DNA from: Clavibacter sepedonicus
Lineage (GTDB): Bacteria; Actinomycetota; Actinomycetes; Actinomycetales; Microbacteriaceae
Assembly (NCBI RefSeq): GCF_000069225.1
Contig: NC_010407.1
Span: 1,364,001 to 1,428,000 of the forward strand
Direction: 5' to 3'
Length of the DNA: 64,000 nt
Shown: in pieces, positions 1 through 64,000 of the stretch
How positions within the stretch are numbered: the stretch's first letter is position 1
Layout of the letters: each line of letters begins with the position of its first letter
Position numbers and translations under genes: made by a program
The notes under the pieces: model-generated
Told to the model about the DNA's origin: nothing
The model's input: the letters and a program-made list of their open reading frames with translations, nothing else
The model's database searches: none

Positions 1-41
1 GAGCGTCGGGTGAAGTCGGCGCTATCGGGGACAAGCGTCAT
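1..41 (-). CDS. Possible start of a partial downstream gene
   Basis: An ATG at 41-39 follows the stop of the NAD(P)HX epimerase gene by 13 nt on the same strand and opens a frame that runs off the left edge (first residues MTLVPDSADFTRR). Spacing suggests another operon member. Only a weak GGG precedes it, and 13 codons are too few to name a product. Confidence 0.3.
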   Translation of the reverse strand, partial: MTLVPDSADFTRR

Positions 42-54
42 CCCGGGCGCGTCG

Positions 55-744
55 TCAGCGGGCGGCGCGGGCCACGGGGGTCGCGCCGGAGAGGTCGAGC
101 CCCACGTCCACGAGCTCCACGCGGCCCGCGAGCGCGCGGCCGGGCCCGCGCATGAGGCCGGGCTTGCCCGCGCCGAACGTGACCGTGACGTCGGCGGACA
201 GCACGGTCGGATCCGGCACCTGGCCGTCGTCGCAGCCGACGCCGCTCGGGATGTCGCACGCGACGACCACCGGTCCGCCCGCGCCGAGGATCACCGGGAG
301 GAGCGCGGCCACCACGCGGCGCGCCTCGCCGCGGAGGGCGGGGCTCGCGGTGGTGCCGATGCCGAGGATCCCGTCGACGACGAGCGCCGACGCGCGGGCG
401 AGCGCCGCCACCTCCGCGTCGTCGAGCTCCTCTGCCGGCGTGATGGGCACGCCCGCCTCGGCCGCCCGCGCCGCGGCCCCGTGGATGCGCGACGCCGTGC
501 GGATCACGCGCACGTCGCGCCCGTCCCGCGCGAGGTCGGCCGCGGCGAGCAGCGCGTCGCCGCCGTTGTTCCCCGCGCCGACCAGCACGAGCACGGGTCC
601 GCTCGGCGCCTCGGCGCGGCAGACGCGCGCGAGGCCCGCGGCCGCGACGCGCATGAGCTGCGCGCCGGCGGCGAGCAGCGGGGCCTCGGCGGCGCGGATG
701 TCCGCCGCCGCGTAGCCGTCCGCGATCGATCCGGTCTCGCTCAC
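55..744 (-). CDS. nnrE: NAD(P)H-hydrate epimerase (YjeF N-terminal type)
   Basis: Predicted 229-aa enzyme that epimerises damaged NAD(P)HX so a dehydratase can repair it. The glycine-rich motif LVGAGNNGGDALLAAADLARDG (shown here only as LVGAGNNGGDALL) near residue 50, VVDGILGIGTT, and CDIPSGVGCDDG with VTFGAGKPGL are the YjeF_N signatures. Start chosen at GTG 744 because it overlaps the upstream stop in a GTGA arrangement; longer in-frame extensions upstream lie inside the neighbouring gene. The ADP-dependent dehydratase (NnrD) domain often fused to this family is absent, so repair needs a partner elsewhere. Family is clear; the exact start is inferred. Confidence 0.85.
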   Translation of the reverse strand: MSETGSIADGYAAADIRAAEAPLLAAGAQLMRVAAAGLARVCRAEAPSGPVLVLVGAGNNGGDALLAAADLARDGRDVRVIRTASRIHGAAARAAEAGVPITPAEELDDAEVAALARASALVVDGILGIGTTASPALRGEARRVVAALLPVILGAGGPVVVACDIPSGVGCDDGQVPDPTVLSADVTVTFGAGKPGLMRGPGRALAGRVELVDVGLDLSGATPVARAAR

Positions 745-1556
745 GACGGCGCGATCCGCTCCACCAGCAGGTCCGCCCACGCCCGGTAGACGCGGCCGTA
801 GAGGGTGTCCTCGGGGTTCGGGGCCGTGAACTCGGGGATCCGCCAGGCGGGGAAGGGCACGCTGTCGGCGCGGTTGTGGCGCGCGACGACCCGGCGGGTG
901 CTGCGGTTGAGCGCGTCCGCGTGGCGTCCGACGGGCCCCGCGATGAGCGGCGGCGTGACGGGCGAGATCTCGAGCGGCGGCACCTCCGTGACGAGCACGA
1001 GCGCGTCCGCGGGCATGCGCGCCGTCATCGCGGTGATGCACGCGTCGAGCAGCGACTCCCAGAGCGGCGTGGGCGTGAACCGGATGGCGTCGCCGATGCC
1101 GAGGGCGAGGACGGCCACGTCGGTGCTCGCCCAGGCGGGGAACGCGTCGACGCCGGCGCGCCAGGAGCGCACGGTGAAGTCGGGGAACGCCTGCACCGAC
1201 CAGAACACGCCGCGGCCGGTGCGGACGGTGAGCTTGTGGGCGACCTGCCCGGCGACGCCGAGGTCGTGCGACACGGTCTGGTAGCCCACCGCGGTGCCCT
1301 CGCCCACGACCGCCAGGCCGTACGGATCCGGCCCCGGCAGCGACCCGGTGGGCGAGTCGCGCGGGAAGGTGGCGCGCCGCATCTCGCGGTAGAGCACGCG
1401 GTACTGGAGCCGCCCGATGGTGGCCGACCGGAGCGACGCGAGCGGCCCGGCGGAGAGCGCTCGCGAGCCCGCCGACGGCCGGCCGTCCGGTGCGTCATGC
1501 GGGTCGAGGTCGTCGTCGCGACCCGGTTCGGCGTCCGAGGGCTGTGCGCCGGTCAT
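741..1556 (-). CDS. SGNH/GDSL-hydrolase-like protein, degenerate motifs
   Basis: 271-aa protein directly upstream of, and overlapping by 4 nt, the NAD(P)HX epimerase gene, so the two are probably cotranslated. The central part looks like an SGNH fold: GEGTAVGYQT about residue 85 sits where block I GDS is expected, and VLALGIGDAIRF about residue 150 where block III GxND is expected. Both are altered: no serine follows G-E-G, and Asn is Gly. No signal peptide is visible; the first 40 residues are acidic and low complexity. It may be a non-catalytic relative or use other residues. Function unknown. Confidence 0.6.
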   Translation of the reverse strand: MTGAQPSDAEPGRDDDLDPHDAPDGRPSAGSRALSAGPLASLRSATIGRLQYRVLYREMRRATFPRDSPTGSLPGPDPYGLAVVGEGTAVGYQTVSHDLGVAGQVAHKLTVRTGRGVFWSVQAFPDFTVRSWRAGVDAFPAWASTDVAVLALGIGDAIRFTPTPLWESLLDACITAMTARMPADALVLVTEVPPLEISPVTPPLIAGPVGRHADALNRSTRRVVARHNRADSVPFPAWRIPEFTAPNPEDTLYGRVYRAWADLLVERIAPS

Positions 1557-1625
1557 CGCAGCCCATCCTGTCCGTCGTGACGCCCCCGGAATGGGGACGA
1601 TCGCAGGATATCCCGCGCTCGGGCA

Positions 1626-1655
1626 CCCCCTCCACCTCGCCGGGTGCGGAGGGGG
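1626..1655 (-). terminator. GC-rich hairpin after the LLM oxidoreductase gene
   Basis: CCCCCTCC (1626-1633) pairs with GGAGGGGG (1648-1655) around a 14-nt loop, 17 nt past the stop of the luciferase-like gene on the minus strand. No clear U-tract. A terminator is the simplest reading. Confidence 0.45.
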
Positions 1656-1671
1656 CTGCCGGGACGGCGGA

Positions 1672-2700
1672 TCAGGCCAGGATGTCGCGCACCATGGGCG
1701 CGACGATCGTGCCGTAGCGCTCGATCCCGCCCATCATGCGCTCGTGCGAGAACGGGCCGGCGCTGTACTTGAGGTCGAAGCGCGTGGCGCCGACGGCCTT
1801 CAGGGTCGCGGCGATCTTGCGGGCGACGGTCTCGGGGGATCCGACGTACAGCGAGCCGTGCTCGATCTCCTGCTCATAGGAGGCGCGGGCGAGCGGCGGC
1901 CAGCCGCGGTCCTTGCCGATGCGCGCGTGCATGACCTGGTAGTCGGGGAAGAAAGCCTCGCGCGCCTCGGCGTCGGTCTCGCCGACGTAGCCGGGCGAGT
2001 GGATCCCGACGGGCAGGCGCGGCTGCTCGAGCTGGTCGAGAGCGCGCGCGAACAGGTCGGCGTAGGGGGCGAAGCGGTGCGGCTCGCCGCCGATGATCGC
2101 GAGCATGAGGGGGAAGCCGTGGCGCGCGGCGCGCACGACGGACTCGGGGCTGCCGCCCACGCCGACCCAGGTCTTGATGCGCTTCGCCGTCTTGGGGAAC
2201 ACGTCGTGCTCCGTGAGGCCGGCGCGCGTGGAGCCGGTCCAGGTGACGGGCGTCTCCTTCACGAGCTCGGCGAACAGGCCCAGCTTCTCCTCGAAGAGCC
2301 GCTCGTAGTCGCTCAGCTCGTAGCCGAACAGCGGGAAGGACTCGGTGAAGGATCCGCGGCCGAGGATGACCTCCGCGCGCCCGTCGGACACCGCGTCGAG
2401 CGTCGCGAAGCGCTGGAAGACCCGCACCGGGTCGTCGGAGCTGAGCACGGTGACGGCGGATCCGAGGCGGATGCGCGAGGTCTTCGCGGCGATGGCGGCG
2501 AGCGCGACCTCGGGGGAGGAGATCGCGTAGTCGTCGCGGTGGTGCTCGCCGAGGCCGATGAAGTCGATGCCGACCCGGTCGGCCAGCACGCCCTCGGCGA
2601 CGACGTTGCGGATCACCTCGGCGTAGGGCAGCTCCCGGCCGTCCGGTCCGACCGTGACGTCGCCGAACGTGTCCAGTCCGAGCTCGATCTCCTGCGCCAT
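1672..2700 (-). CDS. LLM-class flavin-dependent oxidoreductase
   Basis: 342-aa protein of the bacterial luciferase-like monooxygenase superfamily (TIM barrel, FMN or F420). Supporting segments: GIDFIGLGEHHRDDYAISSP near residue 43 (EHH motif), IRLGSAVTVLSSDDPVRV near 77, RAEVILGRGSFTESFPLFGY near 107, VGVGGSPESVVRAARHGF near 175, and YVGSPETVARKIA near the C-terminus. Length is usual for the family. It ends a short minus-strand run behind the MFS pump (89-bp gap); substrate unknown. SD is weak (AGGG about 5 nt before ATG 2700). Confidence 0.9.
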   Translation of the reverse strand: MAQEIELGLDTFGDVTVGPDGRELPYAEVIRNVVAEGVLADRVGIDFIGLGEHHRDDYAISSPEVALAAIAAKTSRIRLGSAVTVLSSDDPVRVFQRFATLDAVSDGRAEVILGRGSFTESFPLFGYELSDYERLFEEKLGLFAELVKETPVTWTGSTRAGLTEHDVFPKTAKRIKTWVGVGGSPESVVRAARHGFPLMLAIIGGEPHRFAPYADLFARALDQLEQPRLPVGIHSPGYVGETDAEAREAFFPDYQVMHARIGKDRGWPPLARASYEQEIEHGSLYVGSPETVARKIAATLKAVGATRFDLKYSAGPFSHERMMGGIERYGTIVAPMVRDILA

Positions 2701-2789
2701 GCTGCCCTATCCATGCGAACGTATGCATCTGGGCCAACTGTAGGGGCGGGGTCGGCATTCCCGCGAATCGCGGCGGGCGGCGTGCCGGG

Positions 2790-4229
2790 TCAGCCGACGA
2801 CGGGCTCGGCGCGCGCGATCTCGGTGTCATCGACGCGCGACTCCGGCATCAGCAGCCCCGCGACGACCGTCGCGAGCGCGCACACGCCGACCGCGAGGAA
2901 CACCGCGCCGGACGCGGCGATCACGGCGTCCGGATCCTTCTGGCCGCCGGCCGACTCCGCGAAGATCGCGTTGGCGATGGCGCCGAAGACGGCCACGCCC
3001 ACCGCGCTGCCGATCGAGCGCGCGAAGAGGTTCGCGCCCGTGACGACGCCGCGCTCGCCCCAGCCGACGCTCGACTGCGCGCCGATGAGGCTGGGCGTCG
3101 CGACGAGGCCGAGCCCGAGGCCCACCACGAAGCAGCCGGCCGCGATCCCGGCGAGCGTGGGCGTGCCGGCGAGCAACGAGATGGATCCGGTGCCGACGAT
3201 CGTGAGCGCCATGCCGATGAGCACGGTGCGGCGGAACCCGATGCGGAGGTAGAGGCGGCCGGACAGGGATGCGGAGATCGGCCAGCCGATCGTCAGCGCC
3301 GCCAGCGCGAGGCCGGACACGAGAGGCGTGACGCCGAGGGATCCCTCGAGGTAGGTGGGCACGTAGGAGGTGAGGCCGATGAGGATCGCGCCGACGCCGA
3401 GCGAGACGAGCGTCGTCGTGAGCAGCAGTCGGCGGGAGAAGACCCAGAGCGGCAGCACGGGCTCGGCGGCCCGGCGCTCCACCAGCAGGAACGCGACGAT
3501 CAGCACGGCGCCGATCGCGAACGCGCCGATGCTGGGTGCGGAGTCCCATGCCCAGGCCTGGCCGCCCTCGAGGACCGCGAGGATCAGGAGGCTGAGGCCG
3601 ACCGTGAGGAGCGCGGCGCCGGCGTAGTCGACGCGGTGGCGCGTGCGCTCGATGGACTCGTGGAAGCGGCGGACGATCATCCAGCCGGCGAGGAGGCACA
3701 GCGGCACGTTGACGAAGAAGATCCACCGCCAGGACGCGAACTCGGAGAACACGCCGCCGAGGGTCGGGCCGACGACGCTGGAGACCGCCCACACGCTCGC
3801 GAGGTAGCCCTGCGTCTTCGCGCGCTCGGCGACCGTGTAGATGTCGCCCGCGATGGTGATGGCCATCGGCTGCACGGCACCGGCGCCGAGCCCCTGCAGC
3901 GCGCGGAACGCGATCAGCGCCGGCATGCTCCACGCGAACCCGCACAGCACGGATCCGACGAGGAACAGGCCGATGCCGATGAGGATGATCGGCTTCCGCC
4001 CCACGGTGTCGCTGAGCTTCGCGTAGAGCGGCACCGACACCGCCTGCGCGAGCAGGTAGATGGAGAACAGCCACGGGAACGAGGCGAAGCCGCCGAGGTC
4101 GTCCACGATGGACGGCACCGCGGTGGCGAGGATGGTCGAGTCGATGGCCACGAGGCCCGTCGTCATCATCAGGGCGATGAGGATGGGGCCGCGCTCGGAT
4201 CGGAATCCGACGCCGCTGGTGTCAGTCAT
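2790..4229 (-). CDS. MFS multidrug efflux transporter (DHA2/14-TM type)
   Basis: 479-aa inner-membrane drug:proton antiporter. Residues 15-35 are TM1; LSDTVGRKPIILIGI is the loop 2-3 motif A; FRALQGLGAGAVQPMAITIAGDI is motif C-like in TM5; about 14 hydrophobic segments follow to residue 465. Start set at ATG 4229, preceded by GGGAGG at 6 nt; the open frame continues far upstream through the divergent gene on the other strand, which I treat as GC-driven. It is divergent from gamma-glutamyltransferase with a 100-bp shared promoter region. Substrate cannot be read from sequence. Confidence 0.9.
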   Translation of the reverse strand: MTDTSGVGFRSERGPILIALMMTTGLVAIDSTILATAVPSIVDDLGGFASFPWLFSIYLLAQAVSVPLYAKLSDTVGRKPIILIGIGLFLVGSVLCGFAWSMPALIAFRALQGLGAGAVQPMAITIAGDIYTVAERAKTQGYLASVWAVSSVVGPTLGGVFSEFASWRWIFFVNVPLCLLAGWMIVRRFHESIERTRHRVDYAGAALLTVGLSLLILAVLEGGQAWAWDSAPSIGAFAIGAVLIVAFLLVERRAAEPVLPLWVFSRRLLLTTTLVSLGVGAILIGLTSYVPTYLEGSLGVTPLVSGLALAALTIGWPISASLSGRLYLRIGFRRTVLIGMALTIVGTGSISLLAGTPTLAGIAAGCFVVGLGLGLVATPSLIGAQSSVGWGERGVVTGANLFARSIGSAVGVAVFGAIANAIFAESAGGQKDPDAVIAASGAVFLAVGVCALATVVAGLLMPESRVDDTEIARAEPVVG

Positions 4230-4329
4230 GAGCCTCCCGGGTCGAACGGTGAACGAGCGTGAGGTCGTCGGCATTCCCTCGACGTGCGATCCGTGTGGTC
4301 GACTGGGATCCCCACCGGAAGGACCCCCT
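4230..4329. promoter_or_regulatory. Shared upstream region of MFS pump and gamma-glutamyltransferase
   Basis: 100 bp between divergent starts. SDs are visible for both genes (GGGAGG for the MFS gene; GGAAGGA before the GTG of the transferase). No convincing -10/-35 pair or operator seen. Confidence 0.35.
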
Positions 4330-6141
4330 GTGACGTTCCGCGCGCCCGACGCATTCACCACCCGACCCACGCTCCGCGGCACGTTCGGCATGAGCGCCTC
4401 CACGCACTGGCTCGCCTCCGGCACCGGGCAGGCCGTGCTCGAGCGCGGCGGCAACGCGTTCGACGCGGCGGTCGCGAGCGCCTTCGTGCTGCACGTCGTC
4501 GAGCCGCACCTCAACGGGCCGGGCGGTGACATGACCGCCGTCGTGCACGTCGCGGGGGACGCGGCGCCGAAGCTCCTCATGGGCCAGGGATCCGCGCCCG
4601 CCGCCGCCAGCCCTGAGCGCTTCCGCCAGGAGGGCCTCGACCGCGTGCCCGGCGCGGGAGCGCTCGCCGCCGCCGTGCCCGCCGCGGTTGACGCCTGGCT
4701 GCTGCTCCTCCGCGACCACGGCACGTGGGAGCTCGCCGACGCGTGGGCGTTCGCGATCGGGTACGCGCGCGACGGGCACCCGGTGCTGGAGAGCGTGCGC
4801 CGCACGATCGCGGGCGTGGGCGACCTGTTCCGCGAGCACTGGTCGGCGTCCGCCGCGTTCTGGATGCCGGACGGCGAGGCGCCCGTCGCCGGGTCGCTTG
4901 TGCGGAACCCCGCATGGGCGGCCGCGATGGAGCGGATCCTCGCGGAGGCGTCGACCGCGGCCGGTCCGGACGCGACGCGCGAGCAGCGCATCGAGGCCGC
5001 GCGCACCGTGTGGGCGGAGGGCTTCGTCGCGGAGGAGATGGTGGCGAGCGTGCAGGATCCGCACCGGCACTCCACCGGCGCCGACCACGCGGGGCTGATC
5101 ACCGCCGAGGACCTCGCCTCGTCGCGCGCGTCGTGGGAGGACGCGGTCTCGATCGAGTTCCGCGGGCTGCGGATCTGGAAGACCGATGCGTGGGGCCAGG
5201 GGCCGGCGCTGCTGCAGGCGCTCATGATCCTCGACGGGTTCACGGATGAGGAGATCGACCCGGCGACGGCCGCGGGGATCCACCGCATCAGCGAGGCGCA
5301 GAAGCTCGCGCTGGCCGACCGCGAGGCGTACTACGGCGACGCCGTGCCGGGCGGCGCGCCCCTCGACGTCCTGCTCAGCGCGGAGTACGCGGCCGAGCGG
5401 CGCGCGCTCATCACCGACGAGGCGTCGCACGAGCTGCGGCCCGGACGCGTCGACGGCGTGGAGCCCTTCCTGCCGCCGCTCGTGGTCGAGGGCGACGCGC
5501 CCGCATCCGCCGGCGGCACGGGCGAGCCCACGGTCTCCCGCACGGGCGAGACCCGGGGCGACACCTGCCACCTCGACATCGTCGACCGGTGGGGCAACAT
5601 GATCTCCGCCACGCCCTCCGGCGGCTGGCTGCAGTCGTCGCCGTTCATCCCCGCGCTCGGCTTCTGCCTCGGCACGCGCCTGCAGATGACGTGGCTCGAG
5701 CCCGGCGGACCGTCGTCGCTCGTGCCGGGTCGGCGGCCGCGCACGACGCTCACGCCGACCCTCATCACGCGCGAGGGCGAGCCCGTCGAGGCGCTCGGCT
5801 CGCCGGGCGGCGACCAGCAGGACCAGTGGCAGCTGCCCTACCTGCTGCGCACGATCGTCGGCGGGTTCTCGCCGCAGCAGGCCGTGGACGCGCCGACGTT
5901 CCACACGACGAGCGTCCCCGGATCATTCTGGCCGCGCACCTGGACCCCCGGCGGCCTCGTGGTCGAGGGGCGTGTGGGCGACGACGTGATCGCCGACCTC
6001 CGGGCCCGCGGGCACGAGGTGGAGGTCGTCGGCGACTGGACGCTCGGGCGCCTGTCGGCCGTGACGCGCGATCCCGCCACCGGCCTGCTGGGGGCCGCGG
6101 CCAACCCGCGCGGGGCGCAGGGGTACGCGGTCGGGCGATGA
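4330..6141 (+). CDS. ggt: Gamma-glutamyltransferase family protein
   Basis: 603-aa Ntn-hydrolase precursor. GMSASTHWLASGTGQAVLERGGNAFDAA near residue 20 is the family N-terminus. The autocleavage site is D-T-C-H with nucleophile Thr412 (usual form T-T-H), followed by DRWGNMISATPS, GTRLQMTWL, SSLVPGRRPRTTLTPTL and the GSPGGDQQ loop near residue 495. Start at GTG 4330 follows GGAAGGA by 7 nt; the upstream extension overlaps the divergent gene. No signal peptide, so it is probably cytosolic, unlike the secreted E. coli enzyme. Ends in an ATGA overlap with the SufU-like gene. Substrate may be glutathione-like conjugates or other gamma-glutamyl/acyl compounds; this host family uses mycothiol instead of glutathione. 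Confidence 0.9.
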   Translation: MTFRAPDAFTTRPTLRGTFGMSASTHWLASGTGQAVLERGGNAFDAAVASAFVLHVVEPHLNGPGGDMTAVVHVAGDAAPKLLMGQGSAPAAASPERFRQEGLDRVPGAGALAAAVPAAVDAWLLLLRDHGTWELADAWAFAIGYARDGHPVLESVRRTIAGVGDLFREHWSASAAFWMPDGEAPVAGSLVRNPAWAAAMERILAEASTAAGPDATREQRIEAARTVWAEGFVAEEMVASVQDPHRHSTGADHAGLITAEDLASSRASWEDAVSIEFRGLRIWKTDAWGQGPALLQALMILDGFTDEEIDPATAAGIHRISEAQKLALADREAYYGDAVPGGAPLDVLLSAEYAAERRALITDEASHELRPGRVDGVEPFLPPLVVEGDAPASAGGTGEPTVSRTGETRGDTCHLDIVDRWGNMISATPSGGWLQSSPFIPALGFCLGTRLQMTWLEPGGPSSLVPGRRPRTTLTPTLITREGEPVEALGSPGGDQQDQWQLPYLLRTIVGGFSPQQAVDAPTFHTTSVPGSFWPRTWTPGGLVVEGRVGDDVIADLRARGHEVEVVGDWTLGRLSAVTRDPATGLLGAAANPRGAQGYAVGR

Positions 6142-6671
6142 CGATCGACCGGCAGATCGCGTCGGCGCTCATCGCCGACCACGCGCGGCGGCGCGTGGGG
6201 AGCGACGCGGCGCTGCGGGCGGCTTCCGCGCCCGGGCGGTTCGTCGCCGAGCCCGATGCCGCGACGCCGTCGGCCGGCGTCGTCCTCGGCTCGTCGGAGC
6301 AGCGGAACGCGACGTGCGGCGACGTGGTCGACCTGCGGGTGCTGGCGGTGGATCCCGCGCACCCGTCGGTCGACGCGGGCGCGGCCGTGGATCCCGCCGA
6401 GCCCATCGCCGTCCGCTGGCACGGCCGTGGCTGCACGGTCTCGCAGGCGTCCGCGTCCATGCTCGCCGAGCTCGTCGAGGGCCGGACGGCCGCGGAGGCG
6501 GCGGCGCTCGTCGTCGAGCTGCGCGCGCTGATCCGCTCCCACGAGCTCCTGCCCGGTGCGGAGGACCGCCTCGGCGACGCCTTCGCCCTGGCCGACTCCG
6601 GCCGCTACCCGCTCCGCGGCACGTGCGCGCTGCTCGCGTGGCACGCGCTGGAGGAAGCGCTCGCGCGCTGA
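6138..6671 (+). CDS. SufU-like iron-sulfur scaffold/sulfur-transfer protein
   Basis: 177-aa member of the SufU/IscU family. The three zinc/sulfur cysteines are present: C60 in N-A-T-C-G-D, C99 in GRGCTVSQASASML and C163 in GTCALLAWHAL. It is about 25 residues longer than typical SufU, mainly at the N-terminus and around residue 75. ATG 6138 overlaps the gamma-glutamyltransferase stop (ATGA), implying translational coupling. No sufS/B/C/D genes are nearby, so this is an orphan or second copy; pairing with a gamma-glutamyltransferase is unusual. Confidence 0.8.
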   Translation: MTIDRQIASALIADHARRRVGSDAALRAASAPGRFVAEPDAATPSAGVVLGSSEQRNATCGDVVDLRVLAVDPAHPSVDAGAAVDPAEPIAVRWHGRGCTVSQASASMLAELVEGRTAAEAAALVVELRALIRSHELLPGAEDRLGDAFALADSGRYPLRGTCALLAWHALEEALAR

Positions 6672-6690
6672 GGTGCGATGCGGTCCGCCG

Positions 6691-7314
6691 TCAGATCCGC
6701 CGGTCGACGTCCGCGCCCGTGCTGAGGTCGGCGGCCTCGACGAGCTGCGCGTCGTGGGCGGCCAGGTAGCGGCGCGCTCCCTCGTCGCCGCGCACGGATG
6801 CGGCGAGCGGCGCCCAGTGGTCGCGGCCGAGGAGGGCGGGGTGGCCGGGCCGGCCGCGGAACACGGCCTGGCGGAGCGTCGGCGGTTCCACCGTGGCCGC
6901 GTCGAGCACCCGGCGCACCGTGGCGGCGTCGAGGTCCGGCACGTCGACGGGGACGACGGCGAGCGCGACGGGCGGCGGATCCAGCGCGGCGGCGGCCCGG
7001 AGCGCGGCGCGGAGCGAGGCGGACATGCCGTCGGCCCAGTCGTCGGCGCGGACGACGCCGGCGTCCGCGGCCACCGTCGTGGACCGCAGGAGCGCCTCCG
7101 CGTCGTCCGCCCGCGCGCCGAGCACGACGAGCACGGGGGAGCAGCCGGCCCCGGCGAGCGCGGCGATCGCGGTCGCGAGTCACGGCGTGCCGTCGGGATG
7201 CGCGGCGAGCGCCTTGGGCTGGCCGAACCGGGTCCCCGCGCCGGCGGCGAGCACGACGCCTGCGATGCGCCGGGCCGATCGCCCGTCGTCGTCCGCGTCC
7301 CGTGATCCCGCCAT
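6691..7314 (-). pseudogene. MocA/MobA-like molybdenum cofactor nucleotidyltransferase, in-frame stop
   Basis: Reading from ATG 7314, residues 17-44 give IAGVVLAAGAGTRFGQPKA and HPDGTP, the LAAGxGxRxGxPKA nucleotide-binding signature. Codon 45 (7182-7180) is TGA where the family normally has Trp (P-W-L), then the same frame continues LATAIAALAGAGCSPVLVVLGA to a normal end at 6691. A single TGG to TGA change therefore interrupts a 207-codon gene. The remaining 147-codon frame from 7134 lacks the NTP-binding loop and is unlikely to work. Xanthine dehydrogenase, a cofactor client, is 8 kb away. A sequencing error is the alternative. Confidence 0.85.
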
Positions 7315-7402
7315 CCGCCCATGGTAGGAGCGCGCTCGCCGGACCCCTGCCGCGCCCTCGCCGCGCCCCGCCGCGTCCAGCCGCGCGGCCTACGCTCGAC
7401 GC

Positions 7403-7771
7403 ATGGATCCCGACACTGCGTCCGCGCTCGCCCTCACCCTGTCGCTCGGCGTGCCGGTGCTCGCGATCCTCGTCGCCGTCGTCCTCGTCGTCGCCAAGGC
7501 CCGGGGTTCCGGCTGGGGCTGGTACCTCGTCGGCTGCACGGTCGTCGCGCTGATGCTGGCCCTCGGCCTCGCGATCCTCGCCACCTGGTCGGCGCAGACG
7601 GGGCTTGGCTACCTCGACGAGGGGGTCAGCACGTTCGGGATCGTCCTCATGGGGATCCTCGGCGGTGTCGCCACCTTCGTCGTCGGCGTCATCGCCGGCG
7701 TCGTCGGCCTCATCTCGGCCGCCGTCCGCCAGCGCGATCGCGTGCCGTCCTCCGCGCTCGTCCACGGGTGA
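7403..7771 (+). CDS. Small membrane protein
   Basis: 122 aa with three hydrophobic stretches (about residues 10-32, 42-63 and 78-106) and a short basic tail (RQRDR). No recognised family. Its stop overlaps the next gene's GTG (GTGA), so it is probably translated with the PAP2 phosphatase and may assist it in the membrane; that is inference. Confidence 0.65.
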   Translation: MDPDTASALALTLSLGVPVLAILVAVVLVVAKARGSGWGWYLVGCTVVALMLALGLAILATWSAQTGLGYLDEGVSTFGIVLMGILGGVATFVVGVIAGVVGLISAAVRQRDRVPSSALVHG

Positions 7772-8517
7772 CCCGGCCAGGAGCCGGCCGCGTCGCCCGC
7801 GCCGCCACCGGCGTCGCCACCCGTGTCGGCCCGACCGGGACCTTCGCCGCGTTCCTGATCCTCGGCCTCCTCGTCATCACCGCCGCGTCGAGCCTGTTCG
7901 CGGGCCTCTACGTCGCCGTGATCGACGACGACAGCGTCGCCCTCCTCGACGAGCCCGCGCTGCACCTGGCCATGGACGTCCGCTCGCCGTGGCTCGACAC
8001 CGCCGTCACGATCTTCACGGAGGCCGCGGGCGTCTACGCCGTGCCGATCGTGGGCGTCGCGGTGATCGTCGCGCTCGCGATCCGCCGGCGCCAGTGGGTG
8101 CCGGTCGTGCTCGGGCTCACCGCGGGCGCCGGATCCCTGCTCATGACCGAGGTCGGCAAGGAGCTCGTCGGCCGCGACCGCCCGCCGCGCGCCGACGCCG
8201 TGCCGCCCTACGAGACGTCGCCGTCGTTCCCCTCCGGACACACCCTCAACGCGAGCGTGGTCGCCGGGATCGTCGCCTACCTGCTCGTGCTCCGGCAGAT
8301 GCGGCGAGCCGCGCGCGTGCTCACCTACGTCGTCGCCATCGCCTTCGCCGCCTCCGTGAGCCTCAGCCGCGTCTACCTCGGCCACCACTGGCTCACCGAC
8401 GTCATCGCGGGGTGGCTGCTCGCGCTCGCGTGGCTCGCCCTCATCGTGGTGGCGCATCGGGTGCGGCTGCGGCTGCTGGAGGCGCGCGAGCGGGAGCGCG
8501 ACGACCGCGGCGCGTGA
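7768..8517 (+). CDS. PAP2-family membrane phosphatase
   Basis: 249-aa integral membrane phosphatase. The three phosphatase motifs are intact: KELVGRDRPPR (KX6RP) near residue 131, PSFPSGHT (PSGH) near 153, and SRVYLGHHWLTDV (SRX5HX3D) near 200. Hydrophobic segments at about 15-40, 85-105, 110-125, 160-180, 185-205 and 212-232. Likely dephosphorylates a lipid such as undecaprenyl pyrophosphate or phosphatidate/PGP; the family cannot be told apart by motif alone. Start GTG 7768 overlaps the previous stop. Confidence 0.85.
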   Translation: MTRPGAGRVARAATGVATRVGPTGTFAAFLILGLLVITAASSLFAGLYVAVIDDDSVALLDEPALHLAMDVRSPWLDTAVTIFTEAAGVYAVPIVGVAVIVALAIRRRQWVPVVLGLTAGAGSLLMTEVGKELVGRDRPPRADAVPPYETSPSFPSGHTLNASVVAGIVAYLLVLRQMRRAARVLTYVVAIAFAASVSLSRVYLGHHWLTDVIAGWLLALAWLALIVVAHRVRLRLLEARERERDDRGA

Positions 8518-8529
8518 TCTCCGCGGACG

Positions 8530-9990
8530 TCAGCGGGCCGACACCCGCCGCCCCTGCACGTGCACGGCCGCGATGGCCGGCTCGCGCAGACCCATCAGCA
8601 GGGTGAAGAGGATCTGGTCCGTGGCGCGCGCGTCGTCGTCCGCGCGGATCCCATGGGCGAGCGTGAGGGCGAGCGGCTCCCAGAGGTCCGGCGTGATCGT
8701 CAGGAAGTCGGCGTCCTTGCCCACGTCGAGGTTGCCGTAGCGCTCCTCCATGTCGAGCGCTCGGGCGCCCGCGAGCGTGCCGGTGAAGAGGAGCTCTGCG
8801 GCGTCGATCTCCACGCCCGCGCCGCCGGGCTCCGACAGGTGCACCTTGAACGCGTCGTTGAGCACGCGGGAGATGAGCCACTCGTCGCCGGCGCCCACGT
8901 CGGATCCGATCGCCACGTTCACGCCGGACGCCACCGTGCGCCGCCACGGCATGGTGCCGCTCCCGAGGAACTGCTGCGACGTCGGGCAGTGCGCGATGCT
9001 GCTGCCGGTCTCGGCGAGGCGCGCGAGCTCGGAGTCCTGGCAGTGCACCGCGTGGGCGAAGACGCTGCGGCGGCCGAGGAGGCTGGATCCGCCGCGCTCC
9101 GACCCCGGCAGGAAGAGCCCGTCGTAGGTGTCGAGGTAGGTGTCGGTGCCGAAGACCTCGCGGACGGCGGCGATCTCGCCGGTGCCCGGCCGGTCGTTCT
9201 CGTTGAGGTGCGAGTGGAAGTGGACGCCCTCGCCGCGCGCCACGTCGTACAGCTCGCCGAGCCCGCGGAGCGTCGTCGGCGTCACCGACAGGCTGAACCG
9301 CGGCACGATCGCGACCTGGAGCGTCGCCGTCGTCGCGTCGCCCGTGTCGACGGCGTGCCAGCGGTCGATCTCCGCGCAGGAGAGCGCGATCGCGTCCTCC
9401 TCCGACGTGAGGAGCGGGGTGGCGGGGCCGGAGCCGACGGTCTGGATCCCGCGGCCGCTCACGAGCCGGAGGCCCGCGTCGCGGGAGGCCTCGAACAGGG
9501 CGTCCTGGGCGTGCGGGAACGCGGATCCGAACACGAGCGCGCTCGTCGTCCCCGCGCGGACGCGGCTCCGCGTGAAGTCCGCCGCGATCATGCGCGCGAA
9601 GCCCTCGTCCTCGAGTCGCGCCTCCGACGGGAACACGCACGTGTCGAGCCACTCGAGGAGCTGGCCGCCGCCGTGCGCGCTCGTCGTGTAGGTCTGCGGG
9701 AAGTGCACGTGCGCGTCGACGAAGCCGGGGATCAGGAAGTCGGACGCGTCGCCGTGCACGGGCGCGTCGGCGAACTCCGCGGGGAGGTCGCGGAAGGGGC
9801 CGACCCACGCGATCCGGCCGGCGTCGTCGACCGCGAGCGCGCCGTCGGGGACGGAGACGAGGTGGCGCCGGGCGTCCTGGACGAGCGGGGACCCCGTGAT
9901 GTGGAGGACGTGGCCGCGGTGGACGGCGCGGCGGGCGACCGGCGCGGGTGCGGGCGCGGCGGGGGAGGGCGTGGTGCGGTGGTCGCTCAT
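8530..9990 (-). CDS. guaD: Guanine deaminase (amidohydrolase)
   Basis: 486-aa zinc amidohydrolase predicted to turn guanine into xanthine. Metal ligands: GFVDAHVHFPQT near residue 90 (HxH plus the FPQ typical of guanine deaminase), HSHLNEN near 250, FAHAVHCQD near 300, and IGSDVGAGDE near 357 with the catalytic Asp. The C-terminal NLDVGKDADFLTI is the usual beta-sandwich end. It lies close to XdhC, a purine-type permease and xanthine dehydrogenase, so its product feeds them. Residues 1-20 are a low-complexity extension. No strong SD precedes ATG 9990. Confidence 0.88.
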   Translation of the reverse strand: MSDHRTTPSPAAPAPAPVARRAVHRGHVLHITGSPLVQDARRHLVSVPDGALAVDDAGRIAWVGPFRDLPAEFADAPVHGDASDFLIPGFVDAHVHFPQTYTTSAHGGGQLLEWLDTCVFPSEARLEDEGFARMIAADFTRSRVRAGTTSALVFGSAFPHAQDALFEASRDAGLRLVSGRGIQTVGSGPATPLLTSEEDAIALSCAEIDRWHAVDTGDATTATLQVAIVPRFSLSVTPTTLRGLGELYDVARGEGVHFHSHLNENDRPGTGEIAAVREVFGTDTYLDTYDGLFLPGSERGGSSLLGRRSVFAHAVHCQDSELARLAETGSSIAHCPTSQQFLGSGTMPWRRTVASGVNVAIGSDVGAGDEWLISRVLNDAFKVHLSEPGGAGVEIDAAELLFTGTLAGARALDMEERYGNLDVGKDADFLTITPDLWEPLALTLAHGIRADDDARATDQILFTLLMGLREPAIAAVHVQGRRVSAR

Positions 9991-10146
9991 GCGGATCCGT
10001 TCGCTGGGATGGTGCGCGGCGGTGCGGGGCTGCGGGCACAGGAGGGGCTCGCGCGGAGGGCGGGATCCCGCTGTGGCGCGATGCTGCGCGGCGGGCGGGA
10101 TCGGGTGCCCGGTCGATGGTCGGCCGGGGAGCGGGCTCTGCGATCC

Positions 10147-10163
10147 GACACGCCGGGCGTGTC
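10147..10163. terminator. Short perfect hairpin in the gap before guaD
   Basis: GACACGCC (10147-10154) and GGCGTGTC (10156-10163) form a tight stem in the 210-bp gap between the membrane-protein genes and guanine deaminase, all transcribed leftward. It could end the upstream transcript or be an operator; the one-base centre makes a protein site as likely as a terminator. Nothing else was recognised in 9991-10200. Confidence 0.3.
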
Positions 10164-10200
10164 CGCGGCGCTCAGGAAGCGGTGACCCTTCTCCGCCCGC

Positions 10201-10854
10201 TCACGCCGGCGGGCGTCGTCCCGGTCCGGTGGCCGCGGCCGAGCCCGAGTCGGCGTCGTCCGGATCCGCCGCGGCCGGTGCGTCGGGGGCGTGATCCTGG
10301 TCGAGCAGCGGCTGCAGCAGCACGTCGATCTCCGCGACCCGGCGTCGGCGCACCACGGCCATGCCCGCGACCGTGACGGCGATCACCGCGGGCAGGGTCC
10401 AGGCGAGGGGCGGCCCGCCGAGCACGCCGACGGCGACGGTGCCGCCGAGGAGCACCGCCGCGACGAGCACCGCCCAGGGACCGCCGAGCTGGTCGTGGAC
10501 CTCGCGCCGGCGGAGCAGCAGCCACCGCCAGGAGTCGGCGTCGGCGTCGGCGTCGGCGGGAAGCCGTCCGTCGTCGATCGCCTCGGAGACGTCGACGAAC
10601 CGGATGCGGGGCGGGGCCGCGCGACGTCGCCGGGAGAGGACGAACGTGAGGATGAGCCCGACGACCGCGCCGACCGTGAGCGTCGCCACGATCCGGTCGA
10701 GATCCACCTCGTGGCCGAGCGCGACCCGCGAGTAAATCAGGATCGCGGCGTAGGCGAGGGCGACGCCCATCGCGGGCACGATCGCGGGCGCGTCGGCGAG
10801 CCGGCGGCGGGCGCGCCGCAGCCGGCCGTGCGTCTTGCGTGCGGTGCCGGTCAC
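10201..10854 (-). CDS. Tandem-paralogue membrane protein, copy C
   Basis: 217 aa. Basic N-terminus, two TM segments (about 28-47 and 60-79), a cytosolic stretch DVSEAIDDGRLPADADADADSWRW... with LRRREVHDQLGGPW, then two more TM segments (about 132-152 and 157-175) and an acidic Ala/Asp-rich tail. The same plan and motif (D/E-V-S-E-A ... D-G ... W...L.RRR) recur in the two genes upstream, so these are three tandem paralogues. GTG 10854 is chosen because it starts 13 nt after the previous stop; an upstream ATG would overlap it. A GTCGGC 6-mer is repeated four times inside, giving ADADAD. No known family recognised. Confidence 0.65.
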   Translation of the reverse strand: MTGTARKTHGRLRRARRRLADAPAIVPAMGVALAYAAILIYSRVALGHEVDLDRIVATLTVGAVVGLILTFVLSRRRRAAPPRIRFVDVSEAIDDGRLPADADADADSWRWLLLRRREVHDQLGGPWAVLVAAVLLGGTVAVGVLGGPPLAWTLPAVIAVTVAGMAVVRRRRVAEIDVLLQPLLDQDHAPDAPAAADPDDADSGSAAATGPGRRPPA

Positions 10855-10867
10855 GGTCGGGCGCGGA

Positions 10868-11446
10868 TCAGGCGCCGGCGGGGCGCGTCGGCGCGGCGTC
10901 CGCGGCAGCCCCGCGGGCGCCGTCGCGCTCGCGCAGCTGGTGGAGCAGGCCGTCGATGCGGGGGATGGCACGGCGCGCCTGCACGAGCACGCCGATGCCG
11001 AGCCCGACGAACACGACGATCACGAGCCAGCCGATCGGGCTGCCGGGCTCGAGCACGAGGAGCGCGACGCCCATCGCGATGAACACCAGGAACAGGAGGG
11101 GTGTCAGCCACAGGGAGCGACGGAACTGGCCGCGCCGCCACTCGAGCGCGGGGATCCACACGCCCGGGTCGGCTGCGAGCGGCGCCTGTCCGGACCTGAT
11201 CGCCGCGGTGACGTCGGCTGAGGTCGATGCCCCTCCGCCCCGACGGCGCTGCCAGGCGATCACGGCGACCATGACGCCGCCGAAGAGGAGCGACCCGATG
11301 AAGCGCCCGATGATGCCGGCGACGGAGAGGCCGTCACCCGTGATGACAAGGTCGATGCCCGTGCGGAGCACGAAGTAGAAGGCGGTGACGACGAGGAACA
11401 CGCCCCCGAGCGACGCGCGTTCGAACCGCTCTTGCAGGCCCTTCAT
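10868..11446 (-). CDS. Tandem-paralogue membrane protein, copy B
   Basis: 192 aa. Residues 13-35 and 45-68 are membrane segments; DVTAAIRSGQAPLAADPGVW and LEWRRGQFRRSLW form the conserved cytosolic motif; two further TM segments at about 112-130 and 136-155; basic/Ala-rich C-terminus. It is the middle of three similar genes, 13 nt upstream of copy C. ATG 11446 is the only good start before the first TM. Function unknown; no family recognised. Confidence 0.65.
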   Translation of the reverse strand: MKGLQERFERASLGGVFLVVTAFYFVLRTGIDLVITGDGLSVAGIIGRFIGSLLFGGVMVAVIAWQRRRGGGASTSADVTAAIRSGQAPLAADPGVWIPALEWRRGQFRRSLWLTPLLFLVFIAMGVALLVLEPGSPIGWLVIVVFVGLGIGVLVQARRAIPRIDGLLHQLRERDGARGAAADAAPTRPAGA

Positions 11447-11547
11447 CGGGCGGAGGCGGTGTCGGGGCGGGCGCGGTGGGTCATCGTGTCTCCTCGGAAG
11501 CGGTGCGGGTGATGCGCACGCCGGATCGAGGTCGGCGCGAGTCGACC

Positions 11548-12183
11548 CTATCCAGCAGCCGGGGGAATCCGGTCCTCGGGGGTGGGCGGCGCCCAGGCGG
11601 CCCGGCGCTCCTCGTCTCGGCGGACCTGCTCCTGCAGCGGGATGAGCAGGGCGTCCACGCGGTCGCGGCGGAGTGCACGGGAGACGATCAGCGATGCGGC
11701 ATACGTGGCGAAGACGGCCAGGAGGATGAGGAACGCCGCGTCGGACGCGCCGAACGGGCGCGAGCGCGGCAGGAACGCCAGACCGACGAAGAGCAGGAGC
11801 GTGATCGGGAGGACCCACGCGTCGTGCCGGATCTCCCGACGTCGACGTTCCAGCGCATCGCGCCACACGACCAGGTCCGCTCCCGCCGGCAGCTCGCCGT
11901 CCTCGGCGGCCTCCGACACCTCGACCTCGCGCGGCGCCCCGGGCCAGCTCAGGCGGCGGATCCAGAGCGCTCCCACCCGCACGGAGCCGAGGAGCACCGC
12001 GACGACGCCGCGGAAGACGATCGACCCGGGGTCGTCCGACGGCTGCCCGATGCCGAACGCTGTCAGCCACACGAAGATCACGACGGCGACGACCAGCACC
12101 TGCACGACCGCGGGCGCGTCGGCCCACGCGCGGCGGATGCGCCGGAACAGCGGCTGCGGACGGTCGGGTGCGGTCGGCATCAT
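11548..12183 (-). CDS. Tandem-paralogue membrane protein, copy A
   Basis: 211 aa, first of three similar genes. Two TM segments (about 25-45 and 58-75), then VEVSEAAEDGELPAGADLVVW and LERRRREIRHDAW, then two TM segments (about 122-138 and 145-165) and a C-terminal RRDRVDALLIPLQEQVRRDEE amphipathic segment comparable to IDVLLQPLLDQDH in copy C and IDGLLHQLRERDG in copy B. ATG 12183 has GAGGGGG upstream. The shared C-terminal LL.QL segment suggests oligomerisation; that is inference. Confidence 0.65.
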   Translation of the reverse strand: MMPTAPDRPQPLFRRIRRAWADAPAVVQVLVVAVVIFVWLTAFGIGQPSDDPGSIVFRGVVAVLLGSVRVGALWIRRLSWPGAPREVEVSEAAEDGELPAGADLVVWRDALERRRREIRHDAWVLPITLLLFVGLAFLPRSRPFGASDAAFLILLAVFATYAASLIVSRALRRDRVDALLIPLQEQVRRDEERRAAWAPPTPEDRIPPAAG

Positions 12184-12396
12184 GGGTCCCCCTCATGCGG
12201 CGCCGGATGCGGCGCGCGACACCTGAGGGAGGATCCCCCCGGCATCCGCGTCCCACCCTACGCAGGGGCCGTGCGAGGCTTGACGCGGGCGGTAGCCTTC
12301 CGATCCGTCGAGCGGCCGCCCTTCCGCCCGTCCCGCGCCCGACCGTCGGCGCTCCCGTCCCGCGCCCGCTCGCCGGCGCTCCCGTCCGGAGGTGCC

Positions 12397-13488
12397 GTGC
12401 TCGAGATCGCCGCGGAGGTGCTCGACGCCCTCGCCGACGGCCGGCGCCTCGCCGTCGCGTGGGTCACCGACGTGCTCGGCAGCGCGCCCCGCACGGCCGG
12501 CACGGCGATGGCGGTCGACGACCGGGGCCGCGTCATCGGATCCATCTCCGGCGGATGCGTCGAGGGCGCGGTCATCGAGGTCGCGACCGGCGTGCTCGAC
12601 GACGGGGCGCCCGCGCTCACGTCGTTCGGCGTCAGCGACGACGACGCGTTCCAGGTCGGGCTCACCTGCGGCGGGCGGATCGGCGTGGTCGTCGTGGAGG
12701 TCGCGCCCGCCGGCGACGCGCGGTCGCCCGTGCCCGACGCCGTGCGCGCCGCGCTCGAGGACGCCCGCGCCGGACGCGCCGCATCGCTCGCGCTCGTGCT
12801 GGAGGGACCGGCCGTCGGCACGTGGGTCACCGCGGACGCCGACCCCGTGGGCGCCGACCCCGCCCGCCGGATCCGCGCCGAGCTCGCCGCCCGCCTCGCG
12901 GCCGGCCGCTCGGGCACCACGGAGGTCGACTGCGCCGACGGCCCAATGCGGGTCCTGCACCTCGTCGCCGCCCCGCCGCCCCGGCTGATCGTCTTCGGCG
13001 CCGTCGACTTCTCCGCCGCCCTCGCCGACGCGGCCGCCCTGCTGGGATACCGCGTCACCGTGTGCGACGCCCGGCCCGCCTTCGCGACCCGCGCGCGCTT
13101 CCCGACGGCCCACGAGGTCGTCGCCGAGTGGCCGGACGAGTACCTGGCGCGCACCGAGGTCGACGCCCGCACCGTGATCTGCGTGCTCACCCACGACGAC
13201 CGCTTCGACGTGCCGCTGCTCGTCGCCGCACTCCGCCTTCCGGTCGCGTTCGTCGGGGCGATGGGATCCCGCGCCACCGACGTCCGCCGCCGCGCGCTGC
13301 TCGTGGAGGAGGGCCTGACGGACACCGAGCTCGCGCGGCTGCGCTCGCCCATCGGCCTCGACATCGGCGCGTCGACGCCCCAGGAGACGGCCGTCTCGAT
13401 CCTCGCGGAGGTGCTCGCCGCGCGCGCCGGCACCGAGGGCGCGCCGCTGACGACGACCACCGGGCCGATCCACGGGGAGACCGCATGA
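12397..13488 (+). CDS. xdhC: XdhC/CoxI-family molybdenum cofactor insertion factor
   Basis: 363-aa chaperone that, in the family, binds sulfurated molybdenum cofactor and loads it into xanthine dehydrogenase. N-terminal XdhC_CoxI domain: WVTDVLGSAPRTAGTAMAV near residue 24, GSISGGCVEGAV near 49 and GLTCGGRIGVVV near 88 (both cysteines kept). C-terminal Rossmann domain from about 190: RLIVFGAVDFSAALADAA, VTVCDARPAFA, VICVLTHDDRFDVPLL, YVGAMGSR-like FVGAMGSRAT and PIGLDIGASTPQETAVSI. GTG 12397 follows GGAGG by 5 nt. Stop overlaps the permease ATG (ATGA). Confidence 0.9.
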   Translation: MLEIAAEVLDALADGRRLAVAWVTDVLGSAPRTAGTAMAVDDRGRVIGSISGGCVEGAVIEVATGVLDDGAPALTSFGVSDDDAFQVGLTCGGRIGVVVVEVAPAGDARSPVPDAVRAALEDARAGRAASLALVLEGPAVGTWVTADADPVGADPARRIRAELAARLAAGRSGTTEVDCADGPMRVLHLVAAPPPRLIVFGAVDFSAALADAAALLGYRVTVCDARPAFATRARFPTAHEVVAEWPDEYLARTEVDARTVICVLTHDDRFDVPLLVAALRLPVAFVGAMGSRATDVRRRALLVEEGLTDTELARLRSPIGLDIGASTPQETAVSILAEVLAARAGTEGAPLTTTTGPIHGETA

Positions 13489-14795
13489 CCGCCGCATCCG
13501 CTGCGTCCGCGGGCGCGCGCGCACCCCAGCCCGGCCTCGCCCGCCGCCTCGGCCTCCTCGACGCCACCGTCCTCGGCCTCGGCCTCGGCGCGATGATCGG
13601 CGCCGGGATCTTCGCGGTCATGCCCGCCGCCGCCCGTGCGGCAGGCTCCGGCCTCCTCGTCGGCCTCGCGATCGCCGCGGTCGTCGCGTTCTGCAACGCC
13701 ACCGCGTCCGCGCAGCTCGCCGCGCGCTACCCGTCGTCCGGCGGCTCGTACCTCTACGGCCGCGAGCGCCTGGGGGAGTGGCCGGGCTTCCTCGCGGGCT
13801 GGTCGTTCGTGATCGGCAAGACCGCGAGCTGCGCGGCCATGGCCCTCACCTTCGCCGCGTACGCCGTGCCCGCGGCCTGGCAGCGGCCCGTCGCCGCGCT
13901 CGCCGTGACGGCCCTCGCAGTCGTGGGCTGCCTCGGCGTGACCCGCACGGCCCGGCTCGCCCGCGTGATCATCACGGTGGTCCTCGCCGTGATCGCGCTC
14001 GTGCTGGTCGCCGGCCTCGTCGCGGGCGGGCCGGAAGCCGCCGCCGAGCAGGTCGCGGGCGTCGTCGACACCACGCCCTATGGGGTCCTCCAGTCGGCCG
14101 GGCTCCTGTTCTTCGCCTTCGCGGGCTACGCGCGCATCGCGACCATGGGGGAGGAGGTGCGGGATCCCGCCCGCACCATCCCGCGCGCGATCCTCCTCGC
14201 GCTCGGCGGCGCGCTCGTCGTGTACGCGCTCGTCGCCGTGACGCTGCTCGGGGTGCTCGGCCAGGCGCGGCTCGGCGGATCCACCGCGCCGCTCGCGGAC
14301 GTCGTGCGCGACGCGGGCTGGTCATGGGCGGTGCCGGTCGTGGGTGTGGGCGCGGCCGCCGCGTGCCTCGGTGCGCTGCTCGCGCTCCTCCCCGGGATCG
14401 GGCGCACGTCTCTCGCGATGGCCCGCGAGGGCGACCTGCCGCGCGGGCTCGCGGTCGTGCACCCGCGGTACCGGGTGCCGCAGCGGGCCGAGATCGCGGT
14501 CGCGGTGGTGGTCGTCGCGCTCGTGCTCACGGTGAACCTCCGCGGCGTCGTCGGCTTCTCGTCGTTCGGCGTGCTGCTGTACTACGTGGTCGCCAACGCC
14601 GCCGCCTTCACGCAGGAGCGGGCCGACCGGCGGTATCCGCGGGCGCTGCAGGTGGTCGGGGTCGTCGGCTGCCTGGTGCTCGTGGCGACGCTGCCCGGGG
14701 TGTCCATCGGGGTGGGCGCCGGCGTGCTGCTGGTCGGCGTGGTCGGGCGCGCGATCGTCCTCGCCCGGCGGCAGCGCGGGGCGCAGGCGCGCTGA
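13485..14795 (+). CDS. APC-superfamily amino acid/purine-type permease
   Basis: 436-aa permease with about 12 TM segments. LGLGLGAMIGAGIFAVMPAAA near residue 28 is the APC TM1 signature, SSGGSYLYGRERLGEWPGFLAGW near 86 is TM3, and FFAFAGYARIATMGEEVRDPARTIPRAI near 205 is TM6 and the following loop. Overlapping xdhC by 4 nt in a purine-breakdown neighbourhood makes a nitrogenous substrate likely, but APC members usually carry amino acids and the motif does not settle it. It converges on the xanthine dehydrogenase operon with a 19-bp gap. Confidence 0.85.
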   Translation: MTAASAASAGARAPQPGLARRLGLLDATVLGLGLGAMIGAGIFAVMPAAARAAGSGLLVGLAIAAVVAFCNATASAQLAARYPSSGGSYLYGRERLGEWPGFLAGWSFVIGKTASCAAMALTFAAYAVPAAWQRPVAALAVTALAVVGCLGVTRTARLARVIITVVLAVIALVLVAGLVAGGPEAAAEQVAGVVDTTPYGVLQSAGLLFFAFAGYARIATMGEEVRDPARTIPRAILLALGGALVVYALVAVTLLGVLGQARLGGSTAPLADVVRDAGWSWAVPVVGVGAAAACLGALLALLPGIGRTSLAMAREGDLPRGLAVVHPRYRVPQRAEIAVAVVVVALVLTVNLRGVVGFSSFGVLLYYVVANAAAFTQERADRRYPRALQVVGVVGCLVLVATLPGVSIGVGAGVLLVGVVGRAIVLARRQRGAQAR

Positions 14796-14814
14796 CCGGG
14801 CCCCGCCGCATCCG

Positions 14815-17709
14815 CTACTCCCGCGTCCCGCGCTCCCCGAGCGTCGTCGGGCTGTCGAAGCGCGGCTGCAGGCCGCCGCCGTGCAGGAGCCGCCACACGC
14901 GGTCCCGCGACATCGGCAGGTCGTGCGGGCGGATCCCGATGGCGTCGCGCACCGCGTTCGCCAGCGCGGGAGCGACCGGGTTGTAGGGCGCCTCGCTCAT
15001 CGACTTGGCGCCGTGCGGGCCGAGGTCGTCGTGCGTGCGGGCGAAGAGCACCTCGGTCACGGGCAGGTCGGCGAGCTGGGGGATGTGGTAGTTCCGCAGC
15101 ACGTCCGTGAGGATCCGCCCCTCGCCGTCGTGCACGACCTCCTCGTACACGGCCGTGCCGATCGCCTGCGCCGTGCCGCCCTCGACCTGGCCGCGCAGCT
15201 GCGCCGGGTTCAGCACGGTGCCGGCGTCGACGGCCTGCACGGAGCGGAGGATGCGGACCTCGCCCGTCGCGGGATCCACCGCCACCCGGAACGCGTGCAC
15301 GTTGAACGCGAGGGAGCGGAGCGCGCCGTCCTCGTGCGCCTGCGCTGCGAGGCCGTCGGGGCCCGCCAGCTCGGCGATCGGCACGGACACGTCGCCCGCG
15401 ACGAGCGCGTCCGGTGTGAGCGCGAACGCGGCGGCGGCGATCCCCGTGCGCGCGGCGGCCGCCTCCCGCAGCAGGTCGGCGAGCGCGGTCGCGGCGACGT
15501 GCACGGCCTTGCCCGCGACGACCGTGCCCGCGGAGCCGAACGCGCCCGTGTCGTAGCGCGTGACGTCGGTGTCGGACTGGCGGATGCGGATCCGGCCGGG
15601 CGTCGTCCCGAGCGCGGTCGCGGCGAGCTGCGCGTGCACGGTCGTCGTGCCGTTGCCGAACTCGGCCGTGCCCACCGACACCGTCACCGTGCCGTCCGCG
15701 GCCATCGCCACGGTCACGTCGGCGAAGTGCCCGCGCGGCGGCATGGTGGCGATCATCGCCGCGGCCATGCCCTCGCCCACGAGCCAGCGGTCGCCGGCCG
15801 GCACGGGATCCCCGCCGCCGTCGCCCAGCGCCCGCTCGGCGAGGTCGAGGCACTGGTCGAGCCCGTAGCTGCCGCCGAAGCCGAGGTCGGGACCCTCCGC
15901 CTCCGTGATGATCAGCGGGTCGCCGGGCACGACCGCGTTCCGCCGCCGGATCTCGAAGCCCGAGATGCCGAGCCGCCGCGCCAGCTCGTCGAGCGCGGAG
16001 TCGACCGCGAAGATCACCTGCCCGAGGCCGTAGCCGCGGAACGCGCCCGACGGCAGGTTGTTCGTGTAGACGCTCTGCGCGTCCACGCGCTTGGCCGGCG
16101 ACCGGTAGAGGGTGATCGACTCGTTGCAGCCGTGGAACATGACGCCCGGCCCGTGGTTGCCGTACGCGCCCGTGTCGCTGAGCACGTCGACCGCGAGCGC
16201 CGTGAGGAGGCCGTCGGAGGTGGCGCCGACCGTGACGCCCACGCGCATCGGGTGCCGCGACGGCGACAGCGTGAACTCGTCCGACCGCGTGAACTCCAGC
16301 TGCACCGGGCGTCCGGTCGCGAGCACCGCGAGGGTGACGACGTCCTCGGTGAGGATCTCCTGCTTGCCGCCGAACCCGCCGCCCACGCGGGCCGTGAAGA
16401 CGCGCACCCGCTCGGGCTCCAGCTCGAACAGGCGGCAGATCTCGCGCTGCACGAGGAACGGGACCTGCGAGCTGGTGCGGAGGACCAGGCGGCCCTCCTC
16501 CATCCAGCCCACGGTCGCGTGCGTCTCGAGGTGCGTGTGCGCGACGCGCTGCGTGGACCACGTGCCCGAGACCACCTCGGCGGCGCGGGCGAGCCCGGCC
16601 GCCACATCGCCGTGCTCGCCGTGCATCTCGGCGACGATGTTGCGCTGCGGGTCGGCGAGGCGCGAGACGGCCGGATCCTTGTCGCCGTGCACGAGGGGCG
16701 CGCCCGGCCGCCGCGCCTCGTCGGGGTCGAAGACGGCGGGGAGGACCTCGTAGTCCACCCGCACCAGGCGCACGGCGGCCTCCGCGATGCCCACGTCGTC
16801 GGCGATCACGGCCGCGACGCGCTGCCCGCGGAACCGCACGACGTCGTCGAAGACGCGGCTGTCGTCGGGGTCGTCGAAGCGGTCCTCGTGCCGGGCGGAC
16901 GAGTAGAGCGTCGCGGGGGAGTCGTGGTGGGTGAGCACGGCGTGCACGCCCGGCAGCGCGAGCGCCTCCGACGTGTCGATGGAGCGGATGCGGGCGTGCG
17001 GGTGCGGGCTCCGCACCAGGCTCGCGTGCAGGAGGCCGGGGACCTGGACGTCGAGCGTGTACGGCTCGAGGCCGCTGACGACGCGCTCGCTCGCGGGCGC
17101 GTGCAGCGACGTGCCGACGCGGCCGGTCTGGGCGCGCTCGGCGGCGCGGGCATCGTCGCCGCTGCCGTCGGCGGCCGTCGCGGCGGACCCGGCGGCGGCC
17201 GCGGATCCCGTCGCCCGCACCGGCCCGAGCCCCTCCGGCCGCGCGCCGCCGCAGCCGTCGCCGTGCGCGTGATCCGCGCCGCCGTGCTCGCCGCGGATCG
17301 CCTCGTCGATCGCCCGGTACCCCGTGCACCGGCAGAGGCTGCTCTTCATCAGGCGCGGCAGGTCGTCGAGCTCGTCGTCGCCGAGCGACGCGGCCGTGAC
17401 GACCATGCCCGGCGTGCAGAACCCGCACTGGAACCCGGCCGCCTCCACGAACCGCGCCTGCACGGGATGCAGGTCGCCGGGCGTCCCCAGCCCCGCCGCC
17501 GTCGTGACCTCGCGGCCCGCGGCCCGGAACGCGGGCAGGATGCACGAGTGCACGGCCTCGCCGTCGAGGAGCACCGCGCACGCCCCGCAGTCGCCCGAGT
17601 CGCAGCCCTTCTTCACGCTGAACACCTCGTGCTCGCGCAGCCAGGTGCGCAGGCTCTGGCCGGGCGCCGGCTCGCCCGGGATCTCGCGGCCGTCCACGGT
17701 CATGCTCAC
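14815..17709 (-). CDS. Xanthine dehydrogenase, fused [2Fe-2S] and molybdopterin subunits
   Basis: 964-aa cytosolic oxidoreductase. Residues 1-165: plant-type ferredoxin cysteines KKGCDSGDCGACAVLLDG, then the second cluster QCGFCTPGM and SSLCRCTGYRAIDEAI. A 60-residue Ala/Gly linker follows. The molybdopterin part starts near 215: ARVGGGFGGKQE, SGAFRGYGLGQ, GTAEFGNGTTTVHAQ, TGAFGSAGT and the catalytic glutamate in AKSMSEAPYNPVAPAL near 930. GTG 17709 overlaps the FAD-subunit stop (GTGA) and has GGAG 7 nt upstream; ATG 17703 is the alternative. Oxidises hypoxanthine/xanthine by family; a related purine or aldehyde is possible. Needs a molybdenum cofactor whose MocA-like enzyme nearby is broken. 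Confidence 0.9.
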   Translation of the reverse strand: MSMTVDGREIPGEPAPGQSLRTWLREHEVFSVKKGCDSGDCGACAVLLDGEAVHSCILPAFRAAGREVTTAAGLGTPGDLHPVQARFVEAAGFQCGFCTPGMVVTAASLGDDELDDLPRLMKSSLCRCTGYRAIDEAIRGEHGGADHAHGDGCGGARPEGLGPVRATGSAAAAGSAATAADGSGDDARAAERAQTGRVGTSLHAPASERVVSGLEPYTLDVQVPGLLHASLVRSPHPHARIRSIDTSEALALPGVHAVLTHHDSPATLYSSARHEDRFDDPDDSRVFDDVVRFRGQRVAAVIADDVGIAEAAVRLVRVDYEVLPAVFDPDEARRPGAPLVHGDKDPAVSRLADPQRNIVAEMHGEHGDVAAGLARAAEVVSGTWSTQRVAHTHLETHATVGWMEEGRLVLRTSSQVPFLVQREICRLFELEPERVRVFTARVGGGFGGKQEILTEDVVTLAVLATGRPVQLEFTRSDEFTLSPSRHPMRVGVTVGATSDGLLTALAVDVLSDTGAYGNHGPGVMFHGCNESITLYRSPAKRVDAQSVYTNNLPSGAFRGYGLGQVIFAVDSALDELARRLGISGFEIRRRNAVVPGDPLIITEAEGPDLGFGGSYGLDQCLDLAERALGDGGGDPVPAGDRWLVGEGMAAAMIATMPPRGHFADVTVAMAADGTVTVSVGTAEFGNGTTTVHAQLAATALGTTPGRIRIRQSDTDVTRYDTGAFGSAGTVVAGKAVHVAATALADLLREAAAARTGIAAAAFALTPDALVAGDVSVPIAELAGPDGLAAQAHEDGALRSLAFNVHAFRVAVDPATGEVRILRSVQAVDAGTVLNPAQLRGQVEGGTAQAIGTAVYEEVVHDGEGRILTDVLRNYHIPQLADLPVTEVLFARTHDDLGPHGAKSMSEAPYNPVAPALANAVRDAIGIRPHDLPMSRDRVWRLLHGGGLQPRFDSPTTLGERGTRE

Positions 17710-18617
17710 GGGCGTGCTCCTGCCGTCGTCGTGGTCGCGGCGCCGGGCGGGGTGCCGCGCTCGCCGGATGCCGGACCGTCGCCCGCGCCCGCGGCATCGC
17801 CCGCCAGTTCCGCGCGGATCTCCTCCGCCAGCAGCGCGCTCACCGCCCGCCGCCAGTCGGCGGCGCCGTGCGCGTCGGTGAACCAGGATCCGATCGCCCG
17901 CACGTCGTCGGCGAGCGCCGCGGCGTCCGGGAGCGCCGGGTAGCGCAGCAGCTCGGGCCGGAGCGTGGCGCCGGTCACGGTCAGCGTGAACGCGCCGCCC
18001 TCGTCGAGCCGGCCGATCACCACGGACCCCGACCGCCCGATGGGCGACAGCGCGATCTTGCGGAACGCCGTCCGGGCGCGCAGCGACGCCGCCGGCACGT
18101 GGATCGACCGCAGCACGTCGCCGGGCTTCAGCGCGGTGGTCCGGTCGCCGGTGACGAGCTCGGCCACGGGCATCCGCTCGTCGCGGGCGGGGGCGTCGGG
18201 CGTCGCGGCTCGCCAGATCAGCGCGTCGGCGTCGAGCGCGGAGGCGAGCGCCGTCATCGGGCCGGCGGGCAGCGCCGAGCAGATGTTGCCGCCCACGGTC
18301 GCGACCCGCCAGATCTTCGTCGACCCGTACAGCGCCGTGCAGGCCTGGAGGAAGAGCGGGTGCGCCGCCCAGCCGTCCTGGGGCGCGATCCCGGCGACCT
18401 CCGCGATGGTGCAGGTCGCCGCGATCTCGAGCCCGTCGTCCGTGACGACGAGCGGCTCCCAGCCGAGCGCGTGGAGGTCGACGAGCCCGATCAGGTGCGG
18501 GTGCGGCTCGGCGAAGATGCCGGATCCGCCCGCGAGCGCCGCCACGGTCGGCCCGAGCGCCGCGAGGTCGTCCCGCGTCCGGGCGGGCACGACGGAGCGG
18601 ACGGTCGGCTGGTCCAT
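17706..18617 (-). CDS. Xanthine dehydrogenase FAD-binding subunit
   Basis: 303-aa FAD subunit (CoxM/XdhB type). ALAGGSGIFAEPHPHLIGLVDL near residue 28 is the pyrophosphate-binding loop; TVGGNICSALPAGPM near 105 is the second flavin motif (TxGGN); FRKIALSPIGRSGSVVIGRL near 195 precedes the C-terminal CO_deh_flav_C domain. It passes electrons from the iron-sulfur clusters to NAD+ or another acceptor. First gene of the operon, with GGAGGAG 5 nt before ATG 18617, and coupled to the catalytic subunit gene. Confidence 0.88.
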   Translation of the reverse strand: MDQPTVRSVVPARTRDDLAALGPTVAALAGGSGIFAEPHPHLIGLVDLHALGWEPLVVTDDGLEIAATCTIAEVAGIAPQDGWAAHPLFLQACTALYGSTKIWRVATVGGNICSALPAGPMTALASALDADALIWRAATPDAPARDERMPVAELVTGDRTTALKPGDVLRSIHVPAASLRARTAFRKIALSPIGRSGSVVIGRLDEGGAFTLTVTGATLRPELLRYPALPDAAALADDVRAIGSWFTDAHGAADWRRAVSALLAEEIRAELAGDAAGAGDGPASGERGTPPGAATTTTAGARP

Positions 18618-18790
18618 GGGTCTCCTCCCGGGCATCCCGGTCGCCGGCCGCGGATCCCCGGGGGAGCGCGATCGTGCGTGGGCGTGTGACAGCGATCCTC
18701 GCATCCGCCGCACGCCGCCCCCGCCCGCGCGCCCCCGAGTTGCCGCCGCCGGGGCGCGCTGCTACGCTCGGGGGGAGCCCCGGGGAGACC

Positions 18791-19531
18791 ATGAGAATCC
18801 GCACCACCGCCCGCGCACTCCGTTCTCGCCGTCGATCCCGTCGTCCCTCCCGCGGCGGCGTCGCGCTCGCCGCGACCGGATCCGCGCTCGCCGCGTCCCT
18901 ACTCCTCGCCGGCTGCGCGGCCGCCCCCGAGGGCCCGCCCGCCCCGCCGTTCGACGCCGTCGCCCTGCCGCCCGAGGCGCCCACGGCGGTCCCGGACCAG
19001 CGCGTCGCCGCGGGCGAGGTCGTCGCCCTGGCGAGCGCGGACGCGGACGGGGTCGACGGGCCGGTGGTCGCCACCTCCGTGCTGGGCGTCGCCGAGGGGC
19101 AGCCGGACTACTGGTCCGGCTTCGAGGACGGCGCGCGCTTCGCCGACCGGGTCCCGTTCTTCGCGTTCGTCCAGACCCGCTGGCTCGAGGGCGAGCGCGG
19201 CCCCGCCAACGGTCCGGTCCTCCGCCCCTTCCTCGCCGACGGCACCGAGGTCGACATCATCCAGCGGCAGGTCGGCGGCGTCAGCGCGTCCGCGGAGTGC
19301 CCGTACGCGATGCCCGTCCTCCGCCCGGACGACGGCTACGCCGCCGAGGAGCACCTGGAGTGCGTCGTCTACGCCGTGCCCGAAGGCCAGGAGCTCGCCG
19401 AGCTGCGCTGGCACGACGTCCCGCGCACCGTCCTCGAGACGCCGGATCCCGCCACGCACCCGTTCCTCGCGGCCCCCGTCGTCTGGGAGGTCGACGCCCT
19501 GCCCGCCGCCGCCACCGGTGCCGGGCGATGA
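18791..19531 (+). CDS. Secreted lipoprotein of unknown function
   Basis: 246 aa. Arg-rich n-region (RSRRRSRRPSR), hydrophobic core and lipobox L-L-A-G-C give a signal peptidase II site near Cys46 of a long leader. The mature part is acidic, carries AECPYAMPVLRPDDGYAAEEHLEC with two cysteines that could pair, and ends with DPATHPFLAAPVVWEVDALP. No family recognised. ATG 18791 has GGGGAG upstream, and the stop overlaps the next ATG, so it is coupled to the membrane protein that follows. Confidence 0.7.
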   Translation: MRIRTTARALRSRRRSRRPSRGGVALAATGSALAASLLLAGCAAAPEGPPAPPFDAVALPPEAPTAVPDQRVAAGEVVALASADADGVDGPVVATSVLGVAEGQPDYWSGFEDGARFADRVPFFAFVQTRWLEGERGPANGPVLRPFLADGTEVDIIQRQVGGVSASAECPYAMPVLRPDDGYAAEEHLECVVYAVPEGQELAELRWHDVPRTVLETPDPATHPFLAAPVVWEVDALPAAATGAGR

Positions 19532-19971
19532 CGCCGCAGCGCCGCCGCGCGCACCGCGAGCTCCGGGCCGCCGCCGTCCTGCTCCTCGTCCAGGGCGTGC
19601 TCATGGAGGGCCTGGTCGCCGTGGGGCTCGTCGTGCTCGGGATCCCGCAGGCCGCCATCACGGACCACGCCGAGGTCTTGGCCCTGCCGTACCTCCAGGA
19701 CGAGCTCTATCCAATGATGGCCATGAGCGGGATCTTCGCGGCCCTCCGCATCACCGCGGCCGTCGGCCTCTGGCGCGACCGGCTCTGGGGCCTCGCGCTC
19801 GCGGGCGTCATGTGCGTCGTGACGCTCGTGCTGATGGTGTTCCTCCTGCCGGCCGGGCTCCTCGACGGCCTGCTCTCCGGGGCGGCCCTCGTGCTCCTCC
19901 TGCACGCGTCGCTCGGGCGCGACGCGGCGGGCCGGGTGCGCACGGCGCTGAGCGCGGTCGACCAGCCCTGA
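19528..19971 (+). CDS. Four-TM membrane protein
   Basis: 147 aa with hydrophobic segments at about 13-38, 62-80, 86-107 and 110-127 and charged ends. ATG overlaps the lipoprotein stop (ATGA), so the pair probably works together at the cell surface. No family recognised. Confidence 0.65.
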   Translation: MTPQRRRAHRELRAAAVLLLVQGVLMEGLVAVGLVVLGIPQAAITDHAEVLALPYLQDELYPMMAMSGIFAALRITAAVGLWRDRLWGLALAGVMCVVTLVLMVFLLPAGLLDGLLSGAALVLLLHASLGRDAAGRVRTALSAVDQP

Positions 19972-20046
19972 TCCGCTGACCGGGCCCCATCCGCCGACCG
20001 GCCCATCCGCCGGCCGCCCCCGACCGGGGCGCAGGCACCGGCTCGG

Positions 20047-20052
20047 TAGAAT
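20047..20052 (+). promoter_or_regulatory. Candidate -10 box for the stealth operon
   Basis: TAGAAT stands out in an otherwise GC-rich 147-bp gap, 66 bp before the ATG of the stealth gene. No good -35 is seen at the right distance. Transcript start is inferred. Confidence 0.4.
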
Positions 20053-20118
20053 GATCCGTCGCCACCCGTCGGGCAGGGCGCACGCATCGGCACACGAGAA
20101 GAACCAAGGGGATGATCC

Positions 20119-21828
20119 ATGGCGGGCAGCGCACGGCAGTTCAACGTAGCGCTCGAGCCGACGGTCGATCCCGCCACCAGCGAGGAGGAGTTCTCCCGCC
20201 AGGACGACGCCGTCGCCCCCGCCCCCGCCACGTGGCCCACCACGCACCACCGCCCCGACGTCGTCATCCGCAAGGGCCTCGCCACCCTCGTCAACCGCAC
20301 GCTCACGCCGCACCAGGCGCTCGTGACCGACCTGCTCTTCATCCGCGACGCGCTGCTCGCGACCGGCATCGACGTCTGGCTGATCCGCGGCAACGACGAG
20401 CGCCCGGTCATCGCCATCGACGTGCAGAACCGCGACACCGTCGTCCGCGCCCTCGTCGCCGCGAACGCCGACGAGCCGCTCTACGCGAAGACCGTCGACG
20501 GCCGCCGCCGCCCGCCGCTGCTCGTCGCCGACGGCCGCCTCACCGACAACCCCGACGCCGGGATCTTCCGCCTCTACCGCCCGCGCATCGAGCCCGAGGG
20601 CCTCCTGGCCTACGGCGCGTCGACCGCGGTCGAGCTGCAGTTCTTCCGCTTCGAGGGCGAGACCATCGTCTGGCCGGTCGAGAACTCGCTGACCCGCGAG
20701 ATCCTCCCGGCGAACGAGGTCGTGCCGACCACGGTCGAGATGTACGGCCACGAGTGGAAGACGCTCCGCGGCATGTTCGACGCGCAGGCGTCCGACATCA
20801 CCTTCGACATCGACATGGTCTTCTCCTGGGTCGACGGCAACGACCCCGAGTTCCAGAAGCGCCGCGCCGAGCGCATGAAGGACGTCGTGGTCGGCGAGGG
20901 CGACGACTCCGAGGCCCGCTTCCGCCAGATCGACGAGCTCAAGTACGCGCTCCGCTCCGTCTACCTGTTCGCGCCGTGGGTGCGCCGCATCTTCATCGTC
21001 ACCGACTCCCCGAAGCCGTCGTGGCTGGCCGACCACCCGGCCGTCACCTTCGTGCGCAGCGAGGAGTTCTTCACGGATCCCGCCGCCCTGCCCACGCACA
21101 ACTCGCAGGCCGTCGAGTCGCAGCTGCAGCACATCCCCGGGCTCAGCGAGCACTTCCTCTACTCCAACGACGACATGTTCTTCGGCCGTCCGGTGCAGCC
21201 CGGCATGTTCTTCTCGCCCGGCGGGATCACCAAGTTCATCGAGGCGGCCACGCGCATCGGCCTCGGCGACAACGACTCCGACCGCAGCGGCTTCGAGAAC
21301 TCGGCGCGCGTGAACCGCCGCCTGCTCATGGAGCGCTTCGGCCGCCTCATCACGCGCCACCTCGAGCACGCGGCCACGCCGTTGCGGAAGAGCGTGCTGC
21401 TCGAGCTCGAGCAGGAGTTCGCGGAGGACTTCCACCGCACGCAGCTCAGCCGCTTCCGCTCCAGCACCGACATCTCGGTCACGAACTCGCTGTACCACTA
21501 CTACGCGCAGATGACCGCGCGTGCGGTGCAGCAGGAGAACGCCAAGGTCGCGTACGTCGACACGACGTCGCGTGCCGGGCTCGACATGCTCCCCGGTCTG
21601 CTGAAGCGCCGCTCGCAGGACTTCTTCTGCCTCAACGACGGATCCTTCCCCGAGGTCCCGGCCGAGGAGCGGCAGGAGCGCGTGCAGGACTTCCTCGAGC
21701 GCTACTACGGCATCCCGGCGCCGTGGGAGGCGGAGGTCGCCGACGCGGCCGGCGCCTCGCCCGCCGGCGCGCCCGCAGAGCCTGCCGGGCCCGCCGCGCC
21801 CGCCTCGCCCGCCTCCGCGGCCGAGTGA
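20119..21828 (+). CDS. Stealth-family sugar-phosphate transferase
   Basis: 569-aa protein. Stealth CR1 is IDMVFSWVDGNDPEFQ near residue 232; CR2 is RFRQIDELKYALRSVYLF followed by RRIFIVTDSPKPSWL near 270; CR3 includes LSEHFLYSNDDMFFGRP near 345, with the paired acidic residues; CR4 is near 480-500. Such enzymes move hexose-1-phosphate units in capsule or wall polysaccharides and resemble GlcNAc-1-phosphotransferase. The 180 residues before CR1 look like a separate domain, and the last 35 are an Ala/Pro tail. No signal peptide, so action is cytosolic. It overlaps the J-domain gene by 4 nt. Confidence 0.87.
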   Translation: MAGSARQFNVALEPTVDPATSEEEFSRQDDAVAPAPATWPTTHHRPDVVIRKGLATLVNRTLTPHQALVTDLLFIRDALLATGIDVWLIRGNDERPVIAIDVQNRDTVVRALVAANADEPLYAKTVDGRRRPPLLVADGRLTDNPDAGIFRLYRPRIEPEGLLAYGASTAVELQFFRFEGETIVWPVENSLTREILPANEVVPTTVEMYGHEWKTLRGMFDAQASDITFDIDMVFSWVDGNDPEFQKRRAERMKDVVVGEGDDSEARFRQIDELKYALRSVYLFAPWVRRIFIVTDSPKPSWLADHPAVTFVRSEEFFTDPAALPTHNSQAVESQLQHIPGLSEHFLYSNDDMFFGRPVQPGMFFSPGGITKFIEAATRIGLGDNDSDRSGFENSARVNRRLLMERFGRLITRHLEHAATPLRKSVLLELEQEFAEDFHRTQLSRFRSSTDISVTNSLYHYYAQMTARAVQQENAKVAYVDTTSRAGLDMLPGLLKRRSQDFFCLNDGSFPEVPAEERQERVQDFLERYYGIPAPWEAEVADAAGASPAGAPAEPAGPAAPASPASAAE

Positions 21829-22808
21829 GCCGCGCGGGGAGCCCCGCCGACCGCACCCCCTACGAGGTGCTCGGCGTGGATCCCGCGGCCGACACCGCGA
21901 CCCTCCGCGCCGCCTACCGCCGGCTCGTCCGCGCCACCCACCCGGACACGGGCGGCGAGGCGCACCTCTTCCACGCGGTGCAGCGCGCGTGGGAGCTCGT
22001 CGGGGATCCGGACGACCGCGCAGCGTACGACCGGGGCCAGGGCCGCGCGACGGCGTCCGACGATGACGACCCGTTGGGGCCCGACGCCGCCGGGTACGCG
22101 CCCGCACCCGGATCCGGCACCCGCCTCGGCGCCGCCCTCCACGGCGTCGCGGGCGCGCTCGCCCGAGCCCACTACCTCGACCGCGTGGCGGCCTGGCAGG
22201 GGATCGCGCCGGGAGCCGACCTCGGCGTGGATCCCTGGTCGCCCGAGCTCGTGCGCCGCGCCCCGCGCGACGTCCGCTGGCTGCTCGCGAAGGCCCTGGC
22301 CGAGGAGGCCACCGCGCGGGCGGCCGCCTCGCTCGGCATGGGCGCGACGATCTTCCACGACGTCCGGCCGCTGGCCGGCCAGGGGAAGATCGACCACGTC
22401 GTGCTCGCGCCCGCCGGCCTGTTCGCGCTCAGCTCCGAGGACTGGGGCACGGAGGTCCAGCTGGTGCGCGGGGAGCTGCAGCCCGTCGCGCCGGATCCCG
22501 ATGGCGCGTTCGCGCCCGGCGACGCGCCCGTCACCTGGCTGGTCGGGGCGGCTTGCTCGCTCGCGGCGTCGGCCGGCGTGCGCTTCGCGGCCGCGGTGGT
22601 CGTCGTCCCCGACGACGCGCTCGCGCAGCCGGTCGAGCGCGTGGAGCGCGGCCGCAACCGGGGCGCGCTCGTCGTCCGGCGATCCGTCCTGCCGCTCGTG
22701 CTGCGCGACGGCGTCTCCGAGGAGGGCCGGCTGAGCGTCGCGGATCCCTACGCCGTGCGGGCGCTCCTCCGCGAGCGGCTGACGCTGCTCGGGCCCGCCG
22801 CGGGCTGA
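21825..22808 (+). CDS. J-domain protein with C-terminal NERD-like domain
   Basis: 327 aa. Residues 12-68 are a DnaJ-type J domain (PYEVLGVDPAADTATLRAAYRRL, then R-A-T-H-P-D-T in place of the usual HPD context, so the HPD triad is kept, then AWELVGDPDDRAAYD). No Gly/Phe or zinc domain follows. Residues 160-310 resemble a NERD nuclease-related domain: GATIFHDVRPLAGQGKIDHV and LFALSSEDWGTEVQL. GTG 21825 overlaps the stealth stop (GTGA). A DnaK adaptor linked to polysaccharide synthesis, or a nucleic-acid role through NERD, are both open. Confidence 0.8.
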   Translation: MSRAGSPADRTPYEVLGVDPAADTATLRAAYRRLVRATHPDTGGEAHLFHAVQRAWELVGDPDDRAAYDRGQGRATASDDDDPLGPDAAGYAPAPGSGTRLGAALHGVAGALARAHYLDRVAAWQGIAPGADLGVDPWSPELVRRAPRDVRWLLAKALAEEATARAAASLGMGATIFHDVRPLAGQGKIDHVVLAPAGLFALSSEDWGTEVQLVRGELQPVAPDPDGAFAPGDAPVTWLVGAACSLAASAGVRFAAAVVVVPDDALAQPVERVERGRNRGALVVRRSVLPLVLRDGVSEEGRLSVADPYAVRALLRERLTLLGPAAG

Positions 22809-22860
22809 CGCCGCCGCGCGCCCGCATCACCCGCACGTCCGCCACCCCACCCCGCACGCG

Positions 22861-22898
22861 CCGGAGCCCCGCACGCGCGATCGCGTGCGGGGCTCCGG
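22861..22898. terminator. Perfect 17-bp hairpin, bidirectional terminator
   Basis: Arms 22861-22877 and 22882-22898 are exact reverse complements (CCGGAGCCCCGCACGCG) around a 4-nt loop CGAT. It sits between convergent genes ending at 22808 and 22916 and can serve both strands. Confidence 0.8.
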
Positions 22899-22915
22899 GT
22901 GTCCGTGCGGACGGG

Positions 22916-23359
22916 TCAGTCGATGCGCTTCAGGCTCTCGAGGCGGCCGAGCAGGTCGCGGTCCTGGGCGTCGAGGTCGCCCTCGGCGGCGACGACGCGG
23001 ATGGCGGCCTCGAAGTCGAGGTCCTGGTCGTCGGCGACGCCTGCGACGTCGGCCACGACCCAGAGGAAGCTGACGAGCTCGGGGAGGATCTCGGAGAGCA
23101 CGGCGTCCGGGAAGATCGCCGCGGCCTGGCGGAACATGCGGTCGGTGGCCGGGCCGCCGAACGCGTGGTCGAGGTCGGCGACGATGCCGTCGTCCTCGTC
23201 GAGGTCGGTGGAGATCCAGTTGGCGACGTGCTCGCCGTCGAGGTGGATCGCGGAGACGAAGAGGGGCTCGCCGCCCGACTCGCTCTCGACGATCTCGGTG
23301 ATCGAGTAGCCGGCGACGCCGGGAGGCGTGAGAAGGGAGTCGTCATCCATGCCGCCCAT
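22916..23359 (-). CDS. Small acidic cytosolic protein, unknown
   Basis: 147 aa, strongly acidic (runs such as STDLDEDDGIVADLDHAF), no TM or signal. It has the even composition of a real gene and ends just past a shared terminator. Two starts are possible, ATG 23359 or ATG 23350 (MDDD...), neither with a strong SD. Divergent from the glycosylase-like gene with a 96-bp gap. No family recognised. Confidence 0.7.
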   Translation of the reverse strand: MGGMDDDSLLTPPGVAGYSITEIVESESGGEPLFVSAIHLDGEHVANWISTDLDEDDGIVADLDHAFGGPATDRMFRQAAAIFPDAVLSEILPELVSFLWVVADVAGVADDQDLDFEAAIRVVAAEGDLDAQDRDLLGRLESLKRID

Positions 23360-23455
23360 GCTATCCGGGGCGGGGACCCCGGCGGGTCCGGAAGCCCGCG
23401 CCCGTGGGCGGATCCGGGGCCGATCCCGAGCCCGTCCCGCGGGTAGCCTCGACGG

Positions 23456-24433
23456 ATGACCATCGCCGCCGACCCCGCGCCCTCCGCGGCGGCGGTCCCC
23501 GCGACCGACCGGGTGCCTCGCGACCTGCCCGTGGTCCTGGATCCGGTCGTCTGGCACGAGCGCGCCGCCCGCCACGCCGAGCGGGCCGACGCCTTCTCCG
23601 CCGGGTTCCGCGCCCGCCGCCTCGCGGGCCGCACCCACGAGGTCGACGACTTCCTCTTCACCTACTACCCGCACAAGCCGTCGCTCCTGAGGCGCTGGCA
23701 CCCGGGCGCGGGAGTCGTGCTCGCGGGCGCCGCCGCCGACGACGAGCGCGCGGCGTGGCGCTGGTACGTCGCCGAGGCGGCCGCCGCGGGGAGCGCGCCT
23801 GGCGGCGTGCGGGTCGATGCGTTCGCGTACCTCGCCGCGCGCGGATCCACCGCGTCCTTCATCGAGCGGATCCTCTCCCGCACCGCCGCGCGCCCCGGCC
23901 GCTTCTCCTGCTTCGGCCTGCACGAGTGGGCGATGGTCTACAAGGTCGGGCCCGGCGAGCAGCGGCACGAGCGGCTGCCGCTGCGCCTCGGATCCGCCGC
24001 CACCGACGAGGTCGTGGAGACGCACAAGCTGGCCTGCACCCACATCGACGCGTTCCGCTTCTTCACGCCCGAGGCCGTGCAGCGGAACGCGCTCGCGCCC
24101 ACGCGCGAGACGCAGCCCGACCTCGAGCAGCCCGGCTGCCTGCACGCCGGCATGGACGTCTACAAGTGGGCCACCAAGCTCGGACCGCTCGTGCCCGGCG
24201 AGCTGCTGCTCGACGCGTTCGAGCTCGCCCGCGACATCCGCTCGCTCGACATGCGCGCGAGCCCGTACGACGTGTCCGGCCTCGGGCTCGAGGCCGTGCG
24301 GATCGAGGAGCCGGCGGGCAAGGCGCGCTACGCGGCCGAGCAGCGCGGGTTCGCCGAGCGGTCGAACGGGCTGCGGACGCGGATCCTGGCCGAGCTCGAC
24401 CACGCCCGTCGCGCTGCCGCCGCCGGGCTCTAG
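23456..24433 (+). CDS. Conserved actinobacterial protein, usually labelled 3-methyladenine DNA glycosylase
   Basis: 325 aa. Features include VDDFLFTYYPHKPSLLRRWHPG near residue 62, RFSCFGLHEWAMVYKVGP near 148, HLACTHIDAFRFF-like KLACTHIDAFRFFTPEA near 190, and PGCLHAGMDVYKWATKLGPLVP near 222. I recall this family carrying the glycosylase name in actinobacterial annotation, but I see no helix-hairpin-helix or known catalytic site, so activity is unproven. Its TAG stop is the last three bases of CTAG, the 4-bp target next to the IS481 copy; the gene itself looks complete. Confidence 0.7.
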   Translation: MTIAADPAPSAAAVPATDRVPRDLPVVLDPVVWHERAARHAERADAFSAGFRARRLAGRTHEVDDFLFTYYPHKPSLLRRWHPGAGVVLAGAAADDERAAWRWYVAEAAAAGSAPGGVRVDAFAYLAARGSTASFIERILSRTAARPGRFSCFGLHEWAMVYKVGPGEQRHERLPLRLGSAATDEVVETHKLACTHIDAFRFFTPEAVQRNALAPTRETQPDLEQPGCLHAGMDVYKWATKLGPLVPGELLLDAFELARDIRSLDMRASPYDVSGLGLEAVRIEEPAGKARYAAEQRGFAERSNGLRTRILAELDHARRAAAAGL

Positions 24434-24477
24434 CTGTACTCGGCCGTGACGTTGGTGACACTTCGGGGCGTGTGAAG

Positions 24478-24528
24478 AGGCCTCCTGGCTTGATGGAGCT
24501 GTTCAGTTCAACCATCGCCAGGAGGCCT
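24478..24528 (+). repeat. Inverted repeat hiding the transposase ribosome-binding site (copy 1)
   Basis: AGGCCTCCTGGC (24478-24489) is the exact complement of GCCAGGAGGCCT (24517-24528). The second arm contains GGAGG, the SD of the transposase whose ATG is at 24531. RNA entering from outside the element would fold and mask the SD. Copy 2 has the same arms at 32699-32710 and 32660-32671. Confidence 0.75.
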
Positions 24529-24530
24529 CG

Positions 24531-25493
24531 ATGTCCCACGGTAATGCTCGTCTGACGGTTCACGGGAGGGTTCTCCTCGTGCGGCGGGTGGTGGAGGATC
24601 GTCGGCCGGTCGCGCACGTCGCGCGGGAGCTGGGGGTGTCGCGGCAGTGCGCGCATCGATGGGTGAACCGGTTCCGTGCCGAGGGGCTGCGAGGGCTGAC
24701 GGATCGGTCATCGCGGCCCCGGTCAGTACCGAGGCGAACGAGCCCGGAGCGGGAACGGGCCGTGCTGGAAGCGCGGGCCCAGTTGCGGGCGGGTCCTGCG
24801 CGGCTGGCGCCGGTGACAGGTGTTCCATCCCGTACGATCTCCCGCATCCTGCGCCGGCACGGGGCGCCGCCGTTGGCATGGTTGGACCCCGTCACCGGGG
24901 CCGTGATCCGGGCATCCCGGTCAACGGCGCACCGGTATGAGCACGAGCATCCGGGTGATCTGATCCACGTGGACGTGAAGAAGCTCGGGAGGATCCCGGA
25001 CGGAGGCGGCTGGCGGGTCCACGGGCGCAGCGAGCAGGTCCGCGGCCGCGGGATCGGGTTCGATTACGTCCATGCCGCGGTCGATGACCACACCCGTCTC
25101 GCCTACGCGGAGATCCATCCCGATGAGAAAGGCGCGACCGCGGCCGGGTTCCTGACCCGCGCAGCGGCGTACTTCGCCGGGCGCGGGATCACCCGGATCG
25201 AGCGGGTCATCACGGACAACGCGTTCGCCTACCGGCACTCGACCGCGTTCAAGAACGCCGTCCAGGACCTGGGCGCGCGGCAGAAGTTCATCCGCCCGCA
25301 CTGCCCCTGGCAGAACGGCAAGGTCGAGCGCTTCAACCGGACCCTCGCGACCGAGTGGGCCTACCGGCAACCCTTCACCAGCAACCAACACCGGGCCGAC
25401 GCGCTTGACCCCTTCATCGAGCACTACAACACTGAACGAATCCACTCAAGCCACGGGCTCACGCCCGCGGCCCGAGTGTCACCAACGTCATGA
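24531..25493 (+). CDS. IS481-family transposase, copy 1
   Basis: 320-aa DDE transposase. N-terminal helix-turn-helix (RPVAHVARELGVSRQCAHRW near residue 25) and a second (VTGVPSRTISRILRRHG near 90). The rve catalytic core shows D in HVDVKKLGRIP near 147, D in RVITDNAFAYR near 228 and E in WQNGKVERFNRTL near 265. Complete, ATG with SD GGAGG 5 nt upstream (within a hairpin arm). Same amino-acid sequence as copy 2. Confidence 0.95.
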   Translation: MSHGNARLTVHGRVLLVRRVVEDRRPVAHVARELGVSRQCAHRWVNRFRAEGLRGLTDRSSRPRSVPRRTSPERERAVLEARAQLRAGPARLAPVTGVPSRTISRILRRHGAPPLAWLDPVTGAVIRASRSTAHRYEHEHPGDLIHVDVKKLGRIPDGGGWRVHGRSEQVRGRGIGFDYVHAAVDDHTRLAYAEIHPDEKGATAAGFLTRAAAYFAGRGITRIERVITDNAFAYRHSTAFKNAVQDLGARQKFIRPHCPWQNGKVERFNRTLATEWAYRQPFTSNQHRADALDPFIEHYNTERIHSSHGLTPAARVSPTS

Positions 25494-25537
25494 CTCAGTA
25501 CATCAGCGGATCCGCCCCGTCGGGCACGGACGCGCGG

Positions 25538-25975
25538 TCAGCGCCCGCGCACGCCGTCCGGATCGCGCAGCCGCTCGATCTCGCGCCGGTCGCGCTTCGT
25601 CGGGCGTCCGGCGCCGCGGTCGCGGACGATCGTCGCGGGTGCGGCCTCGCGCGGCGGCGGCGGGGGAGTGAGGTCGGTCAGCGCCTCGGCGGCGATGGCC
25701 GGGCCGACGCGCTTCACGAGCGTGCGGCGCACCACGAGGATCCGCTCGGATCCGGCGACGCGCACGCGCACCTCGTCGCCCGGCCGTACCGACTGCGACG
25801 CCTTCGCGCGCTCGTCGCCGACCCGCACGTGCCCGGCGCGGCAGGCGGCGGTGGCCTGCGACCGGGTCTTGTAGATCCGCACCGCCCAGAGCCAGCTGTC
25901 GACCCGGACCGCGGCCTGCGCGGCGATCGGGGCGGACGCGCCGCCCGCGGGAGGCGGAGCGGCGTCGGACGGCAT
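25538..25975 (-). CDS. S4-domain RNA-binding protein (Hsp15/RqcP-like)
   Basis: 145 aa. Residues 24-75 are an S4 domain: VRVDSWLWAVRIYKTRSQATAACRAGHVRVGDERAK then RPGDEVRV. A basic tail RPTKRDRREIERL follows, as in heat-shock protein 15 homologues that bind the large ribosomal subunit with stalled nascent chains. First gene inside the IS-flanked segment; its stop is 35 nt from the IS right end, so it is intact. Divergent from the flavoprotein gene with a 43-bp gap. Confidence 0.85.
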   Translation of the reverse strand: MPSDAAPPPAGGASAPIAAQAAVRVDSWLWAVRIYKTRSQATAACRAGHVRVGDERAKASQSVRPGDEVRVRVAGSERILVVRRTLVKRVGPAIAAEALTDLTPPPPPREAAPATIVRDRGAGRPTKRDRREIERLRDPDGVRGR

Positions 25976-26018
25976 GCTCTGACCCTAGGCGACGGCTCCC
26001 CGGTACGCTGGCCCGAGC

Positions 26019-27512
26019 ATGTCGATCTCCCGCCGCACCCTCCTCACCGCGTCCGTGTCGGGGCTGTCGCTCCTCGGGCTCGCGGCGTGCACGCGGACGA
26101 CGCCGACGCCCGCCACGCCCACGGCCACCGCCTCCGCGACGCCGACCCCCACGCCCACCGCGGGCGTCGCCGGCCTCCCGGATCCCGTCGCCTTCGCGCG
26201 CTCCGACTGGGCGGGCGATCCGTTCGCGCGCGGATCCGGCAGCTTCCTCCGACCCGGCGCCACGACCGCCGACCGCGAGGCGCTCGCCCGCCCGATCGAG
26301 GACCGCGTGTTCTTCGCCGGCGAGGCCACGAGCGCCGACCGCCCCGGCACGGTCGCGGGCGCCTACGCGTCGGGGCTCCGTGCGGCAGGCGAGGTGGATC
26401 GCGCGGGCGCCGGATCCGAGCGCATCGCGGTCGTCGGCGCCGGCATCGCGGGCACCGCTGCGGCCCGCGCCCTGCGCGATGCCGGGCACGACGTCGTCCT
26501 CGTCGAGGCGCGCGCAGAGCTCGGCGGCCGGATCCGAGCGGCCGGCGGCACCGACTGGCCCCACCCCGCCGAGCTCGGCGCGCTGTGGATCGCCGCCGAC
26601 GACGACGACCTGCTGCGCGACGCGCTCGAGGCCGCCGGCATCACCCGCTACGGCCTCGCGCTCATCACCGAGAGCCGCGGGCCCGACGGCGCGGTGCTGG
26701 AGCCCTCGACGGCGGGATCCGACGCCATCGCCGCCGCGCGCGCCCGGGCCCTCGCGCAGCCCGGCGCCGTCAGCCTCGCCGCGGCCCTGCGGGAGACCGG
26801 CGGCGACGCGCTCTCCACCGAGGGCGGTGCCGCAGCGCCCGCTGCCCGCCTCGCCGCGCTCCTCTCCACCGACGTCGCGATCGCCCACGGCGCGTCGCCC
26901 GACGAACTCTCGGGCGCCCGCGGCCTCGACGAGCCGGCGCCCGTCGGCAACGTCGCCGTCACGGGCGGCTTCGCGGGCCTCGTGCAGCATCTGCTGCGCG
27001 ACCAGGACATCGACGTGCTGCGGGAGTCGACCGTCTCCCGCATCGCCTACGGCAACGGCCGCGTGGGGCTGCGGCTCGGGTCCGGCGAGTCGCTCTCGGT
27101 CGACCGCGTGGTCGTCACCGTGCCGCTCGGCGTGCTCCAGGCGGGCGCGATCGCGTTCGACCCGGCGCTGCCGTCCTCGCACGACGTCGCCATCCGCGCG
27201 CTCGGCCCCGGCCGCGCCGACCGCATCTGGTTGCGCTTCGCCGAGCCGTTCTGGTCGACGACCGCCACGGTCTGGACGTCCTACGACGCCGGCGGGAGCT
27301 TCACGCGCTGGTACAACCTCATGCCGATCTCGGGCGAGCCCGTGCTCATGGCCGAGGTGGGCGCGGCGGCGGCGGACCGGGTCGCGGCCATGGACGACCA
27401 GGCGCTCCGGTCGGCGGCGCTCCGCACGCTGGCGCCGTTCGCGGATCCGGCGCTCCTCGCGGAGGGGACGGCCACCCCGGAGCCGGGCCCGAGCGCCACG
27501 CCGACGCCCTAG
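26019..27512 (+). CDS. Exported amine-oxidase-like flavoprotein with permuted domain order
   Basis: 497 aa. SRRTLLTASVSGLSLLGLAAC is a twin-arginine-like leader with a lipobox (Cys near 25), followed by a Thr/Pro linker. Residues 55-125 match the normal C-terminal end of flavin amine oxidases (DWAGDPFARGSGSF, then VFFAGEATSADRPGTVAGAYASGLRAAG). Only after this, near 137, comes the normal N-terminal Rossmann motif VVGAGIAGTAAARALRDAGHDVVLVEAR with ELGGR. The protein ends near the point where the moved piece would normally begin, with another Pro/Thr tail. All FAD motifs are present, so a working, circularly permuted oxidase is plausible. Substrate unknown. Confidence 0.8.
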   Translation: MSISRRTLLTASVSGLSLLGLAACTRTTPTPATPTATASATPTPTPTAGVAGLPDPVAFARSDWAGDPFARGSGSFLRPGATTADREALARPIEDRVFFAGEATSADRPGTVAGAYASGLRAAGEVDRAGAGSERIAVVGAGIAGTAAARALRDAGHDVVLVEARAELGGRIRAAGGTDWPHPAELGALWIAADDDDLLRDALEAAGITRYGLALITESRGPDGAVLEPSTAGSDAIAAARARALAQPGAVSLAAALRETGGDALSTEGGAAAPAARLAALLSTDVAIAHGASPDELSGARGLDEPAPVGNVAVTGGFAGLVQHLLRDQDIDVLRESTVSRIAYGNGRVGLRLGSGESLSVDRVVVTVPLGVLQAGAIAFDPALPSSHDVAIRALGPGRADRIWLRFAEPFWSTTATVWTSYDAGGSFTRWYNLMPISGEPVLMAEVGAAAADRVAAMDDQALRSAALRTLAPFADPALLAEGTATPEPGPSATPTP

Positions 27513-27561
27513 GCCGGATCCGGGTCCTCAGCGGGCTCCGGCCCGAGCGCGTCCCGTCGCG

Positions 27562-28272
27562 TCACGGCCTCGGCCACTCATGCCGGATCGCCTCCGCCGC
27601 GTACGGCAGGAGGCCATGCAGCTGCGTGTGCAGCAGGAGCTGGGCGTGCTCCTCGTCGAGGTCGAGCAGCGTGCGGATCCGCGCCACGGCCTCGGCCCGG
27701 GACGCGACCGCGGCCAGCTCGGAGACGAGGGGCACGAGCGCGTCGGCGGCGGCGACCCGCGTCCGGAGCCAGGAGATGCGGGCGTCGTGCGAGCGGCGCA
27801 TGTCCGAGTCCGTCGGCGGCCGTTCCGACCTGTCGACGGGGCGGCGGCGGGCGATCGCCTCGGCCGTGACATCCACGCGCAGGGGCCCCGCCGTGCGCGC
27901 GGACAGGCCGACGAGCGCGATGTGGAGGTCGTGCGGGCCGGGGCGGAGGGCGGCCCAGTCGCCGGCCGTGATCGCCACCGGGATGCGCGTCCGGTCTCCC
28001 GGATCCAGCGCCACCGCAGCACGCTGCCCGCCCGCGACGGCGAAGGAGATGCCAGGCGCGGGCGCATCGGGCTCCGTGAACGCTCCGATGGCGACGAAGG
28101 CGTCGCCCTCCCGTGGGATCCACCGCCCGGCGCCGACGTTCACCACGTCGATGACCGCGGCCTCCGGGTCGCCGTCGTGCGTCATCACGGTCGGCCAGCG
28201 CAGCTCGAGGGAGGTGCCGCCGTCGTCCGGGGATCGGGGGTCTGCGGAGGTGGTCACGCCCCAGGCTCGCAT
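27562..28272 (-). CDS. Unknown protein with GyrA-like C-terminal segment
   Basis: About 236 aa from ATG 28272 (GTG 28257 is another possible start). Residues 10-140 look like a beta-rich domain (LELRWPTVMTHDGDPEAAVIDVVNVGAGRWI ... DLHIALVGLSARTAGPLRVDV; quoted pieces under 20 residues apart: EAAVIDVVNVGAGRW, DLHIALVGLSART). The end, RIRTLLDLDEEHAQLLLHTQL, resembles the GyrA segment LLDIDEIQAQAILDMQL that follows the coiled coil. No TM or signal. Because of an upstream frameshift the open frame now runs without a stop from the preceding membrane gene. Function unknown. Confidence 0.55.
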   Translation of the reverse strand: MRAWGVTTSADPRSPDDGGTSLELRWPTVMTHDGDPEAAVIDVVNVGAGRWIPREGDAFVAIGAFTEPDAPAPGISFAVAGGQRAAVALDPGDRTRIPVAITAGDWAALRPGPHDLHIALVGLSARTAGPLRVDVTAEAIARRRPVDRSERPPTDSDMRRSHDARISWLRTRVAAADALVPLVSELAAVASRAEAVARIRTLLDLDEEHAQLLLHTQLHGLLPYAAEAIRHEWPRP

Positions 28273-28303
28273 GCGCGCATCCGTCGATGCGCGGCTCGGC
28301 AGC

Positions 28304-29076
28304 TCAGCGCTCGGCGGCCGCCGTCTCGCGCGGCGTCGGCGGGGACGCGTCCGTGGAGGCGCGCGCGGGCTCGTCCGCGACGGTCGCCTCATCCGCCTCG
28401 TGGTCGTCCCCGCGCCTCCCGCCCCGGGATCCCGCGGGCCGCACGCGGCTGAGCGCCACGACGAACGCGGACACCCCGCGAGCACGCCCGCCACGAGCGC
28501 CAGCCATGCGGTGATCTCGTACGGGACCCCGACCTGCGCGGGATCGAGGAAGAAGTACGGGTACCAGCCGACGCGCGGGCCGCGGTACTCCGTGAACGCG
28601 CACCAGGCGATCGGGAAGAGCATCGCCCAGCCGACGGCCTTCCACGTGACGCGCGGGCGGCCGGGCGCGAGGGTCCAGTCGAGGAGCGCGTAGGCGGGGA
28701 TCACGAAGTGCAGCAGCCGGCTCGACCACGGCACCTCCACGTAGTAGGCCTGCGAGCTCGACTCCAGCACGATGAGGCCGAAGACCACGCCGGACACCAC
28801 GACGTAGCTGAGCACGACCGCGCGCACGGCCGCCATGAGCTCCGGCTCGACGCGGCCGCGGAGCGCGTGCAGCCCGGACGCCGCGAGCACGACGGCGCCC
28901 GCCATCCCGCTCTGCGTCGTGAAGTAGCTGAACCAGTTCTCGGCCGCGAACGTCGTGAAGCCCTGCACGTAGTCGAAGTCCGCGACGAGCGCGGTGACCA
29001 CGACGAGCGCGGCGACCAGGCGCACTCCACCGAGGATCCTCTGCACGTGACTCCGATCGCGGCTGACTCCGGACAT
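28304..29076 (-). pseudogene. Pr6Pr-family membrane protein gene with a frameshift in the last TM
   Basis: From ATG 29076 the frame encodes five clear TM segments and typical family pieces (WFSYFTTQSGMAGAVVL, GWYPYFFLDPAQVGVPYEI). At the G4 run 28474-28477, inside TM6 (WLALVAGVLAG), the frame switches to Arg/Pro-rich sequence. One extra G restores VSAFVVALSRVRPAGSRGG and a normal stop at 28304. In the present sequence the frame continues into the downstream gene, giving a 504-codon fused ORF ending at 27562. I read this as a 1-nt deletion rather than a real fusion; a sequencing error is possible. Confidence 0.75.
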
Positions 29077-29152
29077 GCCCGCCCAGCCAGTCTACGAACG
29101 AGGTCTCACGATCGGCTCCGTGCCCTCGCGCGTCGCGGGCGGGAGCGGCAGG

Positions 29153-30169
29153 ATGACGCGCATGAGCCCTTCATCGCGATCCACCAGCCAGCAGGTGCAG
29201 TTCGGATCCTTCGGGGGCGTCGACGTCCTCGAAGTCGTCGACATCCCGCGGCCGTCGCCCGGCCCCGGCGAGGTGCTCGTCGAGGTCTTCGCGGCGGGCA
29301 TCAACCACATCGAGGCGTACATCCGGCAGGGCCGCTTCCCGGACGAGGTGCCGACCGCCTTCCCCAACGGGCAGGGCAGCGACTTCGCCGGATGCATCGC
29401 CGCGGTCGGCGAGGGCGTCACCCGGTTCAAGAAGGGCCAGGACGTCCTCGGCCACACCGTCATGGCCGCGCACGCGACGCACGTGGTCGTGCCCGCGGGC
29501 AACGTGGTCGCGAAGCCCGCGCAGCTCCCGTGGGAGGTGGCCGGCGGCCTGTTCCTGGCCGGGCTCGTCGCGCACGACGTGCTGCACGCGATCACGGTCG
29601 GCGAGGGCGACACGCTCGTCGTCACCGCGGCGGCCGGCGGGGTCGGCAGCATCGAGGCGCAGCTGGCCATGCGGCGCGGCGCCCGGGTCATCGGCACGTG
29701 CGGAGAGCGGAACTTCGACTACCTGCGCCAGATCGGGGTCACCCCCGTGGTCTACGGCGACGGCCTGGCCGACCGGATCCGCGCGGCCGCCCCGAACGGC
29801 GTGCAGGGCTTCGTGGACAACTTCGGCGGCGGCGAGCACGTGGCCGAGGAGCTGGGGGTGGCGGGCAAGCGCTTCAGCTCGAGCGACGACCGCCGGGCCA
29901 TCGAGCTCGAGGCCGTCCTGCCGCCCGTCGAGGAGGACGACGTGCACCGGTCGCGCACGCTCGCGACGGTCGCGGACCTCGCGGCGAAGCGCGAGGTCGA
30001 CGTGCTCGTCTCCGGCTTCTACCCGCTCTCGGAGGTGCAGCACGCGTTCGATGACCTCGAGCGCCGGCACGCGCGCGGCAAGATCGTGCTCGGCATGCGG
30101 CCCGTCCACTACCCGGGCGACCGGCGCAGCACGGCGAAGGCGCGCGACGTCGCGGACGGTCGCGCCTGA
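29153..30169 (+). CDS. Quinone-oxidoreductase-like MDR family protein (zinc-independent)
   Basis: 338-aa medium-chain dehydrogenase/reductase. VLEVVDIPRPSPGPGEVLVEVFAAGINHIEAYIRQG near residue 25 (in parts: PGPGEVLVEVFAAGINHIE) is the GroES-like half; GQGSDFAGCIAAVGEGV near 75; the NADPH-binding loop VVTAAAGGVGSIEAQLA near 160 is the quinone-reductase AAxGGVG form. No catalytic-zinc GHE motif. ATG 29153 follows GGGAG by 7 nt; ATG 29162 is the alternative. Substrate unknown, NADPH-dependent enone or quinone reduction is likely. C-terminus has a 25-residue basic extension. Confidence 0.85.
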   Translation: MTRMSPSSRSTSQQVQFGSFGGVDVLEVVDIPRPSPGPGEVLVEVFAAGINHIEAYIRQGRFPDEVPTAFPNGQGSDFAGCIAAVGEGVTRFKKGQDVLGHTVMAAHATHVVVPAGNVVAKPAQLPWEVAGGLFLAGLVAHDVLHAITVGEGDTLVVTAAAGGVGSIEAQLAMRRGARVIGTCGERNFDYLRQIGVTPVVYGDGLADRIRAAAPNGVQGFVDNFGGGEHVAEELGVAGKRFSSSDDRRAIELEAVLPPVEEDDVHRSRTLATVADLAAKREVDVLVSGFYPLSEVQHAFDDLERRHARGKIVLGMRPVHYPGDRRSTAKARDVADGRA

Positions 30170-30209
30170 CGCGCCGCGCGTGGCGGGCGCCGGGTGACGC
30201 CCGTCGCGG

Positions 30210-30689
30210 TCAGCGCGCGACGACCTCGGCGGGCTCCGGCTCGGCCGGCGACTCGATGTGCGCCTCGCGCCACCGCAGCAGGTCGCGCACCGCGGGCGAC
30301 TCGTCGCACTCGAGCATCGCGACGGCGGTGCGCGGCGTCTGGTCGTTGACGGCGAGCCAGGAGCGCACGCGCTCGGAGGTGTCGCCCACCAGCATCGTGA
30401 GCACGGCCGCCGGAGCGTGGGGGTTGCGGGCGAGGCACGCGCGGACGCCCTCGTCGGCATCGCGCGCGAGCGCCCGCTGCACGTCGAGCGGCGCGTGCAG
30501 GCTGCTCGCCACGCTCTCCCGCACCTTGGGGTCGCGGTGCTCGGCGAGCGGGCGCAGCCGGCGGATCTTGCTGGGCGTCACCTCGGGCGCGGGATGCAGC
30601 GCGGCGGCCTGCTCGGCGGTGAGGACGGCGGGCGCGGTCCGGTGCAGGGCCTCGAGCTGCGCGGCGGTGGTGAACCTGATGCACGACAT
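30210..30689 (-). CDS. LRV/HEAT-type helical repeat protein
   Basis: 159 aa. Four repeats of about 24 residues with the pattern D-x2-VR-x2-(V/L)A-x-N/S-x2-(A/T)P: HRDPKVRESVASSLHAPLDV, DADEGVRACLARNPHAPAAV, DTSERVRSWLAVNDQTPRTA and DESPAVRDLL. This is the variant leucine-rich repeat (LRV) or HEAT-like solenoid used for protein contact. No iron-sulfur cysteine motif, no TM. Partner unknown. Divergent from the NUDIX gene with a 40-bp gap. Confidence 0.7.
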   Translation of the reverse strand: MSCIRFTTAAQLEALHRTAPAVLTAEQAAALHPAPEVTPSKIRRLRPLAEHRDPKVRESVASSLHAPLDVQRALARDADEGVRACLARNPHAPAAVLTMLVGDTSERVRSWLAVNDQTPRTAVAMLECDESPAVRDLLRWREAHIESPAEPEPAEVVAR

Positions 30690-30729
30690 GCCCCGACGCT
30701 ATCGAAGGTGCCCGTGAGATGGTGGATCC

Positions 30730-31764
30730 ATGACCGCCGAACGCCCGCCCGAGCCCCCGCGGGGGGCCCATCGCGACAGCGGCGACGTCTGGGTCGAGAG
30801 CCCCGAGGGGCAGCGCTTCTGGGGCGCGTTCGGCGCCGCGGGCCTGCTCGTGCACGACCCGGATCGCGGCGTGCTGCTGCAGCACCGCGTCGCGTGGAGC
30901 CACCACGGCGGCACGTGGGGCCTGCCCGGCGGCGCCCGGCACGCGGGTGAGTCCGCCATCGACGGCGCCGCGCGCGAGGCGGCCGAGGAGGCGGGTGTGC
31001 CGCCCGCGGGGATCCGGCCCGTCCTCGCCACGGTGCTCGACCTCGGCTTCTGGAGCTACACGACCGTCACCGCCCGCGTCCTCCGCCCGTTCGAGCCGCG
31101 CGTCGCCGACGCCGAGAGCATCGAGCTGAGCTGGGTGCCGGTCGACGAGGTCGACGCCCGGGAGCTGCACCCGGGCTTCGGCCGGGCCTGGCCGATGCTG
31201 CGCGGCGAGCTCGCGCGCGAGGTCACGCTCGTCGTCGACACCGCGAACCTGCTCGGGTCCCGGCCGGACGGCTGGTGGCACGACCGGGCCGGATCCACCA
31301 CCCGCCTCCTCGTCGAGCTCGACGGCTTGGCGCGCGACGGCCTCCCCGCCGCCGACCTCGGGCTGCCGGGGGACGTCAGGTGGCCGGAGGTCGTCGCCGT
31401 AGTGGAGGGGCACGCGCGGGACGCGGCGCTGCCGTCGCCCGCGCAGGACGCGGCCCCGCCCGTGCTCCGGGCACCCGGCATCTCCGTGGTCGCCGCGCCC
31501 ACGGACGGCGACGGCGAGATCTTGACCGTCGTCGCCGCCGCGCGGGACGCCGGCCGGGACGTCGTGGTGGTCACGGCCGACCGCGGGCTCGTCGCGCGGG
31601 TCGAGGAGCTCGGCGCGCGGGCGACGGGGCCCGGCCGGATCCGCGCGCTGCTCGACGCGCGCGCGGACCGCGACGCGGCGCTAGGTGTACTGGGTCATGA
31701 CGTTGGTGACACTCGGGCCGCGGGCGTGAGCCCGTGGCTTGAGTGGATTCGTTCAGTGTTGTAG
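30730..31764 (+). CDS. NUDIX hydrolase fused to a PIN/NYN-like domain, 3' end replaced by IS
   Basis: 344-codon frame. Residues 20-150 are NUDIX: GGARHAGESAIDGAAREAAEEAGV is the Nudix box GX5EX7REUXEEXGU. From about 160 a second domain begins VTLVVDTANLLGSRPDGWW, with DVRWPEVVAVVEG and DVVVVTADRGLVARVEELG, which matches NYN/PIN-like nucleases with Asp residues. After codon 317 the frame crosses CTAG (31681-31684) into the IS and gains about 27 foreign residues before a stop at 31764. The PIN-like core seems complete, so only the tail is affected. Hydrolysis substrate unknown. Confidence 0.75.
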   Translation: MTAERPPEPPRGAHRDSGDVWVESPEGQRFWGAFGAAGLLVHDPDRGVLLQHRVAWSHHGGTWGLPGGARHAGESAIDGAAREAAEEAGVPPAGIRPVLATVLDLGFWSYTTVTARVLRPFEPRVADAESIELSWVPVDEVDARELHPGFGRAWPMLRGELAREVTLVVDTANLLGSRPDGWWHDRAGSTTRLLVELDGLARDGLPAADLGLPGDVRWPEVVAVVEGHARDAALPSPAQDAAPPVLRAPGISVVAAPTDGDGEILTVVAAARDAGRDVVVVTADRGLVARVEELGARATGPGRIRALLDARADRDAALGVLGHDVGDTRAAGVSPWLEWIRSVL

Positions 31765-32754
31765 TGCTCGATGAAGGGGTCAAGCGCGTCGGCGCGGTGT
31801 TGGTTGCTGGTGAAGGGTTGCCGGTAGGCCCACTCGGTCGCGAGGGTCCGGTTGAAGCGCTCGACCTTGCCGTTCTGCCAGGGGCAGTGCGGGCGGATGA
31901 ACTTCTGCCGCGCGCCCAGGTCCTGGACGGCGTTCTTGAACGCGGTCGAGTGCCGGTAGGCGAACGCGTTGTCCGTGATGACCCGCTCGATCCGGGTGAT
32001 CCCGCGCCCGGCGAAGTACGCCGCTGCGCGGGTCAGGAACCCGGCCGCGGTCGCGCCTTTCTCATCGGGATGGATCTCCGCGTAGGCGAGACGGGTGTGG
32101 TCATCGACCGCGGCATGGACGTAATCGAACCCGATCCCGCGGCCGCGGACCTGCTCGCTGCGCCCGTGGACCCGCCAGCCGCCTCCGTCCGGGATCCTCC
32201 CGAGCTTCTTCACGTCCACGTGGATCAGATCACCCGGATGCTCGTGCTCATACCGGTGCGCCGTTGACCGGGATGCCCGGATCACGGCCCCGGTGACGGG
32301 GTCCAACCATGCCAACGGCGGCGCCCCGTGCCGGCGCAGGATGCGGGAGATCGTACGGGATGGAACACCTGTCACCGGCGCCAGCCGCGCAGGACCCGCC
32401 CGCAACTGGGCCCGCGCTTCCAGCACGGCCCGTTCCCGCTCCGGGCTCGTTCGCCTCGGTACTGACCGGGGCCGCGATGACCGATCCGTCAGCCCTCGCA
32501 GCCCCTCGGCACGGAACCGGTTCACCCATCGATGCGCGCACTGCCGCGACACCCCCAGCTCCCGCGCGACGTGCGCGACCGGCCGACGATCCTCCACCAC
32601 CCGCCGCACGAGGAGAACCCTCCCGTGAACCGTCAGACGAGCATTACCGTGGGACATCGAGGCCTCCTGGCGATGGTTGAACTGAACAGCTCCATCAAGC
32701 CAGGAGGCCTCTTCACACGCCCCGAAGTGTCACCAACGTCACGGCCGAGTACAG
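31685..32754 (-). mobile_element. IS481-family insertion sequence, copy 2 (1070 bp)
   Basis: Same length and ends as copy 1 but inverted, flanked on both sides by CTAG (31681-31684 and 32755-32758), a clean 4-bp target duplication. The right-hand CTAG supplies the TAG stop of the GDPD-phosphatase gene; the left-hand one is in the NUDIX reading frame. Differences from copy 1 are a handful of bases near the transposase 3' end. Recombination between the two copies would invert the 6.2 kb between them. Confidence 0.95.
31695..32657 (-). CDS. IS481-family transposase, copy 2
   Basis: 320 aa, same protein sequence as the transposase at 24531-25493, including both helix-turn-helix regions and the DDE residues. 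Intact, with SD GGAGG within the second arm of the 32660-32710 inverted repeat. Confidence 0.95.
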   Translation of the reverse strand: MSHGNARLTVHGRVLLVRRVVEDRRPVAHVARELGVSRQCAHRWVNRFRAEGLRGLTDRSSRPRSVPRRTSPERERAVLEARAQLRAGPARLAPVTGVPSRTISRILRRHGAPPLAWLDPVTGAVIRASRSTAHRYEHEHPGDLIHVDVKKLGRIPDGGGWRVHGRSEQVRGRGIGFDYVHAAVDDHTRLAYAEIHPDEKGATAAGFLTRAAAYFAGRGITRIERVITDNAFAYRHSTAFKNAVQDLGARQKFIRPHCPWQNGKVERFNRTLATEWAYRQPFTSNQHRADALDPFIEHYNTERIHSSHGLTPAARVSPTS

Positions 32755-34392
32755 CTAGGCGGCCGGAGCGGGCTCGGCCGGAGCGGGCTCGGCCGGAGCG
32801 GGCTCGGCCGGAGCGGATCCGGTCGGCTCGGCCGACGGGAGCGCCGCCGAGGTCGCGTCCACGACCCCGGCGCGCCAGAGCGTGTGCAGGGCCTCGGCGG
32901 TCCTGCGGTGGCGTGCGGCGAGCACGCCGCCCGACGCCGGGAACAGCGTGTCCTCGCCGTCCGCGTCGAGCACCACGCCGCCCGCCTCGCGCACGATGAG
33001 CGTCGCCGCGAGGTGGTCGACCGGCCCGAACGAGCCGATGACCGCGCCCGCGCCGTGGCCGAGCGCGATGCCGGCGACCGTGAGGGTGCCGGAACCCATG
33101 ATCCGCGTGGTGCAGTAGCGCGCGGCGAGCGCGTCGAGCAGCGGCAGCATCCCGGGCCACGGCGCGTGCCCGGCGAGCTCGGTGCTCACCATCCGGCCGC
33201 GGAGCGGATCCGCGTCGGGCGCGTGCACGCCGCCGGGCGTCGCCGCCAGGTCGAGGCGCGCGTCGGCGGACCAGGTGCCCTCGCCGGCCGCGGCCTCGAC
33301 GACCGTGCCGCGCCAGGGATCCGCGACGACGCCCACGACGGGCTCGCCGTCGACCACGAGGGCCAGCGAGAAGCTCGTCCACGGCACGCCGTTCGCGAGG
33401 TTCGCGGTGCCGTCGACGGGGTCGAGGTACCAGCACGGGCGACCGGGCACGGCCTCGCCGCCGTACTCCTCGCCGACGAGCACGTGGTGCGGGAACTGCG
33501 CGCCGACCACCGCGCGCACGTCGCGCTCGACGGCCCGGTCGATCTCCGTCACGTGGTCGGCGGGATTCGCCTTCGTCGTGACCGCGCCGACCGCGTGCGA
33601 GCGGACGTGGTGCACGGCGCGCGCGGCGAGGTCGCGCGCCGCGGCCCGGGCCCGGGTCCGCTCCGCCTCGGGGGCGGTCGCACGGGCGTCCGCCGCGGCG
33701 GGGTCGGCCCGCCGGCGCGCGAGCACCTCGAGGAGCGTCGTCAGCTCGTTCGTGGTGATCGCGTCCACGCCGATCGACGCCAGCCACTCCATCTGGGCGG
33801 GCTCGTCGACGGTCCAGGCGGCCACCCGGGCGCCCAGCCCGTGGACGGCGTCGACCAGCGCGCGGCCGACGACGAGGTGCGGCATGTTGACCACCGCGGG
33901 CCGGAGCTCGGCCAGGTCGTCGGCGGTGGGCGGCTGCGGGTCGGACCACGGCAGCCAGATGACGGCGGCCGGGTCGAGCTCGCGGATCACGCGCATGCCG
34001 TCGAGGTGCCCGCACCAGGCGACCCGCGGCGTGCGCGGCGCCGCGGCGACGACCGCGTGGGCGGCGGCGGCCGGATCCCCTGACGCCATGTCGATCACGA
34101 GCTCGACGTCGGTGCCCGCGAGGAGCTCGAGCGCCTCGGCCAGCAGCGGGATCCGTGAGGAGCCGCCGCCGAGCGCCCGCGCGTCAGCGAGGTCGAGGTC
34201 CGCGATCCGCGCGTCGACGCCCCAGAGGCGCTCGAGCGTGTCGTCGTGGAGGAGGACGACGTGGCCGTCGCGCGTGACGTGGACGTCGACCTCGATCGTG
34301 CGCGCTCCGGCCTCGGCCGCCGAGCGGATGGCCGTGAGCGTGTTCTCGCGGTGCCGGGAGGAGTCGCCGCGGTGGGCGGTCGCCGCGGTCAT
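32755..34392 (-). CDS. Fusion of glycerophosphodiester phosphodiesterase and inositol monophosphatase
   Basis: 545 aa. Residues 5-235 are GDPD: HRGDSSRHRENTLTAI with the catalytic His, EVDVHVTRDGHVVLLHDDTLER with the metal E-x-D and second His. Residues 255-500 are IMPase-like: LVGEEYGGE near 330, WYLDPVDGTANLANGVPW near 348, GSGTLTVAGIALG near 445 and GPVDHLAATLIVREAGG near 465. The tail is Pro-Ala-Glu repeats encoded by a 15-bp tandem repeat. Start ATG 34392 overlaps the ABC ATPase stop. The two activities in sequence would split glycerophosphoinositol and dephosphorylate inositol phosphate; that pathway is inference. The stop lies in the CTAG next to IS copy 2. Confidence 0.87.
   Translation of the reverse strand: MTAATAHRGDSSRHRENTLTAIRSAAEAGARTIEVDVHVTRDGHVVLLHDDTLERLWGVDARIADLDLADARALGGGSSRIPLLAEALELLAGTDVELVIDMASGDPAAAAHAVVAAAPRTPRVAWCGHLDGMRVIRELDPAAVIWLPWSDPQPPTADDLAELRPAVVNMPHLVVGRALVDAVHGLGARVAAWTVDEPAQMEWLASIGVDAITTNELTTLLEVLARRRADPAAADARATAPEAERTRARAAARDLAARAVHHVRSHAVGAVTTKANPADHVTEIDRAVERDVRAVVGAQFPHHVLVGEEYGGEAVPGRPCWYLDPVDGTANLANGVPWTSFSLALVVDGEPVVGVVADPWRGTVVEAAAGEGTWSADARLDLAATPGGVHAPDADPLRGRMVSTELAGHAPWPGMLPLLDALAARYCTTRIMGSGTLTVAGIALGHGAGAVIGSFGPVDHLAATLIVREAGGVVLDADGEDTLFPASGGVLAARHRRTAEALHTLWRAGVVDATSAALPSAEPTGSAPAEPAPAEPAPAEPAPAA
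32761..32820 (-). repeat. 15-bp tandem repeat encoding the GDPD-IMPase tail
   Basis: GGCCGGAGCGGGCTC occurs three times exactly (32761-32805), then once with changes (32806-32820). Read on the minus strand it gives the E-P-A-P-A repeats at the C-terminus. Fifteen bp keeps the frame, so copy number can vary. Confidence 0.85.
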
Positions 34393-35624
34393 CGGGCGTC
34401 GTCCGTCGCGGACGTGGCGGGCGCGCTCGCGGTGGTGGCAGCAGGTGCAGCAGGTGCAGCAGGTGCAGCCGGTGCGACGGGCGCGGCGCCCGGCGCCCGG
34501 TCCGGCACGAGGATCCCGTCCCGGTAGTGCCGCACCTCGCGGAGCGTCACGGTGCCGGCCTCGCCGATCGCGGGCGCGGATCCGGTGACGAGCGCGCGCA
34601 CCTCCACGCCGCCTGCGTCGAGCACGAGCTCCTGGAAGTGGCCGTGCGGCAGCACGCGTCGGACGACCACGGAGGTCGCGTCGGCCGCGGGCTGGGACCC
34701 GCGCGGCGCGTAGTCGACGTCCTCCGGGCGGACCGCCCAGACGTCGGCGTCGGCCGAGGTCGGGACGAAGGCCGCGGGCGCGACGGCCGTGAGGGTCTCG
34801 GGCGTCGTGCCCTGCAGGCGCGGCGCGGGCAGCAGGTTAATGCTGCCGATGAACGACGCGACCACGAGGGTCCGCGGCCGCGCGTACAGCTCGGTGGGGG
34901 CGGAAACCTGCTCGATGCGGCCCTGGTGCATCACGGCGACGCGGTCGGAGATGGCGAGCGCCTCGTCCTGGTCGTGCGTGACCATGACCGTGGTGATCCC
35001 CAGCCGCTGCTGGATGTCGCGGATCTCCTCGCGCACCTTCACCCGCAGCTTCGCGTCGAGGTTCGACAGCGGCTCGTCGAGGAACAGCAGGTCGGGCTCC
35101 TGCACGATCGCGCGGGCGAGCGCCGCGCGCTGCTGCTCACCGCCGGAGATGTGCGCGGGCCGCGAGTGCGCGTGGTGCGCGAGGTTCACGGTCTCGAGCG
35201 CCGCCATGACCCGGCGGGCGACCTCGTCCTTGGGCAGCTTCCGCAGCGTGAGCGGGAAGGCCACGTTCTTGAAGACGGTGAGGTGCGGCCAGAGCGCGTA
35301 GTTCTGGAACACCATCGCGCTCGGCCGCTTGTCGGGGCCGGACGCCGTGACGTCGCGGCCGCCGATCACCACGGATCCGCGGTCGGGCTCGAGGAATCCG
35401 GCGATCATGCGGAGCGTGGTGGTCTTGCCGCAGCCCGACGGCCCGAGGAGCGCGACGAGCTCGCCGCGCGCGACGTCGAGGTGGAGGTCGTCGACGATGG
35501 TGCGGCCGCCGAGGTCCTTGGCGAGCCCGGCGACGACGAGGCCGGACGGGGCGGCCGTCGCGGTGCCGTCGTCGTGCGGGCGCGACGGGGCGGCGATCGT
35601 GGGGGAGGGTGCTGATGCGGTCAT
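34389..35624 (-). CDS. ABC transporter ATP-binding protein (PotA/FbpC-like)
   Basis: 411-aa importer ATPase. Walker A LLGPSGCGKTTTLRMIAGF near residue 57, Q-loop VFQNYALWPHLTVFKNVAFP near 105, signature HISGGEQQRAALARAIV near 158 (ISGGE instead of LSGGQ), Walker B LLFLDEPLSNLDAKLR near 180, H-loop VMVTHDQDEA near 214. A TOBE-type domain follows (VRPEDVDYAP near 305). The tail is an Ala/Pro stretch encoded by a 9-bp repeat. It powers the two permeases upstream; overlaps the GDPD-phosphatase gene by 4 nt. Confidence 0.92.
   Translation of the reverse strand: MTASAPSPTIAAPSRPHDDGTATAAPSGLVVAGLAKDLGGRTIVDDLHLDVARGELVALLGPSGCGKTTTLRMIAGFLEPDRGSVVIGGRDVTASGPDKRPSAMVFQNYALWPHLTVFKNVAFPLTLRKLPKDEVARRVMAALETVNLAHHAHSRPAHISGGEQQRAALARAIVQEPDLLFLDEPLSNLDAKLRVKVREEIRDIQQRLGITTVMVTHDQDEALAISDRVAVMHQGRIEQVSAPTELYARPRTLVVASFIGSINLLPAPRLQGTTPETLTAVAPAAFVPTSADADVWAVRPEDVDYAPRGSQPAADATSVVVRRVLPHGHFQELVLDAGGVEVRALVTGSAPAIGEAGTVTLREVRHYRDGILVPDRAPGAAPVAPAAPAAPAAPAATTASAPATSATDDAR
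34441..34467 (-). repeat. 9-bp tandem repeat in the ABC ATPase tail
   Basis: GCAGGTGCA three times in a row, continuing degenerately to about 34476. It encodes the Ala/Pro tail of the ATPase. In frame, so length variation would be tolerated. Confidence 0.8.
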
Positions 35625-35631
35625 GGCCGGC

Positions 35632-36447
35632 CTAACGGATCTGGAAGCCCTCGGCCAGACGCCCGCCCATGATGTGGCGGCGGGCGAGCAGGAGGAGGGC
35701 GACGGAGGGGACGGAGAGGAGGATCGCGAACACGGCGGCGACCTGCTTCGGGTGGTTGAGGACGAGTGAGTACATCTCGGTCGGCATCGTCATGTAGACG
35801 GGTGCGCCCACGAGGTACGTGCCCTGCGCCTCGTCGAACGCGGCGAGGAACGACATGAGCACGGCCACGAGGATGCCCGGCAGCGCGAGCGGCAGGGTCA
35901 CGTGCAGGAACGTCCGCACCCGCCCGGCGCCCGCGTCGCGCGCGGCCTCCTCGAGGGAGCGCGGCACGGCGCTGAAGGCTGCGGCCGGGATCCAGGTCAT
36001 GAACACGACCGTGCCGATGAGCTGCACGATGACGATGCCCGTGATCGTGTTCATGAGGTGGAGCCCGTAGAACAGCGACGCCATCGACACGAAGAGCCCC
36101 ATCTTGGGGAACGCGTTGGTGGCGAACAGTCCCACCAGCAGGATCCGCCGGCCCGGGAACTGGAACCGGGAGAACGCGTAGGCCGCCGGCAGGCAGACGA
36201 GCGCCGAGACGAGCACCGTGATGGGGGCGAAGTACAGCGAGTTGCGGACGGCCGCGGCGAGCTCGGCGTCCTCGAACACGACGCGCCACCAGTCGAGCGT
36301 GAGCCCGGCGGGGACGAGGCTCGGGTAGTCCCAGCTCGTCGCGAACGCGTGCACCGCGAGCCACAGGAGCGGGCCGAGGATGAAGACCGCGACGACCGCG
36401 AACAGCGCGGCCTGGATCCAGCCGCGGACGGAGAGGAGCGCGCGCAT
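35632..36447 (-). CDS. ABC transporter permease 2
   Basis: 271-aa BPD-type inner-membrane permease with six TM segments (about 12-32, 68-92, 103-123, 133-155, 188-210, 238-258). The EAA loop is LEEAARDAGAGRVRTFLHVTLPLALPGI near residue 165 (core EAARDAGAGRVRTFLHVTLP), which docks to the ATPase. Its ATG shares one base with the stop of permease 1 (TGATG). Confidence 0.92.
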   Translation of the reverse strand: MRALLSVRGWIQAALFAVVAVFILGPLLWLAVHAFATSWDYPSLVPAGLTLDWWRVVFEDAELAAAVRNSLYFAPITVLVSALVCLPAAYAFSRFQFPGRRILLVGLFATNAFPKMGLFVSMASLFYGLHLMNTITGIVIVQLIGTVVFMTWIPAAAFSAVPRSLEEAARDAGAGRVRTFLHVTLPLALPGILVAVLMSFLAAFDEAQGTYLVGAPVYMTMPTEMYSLVLNHPKQVAAVFAILLSVPSVALLLLARRHIMGGRLAEGFQIR

Positions 36448-37400
36448 CAGACCCGGCCCTCCTTCTTCGCGGAGCGGAAGTTGGCCCGCACGTAGAGGAA
36501 CGCGATGCCGGACGCGAGGACGAACACCACGACGGCCATGACGATCGACTCCTGCGGGTGGTTGAAGCCCGTGAAGTACTTCGAGATGTCGACGCCGAGC
36601 ATGCTGGGCGCGTTCGGTCCCGTGAAGTACGGCACCGTGAAGGAGCCGAGCACGCCGATCGCCGTGAAGGTCGTCGCGATGACGAGCGGGATCGCGGCGA
36701 GCGGCACGAGCACGCGCGTGACGATGGCCCACGTCGATGCGCCCGCGTCGCGGGCGGCCTCGATCATGGCGTCGGGGATGCCCTGCACGCCGGACGTCGC
36801 CATGAGCGTGGCGAACGGCAGGCTGGTCCAGACGGATCCGATCACCACCGCCACGGTCGTGTAGCCCCACGTCGGCCCCTCGAGGCCGACGAGCGCGAAG
36901 ACCGTGCGCACGAAGCCGTCGCCCGAGTAGAAGGTGAGGATCGCCCACGACGCGATGACGACGGGGATGAAGAGGGGCACGATCGCGAGCCCGGCGAACA
37001 GCGACGCGAGCCGGCCGCCGCGGAGGCGCAGGTTGAGCGCGATCGCGAGCGACAGGGCGATGACGATCGCGGTGGACACCACGGTCACGAGCACGGTGAC
37101 GCCGAGGTCACGGAGGAACCGCGGGTCCGTGAACACGTCGACGTAGGCGTCGAACGTGCCCCACCAGCTCGTGGCGGTGCGCGTGCCGAGGCCGATCTGG
37201 GCGATCGTGCTGTTCAGCCCGCCCGTGTGGCCGAGGCTGAAGCCGATGGCGAGCACGACGGGGATCCCGACGAACACCGCGAGCAGCAGCGCGGGAGGGA
37301 GGGCGAGAGCCAGGCCGACGCCGGCGCGGCGGGTCTCCGGGGAGACCCGCCGCGCGCGGGCGGCCCGGGCGGCGGGGGCCGCCGTCCGGACGTCCGTCAC
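36447..37400 (-). CDS. ABC transporter permease 1
   Basis: 317-aa permease with six to seven TM segments. EAA loop MIEAARDAGASTWAIVTRVLVP near residue 210 (core EAARDAGASTWAIV). A 35-residue Arg/Ala N-terminus precedes TM1. GTG 37400 overlaps the binding-protein stop (GTGA); the open frame upstream of it belongs to the binding protein region and is not used. Confidence 0.9.
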   Translation of the reverse strand: MTDVRTAAPAARAARARRVSPETRRAGVGLALALPPALLLAVFVGIPVVLAIGFSLGHTGGLNSTIAQIGLGTRTATSWWGTFDAYVDVFTDPRFLRDLGVTVLVTVVSTAIVIALSLAIALNLRLRGGRLASLFAGLAIVPLFIPVVIASWAILTFYSGDGFVRTVFALVGLEGPTWGYTTVAVVIGSVWTSLPFATLMATSGVQGIPDAMIEAARDAGASTWAIVTRVLVPLAAIPLVIATTFTAIGVLGSFTVPYFTGPNAPSMLGVDISKYFTGFNHPQESIVMAVVVFVLASGIAFLYVRANFRSAKKEGRV

Positions 37401-38563
37401 TGCCCGGGGACCTTCTGGTCCCACAGGTTCGACATGTCCGACGCCATCTTGCTGTAGTAGCCGGGGCGGAGCGTCGACGGGTCGGCCGAGGCGAACTGGG
37501 CCTTGAGGTCCTCGGGCACCTGGTCGAGCGAGATCACGGGGTAGCCCGCGATGGTGCTGGCGATGATGCCCTGGCCCTCGGCGGAGAGCACGTAGTCGGC
37601 CAGCTTCTGCGCGACGTCCGCGTGCTCGGCCGTCTTCGGGATGCCGAGGAAGGACGCGCTGCCGGTGAACGCCGGGTCGGAGATCTGCGCGTACTTCACG
37701 GTCGGCGGCAGCGTGCCGGACTTCTGGGCGGTGATGACCTGGTCGCTCCAGACCGGGGCCATCTCGATGGCGCCCGTGCCGAGCAGGTCGAGCACCTGGT
37801 TGTTGCCGTTGGGGTAGACGCCGCCCTGGTACATGGAGGCGTTCAGGTCCTTGAGCTCGTCGAAGCCCGCGTCCCACGCGCTCTCGAGCGACTGGTCGTA
37901 GCCGGTCGTCATCTTCTCGCGGGTGGCGTCGTCGACGTGGGTGTCGAGGACGGTCGTGACGAAGGCCTGGCCGGATCCGCCGGTGGAGGGGGAGTTGTAG
38001 GCGAACTGGCCGGGGTTGTCCCGGATCCAGGAGAGCAGGTCCGCCAGGGTCTTCGGCGGGGTCTGCACCTTCGTGGAGTCGTAGGCGAGCAGGACGGAGG
38101 AGGCGCGATAGGGGATCCCGAAGCCGCCGCCGGACTCGACCGTCGAGTCAGGCACGGTCGCGAGGTTCGGGATGGTGTCGGCCGAGACGGGGGCGAGGAG
38201 CCCGCCGGAGCCGGCCGCAGCGGTGAAGCCCGCGTCGATGAGGTCGTAGCCGGGGTCGGATCCGCCCTGCACCGAGCTCGTGAGCGTGGCCATGGTCTGC
38301 GCGTCGTGCTCGCCGTGGAGGTCGAGCGTCGTGGTGACGGACGCACCGGGGTTCGCCTTCTCGAACGCGGGGATGATCCCGTCGTCCCAGAGGGCCTTGA
38401 CGTTGGTGTCGCCGGAGATGAAGACGCGGGCGGTGCCCGACGCGTCGGTGACGGCGTGGTTCTGGGCCTGGGCCTGCGTGCTCGTGGTGGGAGCGCAGCC
38501 CGCGAGCGCGACCGCGGCGGACGCGGCGGCGGCGAGGGCGAGGAGGGAACGGCGGGGGATCAC
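37397..38563 (-). CDS. ABC transporter substrate-binding lipoprotein
   Basis: 388 aa. Signal peptide PRRSLLALAAAASAAVALAGC ends in a lipobox (A-L-A-G-C), so it is anchored outside the membrane. The mature protein looks like a Fe/polyamine/phosphonate class periplasmic-binding protein (ALWDDGIIPAFEKANPGASV, FGIPYRASSVLLAYDSTKV, YVLSAEGQGIIAS). GTG 38563 has AGAAGGA about 10 nt upstream; an in-frame ATG at 38604 would add 14 residues before the leader. First gene of the operon, so it gives substrate specificity; the ligand is probably the phosphodiester handled by the last gene. Confidence 0.85.
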   Translation of the reverse strand: MIPRRSLLALAAAASAAVALAGCAPTTSTQAQAQNHAVTDASGTARVFISGDTNVKALWDDGIIPAFEKANPGASVTTTLDLHGEHDAQTMATLTSSVQGGSDPGYDLIDAGFTAAAGSGGLLAPVSADTIPNLATVPDSTVESGGGFGIPYRASSVLLAYDSTKVQTPPKTLADLLSWIRDNPGQFAYNSPSTGGSGQAFVTTVLDTHVDDATREKMTTGYDQSLESAWDAGFDELKDLNASMYQGGVYPNGNNQVLDLLGTGAIEMAPVWSDQVITAQKSGTLPPTVKYAQISDPAFTGSASFLGIPKTAEHADVAQKLADYVLSAEGQGIIASTIAGYPVISLDQVPEDLKAQFASADPSTLRPGYYSKMASDMSNLWDQKVPGQ

Positions 38564-38717
38564 GGGTCGGGTGTCCTTCTGCTGGGGGAGCGATGCGGAT
38601 CGCATCGTTTCGATGGTCGGGTCCTCCGGTGGCCCGGACGTGAACGGAACGTTGCGATCCAGGTCCCCGAGGGCGAACGGGCCTGCCGGGGAGCCTCCTG
38701 TCAATAGGGTGGGCGGC
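38564..38717. promoter_or_regulatory. ABC operon/LacI divergent control region with palindromes
   Basis: Contains CGATGC-GGATC-GCATCG (38590-38606), overlapping CATCG-TTT-CGATG (38602-38614), and CGGAACGTTGCG (38645-38656) with the AACGTT centre typical of LacI-family operators. These fit regulation by the divergent LacI-type gene, now frameshifted. Site assignment is inference. Confidence 0.45.
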
Positions 38718-39789
38718 ATGAGGAGGAACTCGCCGCGCACCTCCGTGACCCTCGCCGACGTCGCCGCGCTCGCGGGCGTCTCCACCTCCACGGCGTCGCT
38801 CGCGTACCGCAGCACCGGCTCGATCACGCCGGCCACGCGCGCCCGCATCCTGCGGGCCGCGGCCAGCATCGGCTACGCGGGGCCGGATCCCACGGCCAGG
38901 TCGCTGAAGAGCGGCCGCACCGGCATCGTGGGCGTCGTGGTCGCGGGCAGCATCCGCCGGGCGTTCCAGAACCCGGTCGCGCTCGCGACGATGGCGGGCC
39001 TCAGCGAGGCGCTCGACGAGCTCGACGTGGGCCAGCTGCTGCTGCCGGGCCGCCGCGAGCCGCGCGAGGGATCCGCGCCCCTGCTCGAGGGCATGCCGGT
39101 CGACGCCGTGGTGTTCCTCACCCGCGGCGAGGAGGTGGACGCGCTCCTGCCCGGGCTGCGCGCGCCGGATCCCCATGGTCGGCGTCGAGGGACCGCACGG
39201 CGCGGGCGTCGCCGTGGTCGACATCGACGACGCCCGCGGGATGGGCGAGCTCGCCCGCCACGTGCGCGCCCTCGGCCACCGCCACGTCGCCGTGCTGATG
39301 CGCACCACCCGCATCGAGGAGGACGGTCCGCCCGGCCCCGTGCTGCCCGTCGGCCGCGACCTCGAGGACATCGTCAACCGCACGATCCGCGAGCGGCTCC
39401 GCGCCGCGTGGAGCGTCTTCCCGGACGCCGTCCGCGTGGAGGCGGGCGGGCGTGACCTCGAGGCGGGGGAGCGGGCCGCCGGCGTGCTACTCGACCTGCC
39501 GTCGCGGCCGACGGCGATCCTCGCCCAGAACGACATGCTCGCCGCGAGCGCCATCCGCGCCGCGACCGCCCGCGGGCTGCGCGTGCCGGAGGACCTCACG
39601 GTCACGGGCTTCGACGGCGCGCACCTGCCGTGGCTCGAGCGCCGCCTCACCACCGTCGAGCAGCCGCTGCACGACCGCGGCATGCGCGCCGGGCGCATGG
39701 TCGGCGAGCTGCTCGCCGGCCGGGCGCCGGCGAGCGTCGTCCTCCCGGTGCACGTGCGGATCGGCGAGACGGCCGCGGCGCCCGCCTGA
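38718..39789 (+). pseudogene. LacI-family transcription regulator, frameshifted
   Basis: ATG 38718 opens TSVTLADVAALAGVSTSTASLAYRSTGSI, a LacI helix-turn-helix and hinge, then GIVGVVVAGSIRRAF and the effector domain to LLPGLRA near codon 150. At the GC run around 39159-39166 the frame breaks; the next frame resumes RIPMVGVEGPHGAGVAVVDID through RALGHRHVAVLM, AILAQNDMLAASAIRAA and TVTGFDGAHLPWLERRLTTVEQP to the stop at 39789. Loss of two bases from the GC repeat (or gain of one) explains it. Without the ligand domain it should not repress the ABC operon properly. A sequencing error is the alternative. Confidence 0.85.
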
Positions 39790-39795
39790 TCCGGG

Positions 39796-40656
39796 CTACC
39801 GTCCCGCGGGATCCGTCACGAAGTCGATGAGCTGCTCCACGCGGCCGAGGAGCGCCGGCTCCAGGTCCTGGTACGAGCGCACCTGCCCGAGGATCCGCTG
39901 CCACGCCCGCGCGATGTCCGCCTGCTCGTCGTGCGGCCAGCCGAGCGCGGCGCAGATGCCGTGCTTCCACTCGACGCTCCGCGGGATGACGGGCCACTCG
40001 CGGAGGCCGAGACGCCCGGGCTTCACCGACTGCCAGACGTCCACGTAGGGGTGCCCGACCACGAGCGCGTGCGCGCGGTGCGGCCCGCGCGCGACGGCCT
40101 CGGCGATGCGGCTCTCCTTGGATCCCGGCACCAGGTGGTCGACGAGCACGCCGACGCGCCGACCGCGGCCGGGCCGGAAGCGGTCGAGCTCCTCGTCGAG
40201 GTGGTCGACGCCCTCGAGGTACTCCACGACGACGCCCTCGATGCGGAGGTCCTCGCCCCACACCTTCTCTACGAGCTCGGCGTCGTGCCTACCCTCCACG
40301 AAGATCCGGCTGGGCAGCGCCACGCGGGCCTTGGCGTCGGCGACCGCGAGCGACCCGGACGCCGTCCGCGCGCGGCCGGCGGGCGCGGCGCGGGCCACGC
40401 GGAGCGCGACGGGCTCGCCCTCGAGCAGGAAGGAACCGCCGAGCGGGAACGTGCGCTGCTTCCGACGGAAGTCCTCGAGCACGACCATGCCGGACTCGAC
40501 GCGCACGATCGCGCCGCAGAACCCGGTGGACAGCTCCTCGACCACGAGGTCGCGCGTCGCGTCCTGCGGCCGCGGGGCCTTCTTCGCGGGCCCGCGCCAG
40601 CCGGCGGCGAGCACGTCCTGTCCGTAGCGGTCGTCGTCGAAGGGGGGCGGAGTCAT
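39796..40656 (-). CDS. DUF3097 family protein
   Basis: 286 aa, full length for this actinobacterial family: RYGQDVLAAGWRGPAKKAP at the start, FVEGRHDAELVEKVWGEDLR near 117, GVLVDHLVPGSKESRIA near 168, and HPYVDVWQSVKPGRLGLREWP near 200. Central part resembles a Toprim-like fold (E-G-R-H-D and DHL motifs); a nucleic-acid role is possible but not shown. ATG overlaps the emfourin-like gene stop (ATGA). Converges on the LacI remnant with 6 bp between stops. Confidence 0.85.
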   Translation of the reverse strand: MTPPPFDDDRYGQDVLAAGWRGPAKKAPRPQDATRDLVVEELSTGFCGAIVRVESGMVVLEDFRRKQRTFPLGGSFLLEGEPVALRVARAAPAGRARTASGSLAVADAKARVALPSRIFVEGRHDAELVEKVWGEDLRIEGVVVEYLEGVDHLDEELDRFRPGRGRRVGVLVDHLVPGSKESRIAEAVARGPHRAHALVVGHPYVDVWQSVKPGRLGLREWPVIPRSVEWKHGICAALGWPHDEQADIARAWQRILGQVRSYQDLEPALLGRVEQLIDFVTDPAGR

Positions 40657-40934
40657 CCTCCGAGGCTCTCACGGGACGCGTCGCGCACCCGGTCGACGAG
40701 CCGACGCCACGGGCCGTCGACGGCGGCCTCGCCGAGGCGGGCCTCCCGGTCGCCCGCGCGCACGAGGTAGACGAAGCGGTCCGCGCCGGGAGCCGGCGCG
40801 ACGAGCTCGTCCCACGGACACGCGTCGACGAGCGCGCTCCAGTCGGCCACGCCGTCCGCGTCGTCGTCCACGCGCACCGACCAGGTGCGGGTCATGCCCG
40901 CCACCCCGCCCGTGCGCGACACGGCGATCTCCAC
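40653..40934 (-). CDS. Emfourin-type inhibitor of M4 protease
   Basis: 93 aa beginning MEIAVSRTGGVAGMTRTWSV, the pattern of protealysin inhibitor emfourin (I-x-V-x-R-x-GG-x-AG). GTG 40934 starts exactly after the TAG of the protease gene, with no intervening base, so it is made together with the protease. It would bind and block the protease in the cytosol, a pairing described for protealysin in Serratia. Confidence 0.85.
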   Translation of the reverse strand: MEIAVSRTGGVAGMTRTWSVRVDDDADGVADWSALVDACPWDELVAPAPGADRFVYLVRAGDREARLGEAAVDGPWRRLVDRVRDASRESLGG

Positions 40935-41981
40935 CTAGACCTCGATCCCGACGCCCTCCCACGCCGCCTGGACCGCGGCGACCTCGGACGCGTCCTCACC
41001 GTACCGCGCCGACGCGGCCTCGACAGTGGCCCCGGCGAAGGCCGCGAAGTCGGGGTCGGCGCGCACGGCGCCGGACTCGATCACGTCGTACCAGACGCGG
41101 CCCGCGCCCTCCCAGGCCGCGCCGCCGATGGCCGTGGCCGCGAGGAAGAACGCGCGGTTCGGGATCCCCGAGTTGATGTGCACCCCGCCGTTGTCCTCCT
41201 GCGTCTCCACGTAGTCGTCCATGTGCCCGGGCTGCGGGTCCTTCCCCAGCACGTCGTCGTCGTACGCGGTGCCGGGCGCGCGCATCGAGCGGAGCGCGAG
41301 GCCCGTCGACCGCTCCAGGAACAGCTCCGCGCCCACCAGCCACGTGGCCTCGTCCGCCGTCTGCCCGAGCGCGTGCTGCTCCACGAGCACGCCGAACACG
41401 TCGGAGACGGACTCGTTGAGCGCGCCCGACTGCCCCTGGTAGACGAGGCCGAGCGTCAGCTCGGTGACCCCGTGCGTCAGCTCGTGGCCGATGACCGTGA
41501 GCGACCGCGTGAAGGGCGCGAACACCTCGCCGTCGCCGTCGCCGAAGACCATGCGGGTGCCGTCCCAGAACGCGTTGTCGTACTCCTCGCCGTAGTGCAC
41601 GGTCGCGAGCAGCGGCAGGCCGCGGTCGTCGAGCGACTCCCGGCCGTAGACCTCGGAGAAGAGCGCGTACGTGGCGCCGAGTCCCGCGTAGGCCTCGTCG
41701 ACCTCGGCGTCGCCCGTGTCGGCGTCGCCCTCGACACGCACCGTGCGGCCCGGCAGCTCCTCGCGGTTCCCGGCGTCGGAGACGGTGCGGTGGATCCCCG
41801 ACGGGTCCCTGTCCGCGAGCGCCGATGCGTCCGGCTCTGCGCCCGGCCCGCGTCGGTCGTGGATGAGCGGCCCCTGGTCGCGGAGCGCGCGGCGGGCCGC
41901 CTGCCGGGCGGCGGACAGGCGGTCGGGGTCGGCCTCGGCGAGGCGGGTCAGCAGGTACGGCGGGAGGATGGTGCGTCTCAT
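40935..41981 (-). CDS. M4-family (protealysin-like) metalloprotease
   Basis: 348 aa. Short propeptide with the ILPPYLLTRLA motif of protealysin-like enzymes and no signal peptide. Zinc site HELTHG near residue 165 and GALNESVSDVFGVLVE near 187 (third ligand Glu), catalytic His region GGVHINSGIPNRAFF near 268. The typical thermolysin N-terminal domain is reduced. Export, if any, is non-classical. The inhibitor gene follows directly. Confidence 0.92.
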   Translation of the reverse strand: MRRTILPPYLLTRLAEADPDRLSAARQAARRALRDQGPLIHDRRGPGAEPDASALADRDPSGIHRTVSDAGNREELPGRTVRVEGDADTGDAEVDEAYAGLGATYALFSEVYGRESLDDRGLPLLATVHYGEEYDNAFWDGTRMVFGDGDGEVFAPFTRSLTVIGHELTHGVTELTLGLVYQGQSGALNESVSDVFGVLVEQHALGQTADEATWLVGAELFLERSTGLALRSMRAPGTAYDDDVLGKDPQPGHMDDYVETQEDNGGVHINSGIPNRAFFLAATAIGGAAWEGAGRVWYDVIESGAVRADPDFAAFAGATVEAASARYGEDASEVAAVQAAWEGVGIEV

Positions 41982-42074
41982 GACCCGAGACTCGCACGGG
42001 GCGGCGACATCGTCACGGGCCGCGGTGGATCCGGCGCAGGGGTCCCGCCACCGCGTGCCATGCCGTACGGTTCG

Positions 42075-42797
42075 TCAGGTCGTCCAGCGGTACCCGAGCT
42101 CCGGCCGGCCCGGCGTCCCGTACCGCGGCACCCGCTCCACCTGGCCCACGTCGGCGAGGTACTCGAGGTACCGGCGCGCGGTCACGCGCGACACGTCGAG
42201 CGCGCCCGAGACCTCCGCCGCCGAGACGCCGCCGCCGAGACGCCGCCGCCGAGACGCCGTCGGCGCCGCTCCGTCGCCCCGCGTGATCCCGCGCACGAGG
42301 TCGAGCGTCTCCGCCGACATGCCCTTGGGCAGCCGGGCGTCGGACGCGGGGGAGCGCAGCGCGGCGAGCGCCCGGTCCACCTGCAGCTGCGTGGTGCTGC
42401 CGCTGCCCGCGCCGAGGCCCTCGCGGTAGCCGACGTAGGCCGCCATCTTCTCGGCGAAGGCCGCGAACGTGAACGGCTTGATGAGGTACTGCACGATGCC
42501 CGCGGTCACCGAGCTGCGCACGACGGCCTGGTCGCGCACCGCGGTCACGGCGACGACGTCGGTCGCGCGCCCCGCAGCCCGCAAGCGGCGGCAGACCTCG
42601 AGGCCGTGCATGTCGGGCAGCGTCATGTCGAGCAGCACCAGGTCGATCCCCTCGGGCCCGGCCTCCGCGACGAGCCGCAGCGCCTCGCCGCCGGTGTGCG
42701 CGACGCCCGCCACCTCGAAGCCCTCGAGCCGCCCGACGTAGAGGGCGTGGGCCTCGGCGGTCAGCGTGTCGTCGTCGACGACCAGCACGCGGATCAC
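42075..42797 (-). CDS. CitB/DcuR-type response regulator
   Basis: 240 aa. Receiver domain 1-120: VLVVDDDTLTAEAH acidic pocket, phospho-Asp in VLLDMTLPDMHG near residue 54, K in LIKPF near 107. C-terminal winged helix: VSAAEVSGALDVSRVTARRYLEYL near 193, the CitB-family HTH. Between them three 14-bp tandem repeats encode ASRRR, RLGGG and VSAAE by frame rotation. GTG 42797 overlaps the kinase stop (GTGA). Likely activates the divergent dctA gene in response to a C4-dicarboxylate or citrate. Confidence 0.9.
   Translation of the reverse strand: MIRVLVVDDDTLTAEAHALYVGRLEGFEVAGVAHTGGEALRLVAEAGPEGIDLVLLDMTLPDMHGLEVCRRLRAAGRATDVVAVTAVRDQAVVRSSVTAGIVQYLIKPFTFAAFAEKMAAYVGYREGLGAGSGSTTQLQVDRALAALRSPASDARLPKGMSAETLDLVRGITRGDGAAPTASRRRRLGGGVSAAEVSGALDVSRVTARRYLEYLADVGQVERVPRYGTPGRPELGYRWTT
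42217..42258 (-). repeat. Three exact 14-bp tandem repeats inside the response regulator
   Basis: GCCGCCGAGACGCC at 42217-42230, 42231-42244 and 42245-42258. Fourteen is not a multiple of three, so each copy is read in a different frame (minus strand). Gain or loss of one or two copies would frameshift the regulator just before its DNA-binding domain. Confidence 0.9.
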
Positions 42798-44572
42798 GCG
42801 CGCACCCCGCCGTCGCGGGCGTCGGCGTCGTCACGGTCCGCGTCCGCGTCCGCGTCTACTCCGTCGGCGACGTGCGCGACCGGATCCGCGGGCAGCACGA
42901 CCCGCACGCGCGCCCCGCCCAGCCGCGCGTCGGCGTCGCCGACCTCGACCCGCCCGCCGAGCCGGGCGGCCGAGCGCGCCACGAGCGCGAGGCCCACCCC
43001 GCGCGGCCCCGCGTCGCCCGATTTGGTCGTGACCCCGAACTCCAGGACGCGCGGCCGCACCGCCGGATCCACGCCCGGCCCGTCGTCCGCCACCTCGACG
43101 ACGAGCCCGCCCGCGTCGGTCCGCGACAGCGACAGCTCCACGCGTCCGCGGTCGTCCCCGCGCGCTGTGGCGGCGGACGGGTCCGCCGCCGCATCGATGG
43201 CGTTGTCGACGAGGTTCCCGACGATCGTCACGAGCTCGGTCGCGGGCACGCCCGGGTCGCCCGTGCCGTCGGCCACGCGGACGGACAGCGCCACCCCGCG
43301 CTCGGCCGCCTGCGCCGTCTTGCCGCGCACGAGCGCCCGCACGACGGGATCCGCGTCCTCCGCCAACCCGCCCTCGGACGCGCGCCGATCCGTCTCGAGC
43401 TCCGACGCCGCGAGGTCGAGCGCCTCGCGCGGCCGCTCCAGCTCGATGAGCGACACGATCGTGTGCAGCCGGTTCGCGAACTCGTGCGTCTGCGCCCGCA
43501 TGGCGTCCGAGAGGGTCCGGAGCGTCGCGAGCTCGCCCGACAGGCGCTGGATCTCCGTCCGGTCGCGCAGCGTCGTCACCGTCCCGAGCCGCGCCGCGCT
43601 CCCGGTGCGTCCGGTGGGCAGCGCGGGCCGCTGCGTCACGACGAGCACGCGCCCGCTGGGCAGGTGCACGACCTCGTCGGCCGTCCTCCCGTCGACGAGC
43701 AGCCGCTCGATGGCCGGCGGCAGGCCCAGCGTGCGGATCCCCACCGGCCCGGCAGCCGGATCCAGCTCGAGGTCGAGTAGCTCGGCCGCCTGGTCATTGT
43801 GGAGCACGAGCCGCCGGTCGCGGTCGACGAGCACGATCCCCTCGCCGACCGAGTGCAGCACCGACTCGTAGTACGCGAGCATGCGCGCCATCTCCTCGGG
43901 TCCGAGGCCCCACGTGGTCCGCTCGAGCGACCGGCTGAGGAGCACGGCGCCGGCCGCGAGCAGGAGCGCCAGCGCCGCGACCGTGCCCACGAGTCCCGGG
44001 ATTTTGGCGCCGAGCACCTCGGTGACGCGCTCCACAGTGACGCCGGCGGCGACCAGCCCCACGATGCCGCCGTCCGCGTCGCGCACGGGGACGACGGCGC
44101 GCACGCTCGGCCCGAGCGTCCCGGTGAAGGTCTCGGTCATCGAGCGGCCGGCGAGCGCGGGTCCGGTGGTGCCGAGGTACCTGCGGCCGATCTCGTCGGG
44201 GTCGGGGTGGGTCACGCGGACGGTGTCGCGGTCCATGATCGTGACGAAGTCGACCCCGGTGTCGCGCGTCACGTCGAGCGAGTAGTCGAGGAGGGCGCCC
44301 GTGGGATCCGCGGATGCGAGCCCCTCGGCCACCCGCGGCGAGTCGGCCACGGTGGTCGCGACGGCGAGGCTCCGGTCGGCCGCCGCCTGCTCGGCGCGCT
44401 GCCGCGAGTCCGACCACAGGGCCGCGGTGGCGACCAGGGCGACCAGCAGCAGGATCGCGAGCTGGACGACCAGCAGCCGCGCGGCGATCCCGCGGGGGAG
44501 GCCCATTCGCAGGCGTCCCGTCCGCGGGCGGCGCGTGCGGCGGGGCCGGTCGGCGAGCGCGCGTCGCGCCAT
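42794..44572 (-). CDS. CitA/DcuS-type sensor histidine kinase
   Basis: 592 aa. TM1 about 32-52, an extracytoplasmic Cache-type sensor 53-205 (DTGVDFVTIMDRDTVRVTHPDPDEIGRRYLG in part: IMDRDTVRVTHPDPDEIG, the family signature), TM2 about 208-230, PAS domain near 250-360 (VGEGIVLVDRDRRLVLHNDQAAELL in part), phospho-His in RAQTHEFANRLHTI near 388, and an HATPase domain with GNLVDNAIDA and DDGPGVD. ATG 44572 has GGAGG 6 nt upstream; the open frame continues further but through the divergent gene. Senses dicarboxylate or citrate. Confidence 0.92.
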   Translation of the reverse strand: MARRALADRPRRTRRPRTGRLRMGLPRGIAARLLVVQLAILLLVALVATAALWSDSRQRAEQAAADRSLAVATTVADSPRVAEGLASADPTGALLDYSLDVTRDTGVDFVTIMDRDTVRVTHPDPDEIGRRYLGTTGPALAGRSMTETFTGTLGPSVRAVVPVRDADGGIVGLVAAGVTVERVTEVLGAKIPGLVGTVAALALLLAAGAVLLSRSLERTTWGLGPEEMARMLAYYESVLHSVGEGIVLVDRDRRLVLHNDQAAELLDLELDPAAGPVGIRTLGLPPAIERLLVDGRTADEVVHLPSGRVLVVTQRPALPTGRTGSAARLGTVTTLRDRTEIQRLSGELATLRTLSDAMRAQTHEFANRLHTIVSLIELERPREALDLAASELETDRRASEGGLAEDADPVVRALVRGKTAQAAERGVALSVRVADGTGDPGVPATELVTIVGNLVDNAIDAAADPSAATARGDDRGRVELSLSRTDAGGLVVEVADDGPGVDPAVRPRVLEFGVTTKSGDAGPRGVGLALVARSAARLGGRVEVGDADARLGGARVRVVLPADPVAHVADGVDADADADRDDADARDGGVRA

Positions 44573-44713
44573 GCTGCCTCCTCGCGTCCGCGGCCGGCAC
44601 CCGGCAGGAACATTATGAACACAACGCCGGAGCGCTCCCACGCGTGGGCCATCCTGGCGGAGTCCGCCTGCCGCACCCGTGCGCCGGCGCCGCTCACGAG
44701 ACAAGGACGTCCC
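44573..44713. promoter_or_regulatory. Divergent region between sensor kinase and dctA
   Basis: 141 bp holding the SDs of both genes. The AT-richer part near 44608-44625 (ACATTATGAACACAACG) is the only candidate promoter/operator core; no clear palindrome seen. Confidence 0.35.
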
Positions 44714-46099
44714 ATGACCAACCCCATCGCCGCGCTCCGTCGCCTGGACCGGCAGCACTACCTCTACATCGCGGTCATCATCGCGGTGCTCCTCGGCATC
44801 ACCGTCGGGCTCGTCGCCCCCGACGTGGGCGTGGCCCTGAAGCCCATCGGCGACGCGTTCGTCGCCCTCATCAAGATGATGATCGCGCCGATCATCTCCT
44901 GCACCATCGTCCTCGGCGTCGGCTCGGTCGCGAAGGCCGCGACGGTCGGCCGCGTCGGCGGGATCGCGCTCCTCTACTTCATCGTCATGTCGACCTTCGC
45001 GCTCGCGATCGGCCTCGTGGTGGGCAACCTCATCCACCCGGGCGACGGCCTCGACCTCAGCGGCCTGCGCGCTCCGGCCGGCTCGACGGAGGCCACGGGC
45101 GAGACGGACTTCCTCCTCTCGATCATCCCAACGTCCCTGCTGTCGTCGCTCACTTCGGGCAGCATCCTGCAGACGCTGTTCGTGGCGCTGCTCGTCGGCT
45201 TCGCGCTGCAGCAGCTGGGGAAGCGCGGCGAGCCCGTGCTCGAGGGGATCCGGAACATCCAGATCCTCGTGTTCCGCATCCTCAGCATGGTGATGTGGGT
45301 GGCCCCGGTCGGCGCGTTCGGCGCCATCGCGGCGGTCGTCGGCGCCACCGGGTTCCAGGCGGTCATCAGCCTCGCGACCCTCATGATCGGCTTCTACATC
45401 ACGTGCGCGCTGTTCATCGTCGTCGTCCTCGGCTCGCTGCTGTGGCTCGTCGCCCGCATCAGCATCTTCAAGCTGATGCGGTACCTGGGCCGCGAGTACC
45501 TGCTCATCGTGTCCACGTCCTCCTCCGAGGTCGCGCTGCCCCGGCTCATCGCGAAGATGGAGCACGTGGGCGTCTCGAAGCCCGTCGTCGGCATCACGGT
45601 GCCCACGGGCTACTCGTTCAACCTCGACGGCACGGCCATCTACCTCACGATGGCGTCGCTGTTCATCGCGAACGCGCTCGGCAGCCCCCTGGCGCTCGGC
45701 GAGCAGGTCTCGCTGCTGGTCTTCATGATCATCGCGTCCAAGGGCGCCGCGGGCGTCACCGGCGCCGGCCTCGCGACCCTCGCGGGCGGCCTGCAGTCGC
45801 ACCGGCCGGACCTCGTGGACGGCGTCGGCCTCATCGTCGGCATCGACCGGTTCATGTCGGAGGCCCGCGCCCTCACGAACTTCACCGGCAACGCGGTCGC
45901 CACGCTCCTCGTCGGCACGTGGACGCGCGGCATCGACGCCGACCGCGTCGCCCTCGTCCTCGGCGGAGGCGACCCCTTCGACGAGAAGAGCATGGGCACC
46001 GAGCACGAGGCCGAGCTGAAGGCCCCGGCGGAGGCCCTGGAGGCCGACGTCACGCGCGCAGGCGACCTCGGCGACGAGCCGCGCACCTCCACCCGCTGA
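44714..46099 (+). CDS. dctA: C4-dicarboxylate:cation symporter (DctA type)
   Basis: 461-aa DAACS transporter. YIAVIIAVLLGITVGLVAP TM1, GDAFVALIKMMIAPIISCTIV near 47, LIVSTSSSEVALPRLI (the SSSEVALPRL form of the reentrant serine-rich hairpin) near 265, GYSFNLDGTAIYLTMASLFIAN near 300 and the NFTGNAVATLLV substrate/cation site near 393. Imports succinate, fumarate or malate with protons or sodium. ATG 44714 follows AAGGA. Divergent from the sensor kinase with 141 bp between starts, a likely target of that system. Confidence 0.93.
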   Translation: MTNPIAALRRLDRQHYLYIAVIIAVLLGITVGLVAPDVGVALKPIGDAFVALIKMMIAPIISCTIVLGVGSVAKAATVGRVGGIALLYFIVMSTFALAIGLVVGNLIHPGDGLDLSGLRAPAGSTEATGETDFLLSIIPTSLLSSLTSGSILQTLFVALLVGFALQQLGKRGEPVLEGIRNIQILVFRILSMVMWVAPVGAFGAIAAVVGATGFQAVISLATLMIGFYITCALFIVVVLGSLLWLVARISIFKLMRYLGREYLLIVSTSSSEVALPRLIAKMEHVGVSKPVVGITVPTGYSFNLDGTAIYLTMASLFIANALGSPLALGEQVSLLVFMIIASKGAAGVTGAGLATLAGGLQSHRPDLVDGVGLIVGIDRFMSEARALTNFTGNAVATLLVGTWTRGIDADRVALVLGGGDPFDEKSMGTEHEAELKAPAEALEADVTRAGDLGDEPRTSTR

Positions 46100-46187
46100 C
46101 CCGGACCGGGGCCACGCCCGGGTGCCGCCCACCGTGGTCCCGGCCGTGTCCGATCCGTTACGCTGTCAGGTCACAGGAGGTACGACC

Positions 46188-46670
46188 ATGGATGGACGCG
46201 AAGAGGGTCACGGCGCCACGCGCGTGCCCGAGCAGTACACGAGCACGGACACCACGGCGACCTTCCGCGATGAGCTCGGGGCAGCGCTCGCCGGCCTCGA
46301 CGGCGCCGTCTCCGCCGAGGAGAAGGACGCCGTCACGGCGCTCCCGTCGGGATCCGCCCTCCTCGTCGTCCGCCGCGGCCCCAACCAGGGCGCGCGCTTC
46401 CTCCTCGACGCCGACGTGACGGTGGCCGGCCGCCACCCCGACGCCGACATCTTCCTCGACGACGTCACCGTGTCCCGCCGGCACGCGGAGTTCGTGCGCC
46501 AGGGCACGTCGTTCCAGGTCAAGGACCTCGGCTCGCTCAACGGCACCTACTTCGACGGCGTGCGGATCGACACCGCGCTCCTCCAGGACGGCGCGGAGGT
46601 GCAGGTCGGCAAGTTCCGCCTCACGTTCTACGCATCCCGCACCGACCTCGTCGGCCGGACCGCCGAGTAG
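46188..46670 (+). CDS. garA: FHA-domain regulator of 2-oxoglutarate metabolism (GarA/OdhI)
   Basis: 160 aa. N-terminal phospho-acceptor region TSTDTTATFRDEL near residue 20 corresponds to the ETTSVF motif phosphorylated by Ser/Thr kinases. FHA domain 55-150: SALLVVRRGPNQGARFLLD, GRHPDADIFLDDVTVSRRHAEF and DLGSLNGTY with the phosphothreonine-binding R, S, N residues. In relatives the unphosphorylated form inhibits oxoglutarate dehydrogenase. The second Ser of the motif is Ala here (T-T-A-T). SD GGAGG 8 nt before ATG. FtsR follows with a 1-nt overlap, as in other actinobacteria. Confidence 0.92.
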   Translation: MDGREEGHGATRVPEQYTSTDTTATFRDELGAALAGLDGAVSAEEKDAVTALPSGSALLVVRRGPNQGARFLLDADVTVAGRHPDADIFLDDVTVSRRHAEFVRQGTSFQVKDLGSLNGTYFDGVRIDTALLQDGAEVQVGKFRLTFYASRTDLVGRTAE

Positions 46671-47371
46671 TGCCGGCGTCCGCCGCCCGGTCGACGCCAG
46701 CCCGCACCCCCGGTCTCCTCAGCATCGGGCAGGTGCTGGCGCGCCTCACGCCGGAGTTCCCCGATCTCACCAACAGCAAGGTCCGCTTCCTCGAGGAGCA
46801 GGGACTCGTCCAGCCGTCCCGCACGGAGTCCGGCTACCGCAAGTTCAGCCCCGCCGACGTCGAGCGCCTCCGCACCGTCCTCGGGATGCAGCGGGACCAC
46901 TACCTCCCGCTCAAGGTCATCCGCTCCTACCTGCACGACCTCGACGCCGGGCTCTCGCCCGCGCTCCCCGGCGGCGCGCCCGTCCCCTCCGTCTCCATGC
47001 TCGACCAGGAGCGCCGCTACAGCCGTGCCGAGCTCGTGCGCGAGTCCGGCGCCACCGCCTCGCTCCTCGGCGACGCCATCACGGCCGGCGTGCTCATGCC
47101 CGCCGAGGCGTACGGCGAGGAGGCGCTGCAGGTGATGCGCGCGCTCGTCGAGCTGCAGCGCACCGGCATCGAGCCGCGCCACCTCCGCGGCTTCCGCCAG
47201 GCGGCGGAGCGCGAGCTGAGCCTCATCGAGTCGGCCCTGGTGCCCGTGTCCCGCCGCCGCGACGCGTCCAGCCGCGCGCACGCCGCGGAGCTGGCGCGCG
47301 AGATCGCCACGCAGCTCGAGGTCGTCCGGGGGAGCCTCATCCGGTCCGCGCTCGGCCGGCTCTCGTCCTGA
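46670..47371 (+). CDS. ftsR: MerR-family regulator FtsR
   Basis: 233 aa. MerR helix-turn-helix LLSIGQVLARLTPEFPDLTNSKVRFLEEQGLV (in part: LTNSKVRFLEEQGLVQPSR, with the S-G-Y-R-K-F wing) near residue 17, followed by a long helical region and PVS...ELAREIATQLEVVRGSLIRSAL at the end. Position directly behind garA/odhI and the S-x-V-R-F-L-E signature match FtsR, which controls ftsZ in Corynebacterium. GTG 46670 shares one base with the garA stop (TAGTG). Confidence 0.85.
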   Translation: MPASAARSTPARTPGLLSIGQVLARLTPEFPDLTNSKVRFLEEQGLVQPSRTESGYRKFSPADVERLRTVLGMQRDHYLPLKVIRSYLHDLDAGLSPALPGGAPVPSVSMLDQERRYSRAELVRESGATASLLGDAITAGVLMPAEAYGEEALQVMRALVELQRTGIEPRHLRGFRQAAERELSLIESALVPVSRRRDASSRAHAAELAREIATQLEVVRGSLIRSALGRLSS

Positions 47372-47638
47372 GATCGCGCTCGCGGGGACGGGCGCGGCCG
47401 GTAGGCTGACGTGTCCGCACGGGGACGTCCGCACGCCGGACGGATCCGTCGGGACCGGTCGATGCGCACCCCCGACGGGGGCGCGGCGGAGGGCCGGGAC
47501 GACACGCCGGGCGCTTCCGCCGGATGTCGTTGATCGGGCCCGCGGGCCCCGCTACCGTGAGAACACGATCCCGACGAACCGACCCGAGCAGCGCGCGAAC
47601 CCCACCGGGGCGAGCGCTGAGGGGTGGAAGGCAGAACG

Positions 47639-48181
47639 ATGAGCGACTCCACCCCGGACTCCGGGCGCTACGACCTCGGTCTGCTCTTCACCGACGGCCT
47701 CCCCGAGATGGACGCGAGCGCGGGCTACCGCGGCGCCGTCGCCGCCCGGGCCGCGGGGATCACCTACCGCCAGCTCGACTACTGGGCCCGCACCGGCCTC
47801 GTCGAGCCCACCGTCCGCGGGGCCTCCGGCTCCGGCACGCAGCGCCTCTACGGCTTCCGCGACATCCTCGTCCTCAAGCTCGTCAAGCGCCTCCTCGACA
47901 CCGGCATCTCCCTGCAGCAGATCCGCACCGCCGTGAACCAGCTCCGCGAGTCCGGCGTCGTCGACCTCGCGCAGACCACCCTCATGAGCGACGGCGCCAG
48001 CGTCTACCTCTGCACCAGCAACGACGAGGTCATCGACCTCGTCAGCCGCGGCCAGGGCGTCTTCGGCATCGCCGTCGGCAAGGTCCTCCGCGAGGTCGAG
48101 CACTCCCTCGTCGAGATCGACACGCAGACCGTTGACCCCACCGACGAGCTGGCTGCCCGCCGCGCCGTCAAGGCGTCCTAG
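47639..48181 (+). CDS. Second MerR-family regulator of the garA-ftsR cluster
   Basis: 180 aa. GYRGAVAARAAGITYRQLDYWARTGLV near residue 26 (core AARAAGITYRQLDYWARTGL) is the HTH, then GSGTQRLYGFRDILVLKLVKRLLDTGISLQQIR the wing and start of the dimer helix. C-terminal VYLCTSNDEVIDLVSRGQGVFGIAVGKVL is typical of the gene two places after odhI in corynebacteria. ATG 47639 has GGAAGG 7 nt upstream. The DUF151 nuclease gene that sits between the two MerR genes in corynebacteria is missing; the gap is 267 bp and holds TAGGCT at about 47403 as a candidate -10. Confidence 0.87.
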   Translation: MSDSTPDSGRYDLGLLFTDGLPEMDASAGYRGAVAARAAGITYRQLDYWARTGLVEPTVRGASGSGTQRLYGFRDILVLKLVKRLLDTGISLQQIRTAVNQLRESGVVDLAQTTLMSDGASVYLCTSNDEVIDLVSRGQGVFGIAVGKVLREVEHSLVEIDTQTVDPTDELAARRAVKAS

Positions 48182-48331
48182 GCCGGACGCCCGCTCCACC
48201 CGCCGACGCCCCGCCTCGGGCAGCGGCACGGGTCGCCCGCGAGCTGGGCGCGCAGCGGGGTCGTTCCCGTTCATCGGTGCGCGATCAGGGCCTCATCCGA
48301 GAGGGGGCCGAGCGCATCCGCCTCGGACGAT

Positions 48332-48362
48332 GAACGCCGCCCCTCGAGGAGGAGCGGCGTCC
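48332..48362. terminator. Hairpin between the MerR gene and the ParA-like gene
   Basis: GAACGCCGCCCCTC (48332-48345) pairs with GAGGAGCGGCGTCC (48349-48362), 12 of 14 positions, loop GAG. It lies between convergent genes ending at 48181 and 48377. The rest of this 195-bp gap holds nothing recognised. Confidence 0.55.
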
Positions 48363-48376
48363 GGGGAGCGAGCGGA

Positions 48377-49189
48377 TCAGCGCGCGGCGTTCTCCGCGTA
48401 GTCGCCGATCTTCGCCGTGCGCATGATGCGCTCGAGCAGCTGGTCGAAGTTGCGCGCCATCTCCTGCGCGCTCTCGCCGGGCCACACGTGCAGCGGCTTG
48501 GCAGCACCCTGCGCCTGCTGGAGCGACGTGCGCTCGGGGAGCTGCGGGCTCAGCACGAGCGGGCCGAACATGTCGCGGAGCTCCTTGATGCGGAACTGGT
48601 GCTCCAGCGACTGGACGCGCGCGCGATTGACGATGATGCCGAGGGGCTGCAGGCGCGGCGAGAGGCCGCGGCGGATCTCCTCGATCGCGCGGAGCGCCCG
48701 GTCAGCCGCGGCGACGGAGAAGAGGCCGGGCTCGGTGACCACGGTGACCCGGTCGCTGGCCGCCCACGCGGTGCGCGTGAGGGCGTTGAGGGAGGGCGCG
48801 CAGTCGATGAGCACGAGGTCGTAGTCGGCCTCGACGTTGGCGAGCGCCTCCTCGAGCTTCCAGATGTCGCGGATGCTGGGGTGCGGGCCGTCGAAGTTGA
48901 TGGCCGACGGGCTGCCGATCATGACGTCGATGGTGCCGGAGCGGCCCTTGGTCCAGCCGCTCGGCGCGATGGCCGCGCGGACGATCTTCTCCTTGGGCGA
49001 GGCGAGGACGTCGGCCACGTTGAGGTGGCCGGCGACCTGGATGTCCATGCCCGTGGACACGTCGGCCTGCGGATCGAGGTCGACCACGAGGGTCCTCAAG
49101 CCGCGGGAGAAGGCGGCGGACGCCAGTCCCAGGGTCACTGTGGTCTTTCCCACGCCCCCCTTGAGGGAGCTGACGCTCAGTACATGCAC
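48377..49189 (-). CDS. ParA/MinD-like ATPase
   Basis: 270 aa. Deviant Walker A LKGGVGKTTVTLGLA near residue 9, switch I DLDPQADVSTGMD near 37, Walker B-type DLVLIDCAPSLNALTRTA near 122 and IVNRARVQSLEHQFR near 187. Typical ParA length, no N-terminal HTH and no parB next to it, so probably a chromosomal ATPase for positioning some complex rather than plasmid partition. GTG 49189 begins only 8 nt after TAGCCT with no SD, which fits a leaderless message. Confidence 0.88.
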   Translation of the reverse strand: MHVLSVSSLKGGVGKTTVTLGLASAAFSRGLRTLVVDLDPQADVSTGMDIQVAGHLNVADVLASPKEKIVRAAIAPSGWTKGRSGTIDVMIGSPSAINFDGPHPSIRDIWKLEEALANVEADYDLVLIDCAPSLNALTRTAWAASDRVTVVTEPGLFSVAAADRALRAIEEIRRGLSPRLQPLGIIVNRARVQSLEHQFRIKELRDMFGPLVLSPQLPERTSLQQAQGAAKPLHVWPGESAQEMARNFDQLLERIMRTAKIGDYAENAAR

Positions 49190-49196
49190 GTGGGAA

Positions 49197-49202
49197 AGGC
49201 TA
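49197..49202 (-). promoter_or_regulatory. -10-like box for a leaderless parA-like transcript
   Basis: TAGCCT on the minus strand ends 7 nt before the GTG start and there is no SD between them, so transcription would begin at or beside the start codon. Confidence 0.4.
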
Positions 49203-49267
49203 CCGTCGATACTCTGGGAAGACCTAAACGCGTGGGTCCCGAAGCCCCCTCGACGGAAGGCCCCGCC

Positions 49268-52200
49268 ATGTTCGAGAAGATCCTCGTCGCCAATCGCGGG
49301 GAGATCGCGATCCGCGCGTTCCGCGCCGCCGTCGAGCTCGGCGCCCGCACCGTGGCGGTCTATCCGCACGAGGACCGGCACTCGCAGCACCGCCTCAAGG
49401 CCGATGAGGCGTACCTGAACCGCGAGGAGGGCCACCCCGTCCGGGCGTACCTCGACGTCGACGAGATCATCCGCGTGGCGCTCGAGTGCGGCGCCGACGC
49501 CATCTACCCGGGCTACGGGTTCCTGTCCGAGAACCCCGACCTCGCGCGCGCGGCGGCCGCCAACGGGATCGTCTTCATCGGCCCCGACGCCGGCGTGCTG
49601 GAGATGGCCGGCAACAAGGTCACGGCGAAGGAGCACGCGACCGCCGCCGGCGTCCCCGTGCTCGCGTCGACGCCGCCGTCGACCGACGTGGGGCTGCTGC
49701 TCGAGCAGGCCGAGGGGATCGGGTTCCCGATCTTCGCCAAGGCCGTCGCGGGCGGCGGCGGTCGCGGCATGCGGCGCGTGGAGCGCCCGGAGGACCTCGA
49801 GGAGGCGCTGCGGGCCGCGATGCGCGAGGCGGACAGCGCCTTCGGTGACCCGACCATGTTCCTCGAGCAGGCCGTCCTCCGGCCCCGGCACATCGAGGTG
49901 CAGATCCTCGCCGACGCCACGGGGGAGACCGTGCACCTCTTCGAGCGCGACTGCTCGGTGCAGCGCCGGCACCAGAAGGTCGTGGAGATCGCGCCGGCGC
50001 CGAACCTGGATCCGGCGATCCGCGACGCCATGCACGCGCACGCCGTCGCGTTCGCCCGGAGCATCGGCTACGTGAACGCCGGCACGGTCGAGTTCCTGCT
50101 CGACACCGACGGGCCGCGCGCCGGGCAGCACGTCTTCATCGAGATGAACCCGCGCATCCAGGTCGAGCACACGGTGACCGAGGAGGTCACCGACGTGGAC
50201 CTGGTGCAGTCGCAGATGCGCATCGCGGCGGGGGAGTCACTCGCCGAGCTGGGCCTCCGCCAGGACGCGATCGTGCTGCGCGGCGCGGCGCTGCAGTGCC
50301 GCATCACGACCGAGGACCCCGCGCAGGGCTTCCGGCCGGACACCGGCAAGATCACGACCTACCGCTCGCCGGGCGGCGGCGGGATCCGCATCGACGGCGG
50401 CACGGTCGCGACCGGCGCGCAGATCAGCCCCCACTTCGACTCGATGCTCGCGAAGCTCACCTGCTGCGGGCGCGACTTCCCGGCGGCCGTGACGCGTGCC
50501 AAGCGCGCGCTGGCCGAGTTCCGGATCCGCGGCGTCTCCACCAACATCCCGTTCCTCCAGGGCGTGCTCGACGACCCGGACTTCCAGGCGGGCGACATCA
50601 GCACGTCCTTCATCGACGAGCGGCCGGGACTCGTGCGCAGCAACGTGTCCAAGGACCGCGGCACGAAGATCCTCAACTGGCTCGCCGACGTCACCGTCAA
50701 CCAGCCGAACGGGCCGCGCACCGCGGTCGTCCGGCCCGCCGACAAGCTGCCCGACGTCGACCTCCGGCTGCCGGCGCCCGCCGGATCCCGGCAGCGGCTC
50801 CTCGAGCTCGGGCCGCGCGGCTTCGCCGACGCCCTCCGCGCGCAGACCGCCCTCGCGGTCACCGAGACGACGTTCCGCGACGCCCACCAGTCGCTGCTCG
50901 CCACCCGCGTGCGCACCCGCGACCTGGTGGCGGTCGCCCCGTACGTCGCCCGCACGACGCCCGAGCTCCTCTCGGTGGAGGCGTGGGGCGGCGCCACCTA
51001 CGACGTCGCGCTGCGCTTCCTCGGCGAGGACCCGTGGGAGCGGCTCGCGTCGCTGCGCGAGGCGCTGCCGAACGTCGCGATCCAGATGCTGCTGCGCGGC
51101 GCCAACACCGTCGGCTACACGCCGTACCCCACGGAGGTCACCGACGCGTTCGTGCAGGAGGCGGCCGCGACCGGCGTCGACGTGTTCCGGATCTTCGACG
51201 CCCTCAACGACGTCGAGCGGATGCGGCCCGCCATCGACTCCGTGCTCGCCACCGGCACCACGGTCGCGGAGGTCGCCCTCTGCTACACGGGCAACCTGCT
51301 CGATCCGGCCGAGGACCTCTACACGCTCGACTACTACTTGCGGCTCGCCGAGCGCAGCGTGGCCGCCGGGGCGCACATCCTCGCGATCAAGGACATGGCG
51401 GGGCTCCTCCGGCCGGCCGCCGCCGAGCGCCTCGTCACCGCGCTCCGCCGCGAGTTCGACCTGCCCGTGCACGTGCACACGCACGACACCGCGGGCGGCC
51501 AGCTCGCGACCCTGCTCGCCGCGAGCCGCGCGGGGGCCGACGCGGTCGACGTGGCGAGCGCGCCCATGTCGGGCACCACGAGCCAGCCGTCGGCGTCCGC
51601 GCTCGTCGCGGCCCTCGCCGACACCGAGCGCGACACGGGCCTCTCGCTCGACGCGGTGAGCGACCTCGAGCCGTACTGGGAGGCGGTCCGCCGCCTCTAC
51701 CGGCCGTTCGAGTCCGGGCTCGCCGGCCCGACGGGTCGCGTGTACCGGCACGAGATCCCGGGCGGGCAGCTGTCCAACCTCCGGCAGCAGGCCATCGCGC
51801 TCGGCCTCGCGGACGACTTCGAGCTCATCGAGGAAATGTACGCCGCGGCCGACCGGATCCTCGGGCGCATCCCCAAGGTCACGCCGTCGTCCAAGGTGGT
51901 CGGCGACCTCGCCCTCCAGCTGGCCGCCGCGAAGGCCGACCCCGCCGACTTCGAGCGGAACCCGCAGGACTACGACATCCCCGACTCCGTGGTCGGCTTC
52001 ATGGCGGGCGAGCTCGGCGACCTGCCGGGTGGCTGGCCCGAGCCGTTCCGCACGCGCGTCCTCCAGGGCCGTGACGTGCGCATCGGCGTCACGCCGCTGT
52101 CCGCCGAGGACCGCGCCGCGCTCCAGGTGCCGGGCGCCGCGCGCCGCCGCACCCTGAACCACCTCCTGTTCCCGCAGTCGACGGAGCAGTTCGAGACCAT

Positions 52201-52669
52201 CCGCGAGCTGTTCGGCGACCTCTCCGTGCTCGACACGGACGACTACCTGCACGGCCTCCGGCCGGGGCAGGAGCACGCGGTGCGGATCAGCCGGGGCGTC
52301 GAGGTCCTCATCGGCCTCGAGGCCGTGGGCGACGCCGACGAGTCGGGCATGCGCACCGTGATGGTCGTGATGAACGGTCAGCTCCGCCCCGTGTTCGTGC
52401 GCGACCGCGGCATCGCCGTGCCCACGACCGCGGCCGAGCGCGGCGACCCGGCGAAGCCCGGCCACGTGTCGGCGCCGTTCTCCGGCGTCGTCACGCTGAA
52501 GGTCGAGGAGGGCCAGGTCGTCGCCGCCGGGCAGCCGGTCGCGTCGATCGAGGCGATGAAGATGGAGGCGGCCATCACGTCGCCCGTCGCGGGACGCGTC
52601 GCGCGCCTCGCGGTGCCGACCACCCAGCAGGTCGACGCGGGCGACCTGCTCGTCGTCGTCGAGCAGTAG
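49268..52669 (+). CDS. pyc: Pyruvate carboxylase
   Basis: 1133-aa single-chain biotin enzyme making oxaloacetate from pyruvate and bicarbonate. Biotin carboxylase 1-450: KILVANRGEIAIRAFRA, GGGGRGMRRV glycine loop near 163, HVFIEMNPRIQVEHTVTEEV near 290. Carboxyltransferase 530-800: ETTFRDAHQSLLATRVRT, MLLRGANTVGYTPYP, and the metal-binding HVHTHDTAGG near 738. Biotinyl domain at the end with EAMKMEA near 1096. ATG 49268 has GGAAGG upstream. Anaplerotic partner to GarA-controlled TCA flux. Divergent from the ParA-like gene. Confidence 0.96.
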   Translation: MFEKILVANRGEIAIRAFRAAVELGARTVAVYPHEDRHSQHRLKADEAYLNREEGHPVRAYLDVDEIIRVALECGADAIYPGYGFLSENPDLARAAAANGIVFIGPDAGVLEMAGNKVTAKEHATAAGVPVLASTPPSTDVGLLLEQAEGIGFPIFAKAVAGGGGRGMRRVERPEDLEEALRAAMREADSAFGDPTMFLEQAVLRPRHIEVQILADATGETVHLFERDCSVQRRHQKVVEIAPAPNLDPAIRDAMHAHAVAFARSIGYVNAGTVEFLLDTDGPRAGQHVFIEMNPRIQVEHTVTEEVTDVDLVQSQMRIAAGESLAELGLRQDAIVLRGAALQCRITTEDPAQGFRPDTGKITTYRSPGGGGIRIDGGTVATGAQISPHFDSMLAKLTCCGRDFPAAVTRAKRALAEFRIRGVSTNIPFLQGVLDDPDFQAGDISTSFIDERPGLVRSNVSKDRGTKILNWLADVTVNQPNGPRTAVVRPADKLPDVDLRLPAPAGSRQRLLELGPRGFADALRAQTALAVTETTFRDAHQSLLATRVRTRDLVAVAPYVARTTPELLSVEAWGGATYDVALRFLGEDPWERLASLREALPNVAIQMLLRGANTVGYTPYPTEVTDAFVQEAAATGVDVFRIFDALNDVERMRPAIDSVLATGTTVAEVALCYTGNLLDPAEDLYTLDYYLRLAERSVAAGAHILAIKDMAGLLRPAAAERLVTALRREFDLPVHVHTHDTAGGQLATLLAASRAGADAVDVASAPMSGTTSQPSASALVAALADTERDTGLSLDAVSDLEPYWEAVRRLYRPFESGLAGPTGRVYRHEIPGGQLSNLRQQAIALGLADDFELIEEMYAAADRILGRIPKVTPSSKVVGDLALQLAAAKADPADFERNPQDYDIPDSVVGFMAGELGDLPGGWPEPFRTRVLQGRDVRIGVTPLSAEDRAALQVPGAARRRTLNHLLFPQSTEQFETIRELFGDLSVLDTDDYLHGLRPGQEHAVRISRGVEVLIGLEAVGDADESGMRTVMVVMNGQLRPVFVRDRGIAVPTTAAERGDPAKPGHVSAPFSGVVTLKVEEGQVVAAGQPVASIEAMKMEAAITSPVAGRVARLAVPTTQQVDAGDLLVVVEQ

Positions 52670-52672
52670 GAG

Positions 52673-54145
52673 ATGAGCCACGAGATGACCGACACCCCGC
52701 AGGACCAGCGCTACGACCTCGTGATCGTGGGGGCCGGATCCGGCAACTCGATCGTCGACGAGCGCTTCGCCGACCAGCGCGTGCTGCTCGTCGACGACGG
52801 CGAGCACTTCGGCGGCACGTGCCTCAACGCGGGCTGCATCCCCACGAAGATGCTCGTGCACGTGGCGGACGTCGCCGCGGGGACACAGGATGGTGCGGCC
52901 CTCGGGATCCGCGCGTCGGTGGACGCCGTCGACTGGCCCGCCATCAGCGCGCGCGTCTTCGGTCGCATCGACGCCATCAGCGAGGGCGGCCGCGAGTGGC
53001 GCGAGAGCGGCTCGGAGAACGTCACGCTGCTGCGCGAGAGCGTCGGCTTCGAGTCTCCCGGCGTGCTCGTCTCGGCGAGCGGCCAGCGGATCGTCGCCGA
53101 CCGCGTCGTGCTCGCGGCCGGCTCCCGCCCCCGCCCGCTGCAGGCCGTCTACGCACCCGACCCGGCCATCCACGACTCCGACTCGATCATGCGCATCGCC
53201 CAGCTCCCCACGTCGCTCCTCATCGTGGGCGGCGGCTACGTGGCGGCCGAGTTCGCGCACGTCTTCAGCCACCTCGGCGTGCACGTGACGCAGGTCGCCC
53301 GATCCGCGCACCTCCTGGGCAACCTCGACGCCGACGTCTCCACGCGCTTCACCACGCTCGCGCGCACGCAGTGGGACGTCATCACCGACTGCGAGGTCGA
53401 GGAGATCGAGCGGGACGGCGACGTGCTCCGGTCACGGCTCGCCTCGGGCCACCTCGTCGAGACGGAGGCCGTGCTCGTCGCCCTCGGCCGCGTCCCCAAC
53501 ACCGACACGCTCGCCGTCGCGAACGCCGGCTACGACCTGCACGACGACGGCCGCATCGTGGTCGACGACCGGCAGCGCGTGCTCGCGGGCGGCGAGCCGG
53601 TGCCCGGCGTCTTTGCGCTCGGCGACATCAGCGCCGACCACCAGCTCAAGCACGTCGCCAACCACCAGGCCCGCGTGGTCCAGCACAACCTGCTGCACCC
53701 GGAGGACCTCATCGGGGGAGCGCCGGGGCCTGCGCCGCAGGCGGTCTTCTCCCGCCCGCAGATCGGCTCCTTCGGGCTCACCGAGGCGGAGGCGCGCGCG
53801 GCGGGACCCGTCGTCACCGTCGAGCAGCCCTACTCGTCCACGGCCTGGGGCTGGGCGCTCGAGGACACGACGTCGTTCTGCAAGCTCGTGGTGGATCCGC
53901 GCGACGGCGGCACCCTCCTCGGCGCGCACATCATCGGCTCGGACTCCGCGGCGCTCATCCAGCCGCTCCTCATGGCGGCGAGCCTCGGCCACCCGGTCAC
54001 CGGTCTCGCCCGGGCGCAGTACTGGCCGCACCCGGCCGTGACGGAGATCGTCGAGAACGCGCTGCTCGCCGCCGAGTCCGCGGTGGCCGACTGGGCACGG
54101 GAGAATGGTGGGGGCGACGCGCCCGCGGGGGCCGGTCGATCCTGA
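52673..54145 (+). CDS. mtr: Mycothione reductase
   Basis: 490-aa FAD disulfide reductase keeping mycothiol reduced with NADPH. YDLVIVGAGSGNSIVDERF near residue 15 has the G-S-G-N-S variant typical of this enzyme; redox motif GGTCLNAGCIPTKML near 45; NAD(P) loop LLIVGGGYVAAEFAHVF near 182; FAD site VPGVFALGDIS near 310; C-terminal catalytic His-Glu in YWPHPAVTEIVENAL near 445. Starts only 3 nt after pyc (ATG 52673, SD very close) or at ATG 52685. Presence of this enzyme supports an actinobacterial host. Confidence 0.9.
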   Translation: MSHEMTDTPQDQRYDLVIVGAGSGNSIVDERFADQRVLLVDDGEHFGGTCLNAGCIPTKMLVHVADVAAGTQDGAALGIRASVDAVDWPAISARVFGRIDAISEGGREWRESGSENVTLLRESVGFESPGVLVSASGQRIVADRVVLAAGSRPRPLQAVYAPDPAIHDSDSIMRIAQLPTSLLIVGGGYVAAEFAHVFSHLGVHVTQVARSAHLLGNLDADVSTRFTTLARTQWDVITDCEVEEIERDGDVLRSRLASGHLVETEAVLVALGRVPNTDTLAVANAGYDLHDDGRIVVDDRQRVLAGGEPVPGVFALGDISADHQLKHVANHQARVVQHNLLHPEDLIGGAPGPAPQAVFSRPQIGSFGLTEAEARAAGPVVTVEQPYSSTAWGWALEDTTSFCKLVVDPRDGGTLLGAHIIGSDSAALIQPLLMAASLGHPVTGLARAQYWPHPAVTEIVENALLAAESAVADWARENGGGDAPAGAGRS

Positions 54146-54179
54146 GCCGCCGCCCGACCAGGACCCACGGAAGCAGAGA

Positions 54180-54671
54180 ATGACTGAACGACAGATCCGC
54201 CTGTTCGGCGATCCGGTGCTGAAGACCGTCTCCTCGGAGATCCACGAGATCGACGACGGCGTGCGCGCCCTGGTCGAGGACCTCCTCGACAGCGTGCGAC
54301 CGGACGGCCGCGCCGGGGTCGCCGCCGCGCAGATCGGCGTCAACCTCCGGGCCTTCAGCTACAACGTCGGGCCGGCGTTTGGCTACGTCCTCAACCCCGT
54401 CATCGAGGAGCTCCGCGGCGAGGCCGTGCTGGTCGACGAGGGCTGCCTCTCGGTGCCGGGCCTCTGGTTCCCCACCATGCGCCACCCCGAGGCCGTCATC
54501 TCGGGGCTCGACCTCGACGGGAAGCCCGTCCGCATCGAGGGCACGGGCGTCCTCGCGCAGGCCTTCCAGCATGAGGTCGACCACCTCGACGGCCTCGTCT
54601 ACCTCGACCGGCTCGACAAGCAGCGCCGCCGCGAGGCCATGAAGCAGGTCCGCGAGTCCGACTGGTTCTGA
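54180..54671 (+). CDS. def: Peptide deformylase
   Basis: 163-aa metalloenzyme removing the formyl group from new proteins. Motif 1 GVAAAQIGV near residue 43, motif 2 DEGCLSVPG near 86, motif 3 QHEVDHLDG near 130, all with metal ligands (C, H, H) and catalytic Glu. Length and C-terminal basic end (KQRRREAMKQVRESDWF) are normal. ATG follows GGAAG by 7 nt. Not next to fmt, as is common for extra or relocated def genes. Confidence 0.95.
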   Translation: MTERQIRLFGDPVLKTVSSEIHEIDDGVRALVEDLLDSVRPDGRAGVAAAQIGVNLRAFSYNVGPAFGYVLNPVIEELRGEAVLVDEGCLSVPGLWFPTMRHPEAVISGLDLDGKPVRIEGTGVLAQAFQHEVDHLDGLVYLDRLDKQRRREAMKQVRESDWF

Positions 54672-54680
54672 CGACCGCCC

Positions 54681-54706
54681 GACGGCCCGCGCGTGCGCGG
54701 GCCGTC
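54681..54706. terminator. 12-bp hairpin between def and fadD genes
   Basis: GACGGCCCGCGC (54681-54692) and GCGCGGGCCGTC (54695-54706), exact complements with a 2-nt centre, in the 43-bp gap of convergent genes. Likely bidirectional. Confidence 0.75.
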
Positions 54707-54714
54707 GTCGTCCG

Positions 54715-56541
54715 TCAGTGGACCAGCGAGTGGCCCTCGGTGGTCGGGGCCGCCTCGTAGATCCGTGTGATCACGTCGGCGAAGGCGTCGAGCACCACCT
54801 GGCGCTTGATGCTGAGCTTCGGCGTGAGGTGCCCGGCCGCCTCGGTGAGCTCCACCGGCAGCACGACGAACTTCCGGATGGACTCCGCGCGCGAGACCGT
54901 GGCGTTGGCTGCGTCGACGGCCCGCTGCACCTCGGCGAGCACGGCCGGGTTCTGCGACGCCTGCTCGAGCGTCATCGAGGGGTCCTGCCCGTTGTTGCCG
55001 AGCCAGACCTTGAGCATCTCGGGATCCAGCGTGATGAGCGCCGAGATGAACGGCCGCCGGTCGCCCGCCACCACCACCTGCCCGACGAGCGGGTTCGCCC
55101 GGATGGGGTCCTCGAGCGCGGCCGGGGCGACGTTCTTGCCGCCGGCCGTGACGATGATCTCCTTCTTGCGACCCGTGATCGTGAGGTACCCGTCGGCGTC
55201 GTAGCTGCCGAGGTCGCCCGTGCGGAACCAGCCGTCGTCGAAGACCGCCGCGGTCGCCTCCTCGTCCTGCCAATACCCGTCGAAGACGTTGACGCCCTTG
55301 ACCTCGATCTCGCCATCGTCCGTGATCCGCGTCGAGACCCCGGGGAGCGCCGGTCCGACGGTGCCGATCCGGAAGCCTTTGACCAGGTTCACGCTCACGG
55401 GCGCCGTGGTCTCGGTGAGGCCGTAGCCCTCGAGGATCGTGAGGCCGAGCGACCGGTAGAAGTGGCCGAGCCGGAGGCCGAGGGGCGCGGATCCGCTGAC
55501 GGCGAAGCGCACCCGCCCGCCCATCGCCTGCCGGATCTTGGAGTAGACGAGCGCGTCGAAGAGCTTGTACTGCAGCTTCAGCGCGAGCGGCACGGAGCCG
55601 GCGTCCACGGCGACCGAGTGCGCGTACGCGACCTCGGCGGCCTTCCGGAAGACCTTCCCGCGGCCCGCGCCCTCGGCCTTCTGCTCCGAGGAGTTGTAGA
55701 CCTTCTCGAAGACCCGCGGCACCGCGAGCAGGAACGTCGGCTTGAAGGACGCGAGCGCGGGCAGCAGCTGCATGGTGTCGGCCTGGTGCCCGGTCTTCAC
55801 GCCGGCCTGCACGTTGAGGATCGAGATGAAGCGCGCGAACACGTGCGCCGTCGTGATGAAGAGCAGCGTCGAGGCGCCGACCTGCACGACCTCCTCCATC
55901 GCCACCTCGGCGTTGCGCGAGAGCTCGACGAAGTTCGCGTGCGTGAGGATGCAGCCCTTCGGTCGGCCGGTGGTGCCCGACGTGTAGATCAGTGTCGCCA
56001 TGTCCGAGCCGACCGCGATGTTCCGGCGACGCTCGATCTCGGCGTCCGGCACGTCGACGCCCTGCTCGGCGGGCTTGCCCAGGTCGCCGAGGTCGATCTG
56101 CCAGACGCGGCGGACCGCGGGCAGCTCCGGGTGCACCTCGTCGAAGCGCGCGAAGTGGTCGGCCGACTCGAGGATCATCGCGACCGCGCCGGAGTCCTGC
56201 ATGTTCCAGTGCACCTGGCCGGGGGAGGAGGTCTCGTAGACGGGGACGAGGACGGCTCCGGCGAAGAAGACCGCGAAGTCGACGAGCGTCCACTCGTAGC
56301 GCGTCCGGCACATCATCCCGATGCGCTCGCCCGGCTCGATCCCGGCGGAGACCAGGCCCTTGGCGAGGGCGACGACCTGGCGGTGGAACTCGGCCGCCGA
56401 GACGTCGCTCCAGCCCCCGTCCCCGTCCGGCAGCGCGAACAGCGGGGCGTCGGGGCTCGTGCGCACCCGGTGCACCAGGACGTCGGTGATGTTGTCGTCG
56501 GGTCTCGCCTCGACGACGGCGGGCATGGTGTGCTGTTCCAC
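54715..56541 (-). CDS. Long-chain acyl-CoA ligase (FadD15-like)
   Basis: 608-aa ANL enzyme making acyl-CoA from fatty acid, ATP and CoA. P-loop ATLIYTSGTTGRPKGCILTH near residue 175, A5 YGLTETTAPVSVN near 375, A7/A8 FRTGDLGSYDADGYLTITGRKKEIIVTAGGKN near 455 (core DGYLTITGRKKEIIV). A long insertion around 270-330 is typical of long-chain ligases. Neighbourhood with glucokinase, acyltransferase, aroG and pknL matches the Rv2187-Rv2176 order of mycobacteria. Its upstream region (56542-56673) is shared with the glucokinase gene. Confidence 0.92.
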   Translation of the reverse strand: MEQHTMPAVVEARPDDNITDVLVHRVRTSPDAPLFALPDGDGGWSDVSAAEFHRQVVALAKGLVSAGIEPGERIGMMCRTRYEWTLVDFAVFFAGAVLVPVYETSSPGQVHWNMQDSGAVAMILESADHFARFDEVHPELPAVRRVWQIDLGDLGKPAEQGVDVPDAEIERRRNIAVGSDMATLIYTSGTTGRPKGCILTHANFVELSRNAEVAMEEVVQVGASTLLFITTAHVFARFISILNVQAGVKTGHQADTMQLLPALASFKPTFLLAVPRVFEKVYNSSEQKAEGAGRGKVFRKAAEVAYAHSVAVDAGSVPLALKLQYKLFDALVYSKIRQAMGGRVRFAVSGSAPLGLRLGHFYRSLGLTILEGYGLTETTAPVSVNLVKGFRIGTVGPALPGVSTRITDDGEIEVKGVNVFDGYWQDEEATAAVFDDGWFRTGDLGSYDADGYLTITGRKKEIIVTAGGKNVAPAALEDPIRANPLVGQVVVAGDRRPFISALITLDPEMLKVWLGNNGQDPSMTLEQASQNPAVLAEVQRAVDAANATVSRAESIRKFVVLPVELTEAAGHLTPKLSIKRQVVLDAFADVITRIYEAAPTTEGHSLVH

Positions 56542-56673
56542 GGCAACTCCCTCGGTACCGGAAATGGATGTGGTCAGCTTATCGGCGGCGCCCTCCCGGG
56601 CGCTCGTCCCCGGTCGGGGGCGTCCGGCGCGTCAGTAGGATCGACTGGCGAGACAGAGGGAAGGGCCCGCGGA

Positions 56674-57639
56674 GTGCATGCAATAGGGATCGACATCGGC
56701 GGGACGAAGATCGCGGGAGCCGTGGTCGACGAGCTCGGCGTCATCGCGGCGGAGGAGCGCACGCCCACCGAGGCGGGTAGCCCGGACGCGATAGTCGAGG
56801 CCGTCGTCGGCATGGTCGAGTGGCTCCGCGCCCAGCACCCGGACGTCGTCGCGGTCGGCGTGGCGGCGGCCGGCTTCATCGACGCCGCGCAGTCCACCGT
56901 CTACTACGCCCCGAACATCAACTGGCGCAACGAGCCGGTGCGCGAGAAGCTGCGCGGCCGGATCGACCTCCCCATCGTCATCGAGAACGACGCGAACGCC
57001 GCCGGCTGGGCCGAGTTCCGCTACGGCGCGGGCCGGCTGGTCAGCGACATGGTCACCCTTACCATCGGCACGGGCGTGGGCGGCGCGATCGTCGCCGACG
57101 ACCGGCTCTTCCGCGGCGGCTTCGGCGCGGGCGCCGAGCTCGGCCACATGCGGGTGGTGCCGGACGGCCTGCCCTGCGGGTGCGGCGCCCGCGGCTGCAT
57201 CGAGCAGTACGGATCCGGTCGCGCGCTCCTGCGCACCGCCGACGAGCTGGCCGACCTCGGCGGCACGCACGGCGAGGGCCTCGCCGCCCGCCGTCGCGAG
57301 GTGGGCGCGCTCACCGGACACGACGTCAGCGACCTCATCCAGGCCGGCGATCCCGGCGCGCTCCTCGCCCTCCGCCGCCTCGGCGGCTGGCTCGGCGAGG
57401 CGGCCGCGAGCATCGGCGCGATCCTCGACCCGCAGATGTTCGTCATCGGCGGCGGCGTCGCGCAGGCGGGCGACCTCCTGCTCGACCCGATCCGCGAGGC
57501 GTACCTCGCCCACCTCCCGGCCCGCGGCTACCACCCGGAGCCCGAGTTCCGGATCGCCGAGCTCGTCAACGACGCCGGCGTCGTGGGCGCCGCAGACCTC
57601 GCCCGCCTGCACGCCGCCGCGCTCACCCACGGAGCCTGA
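56674..57639 (+). CDS. glk: ROK-family glucokinase
   Basis: 321-aa sugar kinase. ATP motif IGIDIGGTKIAGAVVDE near residue 5, ENDANAAGWAEFRYGAG near 108 with the catalytic Asp, VTLTIGTGVGGAIV near 128, and the ROK zinc site ELGHMRVVPDGLPCGCGARGCIEQYGSG near 155 (CGCGARGC core). Phosphorylates glucose with ATP or polyphosphate. GTG 56674 follows AGGGAAGGG; an ATG at 56678 is out of frame. Divergent from fadD. Confidence 0.92.
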   Translation: MHAIGIDIGGTKIAGAVVDELGVIAAEERTPTEAGSPDAIVEAVVGMVEWLRAQHPDVVAVGVAAAGFIDAAQSTVYYAPNINWRNEPVREKLRGRIDLPIVIENDANAAGWAEFRYGAGRLVSDMVTLTIGTGVGGAIVADDRLFRGGFGAGAELGHMRVVPDGLPCGCGARGCIEQYGSGRALLRTADELADLGGTHGEGLAARRREVGALTGHDVSDLIQAGDPGALLALRRLGGWLGEAAASIGAILDPQMFVIGGGVAQAGDLLLDPIREAYLAHLPARGYHPEPEFRIAELVNDAGVVGAADLARLHAAALTHGA

Positions 57640-57719
57640 CCTCGCCGGCGTCGCCCTGCCGGGTCACGGGCCCGCGTCCGCCTATGCTGGATGCGACCCC
57701 ACCCGGAAGGTGACCGACG

Positions 57720-58409
57720 ATGTTCTACTGGTTCATGAAGAACCTGGTCGCCGGACCCCTCCTCCGGAGCACGTTCCGGCCCTGGGTCACCGGGATCGAG
57801 AACATCCCCGCCAAGGGCGGCGTGATCCTCGCGAGCAACCACCTGTCGTTCATCGACTCGGTCTTCCTGCCGCTGCTGGTCGACCGCAACCTCGTCTTCC
57901 TCGCCAAGAGCGACTACTTCACGGGCACCGGCCTCAAAGGCTGGGCCACGAAGATGTTCTTCACGGCCACCGGCATGCTCCCCATCGACCGCTCCGGCGG
58001 CAAGGCATCCGAGGCGTCGCTCAACACGGGCCTCCGTGTCCTGGCCGAGGGCCGCATGCTCGGCATCTACCCCGAGGGCACGCGTAGCCCCGACGGCCGG
58101 ATGTACCGCGGGCGCACGGGCGTCGCCCGGATGATCCTCGAGGGCGACGTCCCCGTCGTCCCGATCGCGATGATCGACACCGAGAAGATCATGCCCATCG
58201 GCACCCGCATCCCGAAGGTCCGCCGGATTGGTGTGGTCATCGGCGAGCCGCTAGATTTCAGTAGGTTCGCCGGCCTCGAGGGAGACCGCTTCATCCTCCG
58301 CTCCATCACCGACGAGATCATGTACGAGCTCTCGAGGCTGAGCGGCCAGGAGTACGTCGACGTCTACGCGACCTCGGTCAAGGAGAAGCGCGCGAGCGCG
58401 TCCCGCTGA
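57720..58409 (+). CDS. plsC: 1-acyl-sn-glycerol-3-phosphate acyltransferase
   Basis: 229-aa membrane-associated acyltransferase of phospholipid synthesis. Block I SNHLSFIDSVFLP (HX4D) near residue 37, block II GMLPIDRSGGKASE near 85, block III YPEGTRSPDGRMYRGRTG near 118, block IV VVPIAMIDT near 145. SD GGAAGG 8 nt before ATG. The order fadD-plsC-aroG-pknL is shared with mycobacteria. Ends in ARASR basic tail. Confidence 0.92.
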   Translation: MFYWFMKNLVAGPLLRSTFRPWVTGIENIPAKGGVILASNHLSFIDSVFLPLLVDRNLVFLAKSDYFTGTGLKGWATKMFFTATGMLPIDRSGGKASEASLNTGLRVLAEGRMLGIYPEGTRSPDGRMYRGRTGVARMILEGDVPVVPIAMIDTEKIMPIGTRIPKVRRIGVVIGEPLDFSRFAGLEGDRFILRSITDEIMYELSRLSGQEYVDVYATSVKEKRASASR

Positions 58410-58468
58410 CCGACGCCCGCACCGCCTCCACCGCGCACCACGCGCACGACACGAACCGGGATCCCACC

Positions 58469-59839
58469 GTGGCCTCTGAGCACCTCGTCCCCGCCCATCC
58501 CGACGTCCTCGCCGGCCTCGACCACTGGCGCACGCTCGAGGTCAAGCAGCAGCCGCAGTGGCCGGACGCCGCCGCCGTCCACGCCGCGTCCGCCGAGATC
58601 GCGCTGCTGCCGCCCCTGGTCTTCGCCGGCGAGGTCGACCTGCTGCGCTCGCGCCTCGCCGCTGCAGCCGACGGACGCGCGTTCCTCCTGCAGGGCGGCG
58701 ACTGCGCCGAGACCTTCGCGGGCGCGACCGCCGACGCCATCCGCAACCGCGTGAAGACGGTGCTGCAGATGGCCGTGGTCCTCACGTACGGCGCAGCCAT
58801 GCCCGTCGTGAAGATGGGCCGCATGGCCGGGCAGTTCGCCAAGCCGCGCTCGAGCGACACCGAGACGCGCGGCGACCTCACGCTGCCCGCGTACCGCGGT
58901 GACATCGTCAACGGCTACGACTTCACGCCCGAGTCGCGCGCGGCGGATCCTGCCCGACTCGTGAAGGGGTACCACACGGCCGCCTCGACGCTGAACCTCA
59001 TCCGCGCCTTCACGCAGGGCGGCTTCGCCGACCTCCGCGAGGTGCACAGCTGGAACAAGGGCTTCGCCGCGAACCCCGCCAACCAGCGCTACGAGCAGCT
59101 CGCCCGCGACATCGACCGCGCCATCAAGTTCATGGAGGCCGCAGGCGCCGACTTCGACGACCTCAAGCGCGTCGAGTTCTACACCGGGCACGAGGGCCTC
59201 CTCATGGACTACGAGCGCCCCATGACGCGCATCGACTCGCGTACCGGCACGCCGTACAACACGTCGGCGCACTTCATCTGGATCGGAGAGCGCACGCGCG
59301 AGCTCGACGGCGCGCACGTTGACTTCCTCTCGCGCGTCCGCAACCCGCTGGGCGTCAAGCTCGGGCCGTCGACGACGCCGGAGACCGTGCACAAGCTCAT
59401 CGAGAAGCTCGACCCGGAGCGGGAGCCCGGCCGCCTCACCTTCATCACGCGCATGGGCGCGGGGAGGATCCGCGACGCGCTGCCGCCCCTGCTCGAGGCG
59501 GTCAAGGCGTCGGACGCGAACCCGCTCTGGGTCACCGACCCCATGCACGGCAACGGCCTCACCACGCCCACCGGCTACAAGACGCGACGCTTCGACGACG
59601 TCGTCGACGAGGTGCAGGGCTTCTTCCAGGCGCACCGGGCGGCGGGCACGCACCCGGGCGGCATCCACATCGAGCTCACGGGCGACGACGTCACCGAGTG
59701 CCTGGGCGGATCCGAGCACATCGACGAGGCCACCCTCGCCACCCGCTACGAGTCGCTGTGCGACCCGCGGCTCAACCACATGCAGAGCCTGGAGCTCGCC
59801 TTCCTCGTCGCCGAGGAGCTGGCCGCCGCGCGCAGCTGA
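58469..59839 (+). CDS. aroG: Class II DAHP synthase (first step of shikimate pathway)
   Basis: 456-aa enzyme joining PEP and erythrose-4-phosphate. LLQGGDCAETFAG near residue 72 with metal Cys, KMGRMAGQFAKPRSS near 115, DFTPESRAADPARLVKGYHTA near 152 (core RLVKGYHTAASTLNLIRAF), EFYTGHEGLLMDYERPMTR near 237, KLGPSTTPE near 300, WVTDPMHGNG near 352 and GGIHIELTGDDVTECLGG near 397. Class II length and motifs. GTG 58469 has GGGA upstream. 29 bp after its stop the IS30 element begins. Confidence 0.96.
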   Translation: MASEHLVPAHPDVLAGLDHWRTLEVKQQPQWPDAAAVHAASAEIALLPPLVFAGEVDLLRSRLAAAADGRAFLLQGGDCAETFAGATADAIRNRVKTVLQMAVVLTYGAAMPVVKMGRMAGQFAKPRSSDTETRGDLTLPAYRGDIVNGYDFTPESRAADPARLVKGYHTAASTLNLIRAFTQGGFADLREVHSWNKGFAANPANQRYEQLARDIDRAIKFMEAAGADFDDLKRVEFYTGHEGLLMDYERPMTRIDSRTGTPYNTSAHFIWIGERTRELDGAHVDFLSRVRNPLGVKLGPSTTPETVHKLIEKLDPEREPGRLTFITRMGAGRIRDALPPLLEAVKASDANPLWVTDPMHGNGLTTPTGYKTRRFDDVVDEVQGFFQAHRAAGTHPGGIHIELTGDDVTECLGGSEHIDEATLATRYESLCDPRLNHMQSLELAFLVAEELAAARS

Positions 59840-59868
59840 TCCGACGGCACGACGATGCCCCGTCCCCT

Positions 59869-61329
59869 GGGCGGATTCTCGTGGTCCCCGCAACACCCTG
59901 AGTTCAGGGGGTTGCGGGGATCGTGGTTTCGGGTGAGTTGCGGCGGGAGTTCTTCGAGGTACTGGACCGGGTCGATGGCAGCATCACGGCTGCTGCGGCT
60001 GTGGTCGGGGTGAGTCGGAACACCGCGTACGGGTGGGCGCGCACGGCTGGTGTGCGTGGGCGCGGGAAGTCCGGTACAGCGGGGCATCCAGGGCGTGGCG
60101 AGTACGAGCGGCTCCGCGTGGAGGGGATGTCCCGGCGGGTAGCCGCGTCGCGGGTCGGTGTGCATGAGCGCACTGCGCAGGACTGGGACCGCGGCTGGAT
60201 GAAGCGGGGCAGTGTTCGGATTCATGCTGATGGTCGGCGGATCGAGTACAACACCGGGATGGCTACGGTCACGGGACCGCGTCTGCCCGCTGTCGACGCT
60301 GTTCTGCATCCGCGGTTCCTGACCGTGATCGAGCGGGAGACGATCGCGGATCTGCGCCGTCAGGACCTGTCGCTGCGCGCGATCGGGCGGGTTCTGGGTC
60401 GGCCGGCATCGACGATCAAACGCGAGCTCGATGCCCGCACGGTCGCGGGGACCTACCAGCCCCACGCGGCGCACCGGGCCTGGGCAGCGAGCCGCTCTCG
60501 TCCGAAGCGGGCGAAGCTCGCTCAGGACGGGCCGCTGCGGGACTACGTCGCACGCAAGCTGATGCTGCGCTGGTCACCGGAGCAGATCTCCCGCCTGCTG
60601 GTTCGGGAGTTCCCGGGCGAGGAGAGTATGCGGGTGAGCACGGAGACGATCTACCAAGCGATCTACGTCCAGGCCCGCGGCGGACTGCGCCGCGAAGTCG
60701 CCGACGCGTTACGCACCGGCCGCACCCGCCGCAGACCCCGCACCCGCCCAGAGCATCGCACTCAACGGTTCGTGGACCCGATGGTCATGATCGCTGACCG
60801 GCCCGCGGAGATCGAGGACCGGGCAGTCCCTGGGCATTGGGAGGGTGATCTGATCGTCGGCACGAGCTCACAGTCCGCGATCGTGACTCTGGTCGAACGC
60901 ACCACCCGCTACGTCATGCTCGGCCATCTCCCCGGCGGGCATACCGCCGAGGAAGTCCGTGACGTGCTCGTGCCCTTGATCAGCACCCTGCCTGCACACC
61001 TACGTGGATCGTTGACCTGGGACCAGGGCGCTGAGATGGCGAGCCACCGCCAGATCAGCATCCAGGCCGGAATCCCGGTCTATTTCTGCGATCCGCACTC
61101 ACCCTGGCAACGCGGCAGCAACGAGAACACCAACGGACTCCTGCGCCAGTACTTCCCTAAGGGCACCGATCTCGCCGCCCATACCTCCGCCGACCTCGAA
61201 CATGTCGCTCAGCAGCTCAACGGCCGACCACGCAAAACGCTCGACTGGGACACCCCAGCCGAGCGAATGCGTGCTCTACTGACAACCATCTAAATCATCA
61301 GGTGTTGCGACGACCACGAGAATCCGCCC
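59869..61329 (+). mobile_element. IS30-family insertion sequence (about 1.46 kb)
   Basis: Terminal inverted repeats beginning GGGCGGATTCTCGTGGTC at 59869 and its complement ending at 61329; the next 11 bases match at 9, so 27 of 29 pair. One transposase gene fills it. No clear target duplication outside the repeats (left CT, right TC). It sits between aroG and the pknL-like gene, adding to an otherwise conserved gene order, and damages neither. Confidence 0.9.
59923..61293 (+). CDS. IS30-family transposase
   Basis: 456 aa. N-terminal HTH units (VDGSITAAAAVVGVSRNTAY near residue 14; GMSRRVAASRVGVHERTAQDW near 68), then IERETIADLRRQDLSLRAIGRVLGRPASTIKRE near 138 (core SLRAIGRVLGRPASTIKREL), the IS30 HTH. 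Catalytic D in HWEGDLIVGT near 307, D in SLTWDQGAEMA near 366, E in WQRGSNENTNGLLRQYFPKGTDL near 398 (core RGSNENTNGLLRQYFP). Complete. ATG/GTG start at 59923 (GTG). Confidence 0.95.
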   Translation: MVSGELRREFFEVLDRVDGSITAAAAVVGVSRNTAYGWARTAGVRGRGKSGTAGHPGRGEYERLRVEGMSRRVAASRVGVHERTAQDWDRGWMKRGSVRIHADGRRIEYNTGMATVTGPRLPAVDAVLHPRFLTVIERETIADLRRQDLSLRAIGRVLGRPASTIKRELDARTVAGTYQPHAAHRAWAASRSRPKRAKLAQDGPLRDYVARKLMLRWSPEQISRLLVREFPGEESMRVSTETIYQAIYVQARGGLRREVADALRTGRTRRRPRTRPEHRTQRFVDPMVMIADRPAEIEDRAVPGHWEGDLIVGTSSQSAIVTLVERTTRYVMLGHLPGGHTAEEVRDVLVPLISTLPAHLRGSLTWDQGAEMASHRQISIQAGIPVYFCDPHSPWQRGSNENTNGLLRQYFPKGTDLAAHTSADLEHVAQQLNGRPRKTLDWDTPAERMRALLTTI

Positions 61330-61368
61330 TCGGAGGTGGCGGGGCATCGCCATGCGCGCCGAGGCGGA

Positions 61369-63318
61369 TCAGCCGGAGGCGGTGATCCCGAGGTTGACGG
61401 TGGACCCACGGCGGACCATGGCCCCAGCATCCGGGGTCGCCGACGCGACCTTCGTGATGCTGTCGGGCAGGGCGTCCCAGAAGGCGGAGTACGCGTACTT
61501 GAAGCCCGCCTTGTCGAGCTCGGCTTTCGCGCCATCGCGCGTGAGGCCGACCACCTTCGGCACCGCGACCAGGTCGGGCCCCTTGGAGATCTCGAGCCCC
61601 ACCTTGCTGCCGGGGGCGTCGCCGAGTCCCGAACGCACCGGGTTCTGGTCGAGGGCGTAGACCGAGATGACCTCGCCCGCGTCGACGTCGTCGCTGAAGC
61701 TCTGCTTCCCCGGCTCGCCGACGAGCCCCGCCTGGCCGAGCGTCGCCTTGGCCTGGTCGACGGAGCGGCCGTTCACCTGGGGGATCTTGCCTGCGGCGAC
61801 CACGAGGGTCACCGTCTGCTGCTCGGGGTACTGCGCTCCGACGGGGGCTCCCGACGAATCCAGCACCTGCACGACGGTGCCCTCGGCGGCGTCCCCGTAC
61901 TGCCGGACGGTCGCCTCCTGCACGACGAAGGGCACGCCCTCCAACCGCGTGCGGGCGTCCGCCTCCGCAGCCCCGACCACGTCGGGCACGTCGAGGAGCC
62001 GCGGTCCGGTCGAGGCGTACACGGTCACGGTGGATCCCTGGTCGACGGGCGTCCCGGATGCCGGGACGCTGCGCGTCACGTGCCCCACCTCGACGTCCAC
62101 GCTCGGCTCCTCCGCGCGCGCGACGACGAAGCCCTGCCCCTGTAGGGTCCCCGCCGCGTCGTCGACGGCCATCGCCGTGACGGAGGGCACGGGCGCGCGC
62201 GCGCCCGGGCCCTGGCCGTAGTACCAGCCCGTGCCGCCGGCGACGGCGGCGAGCATCACGACGAGGAGCGCGAGCATCCAGCCGCGCGAACGACGACGCG
62301 ATCCGGCCGCCGCGAGCGCGACGACGGACTCCGGCTCGGTGCGCTCGGTCTCCTGCCGCGTCATGACGAGAGGTCCGCCCACCACCTGCGTCTCGCCGGT
62401 CGTGACGGGCGGGAGCGCGGGGGCGCTCGGGAAGACGACGGTGCGCTGGAGCGGCGCCGGGTCGCCCGACCGCGCGTCGAGCCGGTTCTGCACGGCGTAG
62501 AGCTCATCGAGGAGCGCCCGGGCGTCGCGGGGACGCTGCTCGGGGTCCCGCGCGGTCGCCCACAGCACCAGCTCGTCGAGCTCGACGGGGACGGACGCGT
62601 TGGCCGTGCTGGGGGTCGGCACCTGGTCGTTCGCGTGCTGGTAGGCGATCTGCATGGGCTGCTCGCCCTTGAACGGCTGCTCGCCCGCGAGCATCTCGTA
62701 CATCATGATGCCGACCGCGTAGATGTCGCTGCGGGTGTCGGCAATGCCCCGGGTGACGAGCTCGGGGGAGAGGTAGGCGATGGTCCCGAGGAGCGCCTGC
62801 CCCGTCGCGGTGTTCGCGCTGACGGCGCGCGCGAGGCCGAAGTCGCCGATCTTGATGCGCCCGTCGTCGGCCAGCAGCACGTTCTCGGGCTTCAGGTCGC
62901 GGTGGACGATGCCGGCCTTGTGCGCGGCGGCGAGGCCCGAGAGCACGGCCTCGAGGATGTCGAGGGTCTGCTCGGGCGTCAGCCGCTCGTACTCCTGCAG
63001 CAGCTCGCGCAGCGTCATCCCGGGGAGGTACTCCATGACCAGGTACGCCATGTCCGAGTCCTGGCCCTGGTCGAACACGTTGACGACGTTGGGGTGCGCC
63101 AGCCGCGCGGCCGAGCGCGCCTCCTGGATGAAGCGGTCACGGAACGCGCTGTCGTCGGCGAGGTGGCCGTGCATCACCTTGACGGCGACGCGACGCTCGA
63201 GCCGGAGGTCGGTGGCGACGTAAACCGTCGCCATCCCGCCGCGCGCGATGCGGGACCTGACCTGGTACCGACCGTCGAGGAGACGGCCGATCATGGGGTC
63301 GGTCGGGCTGGAGGTCAC
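61369..63318 (-). CDS. PASTA-containing Ser/Thr protein kinase (PknL-like)
   Basis: 649 aa. Kinase domain 15-275: IARGGMATVYVATD glycine loop, VAVKVM Lys, HRDLKPENVLL near 137, DFGLARA near 157, activation loop to YLSPELV. Juxtamembrane linker to 340, one TM near 350-370 (GWMLALLVVMLAAVAGGTGW), then about four extracellular PASTA domains to the end. The aroG neighbour points to PknL rather than PknB. Phosphorylates GarA/OdhI and wall-synthesis partners in relatives. GTG 63318, with ATG eight codons later as alternative. Confidence 0.9.
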   Translation of the reverse strand: MTSSPTDPMIGRLLDGRYQVRSRIARGGMATVYVATDLRLERRVAVKVMHGHLADDSAFRDRFIQEARSAARLAHPNVVNVFDQGQDSDMAYLVMEYLPGMTLRELLQEYERLTPEQTLDILEAVLSGLAAAHKAGIVHRDLKPENVLLADDGRIKIGDFGLARAVSANTATGQALLGTIAYLSPELVTRGIADTRSDIYAVGIMMYEMLAGEQPFKGEQPMQIAYQHANDQVPTPSTANASVPVELDELVLWATARDPEQRPRDARALLDELYAVQNRLDARSGDPAPLQRTVVFPSAPALPPVTTGETQVVGGPLVMTRQETERTEPESVVALAAAGSRRRSRGWMLALLVVMLAAVAGGTGWYYGQGPGARAPVPSVTAMAVDDAAGTLQGQGFVVARAEEPSVDVEVGHVTRSVPASGTPVDQGSTVTVYASTGPRLLDVPDVVGAAEADARTRLEGVPFVVQEATVRQYGDAAEGTVVQVLDSSGAPVGAQYPEQQTVTLVVAAGKIPQVNGRSVDQAKATLGQAGLVGEPGKQSFSDDVDAGEVISVYALDQNPVRSGLGDAPGSKVGLEISKGPDLVAVPKVVGLTRDGAKAELDKAGFKYAYSAFWDALPDSITKVASATPDAGAMVRRGSTVNLGITASG

Positions 63319-63400
63319 TGGTCGATTCTAGGGATCGCCGGTGCCGAGGCCTCCCCGGCACACCGGTGCGCCGCCGCCCGTGTGCGCGTGCGGATCCGCG

Positions 63401-64000
63401 TCAGCCGATCTCGTCGAGCCACGCCCAGGCGGAGGCCTCCCACTTGGCGTAGGCATCCGGGTACGCGGAGTACTGGACGGCCTGCGCGGCCTGGGTGACG
63501 GTCATCGACTTCCATCCCGCGATGTCGAGGAGGCCGCGCGTGGCTCCGGGGTTCGGGTTGACGCTGCCGCCGAAGAAGGCGCGCGCCGCGTACACGGGGT
63601 CGTTGAGCTGAGCGGGCTGGCCCCAACCCTGGCTCGGGCGCTGCTGGAACAGCCCGATCGAGTCGCGGTCACCCCAGTCGAGGTTGCGGAGCGTCGACTC
63701 CTGCGCAGCGGTCGCGAGCGCGATGACGAGCCCGTAGTCGCTGACGCCGGCCGAGCGCCCGACCTGGACGATGACGCGCGCGTTGCTCCGCATCTCGTCG
63801 GTCATGATCGTGGTCCCGTCGAGCGACGCGACCTGCACCACGGCGGTCGACGCGTGCGGGATGGTGAGCTTGCTGCCCGCGTAGATGATGCTCGACCAGT
63901 TGAGGCCGTTGGCGTTGAGGAGGTCCTGGACGGTGACCCCGGACTTCGTCGCGATGCTGTGCAGGGTGTCGCCGGTCGCGATCGTGTACGTCCCGGAGAG
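63401..64000 (-). CDS. LysM protein with lytic-transglycosylase-like end (5' cut by window)
   Basis: The 200 visible codons have no start in the window. Beginning at the edge: a LysM domain (GTYTIATGDTLHSIATKSG, then LLNANGLNWSSIIYAGSKLTIP), then a C-terminal domain with LATAAQESTLRNLDWGDRDSIGLFQQRPSQGWG (core AAQESTLRNLDWGDRDSIGL), with Glu in the position expected for a goose-lysozyme or transglycosylase-type enzyme, and ending WEASAWAWLDEIG. Probably secreted and active on peptidoglycan. It is upstream of the PASTA kinase on the same strand with an 82-bp gap. Confidence 0.85.
   Translation of the reverse strand, partial: LSGTYTIATGDTLHSIATKSGVTVQDLLNANGLNWSSIIYAGSKLTIPHASTAVVQVASLDGTTIMTDEMRSNARVIVQVGRSAGVSDYGLVIALATAAQESTLRNLDWGDRDSIGLFQQRPSQGWGQPAQLNDPVYAARAFFGGSVNPNPGATRGLLDIAGWKSMTVTQAAQAVQYSAYPDAYAKWEASAWAWLDEIG

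Follow-up and report, generated by a model that had tools for sequence, protein, structure and literature searches.

The window analyzed here, a stretch of 64,000 nucleotides from Clavibacter sepedonicus (NC_010407.1, positions 1,364,001 to 1,428,000), carries an open reading frame (ORF) on its plus strand (26019..27512) that encodes a flavin amine oxidase of 497 aa with its conserved parts in rotated order. All features of the ORF lie on the same strand. As read from the sequence, the protein begins with a putative Tat signal peptide with a lipobox (aa 1-24, 26019..26090; R5 R6, LAAC, Cys24), followed by a Thr/Pro/Ser-rich linker (aa 25-53, 26091..26177) that varies in length in the alignment; residues 1-36 have a pLDDT below 50 in the structural model. 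Block A (aa 54-127, 26178..26399), normally C-terminal, contains W64, FAGEATS, PGTVxGAYxSG, and most of helix 112-129. A junction of six residues (aa 128-133, 26400..26417), delimited by the spacing between the SG of block A and GxGxxG, connects the old C-terminus to the old N-terminus. It leads into block R (aa 134-190, 26418..26588), in which all Rossmann elements are present, i.e., GxGxxG (G140, G142, G145), the acidic residue E163, and GGR (G169-R171). Downstream are a variable part of the substrate domain (aa 191-309, 26589..26945), which lies within the model range that matches LSD1 and polyamine oxidase as a range and not residue by residue, and block S (aa 310-475, 26946..27443), which comprises the substrate and FAD part and extends to the new C-terminal helix. 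Block S includes the codon of Arg402 (27222..27224), which the column alignment places at the flavin-N5 lysine. A Thr/Pro tail (aa 476-497) of poorly conserved length and sequence and the stop codon close the frame (27444..27512).

The Pfam profile Amino_oxidase (PF01593) matches the ORF with 165.7 bits against a cut-off of 19.8. In a genome profile search, its segments lie in one single ORF in the order 369-442 (genome coordinates 1390175-1390396), 1-55 (1390445-1390618), and 199-364 (1390946-1391440). A phmmer match to LSD2 (4gu0) is likewise divided into three pieces, with query residues 134-172 corresponding to chain residues 337-375, 313-472 to 528-692, and 53-126 to 700-773. The cut thus falls between PF01593 positions 364 and 369, and by the LSD2 match between chain residues 692 (query residue 472) and 700 (query residue 53). 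The FAD block with FAGE and PGTVxGAxxSG, present in a single copy, therefore stands upstream of the Rossmann N-terminus at aa 134, and the canonical layout of N-terminal Rossmann motif and C-terminal FAD block is rotated. The genome has two further PF01593-type loci (G000:C2:2759333-2760808 and 3001175-3002533), each with one stretch in normal order (1-436 in one, 2-443 in the other). The AlphaFold model of the protein is confident (pLDDT 88.8, pTM 0.85) and has the amine-oxidase fold; among solved structures, LSD1/LSD2 and the spermine and polyamine oxidases come closest in sequence or fold. Residues 132-480 match LSD1 and polyamine oxidase, while the placement of the moved block A rests on model confidence (pLDDT about 92-98), as the aligners used are sequential. 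Because each block occurs once, in rotated order, and the model is confident, the ORF reads as a true circular permutation, and the permuted chain most likely retains the ability to fold into one FAD enzyme. The original prediction of a permutation rather than a fragment, with all FAD motifs kept, is thus borne out by sequence and model, with a small correction of the moved block from residues 55-125 to 54-127. Its claim of Thr/Pro linkers at both new ends is accurate for this ORF, with the reservation that constraint on the C-terminal tail is weak and that many relatives have a short tail or none.

The oxidase and its neighbours are bracketed by inverted copies of an insertion sequence (24430-25508, plus strand; 31679-32758, minus strand) that are 99.63% identical over 1080 bp; the plus-strand copy encodes an IS481-type transposase. 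A homologue of the Pr6Pr-family membrane protein encoded at 28400-29076 on the minus strand (NF038065) lies near the oxidase gene, in convergent orientation, in 18 of 36 loci including the window, all from Microbacteriaceae. This was the sole widely recurring neighbour among the BLAST-conserved genes at the 36 loci, and no operon partner or functional link was inferred from it; other wide neighbour clusters look like antisense frames. The Pr6Pr domain forms the N-terminal part of a 504-aa frame (27562-29076, minus strand) that continues with unrelated-looking sequence; it may consist of two separate genes or owe its length to a shift that joined the frame.

Homologous proteins share the rotated order almost without exception. 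We scored the order of blocks with three profiles from alignment A1, one each for the moved block (A), the Rossmann part (R), and the substrate/FAD part (S), under which canonical relatives are R-S-A. The order A-R-S was found in 319 of 322 distinct proteins, the other three being fragments (P0015, P0016, P0164); these proteins are the best 120 matches of each of three homologue searches with permuted queries, and the set hence favours permuted proteins. A second complete C-terminal motif, named at the outset as evidence against a permutation, occurred in none of the 322 proteins and in none of the frames scanned at the loci. Within the genus, the gene is full-length and free of stops in 17 of 18 genomes, the window's own included; G002, assembled in 620 contigs, is the one genome that gave only a weak partial match. 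Named matches above 75% identity are Clavibacter proteins (78-88%), called, e.g., 'FAD-dependent oxidoreductase' or 'flavin monoamine oxidase family protein'. An assembly artefact or a fusion of neighbouring gene fragments, the other refutation named at the outset, for which we found no support beyond the inverted IS pair around the region, is ruled out by this agreement among proteins from many sources and by full-length single ORFs in genomes of many genera, several of them one-contig assemblies, in which a second block is absent. Other genomes of the genus have the oxidase gene as well, and we give the artefact explanation practically no credence.

Homologues with this order are found in other Microbacteriaceae. 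A match at 1e-20 of any kind is present in 134 of 299 genomes of the family, and by hand count of the matches listed at least 98 genomes have one stretch that crosses the junction, plus a shorter one in G077 and G255. The remaining main family matches listed begin at or near the Rossmann part, like canonical proteins; three doubtful candidates from the family, class, and phylum searches that seemed to start before the Rossmann part (G311, G751, G854) were fetched and proved to be canonical R-S-A. Outside the family, junction-crossing stretches among the matches listed were counted by hand in four genomes of the order (396 searched), 12 of the class (394 searched), and six of the phylum (396 searched), in searches that overlap, include family members, and miss weaker relatives at their limits of 1e-30 or 1e-40. 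The fetched non-family loci, including G1191, are A-R-S, except for G1358 with A-R only in a 290-aa frame. A divergent type yielded 1735 matches at 1e-3 to its junction region, possibly including half matches, the best 120 of which are all A-R-S; its matches include one labelled Candidatus Nanopelagicales and one labelled freshwater metagenome. Among 38 genomes reached via named loci, junction-crossing matches were restricted to the Actinomycetota G1401 and G1402 (among the matches listed, 1e-15), and all A-R-S loci in a separate scan of named genomes are from Actinomycetota, again among the matches listed. Three of 200 Pseudomonadota genomes (G1500, G1573, G1584) contain the permuted form, as A-R-S, at 1e-20; it was not seen in the 98 Cyanobacteriota and 109 Bacteroidota genomes searched. 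The permuted form is thus more widespread than first proposed; it is not an oddity of Microbacteriaceae and occurs across classes of Actinomycetota and in a few Pseudomonadota. We discarded spread by plasmids, as the plasmid collection held no match to the window protein at 1e-15.

Mean dN/dS over the 17 genus copies is 0.25, indicative of purifying selection, with values of 0.22 for the leader, 0.27 for the linker, 0.125 for the moved block (aa 51-127), 0.245 for the main part, and 0.71 for the tail; the junction has 0.069, based on six codons only. The FAD motifs are invariant in a 73-row alignment of selected full-length homologues. Among 106 hand-picked rows (28 of 134 dropped), G140, G142, G145, E163, G170, R171, and G187 are conserved in all 62 permuted and all 44 canonical rows; G169 is present in every permuted row and is missing from a single canonical one (43 of 44). 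The region of aa 191-309 is poorly conserved in the alignment.

The leader MSISRRTLLTASVSGLSLLGLAAC combines a twin-arginine motif (R5 R6) with the lipobox LAAC and Cys24 at a conserved distance, which agrees with the exported lipoprotein leader proposed in the original prediction. Cys24 is invariant and R5 and R6 are at least 90% conserved in the 73-row alignment, and the cysteine is found in 17 of 17 genus copies. According to simple patterns, applied to database start sites that may be wrong, the Tat motif is present in 273 of 319 full-length homologues. By the same kind of count, twin-arginine pattern and lipobox occur together in 113 of 118 full-length proteins of the first homologue set and in 62 of 81 additions from the second; the divergent-type set has the twin-arginine pattern in 98 of 120 proteins and the lipobox in only one. 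Homologues of the Microbacteriaceae type are thus predicted to be mostly lipoproteins. Judging from the motifs, the protein would most likely be exported in its folded state with FAD bound and be held by a lipid anchor on the outer face of the membrane. A leader is not evident by eye in members of f15 and f16 and in two of the three Pseudomonadota proteins. As some permuted members have no leader, permutation does not require export, and the two traits are separable.

How the permuted form arose can be approached from its breakpoints. A short linker bridges the former termini, and the chain now opens between the last helix of the substrate domain and the strand with Trp64. Probably, the gene was duplicated in tandem, the copies fused, and the outer part on either side was then lost; the homologues and loci scanned include no intermediate with a duplication. 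The permuted groups have the same two breakpoints in the alignment. The distance from the last SG of block A to GxGxxG is 21 residues at 21 of the 23 loci of the main group, with one locus at 26 and one not scored, and ranges over 18-24 residues in the remaining permuted groups; among proteins, the distance is 21 in 182 of 199 (13 have 26, one each 32 and 12, two were not scored) and 20 in 116 of 120 of the divergent set.

These common breakpoints and near-equal junction lengths, also outside the main group, are consistent with a single origin, and they stand against the competing view of several independent permutations, or of a partial reversal, under which the groups would share no one ancestral permutation. 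The trees, for which rows were chosen by hand (28 of 134 dropped for the first; 45 permuted and 33 canonical rows thereafter, thinning Microbacteriaceae), speak in both directions. Five changes of order are required in the free quick trees and three in the careful tree (78 rows), for which 0% of 200 bootstrap trees show one permuted clade and the one-clade tree is 7.18 log units lower. Yet the AU test keeps this one-clade tree (p 0.342), backbone support is weak, and the one-clade alternatives to the first (106 rows) and second (78 rows) quick tree are even higher in likelihood than the free trees, by 10.56 (p-AU 0.686) and 23.38 (p-AU 0.803). Repeated origin or partial reversal is accordingly a serious contender, if somewhat less than probable. 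Tentatively, as a reading that is less likely than not, we propose that one ancient permutation founded a separate lineage in several classes of Actinomycetota and a few Pseudomonadota, that its termini were then used for Tat lipoprotein anchoring on the outside of the membrane, and that the Microbacteriaceae enzymes lost the N5 lysine and with it exchanged oxidase for dehydrogenase chemistry.

Some placements in the trees depart from taxonomy. Two loci from family members with small genomes (L154 and L155; genomes G243, 1.3 Mb, and G324, 1.8 Mb) have a permuted oxidase that groups with those of other families (L166, L177), and so does that of a Microbacterium MAG of 3.1 Mb (L077), outside the main Microbacteriaceae clade. 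Their placement suggests transfer. Permuted proteins with no evident leader from two Actinomycetota families (L150-L153) group with two from Pseudomonadota (L196-L197; SH-aLRT 100), possibly by another transfer.

The chemistry of the enzyme hinges on the residue at flavin N5. In many FAOs (flavin amine oxidases), a lysine is hydrogen-bonded to N5 through water. The corresponding column, which we assigned from LSD1 and polyamine oxidase numbering and take to be equivalent, is filled by K in 38 of the 44 canonical rows and in 32 of the 62 permuted ones; the remainder of the permuted set is divided among T (13), R (6), V (4), Q (4), L (2), and A (1). Permuted rows beyond Microbacteriaceae mostly keep Lys, and T, V, Q, L, or A is found in many other Microbacteriaceae. 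The ORF has Arg402 instead of the lysine, as do 17 of 17 genus copies. According to PMC12272882, the N5 lysine is present in nearly all FAOs and is critical for speeding the reaction with O2 in several oxidases. Since it is reported for nearly all FAOs and not for every one, we regard it as typical of FAOs and not as defining.

With arginine at the lysine position, a lipid-anchored amine dehydrogenase with weak use of O2 is the reading that we favour from the sequence. An extracytoplasmic amine would most likely be oxidized by hydride transfer to FAD, and reaction with O2 would probably be slow, with electrons passing to another acceptor, as in a dehydrogenase more than in an H2O2-forming oxidase. 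However, arginine is also positively charged and may replace lysine and preserve oxidase activity, and about half of the permuted rows retain the lysine. A true H2O2-forming polyamine or monoamine oxidase in which Arg402 acts in the lysine's stead would fit the closest structures, LSD1/LSD2 and spermine and polyamine oxidases, and the lysine of most permuted rows from other families; but with arginine in all 17 genus copies, T, V, Q, L, or A in many further Microbacteriaceae, and the lysine's reported role in fast O2 reaction (PMC12272882), we hold this to be less likely than not. A degenerate non-enzyme, i.e., an FAD-binding remnant with another role at the membrane, could account for the poorly conserved aa 191-309 and the lost lysine, and is quite improbable in view of purifying selection, invariant FAD motifs, and broad retention. 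Taken together, we are confident, short of certainty, that the ORF encodes a flavin amine oxidase that has truly been circularly permuted in nature, that most likely folds as one FAD enzyme and is exported and lipid-anchored, and that probably works more as an amine dehydrogenase than as an oxidase.

The amine oxidase superfamily, with MAO, LSD1, and the polyamine oxidases, comprises textbook flavoenzymes with a fixed N-to-C layout. A broad and conserved rotated set constitutes a natural experiment that bears on the order of folding, on how Tat exports folded flavoproteins, and on where a membrane anchor is placed, and the mixed state of the N5 lysine makes the control of oxidase versus dehydrogenase activity testable inside one family. 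Annotation by domain lists hides such rearrangements, as illustrated by source names including 'flavin monoamine oxidase family protein' and 'monoamine oxidase'. We found no description of a natural permuted amine oxidase in the open-access full-text literature, and the main text of a paper on the polyamine oxidase tree (PMC7576179) does not contain 'permut'.

Compared with the PF01593 superfamily (LSD1/LSD2, maize polyamine oxidase, spermine oxidase, MAO), the protein has the same GxGxxG, GGR, FAGE, and PGTVxGAxxSG motifs and, over model residues 132-480, the same fold. It differs in the order C-terminal block, Rossmann part, substrate domain, as opposed to Rossmann part, substrate domain, C-terminal block, and in having a lipoprotein leader and Arg for the N5 Lys. 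Canonical relatives in Microbacteriaceae (L021, L023, L164, L165) share the three blocks, each once, but have the order R-S-A and K in the N5 column in all four; a leader is not evident at L021. The nicotine-degrading low-O2 FAOs of the NicA2 group share the FAO fold, and the nicotine oxidoreductase 6c71, presumably NicA2 itself, was among the Foldseek matches; this group has the canonical order. That FAOs can work as dehydrogenases is suggested by nicotine-degrading FAOs in PMC12272882, which also describes ancestral FAO models that keep a lysine, Lys340. LucY is an engineered permutation of MurB (PMC4408115). Some DNA/RNA methyltransferases, of an unrelated family and with an unrelated cofactor (SAM), are naturally circularly permuted in the same way and have retained their fold and their binding of the cofactor (PMC1282579).
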